Shown here piece after piece: positions 1 to 64,000 of a stretch of DNA of 64,000 bases (position 1 is the stretch's first letter; every line of letters starts with the position of its first letter). This DNA is from Gallionella sp. GTDB lineage: Bacteria; Pseudomonadota; Gammaproteobacteria; Burkholderiales; Gallionellaceae. The notes under the pieces were generated by a model. The model was not told the origin of the DNA, ran no database searches, and worked only from the letters and a program-made list of their open reading frames with translations. The position numbers were made by a program, and so were the translations under genes. The stretch lies in the NCBI GenBank assembly GCA_022340615.1, contig JAJDNO010000023.1:1-64000 (forward strand). The letters run 5' to 3'.

Positions 1-1
1 C

Positions 2-331
2 ACCCGCAACGGCACGACGTGGACGCAGCAAACCAAGCTTTTCGATACTTATGCGACTGGAGCTAAACAAGGCTCCTCGGTCGCGCTAAGTGCCGATGGT
101 ACTACCGCCGTGGTCGGGGGATATGCCGATAGCAGCAGCGCCGGGGCAGCCTGGGTGTTCACCCGCAGCGGCACGACGTGGACGCAGCATGGCAGCAAGC
201 TCGTCGATACTAATGCGACTGGCGCTTGGCAAGGCTACTCGGTCGCGCTGAGTGCCGATGGCAATACCGCATTGGTCGGCGGGTCTCACGATAATAACAA
301 CACCGGTGCGGCCTGGATCTATATTCCCTGA
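2..331 (+). CDS. C-terminal part of an FG-GAP/beta-propeller-like repeat protein (5' truncated by window edge)
   Basis: Frame open from base 2 to the TGA at 329-331. Repeated units '..SVALSADG.TA.VGG....GAAWVFTRSGTTWTQ..'; two repeats visible. Confidence 0.75.
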   Translation, partial: TRNGTTWTQQTKLFDTYATGAKQGSSVALSADGTTAVVGGYADSSSAGAAWVFTRSGTTWTQHGSKLVDTNATGAWQGYSVALSADGNTALVGGSHDNNNTGAAWIYIP

Positions 332-424
332 ATTGTGTTGACGGTGTGCTACACCATCCTCAACAGGGCTAGTTTCCGCGGCACTCGCATGTGAATTCTC
401 AAAGTCCTAACAGTGCAGTCAACC

Positions 425-455
425 GGACACCAAACTACTACGTAGTTTGGTGTCC
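425..455. repeat. Perfect hairpin, 14-bp arms with 3-nt loop
   Basis: ggacaccaaactac-tac-gtagtttggtgtcc read directly; no T-tract follows. Confidence 0.8.
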
Positions 456-552
456 TGCGCTGAGCTAAGGTGCCGGCAACTTCCAACATTAGTCAATAAA
501 AAAACGGGAACAGCCTGGTGAGAAAAGTCACCCCAAAGTCCCCATCGAAATG

Positions 553-585
553 AAAAAGGAGTCAGGCCTTTAGCCTAACTCCTTG
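553..585 (-). terminator. Rho-independent terminator downstream of the tRNA-Arg gene
   Basis: On the minus strand AAGGAGTTAGGC-taaa-GGCCTGACTCCTT followed by TTT. Confidence 0.65.
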
Positions 586-591
586 ATTTGT

Positions 592-668
592 TGGTGCGCC
601 CGGAGCGATTCGAACGCCCGACCCCTTGGTTCGTAGCCAAGTACTCTATCCAGCTGAGCTACGGGCGC
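592..668 (-). tRNA. tRNA-Arg (anticodon ACG)
   Basis: Reverse complement GCGCCCGTAGCTCAGCTGGATAGAGTACTTGGCTACGAACCAAGGGGTCGGGCGTTCGAATCGCTCCGGGCGCACCA; full cloverleaf with encoded CCA. Confidence 0.95.
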
Positions 669-683
669 GCACTTTTGTTACCT

Positions 684-777
684 TGGCGGAGAGGGAGGGA
701 TTCGAACCCTCGATACAAGTTTAAGCTCGTATGCGCCCTTAGCAGGGGCGTGCCTTCGACCTCTCGGCCACCTCTCC
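684..777 (-). tRNA. tRNA-Ser (anticodon GCT)
   Basis: Reverse complement GGAGAGGTGGCCGAGAGG...CCCCTGCTAAGGG...GGTTCGAATCCCTCCCTCTCCGCCA with long variable arm. Confidence 0.95.
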
Positions 778-821
778 GAAGGCCGCGCATAATAGAGTAA
801 CACACCTGAAAGGTCAAACGA

Positions 822-2054
822 TTATGCTTCTTCCTGGTCCAGGCCGAAGGCCTTGTGCAGTACGCGCACGGCAAGTTCGAGGTATTTCTCGTCGATGACC
901 ACGGAGATTTTTATCTCCGAGGTCGAGATCATCTGAATGTTGATTCCCTCTTCTGCCAGGGTGCGGAACATCTTGCTGGCGATACCGACATGAGAGCGCA
1001 TTCCGACTCCGACAACCGAGACTTTGGCTGCCCTGCTATCGCCGATCACTTCGCGCGCACCAATGTGCGGTTGCACTTTGCTCTTCAGGATGTCCATCGC
1101 CTTGGCATACTCGTTTCTATGCACAGTGAACGAAAAGTCAGTGGCGCCATCTTCGCCGACGTTCTGGATGATGATATCCACGTCGATATTGGCGTCGCTA
1201 ACCGGCCCTAAAATCTGGTAGGCAATCCCCGGTTTGTCGGGCACGCCCATCACGGTGATTTTTGCTTCATCGCGGTTGAATGCGATCCCGGAAATGATTG
1301 CTTGTTCCATTTTGTCGTTATCCTCAACAGTAATCAGCGTGCCCTCGCCTTCTTCTTCAAAACTCGACAGCACGCGCAGCTTGACCTTGTATTTACCCGC
1401 AAATTCCACCGAACGAAGTTGCAGCACCTTGGAACCCATACTGGACATCTCGAGCATCTCCTCGAAGGTGATGCTCTTCAGGCGGCGCGCCTCGGGAACC
1501 ACACGCGGGTCGGTGGTGTATACGCCATCCACATCGGTATATATCTGGCACTCGTCGGCACGCAGCGCGGCTGCGATCGCCACGCCCGTGGTATCCGAAC
1601 CACCGCGACCCAGCGTGGTGATGTTGCCGTGTTCGTCCACGCCCTGGAATCCTGCCACCACAACAACACAGTCTTTTTCCAGATCGCCCATGATGTTCTG
1701 TTCGTCGATACTGACAATGCGCGCCTTGGTATGGGCGCTGTCGGTCAGTATCTTCACCTGCGCGCCGGTGTAGCTTTTGGCTTTTACCCCATGTTCCTTC
1801 AGCGCCATTGAAAGCAGGCCGATGGTGACCTGTTCGCCGGTTGAAATGATGACGTCGAGTTCGCGCGGATCAGGATGCTTCTGGATTTCGTGGGCAAGGG
1901 CCACCAGACGGTTGGTTTCGCCGCTCATCGCGGAGACCACGACCACCACCTGATTTCCGAGTGCCTTGAATTTGGCAACGCGCCGTGCCACATTCTTGAT
2001 GCGGTCTGGACTTCCGACCGATGTGCCGCCGTACTTCTGAACTATGAGTGCCAC
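822..2054 (-). CDS. lysC: Aspartate kinase
   Basis: MALIVQKYGGTSVGSPDRIKNVARRV... and C-terminal ACT domains. Confidence 0.96.
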   Translation of the reverse strand: MALIVQKYGGTSVGSPDRIKNVARRVAKFKALGNQVVVVVSAMSGETNRLVALAHEIQKHPDPRELDVIISTGEQVTIGLLSMALKEHGVKAKSYTGAQVKILTDSAHTKARIVSIDEQNIMGDLEKDCVVVVAGFQGVDEHGNITTLGRGGSDTTGVAIAAALRADECQIYTDVDGVYTTDPRVVPEARRLKSITFEEMLEMSSMGSKVLQLRSVEFAGKYKVKLRVLSSFEEEGEGTLITVEDNDKMEQAIISGIAFNRDEAKITVMGVPDKPGIAYQILGPVSDANIDVDIIIQNVGEDGATDFSFTVHRNEYAKAMDILKSKVQPHIGAREVIGDSRAAKVSVVGVGMRSHVGIASKMFRTLAEEGINIQMISTSEIKISVVIDEKYLELAVRVLHKAFGLDQEEA

Positions 2055-2177
2055 GTTTTATCCACGCATGACTTGAAAAGAGGCGGGATTTTAGCTCAAT
2101 TGGCGCAAAAAAACGAGGTCGGTCAGGTAACTGATTTGCTAAACTCGGGCCGCCTGACACGCCCATCCGGAAGAAAA

Positions 2178-3878
2178 ATGACTGAAATCATTGCACGCGA
2201 ATTTCCTGCAGCCATTGCGCAACACCTGCAAACAAGCGGATGTTCTCCTGCCATGGCAAGGATTTTTGCAGCGCGCGGAATCACGGACAGCACACAGCTG
2301 GAAACCTCCCTTTCCGGACTGCTGCCCTTTGACAGCATGAAGAATGTCACCGCAATGGCACGCTTGCTGGCCGATGCGATCGCGGCACAAAAAAAGCTGA
2401 TGGTCATCGCGGACTACGATGCGGACGGCGCGACTGCCTGCGCAGTGGCGGTTCGCGGCTTGCGCGGCTTCGGCGCGCAAATCGATTTCATCGTGCCGAA
2501 CCGCTTCGAATACGGTTACGGTCTGACGCCTGAAATCGTGCTCCTTGCCGCGCAATCCGGTCCGGATATCCTGATCACCGTGGACAACGGCATCGCAAGC
2601 GTGGATGGCGTGGCCGAAGCCAACCGGCTGGGCATGCAGGTCCTGGTCACCGACCACCACCTGCCCGGCGACACCCTGCCGGATGCTGCCTGCATCGTCA
2701 ATCCCAACCAGCCCGGATGCAAATTCCCGAGCAAAAGTCTGGCCGGGGTTGGCGTGATGTTCTATGTGCTGCTCGCATTGCGCGCCGAACTGCGCGCCCG
2801 GGAACAACTGCCCGAAGAGCGAGGGCGGAAACTGGTCGAGTTGCTTGACCTGGTCGCGCTCGGCACGGTTGCCGACGTGGTCAGACTGGACCAGAACAAT
2901 CGCATTCTGGTGCAGCAGGGGCTGCAGCGCATCCGCGCCGGGCGGACGTGCGCCGGAATCAGCGCCTTGCTGCAAGCCGCAAAAAAGGATCCGGCGCGTG
3001 CATCCAGCCAGGATCTCGGCTTTACGGTCGGCCCGCGCCTGAATGCGGCCGGCAGGCTGGACGACATGAGCCTGGGTATCAACTGTCTGCTGACCGATGA
3101 TGCAACAACCGCAATGGAAATCTCGACAAAACTGGATGCGCTCAATCGCGAGCGGCGCAGCATCGAAACCGATATGCAGGACCACGCGCTGGCGTCGCTG
3201 GAAGGGATCGATCCGTCCGACAACTTCAGTCTCGTGTTGTTTGACCAGTCCTGGCATCAGGGCGTGATCGGGATACTCGCCTCCCGGCTCAAGGATAGGT
3301 TTCATCGCCCGACCTTCGCATTCGCGAAGTCCGTCAATGGCGAAATAAAAGGTTCCGGTCGCTCGATCGCCGGACTTCATCTGCGCGATGCGCTCGATCT
3401 GGTCAGCAAACGCCACCCTGCACTGATCAGAAAATTCGGCGGGCATGCCGCTGCGGCTGGCTTGAGTCTCGCCGAATCCGATTTCGGGGAATTTGCCGTT
3501 GCGTTCGAAAAAGTCGCAGGCAGCCTGCTCGATCTGAACGACCTCGCGCGCCGCATCGAAACCGACGGCGCGCTGGAGCCCGCCGAAATGAATCTGGAAG
3601 TCGCCCGGATGCTGGAAGGACAGGTGTGGGGGCAGGGCTTCCCTGCGCCGCAATTCAGCGATGATTTCATCGTCAGGAACCAGCGTGTGGTCGGCGAAAA
3701 ACATTTGAAGCTCAAGTTAAGTACACCGGGCCTGTTGATCGATGCGATCCTGTTCGGACACAACGAGCCCCTCCCCGACCGGATCCATGCCGTGTACAGC
3801 CTGAACGTCAATGAATACAATGGCACGCAGAGTTTGCAGCTGATCGTTCGTCACTGGCAGAAAGCAGAGCGTCAATAA
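2178..3878 (+). CDS. recJ: Single-stranded-DNA-specific exonuclease RecJ
   Basis: DHH motif 'VIADYDADGATACAV' and DHHA1 region 'GGHAAAAGLS'. Listed ORF begins upstream; ATG at 2178 preferred. Confidence 0.94.
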   Translation: MTEIIAREFPAAIAQHLQTSGCSPAMARIFAARGITDSTQLETSLSGLLPFDSMKNVTAMARLLADAIAAQKKLMVIADYDADGATACAVAVRGLRGFGAQIDFIVPNRFEYGYGLTPEIVLLAAQSGPDILITVDNGIASVDGVAEANRLGMQVLVTDHHLPGDTLPDAACIVNPNQPGCKFPSKSLAGVGVMFYVLLALRAELRAREQLPEERGRKLVELLDLVALGTVADVVRLDQNNRILVQQGLQRIRAGRTCAGISALLQAAKKDPARASSQDLGFTVGPRLNAAGRLDDMSLGINCLLTDDATTAMEISTKLDALNRERRSIETDMQDHALASLEGIDPSDNFSLVLFDQSWHQGVIGILASRLKDRFHRPTFAFAKSVNGEIKGSGRSIAGLHLRDALDLVSKRHPALIRKFGGHAAAAGLSLAESDFGEFAVAFEKVAGSLLDLNDLARRIETDGALEPAEMNLEVARMLEGQVWGQGFPAPQFSDDFIVRNQRVVGEKHLKLKLSTPGLLIDAILFGHNEPLPDRIHAVYSLNVNEYNGTQSLQLIVRHWQKAERQ

Positions 3879-5140
3879 TGGAATCACTGCTTGTACTCAA
3901 CAACGGCATCGAAAGCTGGCCGCAGTTCCTGACCAGTCTCGCCATCGGTTTGCTGATCGGGCTGGAACGCGAGCGCAATCCATCGGCCAGGGCCGGATTG
4001 CGCACGTTTGCACTGGTCGCGCTGTTCGGCACGCTGTCCGGGCTGCTCTCGGCCAGACTCGATTCTCCCTGGCTGCTGATCGCCGGCCTGCTTGCCGTGG
4101 CCGCCATGATCATCGCGGCATACCACAACAAGCGCGCCGAAGAAGGCGACCCGGGAACAACCACCGTGATCGCCTTGCTGCTGTGCTATGGGTTGGGCGT
4201 GTTGACCTGGTACGGGATGTCCAAACTCGCGGTGATGCTGGCCATCGCGGTCACCGCGCTGCTCTATTTCAAACCCGAGCTGCGCGGAATGTCGCAGCGC
4301 CTGACGCGCAGCGACCTGGTTGCAGTGCTGCAATTTTCCGTGCTGACCTTCATCGTGCTGCCGATATTGCCAGACCAGAATTTCGGCCCGTACAACGCAT
4401 TCAACCCGCACCAGGCCTGGCTGATGGTGGTGCTGATCTCCGGCCTCAGCCTGGCCGGCTATGCCGCGCTGCATCTGGTAGGAACCCGCTATGGCGCACC
4501 GCTGCTGGGATTCTTTGGCGGCCTGGTTTCCAGCACCGCGACCACGCTGCTCTACGCCAGGAACAGCAGAAGCAATCCTGCAATGACCCAAATCGCCGGC
4601 TCGGTCATCGTGATTGCCAGCATGGTGGTTTTGCTGCGTCTGCTGGTGCTCAGTTCGGTAGTCGCCTATGGCGCGGTGCCCGGACTGATGCCGGTGCTCG
4701 CAAGCGGATTCCTGTTCGGCCTGGCGGTCGCGCTGTACAGCTGGCGTACCAGGTTCAAAGCGACCAAGCTCAGCATTCCGGAAACGCCGAATCCCGCCGA
4801 ATTGCGCACTGCCTTGAGCTTCGGGCTGCTCTATGTGGTCGTATTACTGGGTGCGGCATGGATGCAGGATTTTGCCGGGAGCCGCGGGCTGTACGCAGTG
4901 GCCGTGGTATCCGGGTTGACTGATGTCGATGCAATCACGCTTTCCAGCCTGCGCCTGTTCAATCTCGGGCAATTGAGCGAGCATCAGGCCATCACCTCGA
5001 TCGCGCTTGCCTTCATTGCCAACCTCGCGTTCAAATTGGGCATGGTGATCTTCATCGGCGGAAAAAATCTCGCGAAATTTGTTGCTGCCGGCTTCGGCGC
5101 AATCGCGTTGGGAGTGCTGATCGGGCTGGTTGCGTTATAA
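3878..5140 (+). CDS. MgtC/SapB-type membrane protein with DUF4010-like C-terminus
   Basis: N-terminal 'LAIGLLIGLERERNPS.RAGLRTFALVALFGTL', multiple TM helices. Start overlaps recJ stop (TAATG). Confidence 0.85.
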   Translation: MESLLVLNNGIESWPQFLTSLAIGLLIGLERERNPSARAGLRTFALVALFGTLSGLLSARLDSPWLLIAGLLAVAAMIIAAYHNKRAEEGDPGTTTVIALLLCYGLGVLTWYGMSKLAVMLAIAVTALLYFKPELRGMSQRLTRSDLVAVLQFSVLTFIVLPILPDQNFGPYNAFNPHQAWLMVVLISGLSLAGYAALHLVGTRYGAPLLGFFGGLVSSTATTLLYARNSRSNPAMTQIAGSVIVIASMVVLLRLLVLSSVVAYGAVPGLMPVLASGFLFGLAVALYSWRTRFKATKLSIPETPNPAELRTALSFGLLYVVVLLGAAWMQDFAGSRGLYAVAVVSGLTDVDAITLSSLRLFNLGQLSEHQAITSIALAFIANLAFKLGMVIFIGGKNLAKFVAAGFGAIALGVLIGLVAL

Positions 5141-5175
5141 TCCGGCCCTTCTCAAGCAAGCGACAAAGACACATC

Positions 5176-6280
5176 ATGGAAGCCGAACAACTGAATACCC
5201 TCTCCAACCAACTGCACGACCTCGGTCTGCGCAGTGCCGAATTACGGAGGTATCTTTGACTTCGATGCGAAAAAGGAGCGTCTGACCGAGGTATCGGAAC
5301 TCGCCGAAGATCCCGCCATCTGGCAGGATGCCAAACGCGCCCAGGAACTTGGCCGCGAACGCAAAATGCTGGAAGACGTGGTGCACGGTCTCGGCAAGAT
5401 CCAGCAGGATCTTTCCGATGCGGCAGAGCTGTTCGAGATGTCCCAGGCGGAAAATGACGACGCAAGCCTGAACAGCACCGCCTCTGACATCCAGGACATC
5501 GAGAAGCGCATCGAGGCGATGGAATTTCGCCGCATGTTCTCGCACCCGATGGACCCGAACAACTGCTTCATCGATATCCAGGCCGGCTCAGGCGGGACCG
5601 AAGCGCAGGATTGGGCGGCCATGCTGCTGCGCATGTACTTGCGCTACTGCGAGCGCAAAGGCTTCCAGGTCGAAGTGCTGGAACAATCCGACGGCGAAGT
5701 CGCAGGCATCAAGGGCGCATCCCTGAAGGTCAGCGGCGAATTTGCCTATGGCCACCTGCGCACCGAGACCGGCGTGCACCGACTGGTGCGCAAATCGCCG
5801 TTCGATTCCGGAAACCGCCGTCATACCTCGTTCTCCAGCGTGTTCGTCTATCCTGAAGTCGACGAGTCTATCGAAGTCGAGATCAATCCGGCCGACCTGC
5901 GCGTTGACACCTATCGCGCCTCGGGCGCCGGCGGTCAGCATATCAACAAGACCGACTCCGCGGTGCGCATCACCCACCTGCCCACCAACATAGTGGTGCA
6001 ATGCCAGAGCGACCGATCGCAGCACCGCAACCGTGCCGAGGCGATGGCGATGCTAAAATCCCGGCTGTATGAAGAAGAGCTGCGCAAACGCAATGCCGAG
6101 AAACAGGCGATGGAAGACGGCAAGACCGACATCGGCTGGGGACACCAGATCCGTTCCTATGTGCTGGACCAGTCGCGCATCAAGGATCTGCGCACCAATT
6201 ACGAGGTCGGCAATACCCAGGCCGTGCTGGACGGCGACCTGGATGACTTCATCTCGGCCAGTCTGAAGCAAGGCGTTTAA
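5176..6280 (+). CDS. prfB: Peptide chain release factor 2, expressed through a programmed +1 frameshift
   Basis: Short ORF ATG 5176 to in-frame TGA 5257-5259 in CGGAGGTATCTTTGAC; +1 frame continues '[22 protein letters not shown]...' with GGQ motif '[18 protein letters not shown]'. Confidence 0.96.
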
Positions 6281-6306
6281 CCAGAGTTGAAAAATTGAGA
6301 TCAGAT

Positions 6307-7809
6307 ATGAGCAACGAGCCGACTACACCACTACTTGACGAGAACCAGATCATTGCGGAACGCCGCGGCAAGCTGAATGCGATACGCCAGGCTGGCGTGG
6401 CTTTCCCGAACGACTTCACGCGCACTCACCTGGCCGGCGACCTGCACGGCGAGTTCGGCGAGAAGTCCCATGACGAACTGGAATCATTGCAGATCCAGGT
6501 CGCAGTAGCGGGACGCATGATGCTGAAGCGGGTGATGGGAAAGGCGAGCTTTGCGACGATCCAGGACATGAGCGGACGCATCCAGCTTTTCATCAGCAAC
6601 AACGACACCGGCGAGGAAGCGCACAACGCTTTCAAGCATTACGACCTCGGCGATATCCTCGGCGCTGCAGGCGTGCTGTTCAAAACCAAGACCGGCGAGC
6701 TTTCCGTGCGCGTTACGCAAGTCCGGCTGCTGACAAAGGCGCTGCGCCCACTGCCGGAAAAGTTCCACGGCCTGTCCGACCAGGAACAGAAATACCGCCA
6801 GCGCTATCTCGATCTGATCACCAACGAGGATGCGCGCAAGGTTTTCGTGATGCGCACGCAGATCGTTCAGGCGATACGCGAATTTTTCATCCGCAACGGC
6901 TACCTTGAAGTCGAGACGCCGATGATGCACCCGATACCCGGGGGCGCCGCAGCCAAACCTTTCGAGACGCACCACAATGCGCTGGACATGAAGATGTATC
7001 TGCGCATCGCGCCGGAACTTTATCTGAAGCGGCTGGTGGTCGGCGGTTTCGAGAAGGTGTTCGAAATCAACCGCAATTTCCGCAACGAAGGCCTGTCCAC
7101 TCGCCACAATCCGGAATTCACGATGATCGAATTCTACGAAGCCTATCGCGATTACAAATACCTGATGGATTTCAGCGAAAACCTGTTCCGCGAGGTCGCA
7201 CAGAGAGTTCTGGGCCGTACGCAGATCAGTTACCAGGGCAAAGAGATGGATCTGGGCAAACCGTTCCACCGCCTGACCATGGTGCAGGCGATCCAGAAAT
7301 ATCATCCGCAATTCTCGACTCAACAGCTCAATGACCGCGAGTTCCTCATCGCCGAACTGCAGGACCTCAAGGCGAAATACAAACCGGAAGACGGCATCGG
7401 CGGACTGCAGCTGTCGCTGTTCGAGGAACTGGCCGAGGCGCTGTTGTTCGAGCCGACATTCATCATCGACTATCCGGTGGAAGTATCGCCGCTGGCGCGC
7501 AGCAGCGACACGAATCCAGGCACCACCGAACGTTTCGAGCTTTTTATCGCCGGGCGCGAGATCGCAAACGGATTTTCCGAATTGAACGATGCGGAAGACC
7601 AGGCCGCACGTTTTGATGTCCAGGTCGCAGCGAAGGAAGCCGGCGATGAGGAAGCGATGTTCAAGGACAACGACTATGTGCGCGCGCTGGAGTATGGCCT
7701 GCCGCCCACCGCCGGCGAGGGTATCGGCATTGACAGGCTGGTGATGCTGCTAACCGACACCACCAGCATACGTGATGTGATACTGTTCCCGCACATGCGG
7801 CCGGAGTAA
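6307..7809 (+). CDS. lysS: Lysyl-tRNA synthetase
   Basis: Class II aaRS motifs '[24 protein letters not shown]', '[12 protein letters not shown]'. Confidence 0.96.
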
Positions 7810-7888
7810 ACCAGCCCGATTTCATCAGCGCATCGTCCGCGCCGTTCGTCGCCGCCTGGCATGACTATTGATATGGAGCAGGACCGCA

Positions 7889-8554
7889 ATGCTGGATAAC
7901 AACACGCAATCCCGCCTTCTGCTGCAATACCCGATGCTGCGCGAGCTGCCCACCGCCGACCAGGACGAACTGGCCGCAGCGGCGAGCGCGGTGAGCATCC
8001 CCGCGGGGACGGTCATTTTCGATGAAGAGCAGACTTGCAATGGGTTCCCGATGCTGCTGTCAGGCAACATCCGCGTCGTCAAATCGGCGCCGAACGGCCG
8101 GGAATTGCAGCTTTACCGGGTAATGCCGGGAGAGAGCTGCATCCTCACCAGCAGCTGCCTGCTGGGCAACACGCGCTACCATGCGCGCGGAATCGCGGAA
8201 CAGCCGCTGGAAATGGTGCTGCTGCCAGCAGCCGCCTTCCATGCGCTGCTCGAAAAGCAGGAAGCGTTTCGCGGCCACGTGTTTCACCTGTTTTCCGATC
8301 GCCTCACCGACCTGATGCAACTGGTATCGTCAGTGGCCTTCCAGAAACTCGACCAGCGCCTGGCGACGCTGCTGGTCAACAAGCCCAACCCTGTCCACGC
8401 CACCCACCAGGCACTGGCCGACGAACTGGGCAGCGCACGTGAAATCGTCAGCCGCCTGCTCAAGGTTTTTGCCGAGCAGGGCTGGGTCAGGCTGGGGCGC
8501 GAACAAATCGAAATTGTCGATGCCGCCGAGCTGAAGCGGTTTTCCAGCCTGTAG
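7889..8554 (+). CDS. Crp/Fnr-family transcriptional regulator
   Basis: cNMP-binding-like N-terminus and C-terminal HTH 'THQALADELGSAREIVSRLLKVFAEQGWVRLGR'. Confidence 0.88.
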   Translation: MLDNNTQSRLLLQYPMLRELPTADQDELAAAASAVSIPAGTVIFDEEQTCNGFPMLLSGNIRVVKSAPNGRELQLYRVMPGESCILTSSCLLGNTRYHARGIAEQPLEMVLLPAAAFHALLEKQEAFRGHVFHLFSDRLTDLMQLVSSVAFQKLDQRLATLLVNKPNPVHATHQALADELGSAREIVSRLLKVFAEQGWVRLGREQIEIVDAAELKRFSSL

Positions 8555-8586
8555 TTCAGGCCTGATGCCGATTCCGGAATTCTGTA

Positions 8587-8602
8587 TGTGATCTTTATCA
8601 CA
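8587..8602. promoter_or_regulatory. CRP-type palindrome TGTGATCTTTATCACA
   Basis: Perfect 6-4-6 inverted repeat with TGTGA-N6-TCACA half sites, between the crp/fnr-like gene and the DUF2892 gene. Confidence 0.75.
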
Positions 8603-8661
8603 GACAGATCGGTATATTTGCTCTATTTTGCGTACTCTGAATCCCATGCAAGGAGAAAAAA

Positions 8662-8856
8662 ATGAAAGTCAACGAAGGAACAATCGATCGCGTATTGCGC
8701 GTCGTTGTCGGCCTGGTCTTGATCGGCCTGGCTGCATCCGGCACTGTCGGCGTGTGGGGCTATATAGGCGTGGTTCCGTTGCTGACTGGACTTGTCGGAA
8801 TCTGCCCGGCATATGCCCTGTTCGGCATCAACACCTGTCCGATGAAGAAAACATAA
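8662..8856 (+). CDS. DUF2892 (YgaP-like) small inner-membrane protein
   Basis: 64 aa, 'MKVNEGTIDRVLRVVVGLVLIGLAASGTVGVWGYIGVVPLLTGLVGICPAYALFGINTCP'. Confidence 0.85.
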   Translation: MKVNEGTIDRVLRVVVGLVLIGLAASGTVGVWGYIGVVPLLTGLVGICPAYALFGINTCPMKKT

Positions 8857-8874
8857 TTCGTCTTCCTCCCGATT

Positions 8875-8906
8875 CCCGGCGGCTGCAACGGCTGCCGGGG
8901 TTTCTT
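8875..8906 (+). terminator. Probable rho-independent terminator after the DUF2892 gene
   Basis: cccggcggctgcaacggctgccgggg followed by tttctt. Confidence 0.5.
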
Positions 8907-8979
8907 AGCCCTTCATCCAGCTCGCAACACCTACCGGCCCGGCTTTACAAACGCGGATCCGCTGCATTACATTAACAGC

Positions 8980-9453
8980 ATGAAACTGTTAATGCTGCTA
9001 TTCGCGTTGCTGCTTGGCGCATGCGCTTCCACCAGCGACAACCTGCCGTCGCATCAGGCCTACAGCCCACCGACAGCCAGAAAACTCACTGCCTATGCAC
9101 GCAGCCTGATCGGAACGCCGTACAAGTACGGCGGGTATTCTCCCAAAGCCGGTTTCGATTGCAGCGGATTCGTCGATTATGTGTTTCGCCATTCGGCCCG
9201 CGTATCGCTGCCGCACAATTCCCGGCTGATAAGCCGGCATGGGTTTTCGGTCAAATCGGGCCAGCTGCGCGAAGGCGATCTGGTGTTCTACGACACCAAC
9301 CACAGCGCCTATTCGCACGTCGGTATCTATCTGGGCAACCACCGCTTCATCCATGCACCCAGCAGCGGCGGCAGGGTGCGCACCGAAGACATGCGCAAAA
9401 CATACTGGAAAAGACACTACAATGGCGCACGGCGCATTGCTTTGCGCGAGTGA
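8980..9453 (+). CDS. NlpC/P60 family lipoprotein, cell wall hydrolase
   Basis: Lipobox LLLGAC and catalytic 'GFDCSGFVDYVF...GDLVFYDT...SHVGIYLG'. Confidence 0.92.
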   Translation: MKLLMLLFALLLGACASTSDNLPSHQAYSPPTARKLTAYARSLIGTPYKYGGYSPKAGFDCSGFVDYVFRHSARVSLPHNSRLISRHGFSVKSGQLREGDLVFYDTNHSAYSHVGIYLGNHRFIHAPSSGGRVRTEDMRKTYWKRHYNGARRIALRE

Positions 9454-10529
9454 GTGTTGCGCGCCTCCTTCAAAGCTTCCGCAAGCTGGAACACCGACAT
9501 CGCATAATAGTCGCTGTTGTTGTATCGCCGGATCACGTCGAAGTTATTGAATACCAGCCAGTATTCCTTTGTCTGCCCGGCAGCAACCTGCAGCGAGGCG
9601 GGCGTCGTCTGTCCGGCGGCAGGCACCTTGCCATTGTTTTCTCCCATCGTAAAATCGATCAGGCGCGCAGTCTGATCTGGTGCTACCTTCACGGTTGGCG
9701 TTACGCCGTATAGCGACCATGCTGCGACCGTTTGCGGAGTGGTGATATCGCCGGCGCGGGCACCCTCGCTGACCCGTGCAAGGACTGCGATCGGCGCGAT
9801 TGCGTCATGCTTGTCCGCCGGCGTTTTTCCTGCGCCAGAAGATTGCTCCACCTCGCTGGTCCAGCCAAATTCCTTCAGAAAATTCGCAACGCTGCCGATC
9901 GCATCCCTGTTTTCGCGCATCAGATTGATTCTGCGGTTGCCATCGAAATCCACCGCATAGGCCCGATAGCTGCTCGGCATGAATTGCGGAATGCCCAGCG
10001 CGCCGGCATAAGAGCCGCGAATGTCGAGCAGATTGAATTGCTGCTCGCGGGCCAGCAGCAGAAAGTTTTCAAGTTCGCTGCGGAAGAAATCGGCACGCGG
10101 CGGATAGTCGAACGCCAGCGTGGTCAGTGCATCCAGGGTGCGGTAACTGCCGGGATCCTGCCCGTAAATTGTTTCCACGCCGATCACCGCAACGATGATG
10201 TCTTGCGGTACGCCGTACTTGTGCTCGGCGCGCTGCAGGGTTTTCCGGTACTTTTTCCAGAATTTCAGACCCAGTCTGATGCGTTGCGAATTGACAAAAT
10301 TCACCCGATATTCGGGCCATGGTTTCGCGGTGGAAGGACGTGATATGGCGTCTATAACGGGCTGCACAAGCTGGGCATGGGCAAACACACTTTCTAGCTC
10401 GCTGCGCTTGAATTTGTGCTTGGCAACCATCTGGTCGATGAACTCGGGTATACCCGGCAGGGTGACCGAGTGGGCTGCAGGCACTGCGAAAAGCAGCACC
10501 AATATTGCGAAGGCGTTGACAGATTTCAT
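9417..10529 (-). CDS. mltB: Lytic murein transglycosylase B
   Basis: 'VIGVETIYGQDPGSYRTLDALTTLAFDYPPRADFFRSEL...GSYAGALGIPQFMPSSYRAYAVDFD'. Confidence 0.93.
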   Translation of the reverse strand: MKSVNAFAILVLLFAVPAAHSVTLPGIPEFIDQMVAKHKFKRSELESVFAHAQLVQPVIDAISRPSTAKPWPEYRVNFVNSQRIRLGLKFWKKYRKTLQRAEHKYGVPQDIIVAVIGVETIYGQDPGSYRTLDALTTLAFDYPPRADFFRSELENFLLLAREQQFNLLDIRGSYAGALGIPQFMPSSYRAYAVDFDGNRRINLMRENRDAIGSVANFLKEFGWTSEVEQSSGAGKTPADKHDAIAPIAVLARVSEGARAGDITTPQTVAAWSLYGVTPTVKVAPDQTARLIDFTMGENNGKVPAAGQTTPASLQVAAGQTKEYWLVFNNFDVIRRYNNSDYYAMSVFQLAEALKEARNTHSRKAMRRAPL

Positions 10530-10624
10530 GATGTACCGATTCTAACCGATGGATGCTCGACAGACAGCCTCAACTGCTGTTAAATAGCGTGTTAATTCCT
10601 GCCTGGCAGGCGCAGCGTGTATAA

Positions 10625-11641
<1,017 letters not shown>

Positions 11642-11662
11642 CCCGGCAATCCGGCGACCGAT

Positions 11663-12232
11663 GTGAAGAAAGAGGCTGACAGCAAAACCGGCAGGATAAA
11701 CCCGGAGGACGCCGCACTGTTCCGCGCATCAGTGGGAGAGGTGAAGCTTCTGGCCGAAACGGACCGCGTCGCACCGCAAGTCGTCGCGCGCAAACCGGTT
11801 CTGCGCCGCGCCGACAAAGACCAGCAAACATCCGCTACCCGCCCGGGCGGGAGCCCCGCCGATATCCTGTCTGATTTTGTGCCCGAAATCATTGCAGATG
11901 ATTACCTGGCCAACGGACTGTCACGCATGACACTGCGCAAGCTGCGGCGCGGCACATGGCCAGTGCAGGACAGCCTGGACCTGCATGGCAACACCAGCGA
12001 TGCGTCACGCAAACTGTTGCAGCAGTTTCTGCAGCAAGCGACGAACCGCGGCTTGCGCTGCGTGCTGGTGATACATGGAAAAGGACTGAACAGCCAGGAT
12101 GGTGAAGGGATACTGCGCAAGCTGACACGTCACTGGCTCGCGCAACATATGCAGGTGCTGGCATTCTGCAACGCGCAACCCAGGGATGGCGGCAGCGGTG
12201 CGGCAGTAGTACTGCTGAAAGCTGCTTCCTAA
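11663..12232 (+). CDS. Smr/MutS2 C-terminal domain protein
   Basis: 'LDLHGNTSDASRKLLQQFLQQATNRGLRCVLVIHGKGLNSQDGEGILRKLTRHWL'; GTG start. Confidence 0.9.
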   Translation: MKKEADSKTGRINPEDAALFRASVGEVKLLAETDRVAPQVVARKPVLRRADKDQQTSATRPGGSPADILSDFVPEIIADDYLANGLSRMTLRKLRRGTWPVQDSLDLHGNTSDASRKLLQQFLQQATNRGLRCVLVIHGKGLNSQDGEGILRKLTRHWLAQHMQVLAFCNAQPRDGGSGAAVVLLKAAS

Positions 12233-12900
12233 GACTTCTTGCTCATCACGTACATCATGTACTCGAAGAACATTTCGCACCAGTCCTGGTCGTTCTCCTT
12301 GAGCGACTGAAGCAGCTTATTCACTTCGTTGACTGGCCAGTTCGGATTGTACGAAACCAGCATGCTCTCGGGGTAAAATTCCAGCGACACACTGAGGCGG
12401 CCGGCCATTTTCTTGATCCCTTCCAGCATCAGCAGGATATCCTTGTCGGTATCGACTTCGGCAGTCAGGTCGCCGTACATTTTCGGATGCTGCGTGGTAA
12501 ATTCGATAAACTTGGTGAGAATGTAAAAAAATTCGCCCTTGTTATCCTTGCTCACCGTGTCACCCATCATGAACGGCAAAACCGTAAGCTCGAGCCAGTA
12601 GTATCCCAGCTTGGGATTGCGGTGTTTGGATACGCCGATGGAACCGTTTCGCGCCTTGGCGCGCTGTATCACATCATCAAGCAGCAACTTCTCGGAATTT
12701 CGCGTGGCAATTTCCCTCCCCTCCAGCACGCCGGGCTTGAACAGGAAAAAGTTCGGGAAATCATCGTAAAGCTTTCCGGTATGAACGTGATCGTGGAAAT
12801 AGGCTTTGAATAGTTTCAGTATCGCCTCGTCGCTTATTCCCGGTTCCTTATGGTTACTGACGGGAGCTTCACCGCCCTTGTTTTCCTGCATAACAACCAA
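12229..12900 (-). CDS. Hypothetical protein (about 223 aa)
   Basis: Intact ORF, convergent with the Smr gene with 4-nt overlap; no family recognised. Confidence 0.7.
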   Translation of the reverse strand: MVVMQENKGGEAPVSNHKEPGISDEAILKLFKAYFHDHVHTGKLYDDFPNFFLFKPGVLEGREIATRNSEKLLLDDVIQRAKARNGSIGVSKHRNPKLGYYWLELTVLPFMMGDTVSKDNKGEFFYILTKFIEFTTQHPKMYGDLTAEVDTDKDILLMLEGIKKMAGRLSVSLEFYPESMLVSYNPNWPVNEVNKLLQSLKENDQDWCEMFFEYMMYVMSKKS

Positions 12901-13038
12901 TCCCCTGTCCCATTAAATCGGCATGTCCAATAAGTTTGCAATCATACATCCACATGCTAGACTGTTGCACGGATTTGGCCGCATTTTTTCGGCCGGTTCA
13001 CTTTCCAATCGAATTAACTCAACTCCGGGAATGTTCAG

Positions 13039-13485
13039 ATGGGCAAATATCTGCTGATACTGCTGATTCTGGCCAGTGCAAACTCGTTTGCCGAGGTCAA
13101 TAAATGGGTAGACGGCCAAGGTCGCGTGCATTATTCCGACCAGCCTCCTCCACCTGATGCGCGGGCTGAAGCCCTGCGTTCGACATCCGTGGCCGCAAGC
13201 GGTGTGGCAGGGACCGGCGAACAGACCTTTGTCCAGCAGGAAGCCGCGCTGAAAAAATCGCAATTAGCGCAACAGAAGGACGCCGCGCAAGCCGCGGCAA
13301 AGCAGGCAAATGCGGACGCGCTGAAATCAAACTGCGAAGCTGCACAGCAGAATCTGCGCTCATTGCAGTCTGGCGCGCGCATCATGGATGTCAATGCAAG
13401 CGGCGAACGTTATTATCTGGACGACTCGCAACGCCAGCAGCGCATAGACAAGGTCCAGCAGGACATCAGCAATCTTTGCAAATAA
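13039..13485 (+). CDS. DUF4124-containing exported protein
   Basis: Signal peptide then 'EVNKWVDGQGRVHYSDQPPPPDA'. Confidence 0.8.
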   Translation: MGKYLLILLILASANSFAEVNKWVDGQGRVHYSDQPPPPDARAEALRSTSVAASGVAGTGEQTFVQQEAALKKSQLAQQKDAAQAAAKQANADALKSNCEAAQQNLRSLQSGARIMDVNASGERYYLDDSQRQQRIDKVQQDISNLCK

Positions 13486-13511
13486 CCTTGGGCAAATAAC
13501 CCCGTCGTTTG

Positions 13512-16500
13512 CTAGGCGGCCTGCTGTTCGTCGCGCATGCGCAGCGCTTCCTCGATGTCGACCGCGACCACCTTGGATACTCCCTTTTCCTGCATCGTCA
13601 CGCCGACCAGTTGCTGCGCCAGCTCCATGGTGATCTTGTTGTGACTGATGAACACGAACTGGGTATGCTGCGCCATTTTCCTGATCAGCGCACACAGCCT
13701 TTCGGTATTGGTATCGTCCAGAGGCGCATCGACCTCGTCGAGCAGGCAGAACGGTGCGGGATTCAACTGGAATAGCGAAAAAATCAGCGCGATTGCGGTG
13801 AGCGCCTTTTCCCCGCCTGACAACAGGTGGATCGAACTGTTCTTCTTGCCCGGCGGCTGTGCCATCACCTGTACGCCGCTGTCGAGTATTTCCTCGCCGG
13901 TCAGCACCAGTCGCGCCTCGCCGCCGGCAAACAATATCGGGAACATTTCCGCGAGATGCTGGTTCACCTTGTTATAGGTGTCCATCAGCAGTTCGCGCGA
14001 TTCCTTGTCGATCCGGCGTATCGCATCCTCCAGCGTTATCATCGCCTCGTTAAGGTCTGCGGCCTGCGCATCCAGATAGGCCTTGCGCTCGGTCGCGACC
14101 TGCAACTCTTCGAGCGCCGCGAGATTCACCGCTCCCAGCGCCTCGATTTCGGCATTCAGTCGATTCAGCTCGCTTTGCAACGCATTCGGTTTGTTGCTGC
14201 CCCCTTGCCTATTATCTGGCTCCAGCAGGGGCAGCAACTGCTGTTCATCCACGCCCTGCAGCTGCTCCGACCATTGTTCGAAATGCAGACGCGCTTCCTG
14301 TTCCTTGAGTGTCAGCTCGTTGAGTTTCTCGCGTAGCGGATTCAGCCGCTGTTCGCAGGTCATGCGTTCCTGTTCCTGCTTTTGCAGCGCTACCGTGGCG
14401 TTTTCCAGAACGTTGCGCGCCTCGCCCAGCGACTGTTCGCAAGTCTGGCGCACCTGCAGCGCAGACTGCAATTGCTGCTGCGCCGAGTCGTCCTCGCTGG
14501 CCGACATTTCCTCGCGCAACTGCGTCATTGTCTGCTCGAACTGCTCCAGCGCACCGGTGATCTGCTGAACGTTATGCTGCAAATCGGCAATTTTTTCGGT
14601 GCAGGTCTTCGCAAAGAAGTTCGCCTCCTGCAATGCATGCTGGGCCTGCTGCGCACGGCTGCGCTGGTCGCGCAACGCGATGTCCAGCGAATTGGCGTTG
14701 CGTTGCGCCTCGTCGACCTGCGCATGGAAGGCGGCGATCTGCTCGCGCAGCATTGTCATTCGTTCGTCGACGTCCGACTGCTGGCGCTGCTCCGTGCCGA
14801 TCAGGTCTGCCACTTCCTGCATCTCGCGCTCGATTTGCGCGGCACGTTCCACGCTGCGTTCATGTGCCTGGTTGAGCTTGAGGATATTCATCTGCAAGCC
14901 ATGCAGACGCTGCTGCAATTCGTTGCCCGCCGCGCGTAACGGCACGATCTGGGTTTCGATGGACTGATAGTATTGCTCGGCCAGTTCAACCTGCTTCCTG
15001 GAATCTTCTGCGTTGCGGGTCTGTTCGGCCAGTTCGGATTCCAGCGTCTCGATCTCGCGTTGTCTCGCCAGCACGCCGTGCAACTGGCTGTCAGGCGCGT
15101 GAAACAGCACGCTGTGCGCACCGATCAGGTGTCCCTGCGGTGTTACAAACCAGCCGCCTGCAGGCAGCTGCGCACGCTGCGCATAACCCTGCGCCACATC
15201 CGCAACCGCATATACATGGGTCAACCAGTCGCGCAGCACCGGAAACACCCCCTCGTCCTGGCATTGCACATAACTCAGCAGGGTCTTGAACGTTGCCGAA
15301 TCATCATTGCGAGCTCCATTGCCAGACGGCGCGAACAGCGCCTGCTTGGCAGGCGGCGCATCCTGCCATGTCGCGGCACCCTCCAGCGAAGGCAGCGACA
15401 CCGCATTCAGGCGCTCGCGCAACACCGCTTCGAGCGCATTTTCCCAGCCCGCATCAATGCGAATCGCCTGCCACAGGCGCGGATTGTTCTCCAGCTGATG
15501 CTGTTGCAGCCAGGCATTCAGGTTTTTGTCGCTGTCGATCTGGCGCTGCAATTGCTGCAGCGCATGCAGCCTGGCCTCGGTCTGCGCCAGCAAGCGCTCC
15601 TGCTGCTGCAGGAATTCGCGCTGGTTGCCCCGCCGGGTATCCGCCTCCGGCAACTGTTCCTGCAGATGCGCCAGCTTGTCGACCTGCTCGGCGCGTTCCT
15701 GCTCCAGTTCGGCTGCCTGCTGCTGCGCCTGCTGCAGCGCGCCGCCGTCGGTACCCGGCAGGTTGTCACGTTCCAGCAAAAGGCGCGAGCGGCGTGATTC
15801 CAGCTGCTCGATGTTGCGCTGCAGGTGGGCATGCTGCGTTTCCGCCAATTGCAATTGCTGCTGCAGCAGCAATTGCTCGCGCTGCAGTTCGTTGTGGCGC
15901 TCCTGCGCGATGCGCGCGGAATCTTCCGCCTGCGGCAGGTTCTGCGCTTCAAGCTGCGCAAGCCGTTCCGCCTCGCTCACCTTGGCGCCGGCGCCGTCCT
16001 GCTGGCGCTGCCAGTGTTCCAGCAGCGAATGCACGCCGTGGCGCTGGTGTTTCTGCTGTTCGATCTGCTTCTCGGTATTGGCGAGCTGCTGGGTCATGCG
16101 CTGGCGCTGTTCGGTTACGTGCCTGATGTGCTGCTCGAGCCGCGCAATCTCGGCATTCGCGGTATACAGCTCGCCCTGCTTCGTGTGCAGTGCGTCGGAA
16201 AGCTGGTAATGCTCGCTGCGCGCGGTTTCCAGCTGGCTTTCAATGTCGCGCAGACGCGCGGTTTCAGCTTCCAGTTCGTTGCGGGTTTTCTCGGTTGCCT
16301 GCGCAAAGCGGATACGCTGCGCTTCGGCCTCCTGCTTCTTGACCAGCCAGAACAGATGCTGCGTGGTGTCGCGCTGCGATTCCAGAATGTGGTACTGCTT
16401 CGCAACCTCTGCCTGCTCGCCGAGATGCACCAGCTGCTTTTCCAGTTCCTGCAGAATGTCGCTGACACGCGCCAGATTGTTGCGCGTGTCGCCGATGCGC

Positions 16501-17057
16501 AATTCCGTTTCGCGGCGGCGGTCACGGTATTTGGAAACGCCGGCAGCCTCCTCGAGGAAGATGCGCAATTCTTCGGGCTTTGCTTCGATGATGCGCGAAA
16601 TCATGCCCTGTTCGATGATCGCGTAGGCGCGAGCGCCCAGCCCGGTACCGAGGAAGATGTCGGTGATATCCTTGCGGCGCACGTGCTGGTTGTTGATGTG
16701 GTAGCTGGAATCGCCGTCGCGCTGCAGCACGCGCTTGATCGAAATATCGGCATAGCTGGACCACTGGCCGTTCGCCTTGCCCAGAGAGTTGTCGAAGATC
16801 AGCTCGACGCTGGCGCGCGAAACCGGCTTGCGCTTGCTGGAACCGTTGAATATCACGTCCTGCATGGTCTCGCCGCGCAGCGCGGACGCCTTGGATTCGC
16901 CCAGCACCCAGCGCAGCGCGTCGATCACGTTCGACTTGCCGCAGCCGTTCGGCCCGACCACACCCACGATCTGGCCCGGCAGCGAAATATGCGTGGGATC
17001 GACGAAGGATTTGAAGCCGGCAAGTTTGATATGGGAAAGACGCAATTTGGATGCCAC
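13512..17057 (-). CDS. smc: Chromosome segregation ATPase SMC
   Basis: Walker A '[20 protein letters not shown]', hinge, coiled coils, '[40 protein letters not shown]'. Confidence 0.96.
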
Positions 17058-17107
17058 AACGTTTTATAATGGCCGCCATTCTAACCGAACCTGACAGCCA
17101 TACCAAT

Positions 17108-17527
17108 ATGACCACGCAAGCCTCGAAAACGCTGGAAACCTTCCCCAACCCGCAGACGGCCCGGGACTACCATATCCACATGGAAATCCCCGAATTCACC
17201 TGCCTGTGCCCCAAGACAGGACAGCCGGATTTCGCCACGCTGGTGCTGGATTACATCGCAGACCAGAGCTGTGTCGAACTGAAGAGCCTCAAACTGTATA
17301 TCTGGTCGTTCCGCAACGAGGGGCATTTTCACGAGGACGTTACCAACCGCATTCTGGACGATCTGGTTGCCGCGCTGCAGCCGCGCTTCATGCGCGTGAC
17401 CGCAAAGTTCTACGTGCGCGGCGGAATTTTCACCAACGTGGTCGCGGAACACCGCAAGCCCGGCTGGCAACCCGCGCCGCTCGTCGAACTGAGCCGCTTC
17501 GACACCGCTTCGAACACGCGGGGCTGA
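17108..17527 (+). CDS. queF: NADPH-dependent 7-cyano-7-deazaguanine reductase QueF
   Basis: '[55 protein letters not shown]'. Confidence 0.95.
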
Positions 17528-17545
17528 TTTCCCGGTATAGAAGAT

Positions 17546-18820
17546 ATGCTCTATCTGGGACTGGACTTCGGCACATCCGGCGCGCGTGCCTGCGTCATTG
17601 CCCGGGATAAATCCGTCGTCTGGGAACAGCGCATCGAATATCCGGACCCAAAAGGACAATCCCCAGCCGACTGGCGTGCAGGGCTACACACTCTGCTCAG
17701 CGCGCTGCCGGAACAGCTTGGCGCCCGGCTGCACGGCCTGGCAATCGACGGCACATCGGGCACAGTCCTGCTGTGCAATGCCGATCTGGAACCGTGCTCC
17801 ACTGCGCTTCTGTACCACGACAGCCGAGCATATCAGCAGGCCGAACAACTCAAATCGATCGCGCCGCACGGATCTGCTGCCAGCAGCGCAACCTCCGGCC
17901 TTGCCAGGTTTCTGTGGCTGACGGAACAGGACGATGCCCGGCATGCCGCCTATTTCATGCACCAGGCCGACTGGCTCACCGCGCTGCTCAGCGGTCAGCC
18001 GGGCATCAGCGATTATCACAATGCACTGAAGAGCGGCTACGACGTCGAACGGCTGTGCTGGCCGGATTGGGTAATCGCGCTGCCTCACAGTAATCTGCTG
18101 CCAGAAGTGCGCACGCCCGGCGCAGTAATCAGACCGATACAGCCGGACATTGCCGCGCATTTCGGCATCAACCCGGAATGCAGCGTGCACGCCGGGACCA
18201 CAGACAGCACCGCGGCATTCATCGCGTCAGGCGTAGATGAAACAGGCATAGGCGTGACCACGCTCGGCACAACGCTGGTACTCAAGCAACTGACGGAACA
18301 GCGCATCGAGGCACCGGAATTCGGCGTTTACAGCCATCGCTACGGCGGCCTGTGGCTGGTCGGGGGCGCATCGAATGCAGGAGCCGGCGTGCTGCGCCGC
18401 TATTTTGACGATGCGCAACTTGCCGAGTTGAGCAAGCTGATCGACCCGGCCGTGGAAACGCCGCTGGATTATTACCCCCTGAACGGCAGCGGGGAAAGAT
18501 TTCCGGTCAGCGATTCGCAGATGCAGCCCAGGCTGGAGCCGCGCCCGGCCAGCAATGCGGAATTCCTGCATGGCCTGCTGCAGGGACTGGCGCATATCGA
18601 GACAGCGGGCTATGCCAGACTTGCCGAGCTGGGTGCGCCGCCGCTCCGGCGCGTTGTCACCAACGGCGGCGGCGCGAAGAATGATGCCTGGAAAAAACTG
18701 CGGGAAAGGCTGCTTGGTGTGCCGGTCAGCTCGGCAACCCATCGCGAAGCAGCTTACGGCAGCGCGCTGCTGTGCCTTGATCAGAATCAGCTTCATCAGA
18801 ACGATCGGGCCGACGGTTAG
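17546..18820 (+). CDS. FGGY-family carbohydrate kinase
   Basis: 'LGLDFGTSGARACVI', 'VTTLGTTLVLK', 'NGGGAKNDAWKKL'. Confidence 0.88.
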   Translation: MLYLGLDFGTSGARACVIARDKSVVWEQRIEYPDPKGQSPADWRAGLHTLLSALPEQLGARLHGLAIDGTSGTVLLCNADLEPCSTALLYHDSRAYQQAEQLKSIAPHGSAASSATSGLARFLWLTEQDDARHAAYFMHQADWLTALLSGQPGISDYHNALKSGYDVERLCWPDWVIALPHSNLLPEVRTPGAVIRPIQPDIAAHFGINPECSVHAGTTDSTAAFIASGVDETGIGVTTLGTTLVLKQLTEQRIEAPEFGVYSHRYGGLWLVGGASNAGAGVLRRYFDDAQLAELSKLIDPAVETPLDYYPLNGSGERFPVSDSQMQPRLEPRPASNAEFLHGLLQGLAHIETAGYARLAELGAPPLRRVVTNGGGAKNDAWKKLRERLLGVPVSSATHREAAYGSALLCLDQNQLHQNDRADG

Positions 18821-18920
18821 ATTTTTCACGACTTTTCAAACCAGCCCGACAAGACGGCCGCCGCACAACCCCTTATAATCAGCGCATCCAATTTCGTACC
18901 TCGCCCATTCGGAGTCAGCC

Positions 18921-21635
18921 ATGTCAGCCAGCACAGCAACACACAATCTGTTCAACAGTCGCCAGACTTTCCAGCTTGCCAGCGGCAAACAAGGCACGCT
19001 GTATTCCCTGCCCGCGCTTGAAGCCGCCGGGCTCGGCAATATCTCCCGACTGCCTGTCTCGATCCGTATCGTGCTCGAAGCAGTGTTGCGCAACTGTGAC
19101 GGAAAAAAAGTGACCGAACAGCATGTTCGCCAGCTGGCCGGCTGGAAGCCGAACGCACCGCGCAGCGCGGAGATCCCTTTCGTGGTGGCGCGCATCGTGC
19201 TGCAGGACTTCACCGGCGTGCCGCTGCTCGCGGATCTCGCCGCGATGCGCAGCGTTGCGGACAGCATGGGCAAGAACCCGAAACTCATTGAGCCGCTGGT
19301 GCCGGTGGACCTGGTGGTAGACCACTCCGTACAGATCGACCATTACGGCAACAAGAATGCGCTCGAACAGAACATGAAACTGGAATTCCAGCGCAATGAG
19401 GAACGCTACCAGTTCATGAAGTGGGGCATGCAGGCATTCGACACCTTCAAGGTGGTACCGCCGGGTATCGGCATCGTGCACCAGGTAAACCTCGAGTATC
19501 TGGCGCGCGGCGTGCACATATCCAGGGACGGCGTGTATTACCCGGATACGCTGGTCGGCACCGACAGCCACACCACGATGATCAACGGCATTGGCGTAGT
19601 CGGCTGGGGGGTCGGCGGTATCGAGGCGGAGGCCGGCATGCTCGGCCAGCCGGTATTTTTCCTGACACCCGATGTGGTCGGCGTGAACCTTAAAGGCAAA
19701 CTCCATCCCGCCTGCACCGCCACCGACCTGGTGCTGACCGTCACCGAAATGCTGCGCAAGGCGAAGGTGGTCGGCAAGTTCGTCGAATTTTTCGGCACGG
19801 GCACCGCATCGCTCAGCGTCACCGACCGCGCCACCATCGCCAATATGGCGCCGGAATACGGCGCGACCATGGGCTTCTTCCCGGTGGACGACAAAACGCT
19901 GGACTACTTCGAGGGCACCGGACGAACTGAAGACGAAATCGAAGCCTTCGCTGCCTACTTCAAGGCGCAGGGCATGTTTGGCATTCCGAAAGCGGGCGAT
20001 ATCGACTACAGCCAGACGCTGGAACTCGACCTGTCCAGCGTGATGCCGTCGCTCGCGGGACCGAAGCGCCCGCAGGATCGCATCAACCTGGATCAGGTCA
20101 AGGCGACATTCACTTCCCTGTTCGCGAAACCCGTGGCAGAGAATGGTTTCGCCAAGCAGCCCGCCGACCTGGCCAAGCGCTTCAAGACAACAGATGGCCT
20201 GTCCGTAGGTTCTGGCGACGTGCTGATCGCCGCGATCACTTCCTGCACCAATACTTCCAATCCCGGCGTTTTGCTCGCCGCAGGCCTGCTCGCCAGGAAG
20301 GCGGTAGAGCTCGGACTGACGGTCAAGCCGCACATCAAGACTTCGCTGGCGCCGGGATCGCGCGTGGTGACCGAGTACCTTACCAAGGCAGGGCTGCTGC
20401 CCTATCTCGAAAAGCTCGGCTTCTACCTTGCCGGTTACGGCTGCACCACCTGCATCGGCAACGCGGGCCCGCTCTCCCCGGCGATCGAGGAAACCATCGT
20501 CAAGAATGACCTGGTGTGCGCGGCCGTGCTATCGGGCAACCGCAATTTCGAGGCACGCATCCATGCCAACATACGCGCCAACTTCCTGGCTTCGCCCCCG
20601 CTGGTTGTCGCCTACGCGATCGCCGGCACGATGCTGAAAGATTTCCGCACCGAACCGCTCGGCAAATCGAAGACCGGCAAGGACGTTTACATCGGCGACA
20701 TCTGGCCGACACACGACGAGGTGCAGGCGCTGATGAAACTTGCGATGGACGCGGATACCTTCCGCCGCCTGTATTCGGGATTGGCCGACGCCACCCCGCT
20801 GTGGAAGAAGATCGCGGCGCCTTCCGGCCAAGTCTACACCTGGCCCGAATCGACCTACATCGCCGAACCGCCGTTCTTCGAGGGCTTCGAAATGCAGCCG
20901 GGCAAGGTCGCCGAGGTCTCCGGCGCGCGCATCCTCGCCATCTTCGGCGATTCGGTCACCACCGACCACATCTCGCCCGCCGGCGCGATCAAGCCCACCT
21001 CGCCCGCCGGCAGTTACCTTCAGGACCACAACGTGGCGGTATCGGATTTCAACAGCTACGGCTCGCGGCGCGGCAACCACGAAGTGATGATGCGCGGCAC
21101 CTTCGCCAATGTGCGCATCAAGAACATGATGCTGCCGGCCAGGCCGGATGGCAGCCGCACCGAAGGCGGTTATACGCTGTACCAGGGCAAGCAGATGTCG
21201 ATCTACGAAGCCGCGATGAACTACCTCGCAGCAGGCATACCGACCGTGATCTTCGCCGGCGAGGAATACGGAACCGGTTCGTCGCGCGACTGGGCGGCGA
21301 AAGGCACACAATTATTGGGCGTCAAAGCGGTGATCGCGAAATCCTACGAGCGCATCCACCGCAGCAACCTGGTCGGCATGGGCGTGCTGCCTCTGCAGTT
21401 CAAGGGTGACACCAATGTCGCATCGCTGAAGCTGACTGGTGAAGAAAGCTTCGACATCAGCGGTGTCGATGACAATCTGAAACCGCAGCAGGATGTGACG
21501 CTGACCATCAAACACCCCGACGGCAGCACACAGCAAATACCACTGCTGCTGCGCATCGACACGCCGATCGAGGTCGACTACTACCGGCACGGCGGTATCC
21601 TGCCGTATGTGCTGCGCGAACTGGTATCGGAATAG
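18921..21635 (+). CDS. acnA: Aconitate hydratase A
   Basis: '[34 protein letters not shown]', '[22 protein letters not shown]', '[24 protein letters not shown]'. Confidence 0.96.
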
Positions 21636-21682
21636 GCAGAGGCCGGTATTTGAAAGCCGGTGTTTGAAATCAGGGGGAGAGC

Positions 21683-23389
21683 TTATTCCGCTCCCTTGCT
21701 GACCTTGAATGCCGGCGCAGCATAGCCCTTCGCATTCAATACGCTGGGCACAGCCGACGCGTTACCATCGCGCAGCGCATAGTAATGCGGCGACATGATC
21801 TCGACGCCCGCCGCATCGAATTTATCCAGGATGTTCTTGTGCAGTTCCGAGTAGGTGAACGCCATGTACTTGGGCTCCTTGGTATAGGCATTTAGCTCGT
21901 AGCTGACGTAGAAGTCACCCAGTGCAGTTTGCAGCACGAAAGGTTCGGGCTTGTCCAGTATGTTCTTGGTATCCTTTGCTGCCTCGACCAGCAGATCCCT
22001 CACCTGTTTCCATGGCACGTCATAACCGATCGTGACCGAGGTATGCAGAATCACGCCATCCCCTTCATCTGCAGAGGTGCTGAAGTTGATGATCTGCGCA
22101 CTCATCACCAGCGAATTGGGTATGGTCACGATCTCGCTTTTGATGGTCTCGAGCCGGGTGACCAGCAGTGTCTTGTCGACCACATCCCCGGTGGTCTCGC
22201 CGACCTTGATCCGGTCGCCCAGCCTGAACGCACGAGTATAGGTCAGGATGATACCCGCCACGATGTTCGAAATCGCCGATGATGAAGCAAATGAAATGAT
22301 CGCGCCCAGCACCAGGCCGACGCCCTGGAAGGCCTGCGAACTGGAACCGGGAATATAGGGATAGGCACTGATCACCGCCATCACGATGATCAGGAAACGA
22401 ATGATCTGGTAGGTGGGTCGTGCCCAGTCCTGATAGAACCATTCAAATTTCAACTCGCCCCGTTCGATGAGTTTGAACACATAGGAAATCGCCTTCAATA
22501 CATAGCGTGCTATGACGGTGATCACGAAGATGTAGAAAAAATTCGGAACGTATTTGATGATGGTGTGGAAGAACGTAACGAACGGCGAGATCAGGTAATC
22601 GAGCAGCCTGGATCCCAGTTCACGCGTCTCGGGAAAGAAACTGAGAATAAGCGGCAGGAAGAAATACAGGAACAGCAGGATCACGAATATGCGCAGAGAT
22701 TTGAGCACCGTCAGCACGATGCGCTCGATCCGGAACGCGGAAAGCAGTTCGATACCCTTCAGGTGTATTCCGCCCTTCCAGTTATCGTGGAGGGTCGATA
22801 CCTTTTTGACCAGCCACCTGAATGCCCAGTTGTTCAGGCGAAGGGCAAGCCACAGCACGACGATCGCGAGGATCGAATAGGCCGCCTCCAGACTGTAGGT
22901 TTTCCAGTCATGCCGGGTGCGATAGGTGATCAGCTCGGTCTTCAGCGCGTCCAGTATCTGCCCGGCAAGATCGGCGGGAGACTTGCTGTACGGTTCCGCA
23001 TCCAGTTTGGTAATGACCATCAGTATGCTGTCGTCAGTCCCTATTCCGTAGCCCTCCGGCAGCTTGATCACCTTGAGCCCGGTTGCATCGGCCTTGCTGT
23101 CAGCGAACGCCTGGATATTCTGCTGGATCAGCCTGGCACGCTGCTCGGGGGTCAGCTCTCCGGTCAGGCTTGACGTGATATTCAGCAACCGGGTGCCGTC
23201 GAATGATACCGGGTATCCGGTTTGTGCCTTCAGGGCCTGCGGTGCGGATTGCGCGGACGACACCTCCGACGCGGCAATTATTTCAGCCGGATGCGACTTG
23301 ACGGCCTGATGTGCCTTCGCCGCAAACGCCGCGCATGGCGCGAGCAGCCACAGAACCAGACACAAACCCGCACCGAGTCGTTTCAGCAT
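21683..23389 (-). CDS. MscS-family mechanosensitive ion channel
   Basis: Exported N-terminus, several TM helices, MscS domain 'GLVLGAIISFASSSAISNIVAGIILTYTRAFRLGDRIKVGETTGDV'. Confidence 0.88.
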   Translation of the reverse strand: MLKRLGAGLCLVLWLLAPCAAFAAKAHQAVKSHPAEIIAASEVSSAQSAPQALKAQTGYPVSFDGTRLLNITSSLTGELTPEQRARLIQQNIQAFADSKADATGLKVIKLPEGYGIGTDDSILMVITKLDAEPYSKSPADLAGQILDALKTELITYRTRHDWKTYSLEAAYSILAIVVLWLALRLNNWAFRWLVKKVSTLHDNWKGGIHLKGIELLSAFRIERIVLTVLKSLRIFVILLFLYFFLPLILSFFPETRELGSRLLDYLISPFVTFFHTIIKYVPNFFYIFVITVIARYVLKAISYVFKLIERGELKFEWFYQDWARPTYQIIRFLIIVMAVISAYPYIPGSSSQAFQGVGLVLGAIISFASSSAISNIVAGIILTYTRAFRLGDRIKVGETTGDVVDKTLLVTRLETIKSEIVTIPNSLVMSAQIINFSTSADEGDGVILHTSVTIGYDVPWKQVRDLLVEAAKDTKNILDKPEPFVLQTALGDFYVSYELNAYTKEPKYMAFTYSELHKNILDKFDAAGVEIMSPHYYALRDGNASAVPSVLNAKGYAAPAFKVSKGAE

Positions 23390-23393
23390 GTTG

Positions 23394-24245
23394 TCATTCT
23401 CCTGATTTCTGTTGATCGTGCGTCAACAACGGCTCACCGCAACGGCGGCAGTATCTTGCATCCTGTGCATGGCCTTCCAGCATGCAGCGCGGGCAGGCGA
23501 TGACAATATTTTGTTTCGCATGGCTGCGTGCCAGTTCAACCGTCACGATACCGGTCGGGACCGCGATGATCGCGTATCCCAGTATCATGACGAGAGACGC
23601 GATCGCCTGGCCGATCGGCGTTTTCGGCGCAATGTCACCATATCCGACGGTGGTCAGCGTGACAATCGCCCAGTAAACCGATTCAGGTATGCTGGTGTAG
23701 CCGTTTTCCGGCCCCTCGACAGCGAACATCAGCGTGCCGAGTATCATCACCAGCAGCAGGATCGCCAGCAGGAACACCAGCAATTTTCGCCGGCTTGCCG
23801 CCAGAGCCTGCGCCAGGATGGCGCTTTCCTCAAGGTAATTGGCGAGTTTGAGCACCCGAAAAATACGCAACAGGCGCAGCAGGCGCAACGCCAGCGCATA
23901 ACTTGCGCCGCCAATAAACAAACCGATATAGCTGGGCAGTGTCGAGAGCAGATCGACCATGCCCATGAAGCTGAAAATGTATCCGCTGGGTTTGCTCACC
24001 GAAACCAGCCGGGCGAAGTATTCCAGGGTGAAGATGATGGTGAAAAACCATTCTGCATAGAACAGAGCGCCGCTCCAATGTGCGTGGATGGATGCAACGC
24101 TGTCCAGCATCACGGCCAGCACGCTGAGCACGATGGACACGACCAGCAAGATGTCGAACATCTTGCCGGCCGGCGTGTCAGCCTCGAAGATAATCCGGTA
24201 AAGCGTGTTGCGCCATTTGGCCCGGCTGGATGTGGAATCAGGCAT
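23394..24245 (-). CDS. Voltage-gated-type ion transporter (potassium channel)
   Basis: Selectivity filter 'VYWAIVTLTTVGYGDIAPKT', S4-like 'LALRLLRLLRIFRVLKLANY', C-terminal Cys-rich 'CPRCMLEGHAQDARYCRRCGEPL'. Confidence 0.9.
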   Translation of the reverse strand: MPDSTSSRAKWRNTLYRIIFEADTPAGKMFDILLVVSIVLSVLAVMLDSVASIHAHWSGALFYAEWFFTIIFTLEYFARLVSVSKPSGYIFSFMGMVDLLSTLPSYIGLFIGGASYALALRLLRLLRIFRVLKLANYLEESAILAQALAASRRKLLVFLLAILLLVMILGTLMFAVEGPENGYTSIPESVYWAIVTLTTVGYGDIAPKTPIGQAIASLVMILGYAIIAVPTGIVTVELARSHAKQNIVIACPRCMLEGHAQDARYCRRCGEPLLTHDQQKSGE

Positions 24246-24294
24246 TCAGTTCATCCCTTCCGGAATGAAACGGACTGGATTTGCGGAAAATATT

Positions 24295-25674
24295 TCACCT
24301 TTCTTCCCTTTTTTCCGTAAGGAAGCGTTCCCTGTTGCTGCCAATGATGATCAGCAGCGCACCCGAATAAGTGAAAGTGGAAAGCACCACGACCCCGACC
24401 ACCACCGCCTTGAACATCTCGAGATACGGGAATGAGGCGGGGATCATGGTCAGCATCACGATCGACAGCCCGCCCTTGATGCCGGCAAAGGTCAGCACTC
24501 CCCACCAGCGGAAACTGACATCGGCCATCTTGTCGGTCCTGTTGGTCAGCCACGCGAACAGCCCCATCATTGCGCCGCGAATCACTGTGGTGGCCAGGAA
24601 CATCACCAGAATTTCGACCCGGAATTTCCAGAGCAGACCCATATCTATCATTTCCGCCATGGCAACGAACAGAATGGTATTGGCTACCATCGCAAGCAAC
24701 TGGACATCTTCCTGGCTGCGCAAGTGACGATTGTGTTCATCAATTGTGGCATTGACCCGTTGCAGCACATTACCGATTACACCTGCCGAGGTGTATCGCT
24801 TGCGGGCTGCATGATGAAGTTTGGCTTCATCGCTGACAATCTGGATATTCTCTTCGGCACTGGCGCGCGTCATCACGTGATTGACCGTGATTGTGGCAAA
24901 GATACAGGACAGGATCCCGGACAAGTGCAGGTGCGACTGTTCCCCCACCATGTTCAGCAACACAAAGAAATGCTCGGACAACCAGAAGGATCCGTATCCG
25001 GTGATGATCAGCACCATCATTTCGGCAATGCGGTTTTCCGTGGTCTTCATCACGTACAGTCCGATATAGCCTGTCACGATTCCGACGGCCACCGAGCCGA
25101 ACACCACTTCGGCGCTGATCTCGGCCACATAGCCCGCGGTCAGCTCGCTTCCGCCCAGCGCATACAGCCCGATGAACACAAATACGATCAGTGCAGTCGC
25201 ATCGTTGAACAGGCTTTCGCCTTCGGCCAGTATTTTCAGGCGATGCGGCAAGTCGAATCTGGAAAAAATGCTGACCACGGACACCGGGTCGGTCGCAAGC
25301 ACCATCGTGAACAGCACGATGACCGCCGCTTTTGACAGGGTAATGTCGGCAAATAGCCAACTGGAAACGAGCAATGCCATCAGCACCGACAGGATCACCG
25401 CCACTACCGCCAGGTAAAGCAGGCTCAGGCCATGCTCTTTAAGGTCGGCGACTTTCAATTCCAGCGAATCCGATATGAGCAGGATCGGCAACAGAAAAAC
25501 CACCAGGGTAGCAAAGTGTTCCGCGTCTCCGGTCAGCACCGGCACTTTCTGAAACACATAATGGGCTGCAAACGAAAGCGCGATCAACCCGAGCGGCGAT
25601 GGGACCCCGAGTTTGTCTTCGAGTTGCAGTGCCAGGAACAGAATCCCGGCAATCATCAGCAGAGTCAGAATCAT
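24295..25674 (-). CDS. CPA1-family cation:proton antiporter
   Basis: 'FTMVLATDPVSVVSIFSRFDLPHRLKILAEGESLFNDATALIVF'. Confidence 0.9.
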   Translation of the reverse strand: MILTLLMIAGILFLALQLEDKLGVPSPLGLIALSFAAHYVFQKVPVLTGDAEHFATLVVFLLPILLISDSLELKVADLKEHGLSLLYLAVVAVILSVLMALLVSSWLFADITLSKAAVIVLFTMVLATDPVSVVSIFSRFDLPHRLKILAEGESLFNDATALIVFVFIGLYALGGSELTAGYVAEISAEVVFGSVAVGIVTGYIGLYVMKTTENRIAEMMVLIITGYGSFWLSEHFFVLLNMVGEQSHLHLSGILSCIFATITVNHVMTRASAEENIQIVSDEAKLHHAARKRYTSAGVIGNVLQRVNATIDEHNRHLRSQEDVQLLAMVANTILFVAMAEMIDMGLLWKFRVEILVMFLATTVIRGAMMGLFAWLTNRTDKMADVSFRWWGVLTFAGIKGGLSIVMLTMIPASFPYLEMFKAVVVGVVVLSTFTYSGALLIIIGSNRERFLTEKREER

Positions 25675-25898
25675 TGCATGTTTCTTCCGGGTGTTTCAGT
25701 TATGTGGGCCATTATCGCAGTTTCGGCGCTCGGATAAGCCTTACCCTGATACATTCGCATGCCGGCCGAGTCCTGCCTAATTGTCAATTGTGCTTCCGTG
25801 CTGGCAGCCCTGCGAACTGAAATTGACGTTCAGGCCTGCCCCCGAATTTACAACTGCGGGCCGGACATAGCGCGGCCGCGCTTCTCTCCGCTGGGCGG

Positions 25899-26432
25899 TT
25901 ACTCGTCCAGCATCTCCCGGCCGGGAAACAGCTCCTGGTTGTAGCCGAATTTCGTAAAGTCCCTGATGCGCATCGGATACAGTATGCCATCGAGATGGTC
26001 GCATTCATGCTGTACCACGCGCGCATGAAACCCGCTGACGGTGCGGTCGATCAATGCGCCGTATTCGTCCCTCCCCTGGTAGCGAATCTGCGCATGGCGA
26101 GGCACCATGCCGCGCAGACCCGGCACGCTCAAACAGCCTTCCCAGCCTTCCTCCATCGAGTTTCCCAGCGGATTGATCAGCGGATTGATCAGCACCGTGT
26201 CCGGCACCCCTTCCGCATCGGGATAACGTTCGTTGCGTTGCACGCCGAAGATCACCACGCGCAGGCCTACGCCGATCTGCGGCGCGGCCAGCCCTGCCCC
26301 GTTCAGCGCATGCATCGTGTCGCGCATGTCGGCAAGCAGCTGGTGCAGCTCAGGGGTATCGAAGCGGCCAACCGGTTCGGAGCGCTGCCACAGCCGTGCA
26401 TCGCCCATGCGCAATACTGTTTTAATCGCCAT
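25899..26432 (-). CDS. def: Peptide deformylase
   Basis: Motifs '[11 protein letters not shown]', 'EGCLSVPG', '[12 protein letters not shown]'. Confidence 0.96.
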
Positions 26433-27165
26433 TGTTTACCACGCATTCAAGAATGCCGCGCACCCGCACCATCGCCGCATTGGCGGTCGCATTCACAGTT
26501 TCGATGTTGATGCCGGTCATGCTGTCGCCGCGGCCCGCCGCATAATTGGCGACTACCGCGATGGTCGCATAGTCGAGTTCCAGCTCCCTGGCCAGCGCGG
26601 TTTCCGGCATGCCGGTCATACCCACCATGTCGGCACCGTCGCGTTCGTAGCGGTTGATTTCGGCGATGCTGTCAAGGCGCGGACCCTGAGTTGCCGCATA
26701 AACGCCGCCGTCCATGCACGGCTGCTGTGCGACTTTTGCGCTGCGCAGGATGTGGCTGCGCAACCGGGCGCTGTATGGCAGGGTAAAGTCGGTATTGATA
26801 AACGGCTTGTCGCGCGCCTCGAAAAAAGTCGAGTCGCGGCCGTGGGTGTAATCCATGATCTGGTCCGGCACGACGATCACGCCGGGTTTGAGATCGGCGC
26901 GAATACCGCCCACGGTCGCGACCGAAATGATTTTGCTGGCCCCGTGTTCGCGCAGCGACCAGAGATTGGCGCGGTAGTTGACCAGATGCGGCGGGATGGT
27001 GTGGCCAAATCCGTGGCGTGCCAGAAAGATCACTTCGTGCTGGTTCAGCGTCCCGAACAGGAATGCACCGGACGGCTCGCCGTAGGGGGTGCGCATCACC
27101 TGCTGGTGTGTGATCTCCAGGTTCGCCAACTGGGCCAGGCCGCGCCCGCCTATGATTGCCAGCAT
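26422..27165 (-). CDS. S-methyl-5'-thioinosine/5'-thioadenosine phosphorylase family protein
   Basis: '[10 protein letters not shown]...[26 protein letters not shown]', '[30 protein letters not shown]'. ATG at 27165 preferred over the longer ORF. Confidence 0.87.
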
Positions 27166-27170
27166 ACTCG

Positions 27171-27719
27171 TCACTCCTTCACTGCGTATATGGCGGGCAG
27201 GTTGCGCCACGCACCCTGGATATCCATACCGTAGCCGAACACGAAGCGGTTCGGCACTTCCATCGCGACAAAATCGGCGCGGATCGGTTTGTCGCACCCG
27301 TTCTGCTTGTCGGCGAAAACCGCGCTGTAGCACTTCTCTGCTCCCAGCGCGAGCACCCGCTCGTGCAAAGCCGACAGCGTGTGCCCTTCATCCAGGATAT
27401 CGTCGAGCAGCAACACCACCCGGCCGCGCACGTTCTCGCGCGGCTCGACCTTCCAGTGCATTTCTCCGCCCTGCCGCGCATCGCGATAGCGTGTCACGTG
27501 CACGTAATCGAAATCCAGCGGAAAATCGAGCAGCGGCAACAGCTGCCCGCTGAATACCACCGCGCCGCCCATCACCGACAAAACCAGCGGATGCGCATCC
27601 GCGAGTTCCTCATTGATCTGCCGGGAAACCCGGTGCAGCGCAGACTGGACCTGCTCGGCGGAATGCAGCAATTCGGCCTGTTGCAGAATCCTGCGCGCTT
27701 GCAGTATGGAAATACTCAT
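27171..27719 (-). CDS. Hypoxanthine-guanine phosphoribosyltransferase
   Basis: PRPP motif 'VVLLLDDILDEGHTLSAL', 'FVFGYGMDIQGAWRNLPAIYAV'. Confidence 0.9.
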   Translation of the reverse strand: MSISILQARRILQQAELLHSAEQVQSALHRVSRQINEELADAHPLVLSVMGGAVVFSGQLLPLLDFPLDFDYVHVTRYRDARQGGEMHWKVEPRENVRGRVVLLLDDILDEGHTLSALHERVLALGAEKCYSAVFADKQNGCDKPIRADFVAMEVPNRFVFGYGMDIQGAWRNLPAIYAVKE

Positions 27720-27764
27720 GAATTATCCCGGCCTTCCGTTCACTCCTGACAACCTGTTCTTTTC

Positions 27765-28631
27765 TTACTTCATGCTTTTCAGATATTCAGCGAACTTCTC
27801 GCCGACATCTGGATGCTTCAGCCCGAGCGCGACGATCGCCTTCAGGTAGCCAAGCTTGTCGCCGCAATCGTAACGTATGCCCTTGAACCGGTAAGCCAGC
27901 AATTGTTCCTCGGTCATCAGGCTGGCAATGCCGTCGGTCAGCTGGATTTCCCCGCCCGCTCCGGGCTGGACCTGCTCGAGGTGATGGAATATGCGCGGCG
28001 TCAGAATATACCGCCCGACCACGGCCAGCGTGGAAGGTGCATCTTCCGGCCTGGGTTTCTCGACGATGCCGGTGACCTTTTCCACGTCGGGCTCGAGGTT
28101 GGTGCTGCTGACAATGCCGTATTGACGCGTCTGTTCGCGCGGCACATCCATCACACCGAGCACCGAGCACTGGTATTTGTCGAACACGTCCACCATCTGC
28201 TTGACGATGCCGGGCTGCCCATCCACCAGGTCATCAGCCAGGATCACCGCAAACGGTTCGTCCTGAACCACCGGTTTCGCACACAGCACTGCATGCCCCA
28301 GTCCCAGCGCCATCGACTGGCGTATATAGATGCAGTTGATATTCTTCGGAATGACCTCCTGGACGATGCGCAGCAATTCGGTCTTGCCGCGCATCTCGAG
28401 CTCGGCTTCCAGTTCGTATGCCTTGTCGAAATGATCGGGAATGGAACGCTTATTGCGCCCGGTCACGAATACCATATCAGTGATGCCCGCCTCAGCCGCT
28501 TCTTCCACTGCGTACTGGATCAGCGGCTTGTCCACGACAGGCATCATCTCCTTCGGGCTGGCCTTGGTTGCAGGCAGGAACCGGCTGCCCATGCCGGCAA
28601 CAGGAAAAACAGCTTTCGTTATCTTTTTCAC
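27765..28631 (-). CDS. galU: UTP-glucose-1-phosphate uridylyltransferase
   Basis: '[40 protein letters not shown]'. Confidence 0.96.
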
Positions 28632-28724
28632 AACATATCTCCTTAATACGAATTATCGAAAGCTGTTTTCGGCACAGGCAAACCTGCAAAGCAGGTTAAA
28701 CCCGACAGGGCGGCTTTGGATATT

Positions 28725-31903
<3,179 letters not shown>

Positions 31904-31989
31904 AGGGGAACCATAACGATTGTTCGGAACATGGCGCGGATTATCTCACGCCCAGCGGACAGACATAATACTCGCCGACACGGTACCGG

Positions 31990-33039
31990 TCAGGCAAGCG
32001 GCAATTCCGGGTTGCTCATGCCGATCACCGCAACTTCATCCAGTGCCTTCAGGTACTGATGCTGCTCATGCAGCCGGACCAGCGAATCGGGATGCGGCCT
32101 GCCGCGCATCTGCGCGAGCCGGGCGCGGCTTGCGGCGGGCATTTCCCAGTTCAGTCCGCGCAGCATTTCGTCCGCCGATTCCGGCTTGTTGCAAACCAGC
32201 ACCATGTCGCAGCCTGCATTCAGCGCAGCCTCCGCACGCTGTACGATGCCGCCGGCGACGGTTGCGCCTTCCATGCTCAGGTCGTCGCTGAACACGCAAC
32301 CCTCGAAACCCAGCTGTCCGCGCAGGATATTTTTCAGCCAGACCGGCGAGAAGCCGGCCGGCCGGCTGTCCACCTTCGGATAGATCACATGGGCCGGCAT
32401 CACCGCGGCCAGGCCGCAATCCACCATGCGACGAAATGGAATCAGGTCGCACATCTCTATATCGACAAACTCGCGCTCGTCCAACGGGATATCCAGGTGC
32501 GAATCGGCCTGCACATAGCCGTGGCCGGGAAAATGCTTGCCGACCGAGTGCATCCCGCCCTGTTTCAATCCCAGCAACAGGCTGTGCGCGAGTTCGGCGA
32601 TCGCCTGCGGATCGCTGTGGAACGCACGGTCGCCGATCACGCTGCTCTGCCCGTAATCCACGTCCAGCACCGGCGTGAAACTGAAGTCCACACCGCAGGC
32701 GCGCAGCTCGGCCGCCAGCACATAGCCGGCCTGCTGCGCCAGATGGCGCGCGCGTTGCGGATGCGCATCCCAGATTTTGCCGAGCTCGCGCATAGCCGGA
32801 ATTTTCGTGAATCCCTCGCGAAAGCGCTGCACCCGCCCGCCCTCATGGTCTACTGCGATCAGCAGCGGCGGCGTGCGCAGCGCGTGAATCGCGACAGTGA
32901 GTTCGGTCAACTGTCCCGGCGACTGATAATTGCGCGCGAACAGGATCACCCCGCCGACCATAGGATGCATCAGTCGAGCTTCGTCCTCCGCGGTCAGTTG
33001 CGTGCCCAGCACATCCAGCATCACCGGCCCCAAGCCCAT
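31990..33039 (-). CDS. nagZ: Beta-N-acetylhexosaminidase
   Basis: GH3 motifs '[25 protein letters not shown]', '[22 protein letters not shown]'. Confidence 0.95.
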
Positions 33040-33299
33040 ATGTATTCCCAAATTGAATAAGCACAAAAATGAAATCTGCAGCAATCTTTTGGATTATAGG
33101 GCCTTTGCCGATAAATCGCGCCTCCATGTCTATCGGCTGACGCTTGCCGCAGAAAAAGTTATCGCGTCTAATCCGGTCAACGCAGGCTAGAAACACGGGA
33201 CTATTCCAGGCACGCCTGATCAAGCTAGCTGTGAGATATTGCAGTGGTATATTTTCCTGTAAGCTGGACGGCCGTTTGGCTCCACTTTAGAGGTTTCGT

Positions 33300-33848
33300 A
33301 TGGTTCAGGCACTGCTAATAATCGATATACAGAATGACTATTTCCCTGGCGGAGCGATGGAACTCGTCGGGAGTCCGCTGGCTGGAGTTCGGGCCGGCAA
33401 GCTGCTCCATGAATTCAGGAAAAAATCTCTGCCGATTATTCACATCCAGCACATCTCTGCACGGCAAGGTGCAACCTTCTTCTTGCCGAATACAGCGGGA
33501 GCGGAAATACACGAGTGCGTAGCGCCCAAAGCCGGCGAAACCGTGTTTCAGAAAAACTATCCCAACAGCTTTCGTGAAACGCCGCTGCTTGAGCATCTGC
33601 GCAAGCTTGAAGTCACCCGGCTGGTCATCGCGGGCATGATGACCCAGATGTGCATAGACACAACCACGCGCGCCGCCGCCGACCTTGGTTTCAAGTGCCT
33701 GCTGGCGCATGATGCGTGCGCCACAAAAGCCTTGTCATTCGGCGGCAGCACAGTCTCTGCGGAGAACGTGCAAACAGCATTCCTTGCCGCGCTCAATGGC
33801 CTGTTTGCACAAGTGCTCCCTGTGGATGAAATATGCGCCAACCTCTAA
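33300..33848 (+). CDS. Cysteine hydrolase (isochorismatase-like), cassette gene 1
   Basis: 'ALLIIDIQNDYFPGGAMEL', 'LVIAGMMTQMCIDTTTRAAADLGF'. Confidence 0.93.
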   Translation: MVQALLIIDIQNDYFPGGAMELVGSPLAGVRAGKLLHEFRKKSLPIIHIQHISARQGATFFLPNTAGAEIHECVAPKAGETVFQKNYPNSFRETPLLEHLRKLEVTRLVIAGMMTQMCIDTTTRAAADLGFKCLLAHDACATKALSFGGSTVSAENVQTAFLAALNGLFAQVLPVDEICANL

Positions 33849-33901
33849 CCCCGCTCATGTGCCACAGAAGCGCGTCGCCCGCTAGCCCCACGTTGTTAGT
33901 C
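33843..33901 (+). other. attC-like recombination site 1
   Basis: CTCTAAC (33843-33849, overlapping the gene stop) ... GTTAGTC (33895-33901), 59 bp. Confidence 0.6.
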
Positions 33902-33930
33902 ACAAATGAATTTCAACCGGAGGAGCCAAG

Positions 33931-34329
33931 ATGAAAGGGAGTTGTTTATGCGGTGCTGTCGAGTATCAGGTTGATCAGCTCGATATGCCGATTGTTCATT
34001 GCCACTGCCGTACGTGCCGCAAGGCCCATGCGGCGGTATATTCTTCAAACGCCGGCGTAAATCGCGAGCACTTCCGATGGTTGAAAGGCGAGGAAAAACT
34101 AACAGCCTTTGAATCATCGCCGGGAAAACTCCGGCATTTCTGTTCTGTCTGTGGCTCTCAGCTCGTGGCCGAGCGCCTTGCACAGCCTCACGTCATTGTG
34201 CGCGTGGCAACGCTCGATGAAGACCCCGGCAGCAAACCAACTATGCACATCTGGTGTTCACATGACGTTCAGTGGCTACAGGACGACAAGGACGTTACGT
34301 TTTACCAGGAATGGCAACCCGGCAGATAA
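33931..34329 (+). CDS. GFA (glutathione-dependent formaldehyde-activating-like) family protein, cassette gene 2
   Basis: 'GSCLCGAVEYQVDQ', 'CHCRTCRKAHAAVYSS', 'FCSVCGSQL'; RBS ggagga upstream. Confidence 0.92.
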   Translation: MKGSCLCGAVEYQVDQLDMPIVHCHCRTCRKAHAAVYSSNAGVNREHFRWLKGEEKLTAFESSPGKLRHFCSVCGSQLVAERLAQPHVIVRVATLDEDPGSKPTMHIWCSHDVQWLQDDKDVTFYQEWQPGR

Positions 34330-34338
34330 CCATGTGCC

Positions 34339-34405
34339 GCCCAACCCATCATTCCACCGGACCTGCGCGAAAAGCCCTGCAGGCCGGTGAATTCAGACGT
34401 TAGCA
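34339..34405 (+). other. attC-like recombination site 2
   Basis: R'' GCCCAAC 34339-34345 and R' GTTAGCA 34399-34405. Inner stem ACCGG(A)CCTGC/GCAGGCCGGT with one extrahelical A. Confidence 0.85.
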
Positions 34406-34458
34406 GTCTGAGACCCCACCATGAACAAAATCAAGGTCTAATCAATCGGAGGAATTTC

Positions 34459-35322
34459 ATGGCCGAACAGCAACCCTCATTCGATGCAGCGAAGTACAAG
34501 AACGCGCAGCGAGAGCAATGGAACAAGGACGGCGCAGCATGGCGATACTGGAATTCCACTCTGGATCGCTGGTATGGCGAAGCTACCCGCCAGATGCTCG
34601 ACCTGGCCCGTATTCAGCCAGGTCAGCGCATCCTTGATATCGCCGCCGGCGCAGGTGAACCGGCTGTGAGTGCCGCCGAACGGGTTGGCCCCGGTGGTTA
34701 TGTGCTGGCGACCGACATTTCGGAAGGGATCGTCGAGCTTGCGCGCCAGGTTGCTCATGAACGCGGATTCACACAGATCGAGACCCGCGCGATGGACGGT
34801 GAAAAACTGGATCTACCTGACGCTTCCTTTGATGCCGTTCTGTGCCGGCTCGGTCTGATGTATATGCCGCACCCGGTAACAGCGCTGCGCGAGTGGCGCC
34901 GTGCTCTGAAATCGGGCGGCCGGGTTGCCGTCGCTGTCTTTTCGACGCCCGATCGAAATAGTTGGGGAGCTGTGCCTGCTTCCATCATCCGCGGGCGCGC
35001 GCAACTTCCGCCCCCCGTCCCAGGGCAGCCAGGACCATTCAGCCTTGGCGCTCCCGGAGTGCTCGAAGACATTTTCAATCAGGCCGGATTCGCCAGCCCC
35101 GAGGTTCGCGCCGTGCCGGTGCCCCATCGAGCGGCCAGCGCTGCCGAGTACGTGCAAGTCGCACGAGAAGCCTTCGGTGGATTCAATGCGATGATAGCTC
35201 ACTTGCCCTCTCAAGAACGCGAGTCCGTGTGGAACGAAATAGAAGGCTCGCTGCGCAGTTTCGAATCGCCTGATGGCTTCGAAGCGCCGGGTGAGTGCCT
35301 TGTCGTTGCGGCAACGAAGTGA
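34459..35322 (+). CDS. Class I SAM-dependent methyltransferase, cassette gene 3
   Basis: 'ILDIAAGAGEPAVSAAERVGPGGYVLATDISEGIVELA'; RBS ggagga; ATG 34459. Confidence 0.92.
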   Translation: MAEQQPSFDAAKYKNAQREQWNKDGAAWRYWNSTLDRWYGEATRQMLDLARIQPGQRILDIAAGAGEPAVSAAERVGPGGYVLATDISEGIVELARQVAHERGFTQIETRAMDGEKLDLPDASFDAVLCRLGLMYMPHPVTALREWRRALKSGGRVAVAVFSTPDRNSWGAVPASIIRGRAQLPPPVPGQPGPFSLGAPGVLEDIFNQAGFASPEVRAVPVPHRAASAAEYVQVAREAFGGFNAMIAHLPSQERESVWNEIEGSLRSFESPDGFEAPGECLVVAATK

Positions 35323-35334
35323 TCGTACGCAGAC

Positions 35335-35413
35335 TGCTAACCATAAGATACAGCCGAGCCGTCCGGGCGGGGCTTCGCCCGCCTACACGGGCGACTGAAC
35401 TGAGACGTTAGGG
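35335..35413 (+). other. attC-like recombination site 3
   Basis: TGCTAAC 35335-35341, inner hairpin gcgggg-cttcg-cccgc, GTTAGGG 35407-35413. Confidence 0.75.
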
Positions 35414-35728
35414 ATATCAAACTCATTGAGCTTGTCGTGTTGTCAATTGTTTCATATGCAATCACGCTCGGCCTCCCAGATCGCATTCCGGGAGTTGACT
35501 CTGAATCTCAGTTCTATTGGGAATCTCAGTTCTATTGGCTTTGCTTCGTTGTTAGCGGTATCGTTCTATCCATTGGCCTGTTCGTTGGTTTATGCCGTGC
35601 CAAAACGAAACGCACGATTGCTATTGCAACAGTCCTAATCTTCGGTAATCGTAGTCTTTACAGGTGATATTGTGTTGCAGTTGCTTATTCCTGCTCAAAA
35701 GGGGTTTGCCTTTGATCGAAGTACCTAA
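35413..35728 (+). pseudogene. Decayed cassette ORF 4 (small membrane protein)
   Basis: Frame 1 gives hydrophobic 'IKLIELVVLSIVSYAITLG...LCFVVSGIVLSIGLFVGL...VLIF' without an ATG. A +1 frame at about 35645 continues 'VIVVFTGDIVLQLLIPAQKGFAFDRST*' to a TAA inside the R'' box of the next attC. Confidence 0.6.
35503..35538 (+). repeat. Perfect 18-bp tandem duplication (gaatctcagttctattgg x2)
   Basis: Read directly; encodes ESQFYW-ESQFYW in frame 1. Confidence 0.97.
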
Positions 35729-35785
35729 CCTTGCAGTCAAGCGGGACTGTGCGATTGTGCGTAGCCCCTTAATTTAACGTTAGTT
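35723..35785 (+). other. attC-like recombination site 4
   Basis: R'' ACCTAAC 35723-35729 and R' GTTAGTT 35779-35785. Inner stem AAG(C)GGG(A)CT/AGCCCCTT with extrahelical bases. Confidence 0.8.
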
Positions 35786-35801
35786 TGCTTTGGAGATTTT
35801 C

Positions 35802-36461
35802 GTGGCTGGTTCCTGTTGTGAAAACAATTGCGCAGTAGAATTCCTGCACGCACGGCAGAAGGGCACCTTGGTGAAGGTGCTCTGGATCAATGCAGTTATG
35901 TTCCTGGTCATTACGGTAGCCGCTCTTTACGGCCATTCAACGGCGCTGCTTTCTGACAGCCTGGATAACCTTGGGGATGCGCTGACGTATGGTTTGAGCT
36001 TGTACGTAGTTGCGCAGAGTGCAGAGGCCAAGGCGCGGGTTGCCCTGTTCAAGGGGTTTCTCATCTTGCTCGGTGCGGCAGTCGTAATCGTGCAGGTCGC
36101 CTGGAAGTCGTTCAACCCTGTAATCCCGTCCTATGAGATTATGGGTGCCTTTAGCCTGGCCGGAGTGGCTGCCAACGGGCTGTGCTTATGGCTGCTGTGG
36201 CGGCACCGAAGTGAAGATATCAACATGAGTTCAGTCTTCGAGTGCTCGCGCAATGACATTGCGTCAAATCTGTCGGTACTCCTCGCAGCAGGTGGCGTCT
36301 GGCTCTTCCAGTCAGGCTGGCCTGATATCGTGGTTGCGTCTCTGCTGGCTGCATTGCTGCTGAGGTCTTCCATTCGCGTTATTCGCGGCGCAGTAAAGGA
36401 ACTCGGAAAACAACCTGTCTCTTCGCTCCAGCGGACCGGCCCTGACAGGCCGGCTCGCTGA
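35802..36461 (+). CDS. CDF-like cation efflux transporter, cassette gene 5
   Basis: 'AGSCCENNCAVEFLHARQKGTLVKVLWINAVMFLVITVAALYGHSTALLSDSLDNLGDALTYGLSLY'. GTG 35802 after ggag preferred over the TTG at 35790. Confidence 0.87.
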   Translation: MAGSCCENNCAVEFLHARQKGTLVKVLWINAVMFLVITVAALYGHSTALLSDSLDNLGDALTYGLSLYVVAQSAEAKARVALFKGFLILLGAAVVIVQVAWKSFNPVIPSYEIMGAFSLAGVAANGLCLWLLWRHRSEDINMSSVFECSRNDIASNLSVLLAAGGVWLFQSGWPDIVVASLLAALLLRSSIRVIRGAVKELGKQPVSSLQRTGPDRPAR

Positions 36462-36476
36462 GCTCGAACGTTTAAG
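36408..36476 (+). other. attC-like recombination site 5 (degenerate R'')
   Basis: Strong hairpin AGCG-ga-CCGGCC-ctgaca-GGCCGG-ct-CGCT, then GTTTAAG at 36470; overlaps the 3' end of the CDF gene; R'' not convincing. Confidence 0.5.
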
Positions 36477-36488
36477 CTTTCCCCACTT

Positions 36489-37067
36489 ATGCACGATCTC
36501 ACCAACCTTAACGAACCGAAATCAATTCAGGCCATTTTGGCCGATACTTGCGCCGCCGGTTTCACAATGGCGTCCGAGCCTCTTGCATGTTCCCTGCTGC
36601 GCACCCTGGCGGCAACCAAGCCGGGCGGTCGCTTTCTTGAGCTGGGCTCTGGCACAGGGCTGTCTACTGCATGGCTACTCGACGGTATGGACCCAAACTC
36701 TCGCCTCATTACCGTCGATAACGATGAAAGCCTTTTATCCATTCTCAGAGCCAACCTCGGCGAGGACCCCCGGCTGACGGTCGTTTGTGCAGATGGCGAT
36801 GAATTTCTGGGCTCGCTTAACGGCCAACATTTTGACTTCATCTTTGCCGATACCTGGTCTGGGAAATATCGCCTGCTTGAGGAAGCATTGGCGCTTGTCA
36901 GTCCCTCCGGCCTGTATGTAATCGACGATATGCTGCCCCAGCCCAATTGGCCAGAAGGACACGCCGAAAAAGTCGCTCATCTTATTTCAGCACTTGAGCA
37001 TCGTAGCGATTTCCGTATCGCCAAAATGTCCTGGGCAAGCGGGGTCATCATTGCGTCCAGGCTCTAA
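36489..37067 (+). CDS. O-methyltransferase-like class I SAM methyltransferase, cassette gene 6
   Basis: 'FLELGSGTGLSTAWLLDGMDPNSRLITVDNDE...FDFIFADTWSGKYRLLEEALALVSPSGLYVIDDML'. Confidence 0.9.
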   Translation: MHDLTNLNEPKSIQAILADTCAAGFTMASEPLACSLLRTLAATKPGGRFLELGSGTGLSTAWLLDGMDPNSRLITVDNDESLLSILRANLGEDPRLTVVCADGDEFLGSLNGQHFDFIFADTWSGKYRLLEEALALVSPSGLYVIDDMLPQPNWPEGHAEKVAHLISALEHRSDFRIAKMSWASGVIIASRL

Positions 37068-37130
37068 CCCATCAATCAACCCGGACTGGCGCGATATAGC
37101 CGCGCCAGTCCGTTAATTCAGACGTTATAT
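37062..37130 (+). other. attC-like recombination site 6
   Basis: CTCTAAC 37062-37068 (overlaps stop), inner stem GGACTGGCGCG/CGCGCCAGTCC, GTTATAT 37124-37130. Confidence 0.82.
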
Positions 37131-37134
37131 GGGC

Positions 37135-37224
37135 ATGCTGATGTTCTATGCCATCGTCGACGATTATCACTTTGCGCACGAGGAGGCCGGCCTTCCGAAT
37201 CCCACAAGGAGCACAAACCGATGA
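37135..37224 (+). CDS. Short 29-aa ORF overlapping the MAPEG start (ATGA)
   Basis: MLMFYAIVDDYHFAHEEAGLPNPTRSTNR*; TGA overlaps ATG of the next gene. Confidence 0.35.
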   Translation: MLMFYAIVDDYHFAHEEAGLPNPTRSTNR

Positions 37225-37601
37225 CCCTGACCACAATCATACTTCTGGTGCTGGCGCTTTATATGGTGCAGCTCTTCCTGCAGGAAACTTCGCGCTTCGG
37301 TTTCGACTTGTGGGGCATCATGGGCAACCGCGACAATCAGCCGGAGATGTCGGTTGTCGCAGGCCGACTGGACCGCGCCAAGAACAACATGCTGGAGTCT
37401 TTGCCGATGTTCCTAGGTCTGGCGCTATTGGCGCTGGTCAAGGGCGACGACACGAGCCGGGTTGCCCATGCGGCAACGATCTTCCTCATCGCGCGCATAG
37501 TCTATGTGCCGGCCTATGTGAGTGGCATCCCCGTGCTGCGGTCGCTCGTATGGCTGGCGGGGGTTGCCAGCCTGGTAATGATGGCGCTGCCCCTGATCTA
37601 G
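37221..37601 (+). CDS. MAPEG family membrane protein, cassette gene 7
   Basis: 'DLWGIMGNRDNQPEMSVVAGRLDRAKNNMLESLPMFLGLALLALVKG...ARIVYVPAYVSGIPVLRSLVWLAG'. Confidence 0.9.
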   Translation: MTLTTIILLVLALYMVQLFLQETSRFGFDLWGIMGNRDNQPEMSVVAGRLDRAKNNMLESLPMFLGLALLALVKGDDTSRVAHAATIFLIARIVYVPAYVSGIPVLRSLVWLAGVASLVMMALPLI

Positions 37602-37612
37602 TGCATCTGGTC

Positions 37613-37685
37613 ACCCAACAGTGTCTTATTTGGTCACGCGATGCCAGCATGGCCTATGGCAATTAGATTGAAGCGTTTGTTGCAT
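37613..37685 (+). other. attC-like recombination site 7
   Basis: R'' ACCCAAC 37613-37619 and R' GTTGCAT 37679-37685, 73 bp; inner TGCCA/TGGCA. Confidence 0.6.
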
Positions 37686-37703
37686 CCCCCTCAGGAGATC
37701 ATC

Positions 37704-38048
37704 ATGATTGCAGTAATCTTTGAAGTCTGGCCAGTCGCAGACAGGGCCAGGGAGTATTTCGATCTGGCAGCCGAACTCAGGCCCCTGCTTGAAGAAATAG
37801 AAGGGTTCATTTCGATAGAACGATTCGAGAGCCTGACTACAAAAGGGAAGTACCTGTCACTTTCATTCTGGAGAGACGAAGAATCCATCCGCACCTGGCG
37901 AAACTTCGGAGAGCATCGAAATGTCCAGGCAAAGGGACGGAGCAGCGTATTCTCAGAATACCGGATACGAGTTGCATCTGTGGTGAGAGACTACGGATTG
38001 GACGAGCGCGACGAGGCCCCTGATGACAGCCGTTTCGAACACGGCTAG
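37704..38048 (+). CDS. Antibiotic biosynthesis monooxygenase (ABM) domain protein, cassette gene 8
   Basis: 'MIAVIFEVWPVADRAREYFDLAAELRPLLEEIEGFISIERFESLTTKGKYLSLSFWRDEESI'; RBS aggag. Confidence 0.9.
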   Translation: MIAVIFEVWPVADRAREYFDLAAELRPLLEEIEGFISIERFESLTTKGKYLSLSFWRDEESIRTWRNFGEHRNVQAKGRSSVFSEYRIRVASVVRDYGLDERDEAPDDSRFEHG

Positions 38049-38120
38049 AACTGCAGTAAAGCGGGACTATGCAATAGCGCAACCTCCCTGCACGTCAGGC
38101 GCAATTTTCTGACGTTAACG
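38045..38120 (+). other. attC-like recombination site 8 (last in array)
   Basis: CTAGAAC 38045-38051 ... GTTAACG 38114-38120; shares TGCAGT.AAGCGGGACT with site 4. Confidence 0.55.
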
Positions 38121-38696
38121 CATGATCCAGCCCATTACCAGTTCAGCGATCTTTTCGTCTGACAGATTTTCATTTTTAAGCGAAACCCAGGTCGAAAATC
38201 GCAGGCAATGGCGCAGGGTTAATGCCAATGATTTTTTGTTTACCTGCGTGACGCTGCAGCTGGCCAGCAGGTCATCCCGCACCTGATCGATATAGGCTTC
38301 AAACTGCCCCATGGGTTTCTGAAGTGCTTCAACTTTGTCCAGATCGCGATAAGCCACGCTCCACATCTTTTCAGTGCCGCGATAGTAACGATAAAAGGCC
38401 AAAATGGCAGTCCGGCTGCGCTCACTGGGGTCCTCAATCTCTGCCCATTCGGCCATGTTTGGCGGAGGGTGCTGTCCCAGATAATGGGACGTGCAGGCCT
38501 GAAACAAACTGATATCGTCCGGAAAGTGGCGATATACCGTCAGGCGTTGCACCCCCGCCGCTTCCGCGATGGCCTTGATGGACGTATTCGCCGGGCCAAG
38601 TTCCTCGTGCAACTTCACCGTCGCTTCGACAATCCTTTCCCGTGTCTCGTCCTGCAGTGCCGCCCGGCGGGTTTTCGTGTATTTACGCTTATCCAT
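38115..38696 (-). CDS. TetR/AcrR-family transcriptional regulator
   Basis: N-terminal HTH 'RIVEATVKLHEELGPANTSIKAIAEAAGVQRLTVYRHFPDDISLFQAC'. Confidence 0.92.
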   Translation of the reverse strand: MDKRKYTKTRRAALQDETRERIVEATVKLHEELGPANTSIKAIAEAAGVQRLTVYRHFPDDISLFQACTSHYLGQHPPPNMAEWAEIEDPSERSRTAILAFYRYYRGTEKMWSVAYRDLDKVEALQKPMGQFEAYIDQVRDDLLASCSVTQVNKKSLALTLRHCLRFSTWVSLKNENLSDEKIAELVMGWIMR

Positions 38697-38701
38697 ATTC
38701 A

Positions 38702-38719
38702 GTAAACATAACTGTTTAA
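38702..38719. promoter_or_regulatory. TetR operator 1: GTAAACA-taac-TGTTTAA
   Basis: Near-perfect 7-4-7 palindrome in the tetR/MBL divergent promoter region. Confidence 0.75.
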
Positions 38720-38726
38720 TTAAAAC

Positions 38727-38755
38727 TTGACAAGCCCCCGCGCCTGGCCTACAGT
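38727..38755 (+). promoter_or_regulatory. Predicted sigma70 promoter (TTGACA-17 bp-TACAGT) for the MBL gene
   Basis: TTGACA 38727-38732, 17-nt spacer, TACAGT 38750-38755, flanked by the two operators. Confidence 0.6.
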
Positions 38756-38763
38756 TAATTTAA

Positions 38764-38781
38764 GTAAACACCATTGTTTAC
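38764..38781. promoter_or_regulatory. TetR operator 2: GTAAACA-ccat-TGTTTAC
   Basis: Perfect 7-4-7 palindrome. Confidence 0.8.
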
Positions 38782-38826
38782 CTAAATAGACGTAGCCCCA
38801 GCATACTTACATGAAAGGAAAAACCA

Positions 38827-39558
38827 ATGACCATTACCAATCAGCAGTCCGGAACCAATGTTCACGAAATAGCCGACGGGATTTATCGCATCAATACGCC
38901 GGTGATGTTTGAAGGAGGCCTGGCATTTTCATTCAACCAGTACCTCATTGCCGATGATGATCCCTTATTGTTCCACACCGGTCCGCGCAAAATGTTTGCC
39001 TTGGTGCATGAAGCCGTCGCCAGTGTACTGCCGGTTGAATCGCTGCGTTATATCGGTTTTTCGCATGTCGAGGCGGACGAATGCGGCTCGCTCAATGACT
39101 GGTTGGCCGCCGCACCGCAATCCGCCCCACTCTGCAGCCAGGTTGCGGGTCTGGTATCGATTAGCGATATTGCTGATCGTGGCCCGCGCACCATCGCGGA
39201 TGGGGAAATCCTTGAACTGGGACGTCATCGCGTACGCTGGCAGGACACCCCGCATCTACCACACGGCTGGGAGGCCGGCTGTTTGACAGAGGAAAGCACC
39301 AAGACCCTGATGTGCGGCGATCTGTTCACACAGGGCGGCGGCGCCGACCTGCCGGCAGTGACCGAATCCGACATCCTCGGGCCCAGTGAAGCGTTTCGCG
39401 CACAAATGGATTACTTCTCGCACACGAAAAACGCGCGTGAGATGCTCGAGCGCCTGGCCGCTACGGAACCCACTACCATGGCCTGCATGCATGGCAGCGC
39501 CTGGCAGGGTAATGGCGCCCAATTGCTGCGCTCGCTTGCCGATGAATTGTCTGCTTAA
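38827..39558 (+). CDS. MBL-fold / oxygen-binding di-iron (ODP)-like protein
   Basis: 'YIGFSHVEADECGSLNDWL' (HxExD), 'PHGWEAGCLTEESTKTLMCGDLFTQGG', C-terminal 'CMHGSAWQGN'. Confidence 0.85.
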   Translation: MTITNQQSGTNVHEIADGIYRINTPVMFEGGLAFSFNQYLIADDDPLLFHTGPRKMFALVHEAVASVLPVESLRYIGFSHVEADECGSLNDWLAAAPQSAPLCSQVAGLVSISDIADRGPRTIADGEILELGRHRVRWQDTPHLPHGWEAGCLTEESTKTLMCGDLFTQGGGADLPAVTESDILGPSEAFRAQMDYFSHTKNAREMLERLAATEPTTMACMHGSAWQGNGAQLLRSLADELSA

Positions 39559-39596
39559 GCGCTATTCTCATAAACACAACGCGAGGACACCCGATC

Positions 39597-40412
39597 ATGA
39601 CAAATTCCACGACAGACAAACTACGCCTCTTCGCCTTTGGCAGCGGTTGGGGCGTCCCGTTCAACACGGCGGCACCGTTTCCGCTCAAGCTCGACACCTG
39701 GCTGCGCATGGCGCAAATCCCCTTCGAGTTTGTGATTGCCAATGACCCAAGCAAGGGTCCAAAGGGCAAGTCGCCCTGGATAGAATACGCTACGCTGCGC
39801 ATGGGGGACTCGAGTCTCATCATCGAGCACCTGAAGGAGCGCTTCGGCATCGATCTGGATGCGCACCTGGATCCGCAACAGCGTGCGCTAGCATTATCGG
39901 TACAGCGTATGCTCGAAGAACACTTCCACCAGTGCTTCGAGCATCAGTTGTTCCTCGGTCGGGGCGCCGGAAAACGCTTGCAGGAATTCGCCGCTACCAT
40001 GCCCATCCCCCTGCGCTGGCTGGTGCCCACCGTGCTCAAGCGCACGTTCACCAAGCAGTTGCATGCGCGCGGCATGGGACGCCACGCGGAGGAGGTGATC
40101 ATTGCGCAGGGCAAAGCCGATCTCGACGCCTTGTCCGAATTGCTGGGCGAGCAGGCGTACTTTCTGGGCGACAGACCATCGTCGATTGACGCCTGTGTCT
40201 TCGGATTTCTCGGTGTCACGCTGTATGTCGCGGGAGACAACCAGTTGTATCAATACGCGGCCTCCATCGAAAACCTGATGCGTTATTGCGAGCGGATGCG
40301 GGCGCGTTATTATCCCGAAACGTTGAGCACGCTTGCGCCACGCTTCCCGATCGATTCCGAGGCTGCCAGCCCGGACGCGCGCCCTGCATCGATCCGCGCA
40401 GTCGTCGCTTGA
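39597..40412 (+). CDS. Glutathione S-transferase-like (metaxin/FAX-type) protein
   Basis: Thioredoxin-like N-terminus with 'GPKGKSPWIEY...LRMGDSSLIIEHLKERFGIDLD', C-terminal 'FLGDRPSSIDACVFGFL'. Confidence 0.85.
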   Translation: MTNSTTDKLRLFAFGSGWGVPFNTAAPFPLKLDTWLRMAQIPFEFVIANDPSKGPKGKSPWIEYATLRMGDSSLIIEHLKERFGIDLDAHLDPQQRALALSVQRMLEEHFHQCFEHQLFLGRGAGKRLQEFAATMPIPLRWLVPTVLKRTFTKQLHARGMGRHAEEVIIAQGKADLDALSELLGEQAYFLGDRPSSIDACVFGFLGVTLYVAGDNQLYQYAASIENLMRYCERMRARYYPETLSTLAPRFPIDSEAASPDARPASIRAVVA

Positions 40413-40460
40413 TCCTGCCTGAAGATCGGGCTTGTCCCTGTCTTTGAGCCTGAACTCTGG

Positions 40461-40560
40461 GAGGTGATGAAGCAGGAAAACCACGCCGGCGCAACGCTCG
40501 TCAAGCCGGCCCAGGACACTTTCCTGGGCGGCTACGCTGGGTGTTTCCGGAGCCCGCAGG
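40461..40560 (+). pseudogene. C-terminal remnant of a VOC/glyoxalase-family gene
   Basis: 'EVMKQENHAGATLVKPAQDTFLGGYAGCFRSP' resembles the conserved VOC tail 'AGA.LVKPAQDTFWGGYAGYFQDPDGH', then diverges. Confidence 0.6.
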
Positions 40561-40648
40561 CCATACCGGGAATTATTGCCTGTAATCAGCAATGGCCTGC
40601 CCCCGAGTTAGGGCATAATCAGGCAAAATCCAATCCCTGAGGCATCGC

Positions 40649-41071
40649 GTGCACACGACTCTGATATCGTATTTCCCGCTCATCATCCTGTTCATAATTT
40701 ACTCGGTGATATGCGTGATGCATGCGGCTTTCGTCAAGCTGTCCGGGATGATCCTGCACAGTTTGGTGGTGAGATGGAAGCATGCATTCATATTCGCGCT
40801 GGCAGTCACTGTCATGCTGCTGATCATGCTTTTCGGGGCCGTTGTGGCGGGCATTTCCGTCCCGCCGGCCATGTCCATGGTTGTCGGCTTTGTGCTTTCC
40901 ACCGCGTTCGGCAGTTGGTACTTCAGCACCCGGGCCATGACGAAACAGGGCCAACCGCTGGGCTGGAAAGGCGGACTGAGGCTAAGCGCGCTGGCGTTCC
41001 TGCTCCTCGCTGTTACCGGTGCCGTGATGAAGGGAATTATTCATGTGCTGGCAATGGCGGCGCATACCTGA
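40649..41071 (+). CDS. Hypothetical membrane protein (about 4 TM helices)
   Basis: Hydrophobic ORF, 140 aa; no family recognised. Confidence 0.65.
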   Translation: MHTTLISYFPLIILFIIYSVICVMHAAFVKLSGMILHSLVVRWKHAFIFALAVTVMLLIMLFGAVVAGISVPPAMSMVVGFVLSTAFGSWYFSTRAMTKQGQPLGWKGGLRLSALAFLLLAVTGAVMKGIIHVLAMAAHT

Positions 41072-41173
41072 CAGCAACGCAATCCTGGAATTCGGGTGCA
41101 CTGCAGCAGGGAGACAGATAGGCTAATATTTAAAAGTGCATTTGCCACTTATTCATCTGAAGGAGAGCCAGCG

Positions 41174-41779
41174 ATGACCAACATAGCCAGGTTGCGCTAC
41201 TTCATCCAGTCCTTCACCAGGGTTGTCGAACTGCACGGCAACGATGAGGAGCGCATCTTTGCGGATGGCGGGGATCTGCTGGCAGAGCTGATCGCCCATG
41301 ATGACTGGCTGCCTGATGAGTTTGCCCGGCCGGATCCGGAACGGTATCAGCAGTACCTGCTTTATTGCGAGCCGATGGAGCGCTTCTCGGTCGTCAGCTT
41401 TGTGTGGGGGCCAGGCCAGACCACGCCGGTGCACGACCACACGGTGTGGGGCATGGTCGGCATCCTGCGCGGTGCGGAGACCTGCGAGGAATTCGAAGTG
41501 GATTCCGCAGGCCACCTGCGTGCAACGGGATCGCACCGGCTTCACTGCGGCAGCATAGACCTGGTTTCGCCGCGCATCGGGGATGTACACCGGGTGTCAA
41601 ACGCGCTTGCCGATCGCGCGTCGGTCAGCATACATGTCTACGGTGCGAATATCGGCGCGGTGAAACGCCATGTCTATGAACCGGATACCGGCCGCACCAG
41701 AACATTTATCTCCGGATATTCAGGAAACGTGATGCCGAATATCTGGGATCGCTCGGCTGAACTGGCGACCTCGGTCTGA
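41174..41779 (+). CDS. Cysteine dioxygenase-family (thiol dioxygenase) protein
   Basis: Cupin motif 'VSFVWGPGQTTPVHDHTVWGMVGILRGAETCEEF', 'GDVHRVSNALADRASVSIHVYGANIG'; ATG 41174 with RBS aggaga. Confidence 0.88.
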   Translation: MTNIARLRYFIQSFTRVVELHGNDEERIFADGGDLLAELIAHDDWLPDEFARPDPERYQQYLLYCEPMERFSVVSFVWGPGQTTPVHDHTVWGMVGILRGAETCEEFEVDSAGHLRATGSHRLHCGSIDLVSPRIGDVHRVSNALADRASVSIHVYGANIGAVKRHVYEPDTGRTRTFISGYSGNVMPNIWDRSAELATSV

Positions 41780-41932
41780 TGTTGCTGCCCCTCAATGCAT
41801 TTGCGAGCAAAACATTTCGATGGACAGACAATGAAAGCGCGCTGTCTAACATCAGGCAATATAGCCAATCTGCAATTCCGTGGAGGTATCTAACAAACAC
41901 TGGTCCAAACCTCAGCGAAAGGAGATCTGATC

Positions 41933-42328
41933 ATGAACACCGTCCGTCTGCACCGCGTGTTACGGGCTAACCCGGAAAAAGTCTATCGGGCTTTTCTCGA
42001 AGCCGACGCAATCGCCAAGTGGCTTCCTCCCTATGGTTTCACCTGCAGGGTTGAGCATATGGATGCCAGCGTCGGCGGCACCTACAGGATGTCCTTCACG
42101 AATTTCTCGACCGGCAACGGACATTCCTTTGGCGGCGGTGTCGCGACGATGCGGGAATATCTGCGTGCCGGGCTGGTCGACGAAATCCACCTGGCCATTT
42201 CTCCCATCCTGCTGGGCAGCGGGGAACACCTGTTTACCGGTATCGACATGCTTGCACTCGGCTATGACTGCGTCGAACATGTACCCACACAAAAGGCGAC
42301 CCATGTCGTTCTGATAAAAAACGCATGA
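41933..42328 (+). CDS. Chimeric ORF: N-terminal SRPBCC/AHSA1-like half joined to C-terminal DHFR/RibD-like half
   Basis: 'MNTVRLHRVLRANPEKVYRAFLEADAIAKWLPPYGFTCRVEHMDASVGGTYRMSFTNFSTGNGHSFGG' then 'GVATMREYLRAGLVDEIHLAISPILLGSGEHLFTGIDMLALGY'. Confidence 0.8.
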   Translation: MNTVRLHRVLRANPEKVYRAFLEADAIAKWLPPYGFTCRVEHMDASVGGTYRMSFTNFSTGNGHSFGGGVATMREYLRAGLVDEIHLAISPILLGSGEHLFTGIDMLALGYDCVEHVPTQKATHVVLIKNA

Positions 42329-42371
42329 ATGCGGTTGCGCCATATCCCAGCGAACTGGTAATTCATCAATC

Positions 42372-43316
42372 ATGAATTCGTTTCGTCTTTCCCTTTGCTG
42401 TGCCGCCATTGTTGCCGGGCTTGCCGCGATCCCTGCCCGACCCGCATATGCCGATGATGCCAATGGCTACGGCAGCCGCCTCAAGATTCTCAGGGAAATG
42501 ATCGCGAACAAGCGGGAAAACGATGCGCTCAAGGTCAGCGAAGAGGATCTGGGCGCGCATAGCCAGAACGTGGTTCAGGACAGTTATGCCGGACGCGACA
42601 TGATTCTTTACGTGCCGTCGCGACTTCCGCGGCCGGGACAGCGCGGCATGGTTGTTGCGTTGCACGGGGGCGGAGGCAATGCCGGGTTCATCAAGGACCA
42701 CCTTAAAATGGATGGGGTCGCAGAAAAGTACGGATTTATCGTCGCGTACCTGAACGGATCGGATGCATCGGCCAGGCTGCCGGGCAGCATGAAGGCATGG
42801 AACGCCGGAAACGGCTGCTGCGGCGAACCCTACAAGACCGGCGTGAATGATGTCGGCTATATCACCGGCGCGGTGCATTATCTTGCCGGGAAATACGGCA
42901 TCAATCCGAAGCGCATCTACGGTATCGGCCATTCGAACGGCGCAATGATGACGGAAACGCTGATCTGCGAAACCGATCTGTATCAATCTGCAATTTCGCT
43001 GGCCGGCAGCCTGATGGCGGAGGTTGATTCCTGTCCCGGCGCGCACGGCAAAACGATACTTGCGATCCACGGCATGGACGATGCGAATGTTCCGCCGGGC
43101 GGCGGCAAGGGAACCAGGGGGGTGACCAATATTGCGTTCAAATCGGAGGCTATCTCCAGATCGATATTCGAAAAATCCGGCGGGAAATACATCATCCAGA
43201 TGCTGCCGGGCACCGACCATAATCTTGAACACATCAGTGCAACGATACACAAGACCGAGGGTATCAGCCTGGCCGAAAAGGCTGCGCGTTTCTTCGGACT
43301 CGCTCCGGCGAAGTGA
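42372..43316 (+). CDS. Secreted polyhydroxybutyrate depolymerase/feruloyl-esterase-like alpha/beta hydrolase
   Basis: Signal peptide; 'MVVALHGGGGNAGF', 'RIYGIGHSNGAMMTETLICE', 'ILAIHGMDDANVPPGGG'. Confidence 0.88.
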   Translation: MNSFRLSLCCAAIVAGLAAIPARPAYADDANGYGSRLKILREMIANKRENDALKVSEEDLGAHSQNVVQDSYAGRDMILYVPSRLPRPGQRGMVVALHGGGGNAGFIKDHLKMDGVAEKYGFIVAYLNGSDASARLPGSMKAWNAGNGCCGEPYKTGVNDVGYITGAVHYLAGKYGINPKRIYGIGHSNGAMMTETLICETDLYQSAISLAGSLMAEVDSCPGAHGKTILAIHGMDDANVPPGGGKGTRGVTNIAFKSEAISRSIFEKSGGKYIIQMLPGTDHNLEHISATIHKTEGISLAEKAARFFGLAPAK

Positions 43317-43370
43317 TCCCGCACGCCGCTATCCTGTCCGCATCAACCCGACGCGGCGGCTTTGGAACCC

Positions 43371-43751
43371 TCAGAAGGTTTCGAGCACCACGAACGCGAT
43401 TATCATGTTGCGCTCGTCGCTGACGGAAAGATGATGTCCGGTGATGCCTAGCTGCGCCAGATGGTCGCTCAGCACATCATCGAATTCAAGCGCCGGTTTG
43501 CCGAACCGGTCATGGGCGATCCCGATGCGGTGCAGACTGACCGGGGCGCGCAATCCGCTGCCGACCGCCTTGGCGAAGGCTTCCTTGGCTGCGAAACGCT
43601 TCGCGATGAAACGCGCGGGATCGGCTTCGCTGCGAAATTCCTTCAATTCACCCTCGCTCAGCATGCGCCCGGCAAGTCGCTCGCCATAGCGCGCAAACAA
43701 TATCTCGAATCGCGCAAGCTCGACCAGGTCCGTGCCGATCCCGAAGATCAC
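43371..43751 (-). CDS. acpS: Holo-[acyl-carrier-protein] synthase
   Basis: '[15 protein letters not shown]', '[21 protein letters not shown]'. Confidence 0.96.
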
Positions 43752-44470
43752 AGTTGTCCCGCCAGCAGCGCTTTCATTTTCCTGATTGCCGCCTCCAGAC
43801 CGATGAACAGCGCCTCGGAGATGATCGCATGGCCGATGTTCAGTTCGACCAGACCGGGAATGGCGACGACGGGCTGGACATTGTGGTAGTTCAGGCCGTG
43901 CCCAGCATTCACCTGCAGCCCCTGCAATTGGGCATGCTCCGCCGCGCAGCGGATGCGCTCCAGTTCGTTCTCCTGCTCCGCCACATTGTGCGCATCGGCA
44001 TATTTTCCGGTGTGCAATTCAACTACCGGCGCGCCGGTGCGCCGCGCCGCGTCGATCTGCTTTGCGTCCGGGTCAATGAACAGCGACACGCGGATTCCGG
44101 CATCGGAACAGCGCGAGCAGACAGCCTTGATATTGTCGAAATAGCGCACCACATCCAGCCCGCCTTCCGTAGTCAGTTCTTCGCGGCGTTCCGGCACCAG
44201 ACACAGGTCGTGCGGCTTGATGCGCACCGCAATATCGATCATTTCGTCGGTGGCCGCGCTTTCCAGGTTCATGCGCGTCTGCAGCATGTCGCGCAGCACT
44301 TCCACGTCGCGGTCCTGTATGTGGCGGCGGTCTTCGCGCAGGTGCAGCGTGATCGCGTCAACGCCGGCGGATTCGGCGAGCAGCGCGGCACGCACCACAT
44401 TCGGATAGGGTGCGCCGCGCACCTGACGGAGCGTGGCAACATGGTCGATGTTCAATCCCAGTTTGATCAT
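43748..44470 (-). CDS. pdxJ: Pyridoxine 5'-phosphate synthase
   Basis: '[30 protein letters not shown]', '[12 protein letters not shown]'. Confidence 0.97.
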
Positions 44471-45216
44471 AATTTCTGCAACTCCTTAATCAGCTCCCGG
44501 GTATGCAGTATCTTGCCGCCGAGATGATGGTTGAGCAATATGCGCATCAGCTGTTTGCTCTGCTGCGCGGTGGCCGGATCGCCGTATTCGTCTGCCGCCA
44601 TGTCCAGCAGCGTCTTGCCGAGCACCGGAAACCCCGCGCTGCCGTTCGCGTCATCCGGTCCGCTGTCATCCGGCAACGGACCGCGTTCCACCGCGTAACG
44701 ATAGCAGAGTTCCGGCTGTATCGGCTTGGCACTGCCGGCTTCGCAATCCAGCAGCAGCGCATAACCGAGTTCCTGAAGCAGGTGCTTTTCGAAACAGCGC
44801 AGCGTCGCGGCATGGTCGGCTTCGTTTGCCAGGCGGTACAGCGTGGCGCGGTAGTAATCGAACAGCTGATCGTGCGGGTCGTCGCGCGCCAGCAGGTTGA
44901 GCAGCAGCTCGTTCAGGTAGAACCCGCACATCAGCGCCGTGCCCTGCAGATAGGGTTGCCCGCCCTGCCATTCCGCGCTGTGCAGAGTACGCACTTCTCC
45001 CTTCCCGAACCAGCTCAGCAGCAACGGCTGGAAATTCATTAGCACCCCGCGCAAAGCAGAACGCGGGCGCCTCGCTCCGCGCGCCACGATCGCCAGCCTC
45101 CCGTGCCTTCGGCTGAATACATCGAGTATCAGGCTGGTTTCGCGAAACGGGTAACTGTGCAGCACGAATGCCGGCTCGTCCTGATGTCTGTTGCGGTCTG
45201 CTGCGGTCATGCGCAA
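44467..45216 (-). CDS. recO: DNA repair protein RecO
   Basis: '[38 protein letters not shown]'. Confidence 0.94.
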
Positions 45217-45257
45217 TTCCGGATCATTCGTAACCCGACATCATTCGTGGCCCGATA

Positions 45258-46175
45258 TTATTCATAGCCAAGGCTGCGCAGCACCCGTTCATCATCCGCC
45301 CAGCCGCTGCGCAATTTGATGAACACCTCGAGAAACACCTTGCCATCGAACAGTTTTTCCATGTCCAGCCGTGCCTGGGTCGCGATCTCTTTCAGCTTTT
45401 CGCCCTTTTTGCCGATCAGCATCGCCTTGTGCGCTTCACGGTCGACCAGGATTGCGGCGTGGATGCGGCGCAACCTGGGCTGATGCTGGGGGCCTTCCAG
45501 CTTGAATTGCTCGATCACCACGCTGGTAGAGTAAGGCAGCTCGTCGCCGGTGAATCGGAATATCTTTTCACGCAATATTTCCGCCGCCAAAAATCGTTCG
45601 CTGCGGTCGGTAATGTCGTCCTTGTCATAGATCAGTTCGCCCTCGGGCAGATGGCTGCGTATCGCGTCCCGCAGTTCTTCCAGCTTGCTGCCCAGCTTCG
45701 CGCTGACCGGTACGATCGCGGCAAACCTGAAATCCTGTGCGACACGCTCGGCGAAAGAGAACAATTGTCCCTTGTCCGCCACCTCGTCGATCTTGTTGAT
45801 AACCAGCAATACCGGGCGGTTATCCGGCAGCAACTTGAGCACTTGCTGGTCGCGCTCGTCGTAACGCAGCGCCTCCAGCACGTACAGCACCACCTGCACG
45901 TCGCGCAGGCTGCTGGTGACCACGCGGTTCATGCCGCGGTTCAGCGCATTGAGATGCTTCGTCTGGAACCCGGGTGTGTCGACGAACACGAACTGGCTGT
46001 GTTCGTCGGAGTAAATGCCGTGGATGCGGTGGCGCGTGGTCTGCGCCTTGCGCGAGGTGATGCTGATCTTCTGGCCGATCAGGTGATTGAGCAATGTGGA
46101 TTTGCCGACATTGGGCCGGCCGACGATCGCGATAAAGCCGCTGCGGAATCCTTCAGGTTGCTGTTGTGTTGTCAT
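45258..46175 (-). CDS. era: GTPase Era
   Basis: '[39 protein letters not shown]' and KH domain; start at 46175. Confidence 0.96.
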
Positions 46176-46885
46176 GTTGCGTCCGGCAGTTGTTGGTAGG
46201 CGGCCTGGGCAGCCTGCTGTTCCGCATTGCGCCGGCTGGTGCCGCTTCCGCGGGTGGTTATCTTCAATGTCGGGATCGCGCATTCGACATGAAACGATTG
46301 CTCGTGGGCCTCGCCCTGCATTGCAATGATGGTGTAGGTTGGCAACGGCAGCCGTTTGCCCTGCAGATACTCCTGCAGCAGCGTTTTGGCGTCCTTGCCC
46401 TGCGTCTGGACGTCGATCGTTTCGAGATAGGGGACATACAGATTCAACACGGCCTGTTCTGCCTCGTTGAAGCCTGAGTCCAGCAAGACCGCGCCGAACA
46501 GCGCTTCAAGCGCATCGGCAAGTATCGACGGGCGGCGAAAACCGCCGCTTTTCAATTCGCCCTCGCCCAGCCTTAAATGGCTGCCGAGATCGAGCTGTTG
46601 CGCGAGCAGGGCAAGCGTCTCTTCCCTGACCAGGCTGGAACGCAGCCGCGAAAGCTCGCCTTCGCTCAACTTGGGATAATTGCAGTACAGGTATTTGGCA
46701 ATCACGCAGCCGAGCACGCTGTCGCCCAGAAATTCCATGCGTTCGTTGTGTTCGGGCGAATAGCTTCGATGGGTCAGTGCGCGCTGCAGCAGCTGCGGCT
46801 GCCTGAACACATGGCCGAATTTCTTGCTCAGCGCATCGCTGGGCACGGCGTGCTGCGCGCTCCGAGTGGCCTTATTTGCCGTCAC
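46172..46885 (-). CDS. rnc: Ribonuclease III (probable GTG start)
   Basis: '[23 protein letters not shown]' and C-terminal dsRBD. Start chosen at V24 of the listed ORF. Confidence 0.93.
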
Positions 46886-47249
46886 TGCTGGGGTTGAATT
46901 CGAGAAGCAGGCTGATGTTGCCTGCCACCGGGATTTTGACGGTGTAGCTGGCACTCAGCACCGGTGTCGCGCCATCGCTGGAAATCACGATATCGCCCGA
47001 ATTGATCGCGGTGATGTCGTCAACCGCGGAGTGCCGTTCAAACGATTTCTTGATGTCGAGCGGCGAGGCATTCTGCAAGTTCGGATCATGGGCGATCTCG
47101 ACGAAGGTATTCTTGATGGTGGCATCCTGTATGTAGGCGGGGATCAGCCTGAACCCGAAAATGGCGCATACCACCACCACGAAGGCGGTGAATACAAATC
47201 CGCCGAAACTCATACCGCGTTGATTGACTGGCATTGCTGTATTCATCAT
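46872..47249 (-). CDS. DUF4845 membrane protein
   Basis: 'RGMSFGGFVFTAFVVVVCAIFGFRLIPAYIQDATIKNTFVEIA', between lepB and rnc. Confidence 0.85.
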   Translation of the reverse strand: MMNTAMPVNQRGMSFGGFVFTAFVVVVCAIFGFRLIPAYIQDATIKNTFVEIAHDPNLQNASPLDIKKSFERHSAVDDITAINSGDIVISSDGATPVLSASYTVKIPVAGNISLLLEFNPSSDGK

Positions 47250-47259
47250 ATCTCCCTGA

Positions 47260-48063
47260 TCAGTTGATCGTTATTCCGACGCGCTTCAAATCGGAAAAAT
47301 TCATCCAGATAAAAAATGCCTTGCCGACAATTTCGCTGTCCGGCACGAAACCCCAGTAGCGGCTGTCCCGGCTGTTGTCGCGATTGTCGCCCATCATGAA
47401 GTATTCCCCCTTCGGCACCTTGCAGCGCACCAGGTCGGTATCATAAGTACAATTCTCGCGACCGCTGAAATCGGCCACGGCATTGAGCCGAACTGTCGGC
47501 ATTTCCGGATTAATCAGCAATGCATGCTTGCGATCGCCCAGGGTCTCGATGTGCTTTTCGGTATGCACGAAGTTCAGCCCGGCTTCGACGTAATTATATT
47601 CCCCATCCGGCTGCTGCGGCTGCACCACGCCATTGATCGTCAGCACCTTGTTGCGGTATTCGACAACATCGCCAGGAACCCCGATCACGCGCTTGATGTA
47701 ATCCAGCGAAGGATCTTCAGGGTAGCGGAACACCATCACGTCGCCGCGCTGCGGATTATTGATCGGGATGATTTTCTTGTCGATGACAGGCAGCCGTATA
47801 CCGTAGGTGAATTTGTTGACCAGAATGAAGTCGCCGACATGCAGGGTCGGGATCATCGATCCGGACGGAATCTTGAATGGTTCGATCAGGAAGGAACGGA
47901 TGAAAAAAACCACCAGGATCACCGGGAAAAAACTCTTGGCATACTCGACCCACCACGGCTCAGGAACTCCGCTGCCGCGCCTGGCGGCCAACGCGAATCG
48001 GTCCAGCAGCCAGATGCAGCCGGTGACCACCAGCAACACGAACATAATCAGTGCGAAATCCAT
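47260..48063 (-). CDS. lepB: Signal peptidase I
   Basis: 'FKIPSGSMIPTLHVGDFILVNKFTYGIRLP', 'GDVMVFRYPEDPSLDYIKRVIGVPGD', 'YFMMGDNRDNSRDSRYWGFV'. Confidence 0.96.
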   Translation of the reverse strand: MDFALIMFVLLVVTGCIWLLDRFALAARRGSGVPEPWWVEYAKSFFPVILVVFFIRSFLIEPFKIPSGSMIPTLHVGDFILVNKFTYGIRLPVIDKKIIPINNPQRGDVMVFRYPEDPSLDYIKRVIGVPGDVVEYRNKVLTINGVVQPQQPDGEYNYVEAGLNFVHTEKHIETLGDRKHALLINPEMPTVRLNAVADFSGRENCTYDTDLVRCKVPKGEYFMMGDNRDNSRDSRYWGFVPDSEIVGKAFFIWMNFSDLKRVGITIN

Positions 48064-48130
48064 TGCTTCTCCTTAAAACCAAAAACCTCACCAGAAAACT
48101 GTTTTCCCGGTGCAGACCGTGTCTTCCAGG

Positions 48131-49921
48131 TCAATCATCCACCCGCAGGATCGCAAGGAAGGCTTCCTGAGGGATTTCCACGCTGCCAACCTGCTTCATG
48201 CGCTTTTTCCCGGCCTTTTGCTTTTCCAGCAGCTTCTTCTTGCGCGAAATGTCGCCGCCGTAGCACTTTGCCAATACGTTCTTGCGCATCGCCTTCACGT
48301 TCTCGCGCGCAATGATGTTTGCTCCGATCGTCGCCTGTATCGCGACATCATACATCTGCCGTGGTATGAGTTCGCGCATCTTGGCTGCCACTTCCCTGCC
48401 GCGGTACTGACTGTTGGCGCGATGCACGATCACCGACAGCGCATCCACTTTCTCGCCGTTGATCATCATATCCACCTTGACCACATCGGCCGCCCGGTAT
48501 TCCTTGAACTCGTAATCCATCGACGCATAGCCGCGCGATACCGATTTCAGTTTGTCGAAAAAATCCAGCACGATTTCCGCCATCGGCATTTCATAAACCA
48601 GATGCACCTGCTTGCCGTGATAGCTCATGTTGATCTGGATCCCGCGCTTCTGGGTGCACAGCGTCATCACCGAGCCGACATATTCCTGCGGCATGTACAG
48701 ATTGACAGTCACGATAGGCTCGCGTATCTCCTCGATCTTGGACGGGTCGGGCATCCTGGACGGATTGTCTACGATCAGCACCTTTCCGTCACGCTGCACA
48801 ACCTCGTAGATCACCGTCGGCGCTGTGGTGATCAGATCCATGTCGAACTCGCGCTCCAGCCGCTCTTGCACTATCTCCATATGCAACAGGCCGAGGAAGC
48901 CGCAGCGGAAACCGAAACCCAGCGCCTGCGACACTTCAGGTTCAAAGCGCAGCGCAGCATCGTTCAGCTTGAGCTTTTCAAGCGAGTCGCGCAGCGCTTC
49001 GTACTGGTTTGACTCCACCGGAAACAGCCCGGCGAACACTTGTGGCTGCACTTCCTTGAAACCGGGCAGTGCCTGTTGCGCCGGCCTGGCCTGATGCGTG
49101 ATGGTATCGCCCACCTTGGCCGATTTCAGTTCCTTGATGCCGGCTATGATGAAGCCCACCTGTCCGGCGCTCAAGGTCGGGCGCGATTGCGACTTGGGCG
49201 TGAATACGCCGATATTTTCGGTCAGATGCTGGGCGCCGGTGGCCATAAACAGGATTTTTTCCTTGGGTTTGATCGTGCCATTTATCAACCGCACCAGCAT
49301 TACCACGCCGACGTAGTTGTCGAACCAGGAATCGATAATCAGCGCCTGCAGCGGCGCATCCGGATCACCCTTCGGAGGGGGGACCCGGGCGATCAGCGCT
49401 TCCAGCACATCCCGTACGCCCTCGCCGGTTTTGGCTGAACAGCGCACCGCTTCATGCGCATCGATTCCGATCACTTCCTCGATTTCCTCGATCGCGTTGT
49501 CAGGATTGGCAGAGGGCAGGTCGATCTTGTTCAGCACCGGCACCACTTCTACTCCAAGGTCGAGGGCGGTATAGCAATTCGCCACGGTCTGCGCCTCGAC
49601 GCCCTGCGATGCATCCACCACCAGCAGCGCACCCTCGCAAGCCGACAATGAGCGCGACACCTCATAGGAGAAATCCACATGCCCGGGGGTATCGATCAAG
49701 TTGAGGTTATAGACCTGGCCGTCCTGCGCCATGTAGCTAAGCGTTGCGGTCTGCGCCTTGATGGTGATGCCGCGCTCGCGCTCGATATCCATCGAATCGA
49801 GCACCTGCGCCTCCATCTCGCGGTCGGACAGACCGCCGCAAAGATGGATAATGCGGTCAGCCAGAGTGGATTTGCCGTGGTCGATGTGCGCAATGATGGA
49901 AAAATTACGGATTTGCTGCAT
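48131..49921 (-). CDS. lepA: Elongation factor 4
   Basis: '[31 protein letters not shown]'; start at 49921. Confidence 0.96.
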
Positions 49922-50025
49922 AGAGTCCAAAATTAAAGCCCCGCCAGAACCGGCGATTTCGGGAACCGCCCGGTATTTCAAAGGCATGGATTCTAGCCGA
50001 TTTGGGCGGTGTATGCCGGACCGGG

Positions 50026-51438
50026 TTACTTCTCGTCCAGTCTGATTGCAACATAGCTCGCGCTATCGCCTCTGCGCACCAGCAATGCGACATTGTGTCC
50101 CTTGGGAACCTGTTTGAGAATTGCGTTCAACTGGGACAGGGAACGGATCTGCATATTGCCGACCGCCAGCAGCACGTCGCCCGGCTGCAAACCGGCGCCA
50201 AGCGCAGACGACCCGGTCACATTCTCGACCAGCAATCCGCCGCTGACCTGCAGTTCCTGAAGTTGATCGGCACTCAATTCGCTGACGGCGATACCCATGC
50301 GCGGAATCGCTTCTCCCGAGCTTTTGGAAGGTTTCCGGGCTGCATGCACCATTTTGCTTTCATCCGGCATTTCCCCGACCTCGATGGTAATCCGCCTGAC
50401 CTTGCCTTTGCGCCACAGCTTTAGGGGAACTTTGGTGCCAGGCTTGACTGCTGCCACGATGCGCGGCAGATCAGCCGAGCTAATTACCTGCTTGCCGCCG
50501 AATTCGAGAATCACATCGCTTGCCTGTATGCCCGCCTTGTCGGCCGGACCGCCCTTTTCAACGTTGCTGACCAGCGCACCATTGGGACTGCTCAAACCGA
50601 ATGAATCAGCCAGTTCGCGGTTCAGTTCCTGTATCGTCACGCCGATACGCCCGCGCGTTACCTTGCCGCTGCTGCGCAACTGGTCCGCAACCTGCATTGC
50701 AACATCGATCGGGATCGCAAAGGACAGTCCCATAGAACCGCCGGAACGCGTGTAGATTTGCGAGTTGATGCCGACCACTTCCTCGTTCATGTTGAACAAC
50801 GGCCCCCCCGAATTGCCGGGGTTGATGGCTACATCCGTCTGGATGAACGGCACCAGGTTTTCCTGGGGCAGGGATCGGCCTTTGGCACTGACGATGCCGG
50901 CCGTGACGCTGTTGTCAAAACCAAAGGGCGAGCCGATCGCGACCACCCATTCACCGACCCTGAGCCTGTTCGGATCGCCGACTTTCACGGTTTGCAGGCC
51001 TTTCGCATCGATTTTCAGCAATGCAACATCGGTACGTCCGTCAGACCCGATTATCCGGGCGTTGAACTCGCGCTTGTCGGTCAGACGCACCGTAATCTTG
51101 TCGGCATGATCCACCACATGCGCGTTGGTCATGATGTAGCCTTCGGAACTGATGATAAAACCCGAACCTAGCGATCGCGACTCCTGCTCGCGTGGAATCT
51201 GGGGTGCGAAGTGGCGAAAAAATTCGTATAAAGGGTCGTTTTCGGGAATATTGGGAAAACCCTGGGCGCCCTGGATGATCTGCGTCGTGCTGATATTCAC
51301 GACTGCTGCACCCTGCTTTTCCACCAGGTCGGTGAAATCCGGCAATTCTTTGCTGTGAGCCAGTGTACTGCCGACAATTCCGAAGACCAGCATCACGCCG
51401 GAAAGCAGCAACGATATGTTCGCAAATTTTTTCAGCAT
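50026..51438 (-). CDS. mucD: Periplasmic serine protease Do-like (MucD)
   Basis: '[19 protein letters not shown]', '[16 protein letters not shown]', two PDZ domains; ATG 51438. Confidence 0.93.
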
Positions 51439-51496
51439 ATATCCCCCCCAAACAGACTCAAGACGCAAAACTCAAGCCCTCCTTGAACCTTGCATC

Positions 51497-51940
51497 CTAT
51501 TCCTCGCCGTACTGCCGGGCGATAACGGCGCCAGACCGATTTTCGTCCCGGAACGATGATATCCATTTGGCAATTGCGAAGCCGGCAATCAGGCCAATCA
51601 TTGCGCCGGCAGCGGCATATCCGTCACGCAGTCCGGGAAGTTCCGCCCAGTAGCTGCCAAGCATGGCACCCGTTGCCAGCATCAGCAGCGGCATCAGATA
51701 TACCAGTCCGATTCCGCGCAATATCGAGCCATCGGCTATCGATATGATAACCTCATCCCCGATATCTGCATTGATTGGATTTTCCACCTGGAACAGGCGG
51801 GGTTTGCTGCAAAACACCCCTGACATCTTGCTCGCTCCGCAACCTTTTCCGCTGCAAAGTTCGCAACTACTTGCCTGGCTGGCCTGTACAAACGCGTGCT
51901 GGCCTTCGATCCGAACAATAACGGCGCGCGTCTCCAGCAT
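51497..51940 (-). CDS. rseC: SoxR-reducing/RseC family protein
   Basis: N-terminal 'SSCELCSGKGCGASKMSGVF', two TM helices, gene context. Confidence 0.85.
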   Translation of the reverse strand: MLETRAVIVRIEGQHAFVQASQASSCELCSGKGCGASKMSGVFCSKPRLFQVENPINADIGDEVIISIADGSILRGIGLVYLMPLLMLATGAMLGSYWAELPGLRDGYAAAGAMIGLIAGFAIAKWISSFRDENRSGAVIARQYGEE

Positions 51941-51941
51941 G

Positions 51942-52994
51942 TTACTTGCCGTTGTAACGAACCGAATCGAGCACCTGTATCACCGTGCGCGGCGGTACTT
52001 CACCAACTACGGTGATCAACTCCTTGTCCATCACCTTGTGATACAGATTGACAGCACCCCGGCTGGACAAACCATCCTCATCATCCTCGTCCCTGTCATT
52101 GGGTTCGATAAATATGGAAATTGAACTCAGGCCGTCAGAGAATACCATTTGAGTGACCGGGGCGTGCCTGCCGTGCATTAGCCGCTCGATCTCCAGCGTC
52201 TTTTTGAATCCCGACGGCAGCATGTCGGCGACCCAGCCGCTGTTGATCGGCTTGATGTCCGCGTTGGCCGGCGGCGCATCTTTCAGCTTTGCCGCAGCCT
52301 TATCGCATTCCTTGATCCATGAACGATCGATTTTCCCGCCGATTTGCAGCTGGGTAAATGCGTATTGCTCTTCTACCTTGTTATTGTCTCCCAGAACGGC
52401 TGCCTTCAGCAGCAAACCCGAATCGGTATGCACCCATATTTCGTGAGCATAACGAAGATTGTCGATGGGTTTGAACAGGATGACCTGGGTGTTGTAACCC
52501 GCGACCCGCGCAACACCAAGCAATTTGGCCTTGTAATTTGCCTTCAAAGCGGCAAGTTGTTCCGGCAACAGGGACGGGAAGTTTCCATGCCCGTAATTGC
52601 TGCCCAACTGAACCATTTTGTGGTTGACGAAGCCCCAGATCCTGCCATCATGGCTGATGATTTCGCGCTGGGGGCCATCAAGGCTTTCCAGCTTTTCATA
52701 TTCGCCGTCCGGCTGATTGACGTGAACAATGCTGGTTGTCTCGACACGATTGTCATATTGATAGACAAATACGCCGCTGTAATCGGTCTGGTGCCTGGCA
52801 AAGGCGACGACCTCCAGCCAGTCAAGATTTGCCGGCAATTCTTCTGCATGACTGTTGGCAACAACAGCAAGCAATAACCCACAGAATAAAACCGGCAGCC
52901 TGACCACTATCTTTTTCCCGAGCTGGTTTTCATCTGTTTTACTGGGCAGCGCCGTTGCTGTAAGAGACTGTTCGGATATATGAAGCGCCGCCAT
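51942..52994 (-). CDS. rseB: Sigma-E regulatory protein RseB/MucB
   Basis: MucB/RseB-type sequence 'YSGVFVYQYDNRVETTSIVHVNQPDGEYEKLESLDGPQREI'. True start may be a GTG at 52907. Confidence 0.88.
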   Translation of the reverse strand: MAALHISEQSLTATALPSKTDENQLGKKIVVRLPVLFCGLLLAVVANSHAEELPANLDWLEVVAFARHQTDYSGVFVYQYDNRVETTSIVHVNQPDGEYEKLESLDGPQREIISHDGRIWGFVNHKMVQLGSNYGHGNFPSLLPEQLAALKANYKAKLLGVARVAGYNTQVILFKPIDNLRYAHEIWVHTDSGLLLKAAVLGDNNKVEEQYAFTQLQIGGKIDRSWIKECDKAAAKLKDAPPANADIKPINSGWVADMLPSGFKKTLEIERLMHGRHAPVTQMVFSDGLSSISIFIEPNDRDEDDEDGLSSRGAVNLYHKVMDKELITVVGEVPPRTVIQVLDSVRYNGK

Positions 52995-53436
52995 TCAAAT
53001 CCGCGCTTGGTGAAAATTCCTGGTGCGCCGCCAGATAATCATTGGCGTCTGGTTTGATCTGCATGCTGGCAGGACGGAATGCTGTCTGCTGCATTGCCAG
53101 TTGCGGCGCCACTTCCGGGCTGATCTGCAGAGACATCCAGGCTACCACTCCGACCGCCGACAGGGATGCGGCAGCCGACAGCGCGAATGTACGCATCCTT
53201 TGTTTTACCGCACGTACTCGGGGCGCAAATACGACAGGCTCGTCTTCCATACGCTCACGGATTTTGTTGCTCATACCGCAATGTATGTGTTCGGGCTGGC
53301 GCAGCACATCACCGATCAGGTGATACATATCCCAGTCATTGTCCACGTCAGATCCGCGTTTGATCTGGTCGAGCAGGGTTTCAGCTTCATCCTCGAACAA
53401 TTCGCCGTCCATCAGCACAGATATCTTCTGTTTCAT
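52939..53436 (-). CDS. rseA: Anti-sigma-E factor RseA
   Basis: 'MKQKISVLMDGELFEDEAETLLDQIKRGSDVDNDWDMYHLIGDVLRQPE', single TM; between rpoE and rseB. Confidence 0.88.
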   Translation of the reverse strand: MKQKISVLMDGELFEDEAETLLDQIKRGSDVDNDWDMYHLIGDVLRQPEHIHCGMSNKIRERMEDEPVVFAPRVRAVKQRMRTFALSAAASLSAVGVVAWMSLQISPEVAPQLAMQQTAFRPASMQIKPDANDYLAAHQEFSPSADLNGGASYIRTVSYSNGAAQ

Positions 53437-53438
53437 AC

Positions 53439-54038
53439 TCACCACCTCTTGCCTTTGCTGGTTTCTAACAACGGGCGCAGATTCTCCGCCACCGCCTCGC
53501 GCGCCCTGAAAATTCTGGATCTTACCGTACCGATCGGACAATCCATTACGATTGCAATCTCCTCGTAACTCAAGCCTTCGATTTCGCGCAGGGTCAGCGC
53601 ACTGCGCAAATCCTCGGGTAATTGCTGCAATGAAGCTTGCACGACACCGACAACCTGCTTGCTCATAAGTTCATTTTCCGGGGTATTTACTTCCCTCAAC
53701 AGACTCGCTTCCTCAAACGACTCGGAATCTTCCGCATCAAATGGCGTACTGGTCGGTGCACGGCGCTTGTTGGCCAGCAGGTGGTTCTTTGCCGTGTTGA
53801 TGCCGATCCGGTATAGCCAGGTATAAAACGCACTTTCACCGCGAAAACCGGGCAACGCCCGGTAAGCCTTTATAAAAGCATCCTGTGTAACGTCCTCGGC
53901 CTCCGCCGGATCACGCACAAAACGCGATATCAGCCGCCCCAGTTTGCGCTGATACTTGGTCACCAGCAAATCGAAGGCGTGCTTGTCCCCACGCTGAACG
54001 CGTTCGACCAACTGCTGATCGACATCTCGATCTGTCAT
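53439..54038 (-). CDS. rpoE: RNA polymerase sigma factor RpoE
   Basis: 'DVTQDAFIKAYRALPGFRGESAFYTWLYRIGINTAKNHL', 'LRSALTLREIEGLSYEEIAIVMDCPIGTVRSRIFRARE'. Confidence 0.95.
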   Translation of the reverse strand: MTDRDVDQQLVERVQRGDKHAFDLLVTKYQRKLGRLISRFVRDPAEAEDVTQDAFIKAYRALPGFRGESAFYTWLYRIGINTAKNHLLANKRRAPTSTPFDAEDSESFEEASLLREVNTPENELMSKQVVGVVQASLQQLPEDLRSALTLREIEGLSYEEIAIVMDCPIGTVRSRIFRAREAVAENLRPLLETSKGKRW

Positions 54039-54108
54039 CCCCGACTTTTCCAATTATTATTCTTGCTGCGCAACATGATATATGGAGCAAGTATAACCGC
54101 TACTACCC

Positions 54109-55839
54109 TTGGTCGTCAGCTATCGGCAAACCGTCGCGATGCACAACGGCGATAATACCGCCGCACCGGTTCGAATATCCGGGCTACCGCAATGCCGGCT
54201 GTCTGATATAGTCCTGAACGAAATCCATGCACAGGAAATTAAATTGCCTCAATTTGACACACTGATAATCGGTAGCGGTTTGGCCGGACTGACCCTGGCC
54301 ATCAAACTGGCCGAACACCAGAAAGTAGGGCTGATCACAAAAAAAACACTGTTTGACGGGGCGAGCGGATGGGCGCAAGGCGGCATCGCTGCGGTAATGT
54401 CCTCAGAAGACTCGCTGGAAGCCCACATCCAGGACACCCTGATCGCCGGCGCAGGACTGTGCGATGAAGCCGCAACCCGCTACGTCGTCGAGCATGGCAG
54501 GAAATCGATAGACTGGCTGATATCCCAGGGTGTCCCTTTCAGCAAGGATCCGTCCAGCGATACCGGCTACCACCTCACCCGGGAAGGCGGGCACAGCCGC
54601 AGACGTATTATGCATGCCGCAGATGCAACCGGACATGCCGTACAGGCAACGCTCGCCGCGCGCGTGCAGGAGCACCCGAACATCACGGTACTGGAAAACT
54701 GCATGTCGGTCGACCTGATCACCGGCAGGAAACTGGGACATCAGGACAACCGCTGCCACGGTGTTTATGTGCTCGACTGCCTGCGCGATGAAGTGCTGAC
54801 CATCAGTTCGCAAAACACCATTATGGCTACAGGCGGAGCCGGCAAGGTTTATCTCTACACCACCAATCCCGATACCGCGACCGGTGACGGGATTGCAATG
54901 GCATGGCGCGCCGGCTGCCGGATCGCCAATATGGAGTTCATCCAGTTCCACCCGACTTGCCTGTATCACCCTCACGCAAAATCCTTCCTGATCAGCGAGG
55001 CGGTGCGAGGCGAGGGGGGCATCCTGAAGCTGCCCGATGGAACGCGCTTCATGCCGCATCATGACGAGCGCGCTGAACTTGCCCCGCGCGATGTGGTCGC
55101 CAGGGCAATCGATTTCGAAATGAAAAAGCACGGACTGGATTGCGTCTATCTGGACATCTCGCACCAGTCGGTCGAGTTTCTCCAGGAACATTTTCCGACC
55201 ATTTACGAGCGCTGCATGTCGCTGGGCATCAATATCAGCAAGGAGCCGATTCCGGTGGTCCCCGCTGCGCATTACACCTGCGGCGGGATCGTCACCGACC
55301 TGCATGCGCGAACCGATATCGACAACCTCTATGCGGTCGGAGAAACCGCTTACAGCGGTTTGCATGGCGCCAACCGGCTGGCCAGCAATTCGCTGCTGGA
55401 ATGCCTGGTTTTCGCGGACGCCGCTGTTCGCGACATCCTCGGCACGCCGGGCCAGCCACCCATTCCCCTTCCTGCTTGGGATGAAAGCCGCGTCACGGAC
55501 GCTGACGAGCAAATTGTCATTTCGCATAACTGGGCCGAACTGCGCCACTTCATGTGGGACTACGTAGGGATTGTGCGCACCACCAAACGCCTGCAACGCG
55601 CCCAGCACCGCATCCAGCTACTGCAGGATGAAATCAGCGAATATTACGCAAATTTTCATATCAGTTCGGACTTGCTGGAATTGCGCAATCTGGTGCAGAA
55701 CGCCGAGTTGATCGTGCGAAGCGCCTTGTCGCGTCATGAAAGCCGCGGACTGCATTTCAGCAAGGATTATCCGGGCTTGCTGGACCACCCCCAGCCGACT
55801 GTACTTACTCCGAACATCTTTTCCAGGCGGGGAGAATAG
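54109..55839 (+). CDS. nadB: L-aspartate oxidase (start uncertain)
   Basis: '[48 protein letters not shown]', '[47 protein letters not shown]'. True start may be nearer 54244 (TTG). Confidence 0.93.
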
Positions 55840-55880
55840 GCATGTGCAAGGGAACGCTCCATAACCAAGGATGTTCGGCT

Positions 55881-56306
55881 TCATACGAACTTCAGGTGTA
55901 CGCATAATTCCCGAAACACCCCAGGGCGCATCGAATCGGGGAAAACAACACGGGAAATCGTCCTGTGTCGCCCTTGCGGCCGCACCCTGAACAACACGAA
56001 ATACGGGCTGACCACGGTCTGTTTTGCTATCTGGCCGAAAAAACCGGGGCCGCTGCGGGTAACCACCGAGATTTCATGCAGGTTGAGGGAAATCTCGTGC
56101 CAAGAACCTGGCAACAGCAACAACACATCGCGCAACAAATAATATGCCAGGCTAAGGGCCACCAGCAACAATAGCAGGAGCCTGGCCGGCACTGGCATCA
56201 CTGTTGCCACCACCACAGATGCCGCTGCAAGGTGCAACAGCAGCAGCAACACTGCAAAGCGCAAAGAAGGCCTGACCGGAAACTGCAGAACGATTGCGCC
56301 GGACAT
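55881..56306 (-). CDS. YgfX-like small membrane protein
   Basis: Two TM helices then beta-rich tail with 'PGSWHEISLNLHEISVVTRSG...VVFPDSM'; neighbour of nadB/rpoE. Confidence 0.6.
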   Translation of the reverse strand: MSGAIVLQFPVRPSLRFAVLLLLLHLAAASVVVATVMPVPARLLLLLLVALSLAYYLLRDVLLLLPGSWHEISLNLHEISVVTRSGPGFFGQIAKQTVVSPYFVLFRVRPQGRHRTISRVVFPDSMRPGVFRELCVHLKFV

Positions 56307-56340
56307 TTTCTGTAGCCGGTTTGTGTGTATCAGGGGCGAT

Positions 56341-57591
56341 TCAGAAGAAAAAATACCAGGTCACGCCAAACAGCACCAGCAACGCAATGACCGTCATCAG
56401 CAAGTTCCAGCCATTCAGCTGGTTTAAAGTATCCTCGGGAGGCTGGCTGCCGGACGGTCGGTTTTTTGGCAGCGGCTTGGTGGCAACCCTGACGGCGCCT
56501 GCCTGGTTGATCGACTTCGCACTCGGTCGGGGGATATTCAGCGTCTTCGACAGCTCGTCAACATCCTCGCTGGAGGCGGTCAGAGCTGCCAGGCGCATGG
56601 TCGCGACCGATGAATCGAATGCTTTGGACAATCTTATATTTGACTCGGATTTGATGCCCTCGGTATCACCGCCCCCCTTCCGGGTAATTTCAACCGTGTC
56701 CGGCAGCTTGCTTTTGCTTGCCACGGGCGGTATCGATAAATCCACCTTGTGTATCGAATGCGGCATGGTATCCCTGCAGGTGCGCAAATCGGCAGCGAAA
56801 TCCTTGGCATTCTGGTAACGGTCCTCCACCCCCTTGGCGAGCGCCTTGGCAACAATGAAGTTGACCATTTCCGGCACATCCGGATTGATTGTGTTCGGCG
56901 GAGGCGTTACTGCATTCAGTGTCTGGTACATGATCGCGTTGACGTTTTCGCCGTCAAAAGGCGCTTGCCCCGTCAGCATTTCGTAAAGCATCACGCCCAG
57001 GGAAAAAATATCCGAACGCGGATCTATCGTCTTCCCCATGACCTGCTCGGGAGACATGTATTTCGGCGAACCAAGCACCATGCCTGTTTGTGTACGCACG
57101 GAAGAAGATTCCATGCGTGCAATGCCGAAATCGGTGATTTTCACATGGCCGTCGCGTATCACCATAATATTGGATGGCTTGACATCGCGATGCACGATTT
57201 CATGCTCGTGTGCATAAGCCAGGCCTTGCGCGACCTGGGCGACGATATTCAACACCTGGTCAATCGGCAACAAAGGACCCTCGTTCATGATATCGCGAAG
57301 CTCGCGGCCTTCCAGCAGTTCCATCGCGATATAGGCAACATCGCCGCTCTTGCCCACATCGTAAATTGTCACGATGTTTGGATGATTCAGACGGCCAGCT
57401 GCCCTGGCTTCCTGGTAGAAGCGCCCTTCGTATTCATCTTTCTCATCCATAGCCAGGCTGAGGTTGATGGTCTTGATCGCAACCACGCGATCAATCAGCG
57501 GATCCCGGGCCTTGTAAACCACTCCCATGGCCCCTTGGCCAAGTTCGCCAAGCACCTCATAGCGCCCCAGGTTGCTAATCAAAATTGTCAC
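56341..57591 (-). CDS. Serine/threonine protein kinase with C-terminal TM helix
   Basis: 'LGQGAMGVVYKARDPLIDRVVAIKTI', 'IVHRDVKPSNIMV', 'DFGIARMESS', 'YMSPEQVMG'. Confidence 0.94.
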   Translation of the reverse strand: MTILISNLGRYEVLGELGQGAMGVVYKARDPLIDRVVAIKTINLSLAMDEKDEYEGRFYQEARAAGRLNHPNIVTIYDVGKSGDVAYIAMELLEGRELRDIMNEGPLLPIDQVLNIVAQVAQGLAYAHEHEIVHRDVKPSNIMVIRDGHVKITDFGIARMESSSVRTQTGMVLGSPKYMSPEQVMGKTIDPRSDIFSLGVMLYEMLTGQAPFDGENVNAIMYQTLNAVTPPPNTINPDVPEMVNFIVAKALAKGVEDRYQNAKDFAADLRTCRDTMPHSIHKVDLSIPPVASKSKLPDTVEITRKGGGDTEGIKSESNIRLSKAFDSSVATMRLAALTASSEDVDELSKTLNIPRPSAKSINQAGAVRVATKPLPKNRPSGSQPPEDTLNQLNGWNLLMTVIALLVLFGVTWYFFF

Positions 57592-57651
57592 CCAAATGAG
57601 TCATTGTCGTCATGCCAGATCTTGTCATCCCGCTACCCAGGTATGGTTACA

Positions 57652-58965
57652 CTAATTGCAACGGTTGGGTTTGATATGTACGCTCTTGCCGACACCGAGC
57701 TTGACGCCCTGCGTAAATATACCCTTGCTTGGATTGCTCAATATCAGCGAATGCCTTCCCGGTTGAACAAGTATCGTCAACGGCTTTTTATCGATCCGCC
57801 CTTTGCTGATACCGTCGACGAACACTTCGGTTCCCTCCATGCAAGTGATAACAATATACGATTTCTTGCTGCCACTTGATGTGGTGTATGGCGCGCCGGG
57901 TTCGTTATTGGCCTGATTATCCGCAACTCTGGTTTTTTCTTCCGGCCTGGCCTTGGTGTTGACCCGAGTTTGGCTCTTGGTAGCGGCTTTGGCATTTTTG
58001 CTCCCGGCCTTTTTCCCGGTCTTAGCTTTTGAATCCGTCGGAGAGTGCGCTGCTGCGGCCTCTTTGGGCTTGACTATGGAATCTGCCGGAGCAGACGTAA
58101 CAGTCGAATCCGCCGCACCGGGTACAGGCGCATTTTCTGCCAGCACCGCTGCGCTCGGCCTTGCAGCGACTCCACGGTAAAAGGGCCAGCTTGCCAGCAG
58201 CGCAATAATCAGCAGCAATGGAACTGCGACAGCTGCTGCATATATTCCTCGCTGCCGGGTGTCAGCTTCACGGAATCGCGCAATCGCCAGATCGAACCAC
58301 GCATGCATACGCGTCGTTGCCAGATTCCAGGCCGTTCTGACGCGTCCCAGCGCACTTACCCATTTGTTTTCTTCCGGCACGGCAACCGGCGTGAGGGCCG
58401 CTCCGCGGCGTGTCGTCTTGTCGCCCGGATAACCGATTGCATACACTTCGTGTTCCCGCACATGTTTGTCTGTCCGCGAACCCTGATAGTGGAACATCCC
58501 GGCATACTGTGGCGAAAGGCGGGATACCGCATCGTAATATGAACGCGACACGAGAATCTGGGCAACATCGGCAAATCCCATTACGCGCTGTGCAACGTTG
58601 ATACCGTCCCCGACAATATTTGGCTGACCGTTGATATCCCTGACCAGGCGAACCGGACCCAGGTTGATTCCCATACGCACCAGCAGTGGATGATCCACGT
58701 CAGGCGCTTCATTTAGCAGGCTCTGGCGCAAACTGAGGGCTGCTTTCAATGCGTCCTCAACATCACCGAGAAAATTGATCGCCGCGCCGTCGCCAGTATC
58801 AAGTATGATCCGGTCCGTCATCGGTACATCACGGATCGCCTCGGAAAGATAGCTGTTGAATCTATCCTTGAGTGAGATTTGTCCAGCGACGGACTTCTTG
58901 GAATATTCGACAATATCCAAGAACAGCACACTGCACATTATGGTCTTGTTACCGCGTTCTTCCAT
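57652..58965 (-). CDS. Class III adenylate/guanylate cyclase domain protein with TM and PEGA-like C-terminus
   Basis: 'CSVLFLDIVEYSKKSVAGQISLKDRFN', 'DTGDGAAINFLGDVEDALKAALSLR'; Ala/Lys/Ser-rich linker; C-terminal 'EVFVDGISKGRIDKKPLTILVQPGRHSLILS'. Confidence 0.87.
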   Translation of the reverse strand: MEERGNKTIMCSVLFLDIVEYSKKSVAGQISLKDRFNSYLSEAIRDVPMTDRIILDTGDGAAINFLGDVEDALKAALSLRQSLLNEAPDVDHPLLVRMGINLGPVRLVRDINGQPNIVGDGINVAQRVMGFADVAQILVSRSYYDAVSRLSPQYAGMFHYQGSRTDKHVREHEVYAIGYPGDKTTRRGAALTPVAVPEENKWVSALGRVRTAWNLATTRMHAWFDLAIARFREADTRQRGIYAAAVAVPLLLIIALLASWPFYRGVAARPSAAVLAENAPVPGAADSTVTSAPADSIVKPKEAAAAHSPTDSKAKTGKKAGSKNAKAATKSQTRVNTKARPEEKTRVADNQANNEPGAPYTTSSGSKKSYIVITCMEGTEVFVDGISKGRIDKKPLTILVQPGRHSLILSNPSKGIFTQGVKLGVGKSVHIKPNRCN

Positions 58966-59051
58966 TCAAATTTCCCGTGTCCATACAGTTGCAGTTTCCT
59001 TACTCCAGCCTTGCAGCGCGCACGATGTAATCATGCGGATTCTAGTTGCAG

Positions 59052-60032
59052 TCAGTGTTTTACACCAGATTTACTTTTTTTCGCATCCGCCGGTACGGCG
59101 CGTCTGACACGTCCAGTTGCGCGGGCAGAATCCCGGACTGGTTTCTTTGTCGGCGATCGATCGGATTGGCGCAATGCCGGCAACTTCCGCTGTGGCAATT
59201 CAGCTTTGCCCGAGTCGATACCAACCCATTCCAGCACCTGCCCCACCTCGCCCTCGCCCAGTTCGGCAGTCATGCCCCGCTTCAGACGCGGCGGCAGGTT
59301 GATTATACCGAAGCGTATGCGCATCAACCGGCTTACCGGGAGACCCAGCGCATCGAAAGTGCGGCGCACCACTCGGTTGCGACCTTCCTTGAGCATCACG
59401 CGATACCAGTGGTTGAAACCCTCGCCCCCCTGATCTTCAAGTTTCTCAAACTTTACCTGGCCATCTTCCAGTTCAACGCCCTTTCTGAGTACCATATCCA
59501 TCTGCGCTTCCGTCATCTTCCCCTGTACCCGGACCGCATATTCGCGCTCCACTTCAAAACGCGGATGCATCAGCCGGTTGGCCAGCTCTCCGGAAGTGGT
59601 AAATATCAGGAGGCCGCTGGTATTGAAATCCAGACGACCGACCGCAATCCATTTTTGCCCGCGCAGTTTGGGCAGCTTGTCGAACACACTGCTGCGTTTC
59701 CCGGGATCGTTGCGGCTGACAATCTCGCCTTCCGGCTTGTGGTAAAGCAGCACTCGAGCCGCGTGTTCGCGCTCGCCAACGCGCATGGTACGGCGCTCGG
59801 CTTTTACCAGGTCTCCTTCGAACACCCGCATACCCAGGGTTGCGGTTTCGCCGTTGACGCTGACCTGCCCTTTTGCGATCCATTCTTCCATCATTCTGCG
59901 TGAGCCGAATCCGGCGCCCGCCAGCACTTTCTGCAACTTCTCGCCCAGGGATTTTTCTTCGGATATGCTGTCATCGCCTGCCGTGCCGCTTTCCGGGTCC
60001 GGCCGGGGCGGCGCCTTGTGGTCCTGTTTCAT
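59052..60032 (-). CDS. rluB: 23S rRNA pseudouridine synthase B family
   Basis: S4 domain '[29 protein letters not shown]', '[28 protein letters not shown]'. Confidence 0.92.
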
Positions 60033-60640
60033 GCCTCTACCTCGCGCCGTTCCAGCATGGCTTGCGCCAGGGTCCCGCTATCCACTTGCTCCAGTTCACC
60101 ACCCACCGGCAGACCGCGCGCAATGCGCGACACCTTGATACCCTGTGATCGCAGCAATGTTGCCAGATAATGAGCAGTGGCGTCGCCTTCCACCGTGAAG
60201 TTGGTCGCCAGAATCACTTCGCACTCCTGCTCCTTTGCGCGCCTGACGAGACGCTCAGCATGCAATTCATTCGCCCCTATCCCATCGAGCGGCGACAGCC
60301 TTCCCATCAGCACGAAATATTGCCCTCGATAACACTGCGTCTGCTCCATCATCAGCAGGTCGGCAGGCATCTCGACCACGCACAACAGCCCGGCATCGCG
60401 TTTGGGGGACGCGCAAAGGCTGCACACTTCCTGCTCGGAAAAGTTGTTGCACTTGCTGCAGTGCTGGATGTTGCTGACCGCCATTTCCATCGCCTGCGCC
60501 AGATGAAGTGCGCCGGCACGGTCACGCTGCAGCAAATGATAGGCCATACGCTGCGCCGACTTCGGTCCCACGCCGGGCAGACACCGCAAAGCGGCAATCA
60601 ATTCTTCGAGATGCGAAGGCGTCACCAGGGAAGAGGACAT
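60029..60640 (-). CDS. recR: Recombination protein RecR
   Basis: '[18 protein letters not shown]', zinc motif '[16 protein letters not shown]', Toprim domain. Confidence 0.96.
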
Positions 60641-60966
60641 CAGAACGGCAGCTTCATCCCGGGCGGCAGGCCCATGCCGGCGGTAAATGCGTTCATGCGC
60701 TGCTGGGTGGTCATTTCAACCTGTTTAAGCGCGTCGTTGACAGCCAGCACGATCAAGTCTTCCAGCATGTCCTTGTCATCCGTCAGCACGCTGTCGTCGA
60801 GCACAACCCGGCGCACAACATGTCCGCAGGTCATGGTGACCCTGACCATGCCGGAACCGGCCTGGCCTTCTACTTCCACCGTGGCCAGCTCGGCCTGAGC
60901 CTTTTGCATGTTTTGCTGCATCACCTGGGCCTGCTTCATCATGCCGCCCAATCCGCCTTTCATCAT
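60640..60966 (-). CDS. YbaB/EbfC family nucleoid-associated protein
   Basis: '[58 protein letters not shown]'; between dnaX and recR. Confidence 0.94.
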
Positions 60967-62609
60967 TTCCTGTTCTCCTTGACTCGTTGTATCGGTTTGA
61001 TTGAATCTTCGATCAGAACTGCATCCAGTTTGGCCTGTGCATCGTGCACGAAGCTATCATGAGCTATTGAGTCGCTCGCCAGCTGCTGATTGAGTTGTTT
61101 GCTTTGCTGCTCCAGAATCGCAGGCGTTGCCGAATCCGCTTTGCCCAATACAATATTCAGCTTTACCGGCCTGGCAAAATAATCCGACAGCGCTGCCTGC
61201 AATTTTTCTGTTGCCAATCTGTTGCTTTGCAAATGCTTGTGTTCCTGGGACAGGCGCAGGGTAATTTGCCGGTCCGAGAAACTTTCCATGATGCAGTGCT
61301 TTGCCAGCTGCTGCGCCATTCCCTGCACATTCAGCTGGTCCAGTATCACGCCCCAGTCCGGCTGTTTGTCTGATGTAATTTCTTCCTCTGCAGACCGGGC
61401 AGCAGAATCAGGCGCAGCCGGAGCGGTAGGCGCGGCATGTGCAGAACGACTGCCTGCAGCAGGTTCAGCGCCCGGCCGCACCTTGGCCAAGGGCATATCC
61501 GCAGATGGGCGCGCGAAATCCCTGGCCGGCGCAAATGCCAGCATGCGCAGCAATGCCATGGTAAATCCTGCGTAGTCGTCAGGCGCCAGATCGATTTCGT
61601 CGCGCCCATGGATTGCGATCTGGTAAAACAATTGCACTTCTTCGGAAGTGAAAGCCTTAGCCAGTTCCTGTTGTCGTGCCCGCTCCGGCTCATCATCGTC
61701 GATTGCATCCGGCACGGTTTGCATCACGGCAATACGATGCAGCAGCGTAGCCAGCTCCTGCAATGCTGTATCGAACGCAATGCTGCGCGTAGCCATGTTG
61801 TCGGCGATTGCCAGCAGTGCGCCACCATCCTGTTCCCGCAGCGCCGTCAGCAAATCAAGCAGGTAGCCCTGATCTATCGCCCCCAGCATGGTATGCACGG
61901 CCGACTCCTCGACCTTGCCGGCGGAATAGGCGATAGCCTGGTCCATCAGGCTCAACGCATCACGCATGCTGCCTTGCGCGGCGCGCGCGATCAGCGCGAG
62001 CGCCCCTTTTTCGTATGTGATCTGCTCCTGTTCGAGCACATACTGCAGGTGTCCGACAATCAAGGCGGGCGGCAATTGCTTCAGGTTGAATTGCAGGCAG
62101 CGCGACAACACGGTAACCGGTATTTTTTGCGGATCAGTGGTGGCCAGTATGAATTTCACATGTGCTGGCGGCTCTTCCAGTGTCTTCAGCATTGCGTTAA
62201 AGGCTGACTTGGACAGCATATGCACTTCGTCGATGATATATACCTTGAAGCGACCGCTGCTGGGAGCGTACAGGGCGCTTTCCAGCAATTCACGCATATT
62301 GTCGACCTGCGTGTTCGAAGCAGCATCCAGTTCAATCAGGTCGACGAAGCGCCCGCTATCGATTTCCCTGCAGGCGCTGCATTCGCCGCATGGGGTGGCG
62401 GTGATTCCGGTAACGCAATTCAGGGACTTCGCAAAGATTCGCGCAATGGTGGTCTTGCCGACTCCGCGCGTACCGGTAAACAGATAGGCATGATGAAGGC
62501 GGTTTTGCGTGAGCGCATTGCTCAATGCGCGCACCACATGCTCCTGTCCCGCCAGCTGGGCGAAGCTTCTGGGGCGCCATTTACGAGCTAAAACCGTGGA
62601 TGAAGACAA
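60963..62609 (-). CDS. dnaX: DNA polymerase III subunits gamma/tau
   Basis: '[58 protein letters not shown]'. Confidence 0.96.
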
Positions 62610-62709
62610 GACTGTGCCAACTTAATAAGGCGGATGGAAAACATCCGGAAATACCGGAAACGACTCTGAAACTGAACGATACATCATCGTGCATTTGCCC
62701 CAATAAGGA

Positions 62710-62804
62710 GGCGAGCCTTACCCCCGGCACTTGCATAAGTAGCTGTGGCTGCTTCCTTCCGGACCTGACCAGGTTCGCTACGCTGCAATGCGGGGAGACC
62801 CGCC
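62710..62804 (-). ncRNA. ffs: 4.5S signal recognition particle RNA
   Basis: Minus-strand GGCGGGTCTCC...CTGGTCAGGTCCGGAAGGAAGCAGCCACAG...GCCGGGGGTAAGGCTCGCC; conserved SRP domain IV hairpin. Confidence 0.92.
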
Positions 62805-63006
62805 AATTCGTAAATTTTGTAATACGGACGACGGTTCATGATAGTCGAAATTGCCGGCAAAATCCATGCCAAATCGGCTCTGAGGCCTTCCCGAACCCAG
62901 ATATATCCGGCAGAAACAGCACGCACCCGGTTTCTTTTGCGTTTTCGATTATGCCCAGGTGGCAATACTTCAAATCGGTGGCCAGCCTCATGCCGGACGG
63001 CGTTCC

Positions 63007-64000
63007 TCAGCTTAATGCCAATGCCCCTGCAATCAGTAACGACAACCCCAGTATCAGTGTGAACCAGATGAAATCGCGATCATGCCTCAAGCGGCGCAAC
63101 AGTCCGGGCGAGCGCGGCGAGCGAGAGAGCTGCTTCCGGTCGCGCGGGGTTGGCGCTTGCAGGCGCGCCATCGCCTGATCGGAATCGAATCGCCGCGACA
63201 GAGTCAGGCGGCTGTCGGTTTCCACGACAGCAGACATGCGGCGCTGGGCCGGCTTTTTGGCAGATGATGGCTTGAGCGCTATCGTTTTATTGGCCGTGTC
63301 AGCAAATGATTCATCTTCGGAGATATCGACGGTTCGTTGCAGTGTGATCGTTGACGGGGCCAGTTCCTGCAGGCAGTGGCGCAAATCATCGACCATTTCC
63401 CATGCGCTCGCGTAACGGGCAGACGGTTTCTTCTCCATCGCGCGCTTGACCACCAGATCAAGCAGCGGAGGTACTTGCGAATTGATCTGGCTTGGCGGGG
63501 GCGGCTCAAAATTAGCCACGTTATGCATTACCTGGGTCAGGGTGTCACCCTTGAACAGTTTGACACCAGTCAGCATTTCGTAGAGCACGATCCCGAGCGA
63601 AAAGATATCCGTGCGTTGATCGAGCTTGCTACCGCCAATTTGCTCAGGTGACATGTATTTTGGCGTTCCCAGCCGCATACCCAGTTGCGTCTTGATATCC
63701 GACACCTTCAGACGGGCGATGCCAAAATCCATGATCTTTACCCGCCCGCGCGGCAATAGCATGACGTTGCTGGGTTTGATGTCGCGATGGATAACGCCGC
63801 TGTCGTGAGCAAATGCCAGTCCTTCGGCCACCTGCTCGGCTATTGCAACAGCTTCGCTGATCGGAATCGATGACTGTGCCATGCGTTCGCTCAATTCGCT
63901 GCCGTTGAGCAGTTCCATCGCCATGTAGGCCAGCGCGCTTTCCTCGCCAAAATCGTAAATGGTAATGAGCGACGGATGATTCAGTCGCGCGGCCGCCTTG
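63007..64000 (-). CDS. Serine/threonine protein kinase with C-terminal TM helix (N-terminus beyond window)
   Basis: 'GVIHRDIKPSNVMLLPRGRVKIMDFGIARL', 'YMSPEQIGG'; frame stays open to the window edge. Confidence 0.93.
   Translation of the reverse strand, partial: KAAARLNHPSLITIYDFGEESALAYMAMELLNGSELSERMAQSSIPISEAVAIAEQVAEGLAFAHDSGVIHRDIKPSNVMLLPRGRVKIMDFGIARLKVSDIKTQLGMRLGTPKYMSPEQIGGSKLDQRTDIFSLGIVLYEMLTGVKLFKGDTLTQVMHNVANFEPPPPSQINSQVPPLLDLVVKRAMEKKPSARYASAWEMVDDLRHCLQELAPSTITLQRTVDISEDESFADTANKTIALKPSSAKKPAQRRMSAVVETDSRLTLSRRFDSDQAMARLQAPTPRDRKQLSRSPRSPGLLRRLRHDRDFIWFTLILGLSLLIAGALALS

Follow-up and report, generated by a model that had tools for sequence, protein, structure and literature searches.

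The 64-kb window, meaning the whole stretch of DNA that was analysed, lies on contig 6 (67 kb) of a Gallionella draft genome of 2.27 Mb in 78 contigs that is 99.5% complete. It includes a row of cassettes, all in a single orientation, between a nagZ-like and a tetR-like gene, names that are readings of the window translations. In order, the cassettes are isochorismatase, GFA, methyltransferase, cassette 4 (the subject of this analysis), cation efflux, second methyltransferase, MAPEG, and ABM monooxygenase. An attC-like site lies behind each cassette, and the eight sites, recognized by inspection of their R''/R' boundaries and folded, extend from 33842 to 38122. The G+C content of cassette 4 is 45%, as against 57% for the window. 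The next cassette, cation efflux, has a candidate GTG start at 35802 behind a GGAG. Features of cassette 4 are collected in Table 1.

Table 1. Features in and around cassette 4, by position in the window
Feature	Coordinates	Strand	Remarks
attC of the preceding (methyltransferase) cassette	35331..35413	+	R'' TGCTAAC and R' GTTAGGG around a G+C-rich stem; folded
R' box GTTAGGG	35407-35413	+	5' boundary of cassette 4; core matches the cassette's own R'' over GTTAGG
Cassette 4	about 35408..35779	+	cut between G and TT of both R' boxes; boundaries inferred by the GTTRRRY rule
ORF as it stands	35437..35667	+	GTG start, 76 codons, TGA stop at 35665-35667
Perfect 18-bp tandem duplication, two copies	35503..35538	+	in frame; ESQFYW twice
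Frame-change zone	35638..35662	+	coding signal moves by one base; switch-point scan
Probable out-of-frame 3' coding remnant, SVIVVFTGDIVLQLLIPAQKGFAFDRST	35642..35728	+	codon log-odds; completes hydrophobic segment; TAA inside R''
attC of cassette 4	35723..35785	+	R'' ACCTAAC 35723-35729, R' GTTAGTT 35779-35785; profile and blastn

The array and its attC sites

No integron integrase scoring above the curated cut-off was found in the 99.5% complete draft by a TIGR02249 search; the best match, at 4.5e-24, falls far below that cut-off, at the level of XerC/D. The same cut-off is exceeded in 26 of the 61 genomes searched. Clusters of attC sites without an integron integrase are termed CALIN and have been proposed to be degraded integrons (IntegronFinder 2.0, PMC9024848). 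The array has more than the two attC sites that define a CALIN, no integron integrase lies nearby, and none exceeds the cut-off in the genome; it is therefore a CALIN, an identification made on a draft assembly. As in the published clusters (PMC9024848), its attC-bounded cassettes all point the same way and an integrase gene is absent, and no structural difference was seen.

The attC types of the array recur throughout the genus, as DNA matches in sister genomes. The GFA attC (34336-34407) and the second methyltransferase attC (37062-37133) belong to other genus-recurrent families, which also occur in genomes where no integrase exceeds the cut-off. Two of the cassettes themselves have relatives: the second methyltransferase cassette at 81% in a sister contig that carries an integrase, and the GFA cassette at 82% in a sister genome.

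Sedentary chromosomal integrons have genus-specific attC families, of which the Vibrio VCR type is an example. The attC of cassette 4 is a true member of such a family, the genus's own 60-bp attC repeat. It matches the attC profile with 60.5 bits (E 1.3e-17), a score to be read with the knowledge that the profile was built from a 23-sequence alignment in which this site is included. Independently of the profile, blastn finds it 74.6-81.7% identical to sites in sister genomes, and matches to 35724-35783 recur in many of these, including contigs with an integrase above the cut-off. The consensus fold of the alignment has the usual R and L stems with 20 paired columns, and in 5 of the 20 pairs both sides are changed in at least one sequence. 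R''/R' cores, a paired stem, and similarity to sites beside intI are all present. As with the Vibrio VCR type, near-identical repeats of about 60 bp adjoin integron integrases in sister species; unlike the VCR type, only one clear copy, that of cassette 4, is present here, and the other seven sites are diverse (one, at 38051-38099, matches the genus family weakly).

Two further open reading frames in the window have unusual arrangements. In the MAPEG cassette, a leader ORF of 31 codons (37129-37224, + strand) starts directly at the R' box and terminates in an ATGA overlap with the MAPEG start codon, which suggests that the two may be translationally coupled. At 41933-42328 (+ strand), a 131-codon ORF carries the N-terminal part of an AHSA1/SRPBCC domain (profile positions 2-53 of 125) fused in frame to the end of RibD_C (139-192 of 197, the last part of the reductase domain); it looks like a two-gene deletion fusion.

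Start codon, duplication, and frame change in cassette 4

An earlier note, made from the DNA alone, described cassette 4 as a decaying small membrane-protein gene without a start codon. The reading as a small membrane protein in an attC-bounded cassette stands as the best one, with real attC sites at both ends. The claim about the start codon does not hold: although ATG is absent from the frame of the ORF, an in-frame GTG (35437) and TTG (35440) lie 30-33 nt after R', a spacing that is ordinary among sister cassettes, whose ORFs often start 11-58 nt past R'. Among the 30 sister cassettes whose longest ORF is on the + strand, the start is ATG in 20, GTG in 3, and TTG in 7; these starts come from a mechanical listing, and some will be wrong. 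The possibility that an ATG was lost at R' was also rejected. No sister cassette (0/34) has ATG at positions 4-6 after R', and the bases after R' usually mirror the R'' of the same cassette in reverse complement, six or more bases being shared in 23 of 34. Since cassette 4 shares GTTAGG with its own R'', the AGG at 35410 is simply the normal R' core. In the sister cassette loci L054-L064, cassette starts repeat the cassette's own R'' flank in reverse complement over as many as 13 bases, longer than the seven-base core boxes.

The duplication is as the note described it. GAATCTCAGTTCTATTGG stands twice in direct succession, at 35503-35520 and at 35521-35538, with 100% identity, and its two copies give ESQFYWESQFYW. 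No tandem repeat in the 64-kb window scores higher, and the duplication is unique there (shuffles give 0.02 matches). We infer replication slippage, with which the duplication is consistent. As a sign of decay it fails, because it is in frame and so breaks nothing.

The earlier note placed a +1 shift at 35641-35645. The first frame is stop-free from 35410 to 35664, and the frame one base away is open from 35642 to 35725, where the TAA at 35726-35728 follows. These lengths are weak evidence by themselves, given that an 85-codon stop-free run in any forward frame has P of about 0.15 in dinucleotide shuffles. The 28-codon tail would likewise be open by chance with P of about 0.15, but open and equally hydrophobic with P of about 0.006, and the switch falls within a hydrophobic segment (RTIAIATVLI / SVIVVFTGDIVLQLLIP).

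Codon usage provides stronger evidence than these chance tests of ORF length and openness. A codon model was made from 32 low-G+C genes of sister-species cassette loci and calibrated by leave-one-out. Over 35410-35640 the log-odds are 11.7 in the frame of GTG 35437 versus -4.8 and -8.5 in the others (calibration at 77 codons: true frames 11.8 +/- 3.9, wrong frames -3.8 +/- 4.5). Over 35642-35725 they are 5.1 in the offset frame versus -5.2 and 0.0 (calibration at 28 codons: true 4.4 +/- 2.4, wrong -1.4 +/- 2.7), a value that 0.6% of wrong frames reach. A switch-point scan has its maximum of 17.0 with the switch at 35638-35662, which overlaps the proposed shift, versus 11.5 without a switch. 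A host-gene codon model points in the same direction weakly (2.5 and 1.9), as expected when the cassette has 45% G+C and the window 57%. This weak score and the shortness of the 28-codon tail count against a frameshifted gene. A coding signal that lies in different frames before and after a break, as in a cassette pseudogene, is found in cassette 4.

Two other coding arrangements were tried and rejected. The forward frame from 35408 contains an ATG (35456) and a single stop ahead of R'', but its codon log-odds is -4.8. On the minus strand, the frame with high log-odds is broken by many stops and reflects the codons of the forward strand.

The note had further taken the TAA inside R'' as an argument that the shifted tail is real coding sequence. 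The stop is there, but it is weak evidence of coding: CTAAC itself contains TAA and so terminates any frame that arrives in that phase, and a stop inside R'' is also found in 11 of 30 sister cassettes.

An intact gene that runs from GTG 35437 to TGA 35667 and encodes 76 residues, with the 3' hydrophobic frame a product of chance, is unlikely. Such a gene would have an ordinary start 30 nt after R', and several sister-cassette ORFs do end tens of bases short of R''; however, codon usage and hydrophobicity both prefer the offset frame past 35640. It is also improbable that the cassette gene is intact and that one base was wrongly sequenced or assembled. Such an error would give the same picture, a lone shift in an otherwise gene-like cassette, and the draft is in 78 contigs. 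Yet the shift lies outside any long homopolymer, and the other genes of the window are uninterrupted; the remainder tiles with long intact ORFs of up to 1181 codons, which argues that indel errors are not rampant.

Search for relatives

Searches with the translated cassette and profiles brought up no credible homologue of cassette 4 in plasmids, phages, viral contigs, or overlapping genome samples (101, 369, 158, 399, and 399 genomes) that ranged from relatives through the family, order, and class to the phylum. Pattern scans of the genome contigs and viral contigs found none either. The queries were read through the shift for this search only, some with a single copy of the duplicated hexapeptide. 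A homologue spanning both frames, on which the note had made its frameshift depend, was accordingly not found in these samples, and a disrupted gene is the best reading of cassette 4 rather than a proven pseudogene. Against Pfam, CbtA, ABC2_membrane, and others all fall below the cut-off.

One candidate, L005 from the sponge-symbiont gammaproteobacterium AqS3 (E 1.5e-4), was rejected as a chance match. Its score hinges on a shared FYWLCFV heptamer, and of 2000 shuffles each, 1 global and 11 local ones reach the score of the read-through query; its paralogues in the same genome keep other positions and not the shared FYWLC motif. The rejection also removes the argument drawn from an alignment of the L005 ATG with TTG 35440. 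The protein has a family of its own: L005, L065, and L067-L071 (genome G146) include at least six paralogous small membrane proteins of this sponge symbiont, and the one member tested has no Pfam match above the cut-off.

The absence of homologues from all the collections searched would suit a non-coding or promoter-type cassette with accidental frames. This is very improbable, as the codon statistics equal those of real cassette genes; nor was a sigma-70-like site seen in cassette 4, although promoters of such cassettes are reported to be unpredictable in silico. Programmed +1 frameshifting, by which the two frames would be joined into a complete membrane protein ending in the attC R'' box, fits the coding appearance of both frames and the end of the tail in R'', but is hardly credible: no slippery stop or stimulator is recognizable by eye at the switch, and no relatives conserving the arrangement occur in the samples up to the phylum.

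Probable erosion of a cassette gene

Cassette 4 is best read, with a probability of about two in three, as the gene of a small membrane protein of about 90-100 residues, of no known family, in which a one-base shift within the last third has caused truncation or loss of function. A genus-type attC would have brought the cassette into the chromosomal array. As the genome has no integrase left and the cassette may lack a promoter, there may have been little selection on it. Slippage during replication could then have duplicated the 18 bp, and a one-base change would have put the last hydrophobic segment out of frame and left the 76-codon ORF. Loss of function, lack of selection, and this order of events are what we infer from the attC, the duplication, and the frame switch in codon usage, which are directly visible, and from an integrase search that found no gene over the cut-off.

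Degenerated integron cassettes have already been reported in Vibrio, for example the gene-less cassette P3 (PMC11014356), and cassette 4 is most likely a further example. As in P3, the recombination site is intact and the reading frame is broken relative to a coding cassette. Unlike cassette 4, P3 has a protein relative, 90% identical, that reveals its breaks (PMC11014356); for cassette 4, codon usage and hydropathy are the evidence of a break.

Features of the recombination site call for caution in such cases: the AGG at R' and the stop in R'' belong to the site and are not signs of decay. Cassette 4 presents probable gene erosion in an integrase-less array of a genus that has its own attC repeat family, and its value is that of a snapshot, with the 18-bp copies still identical and a single frame shift.
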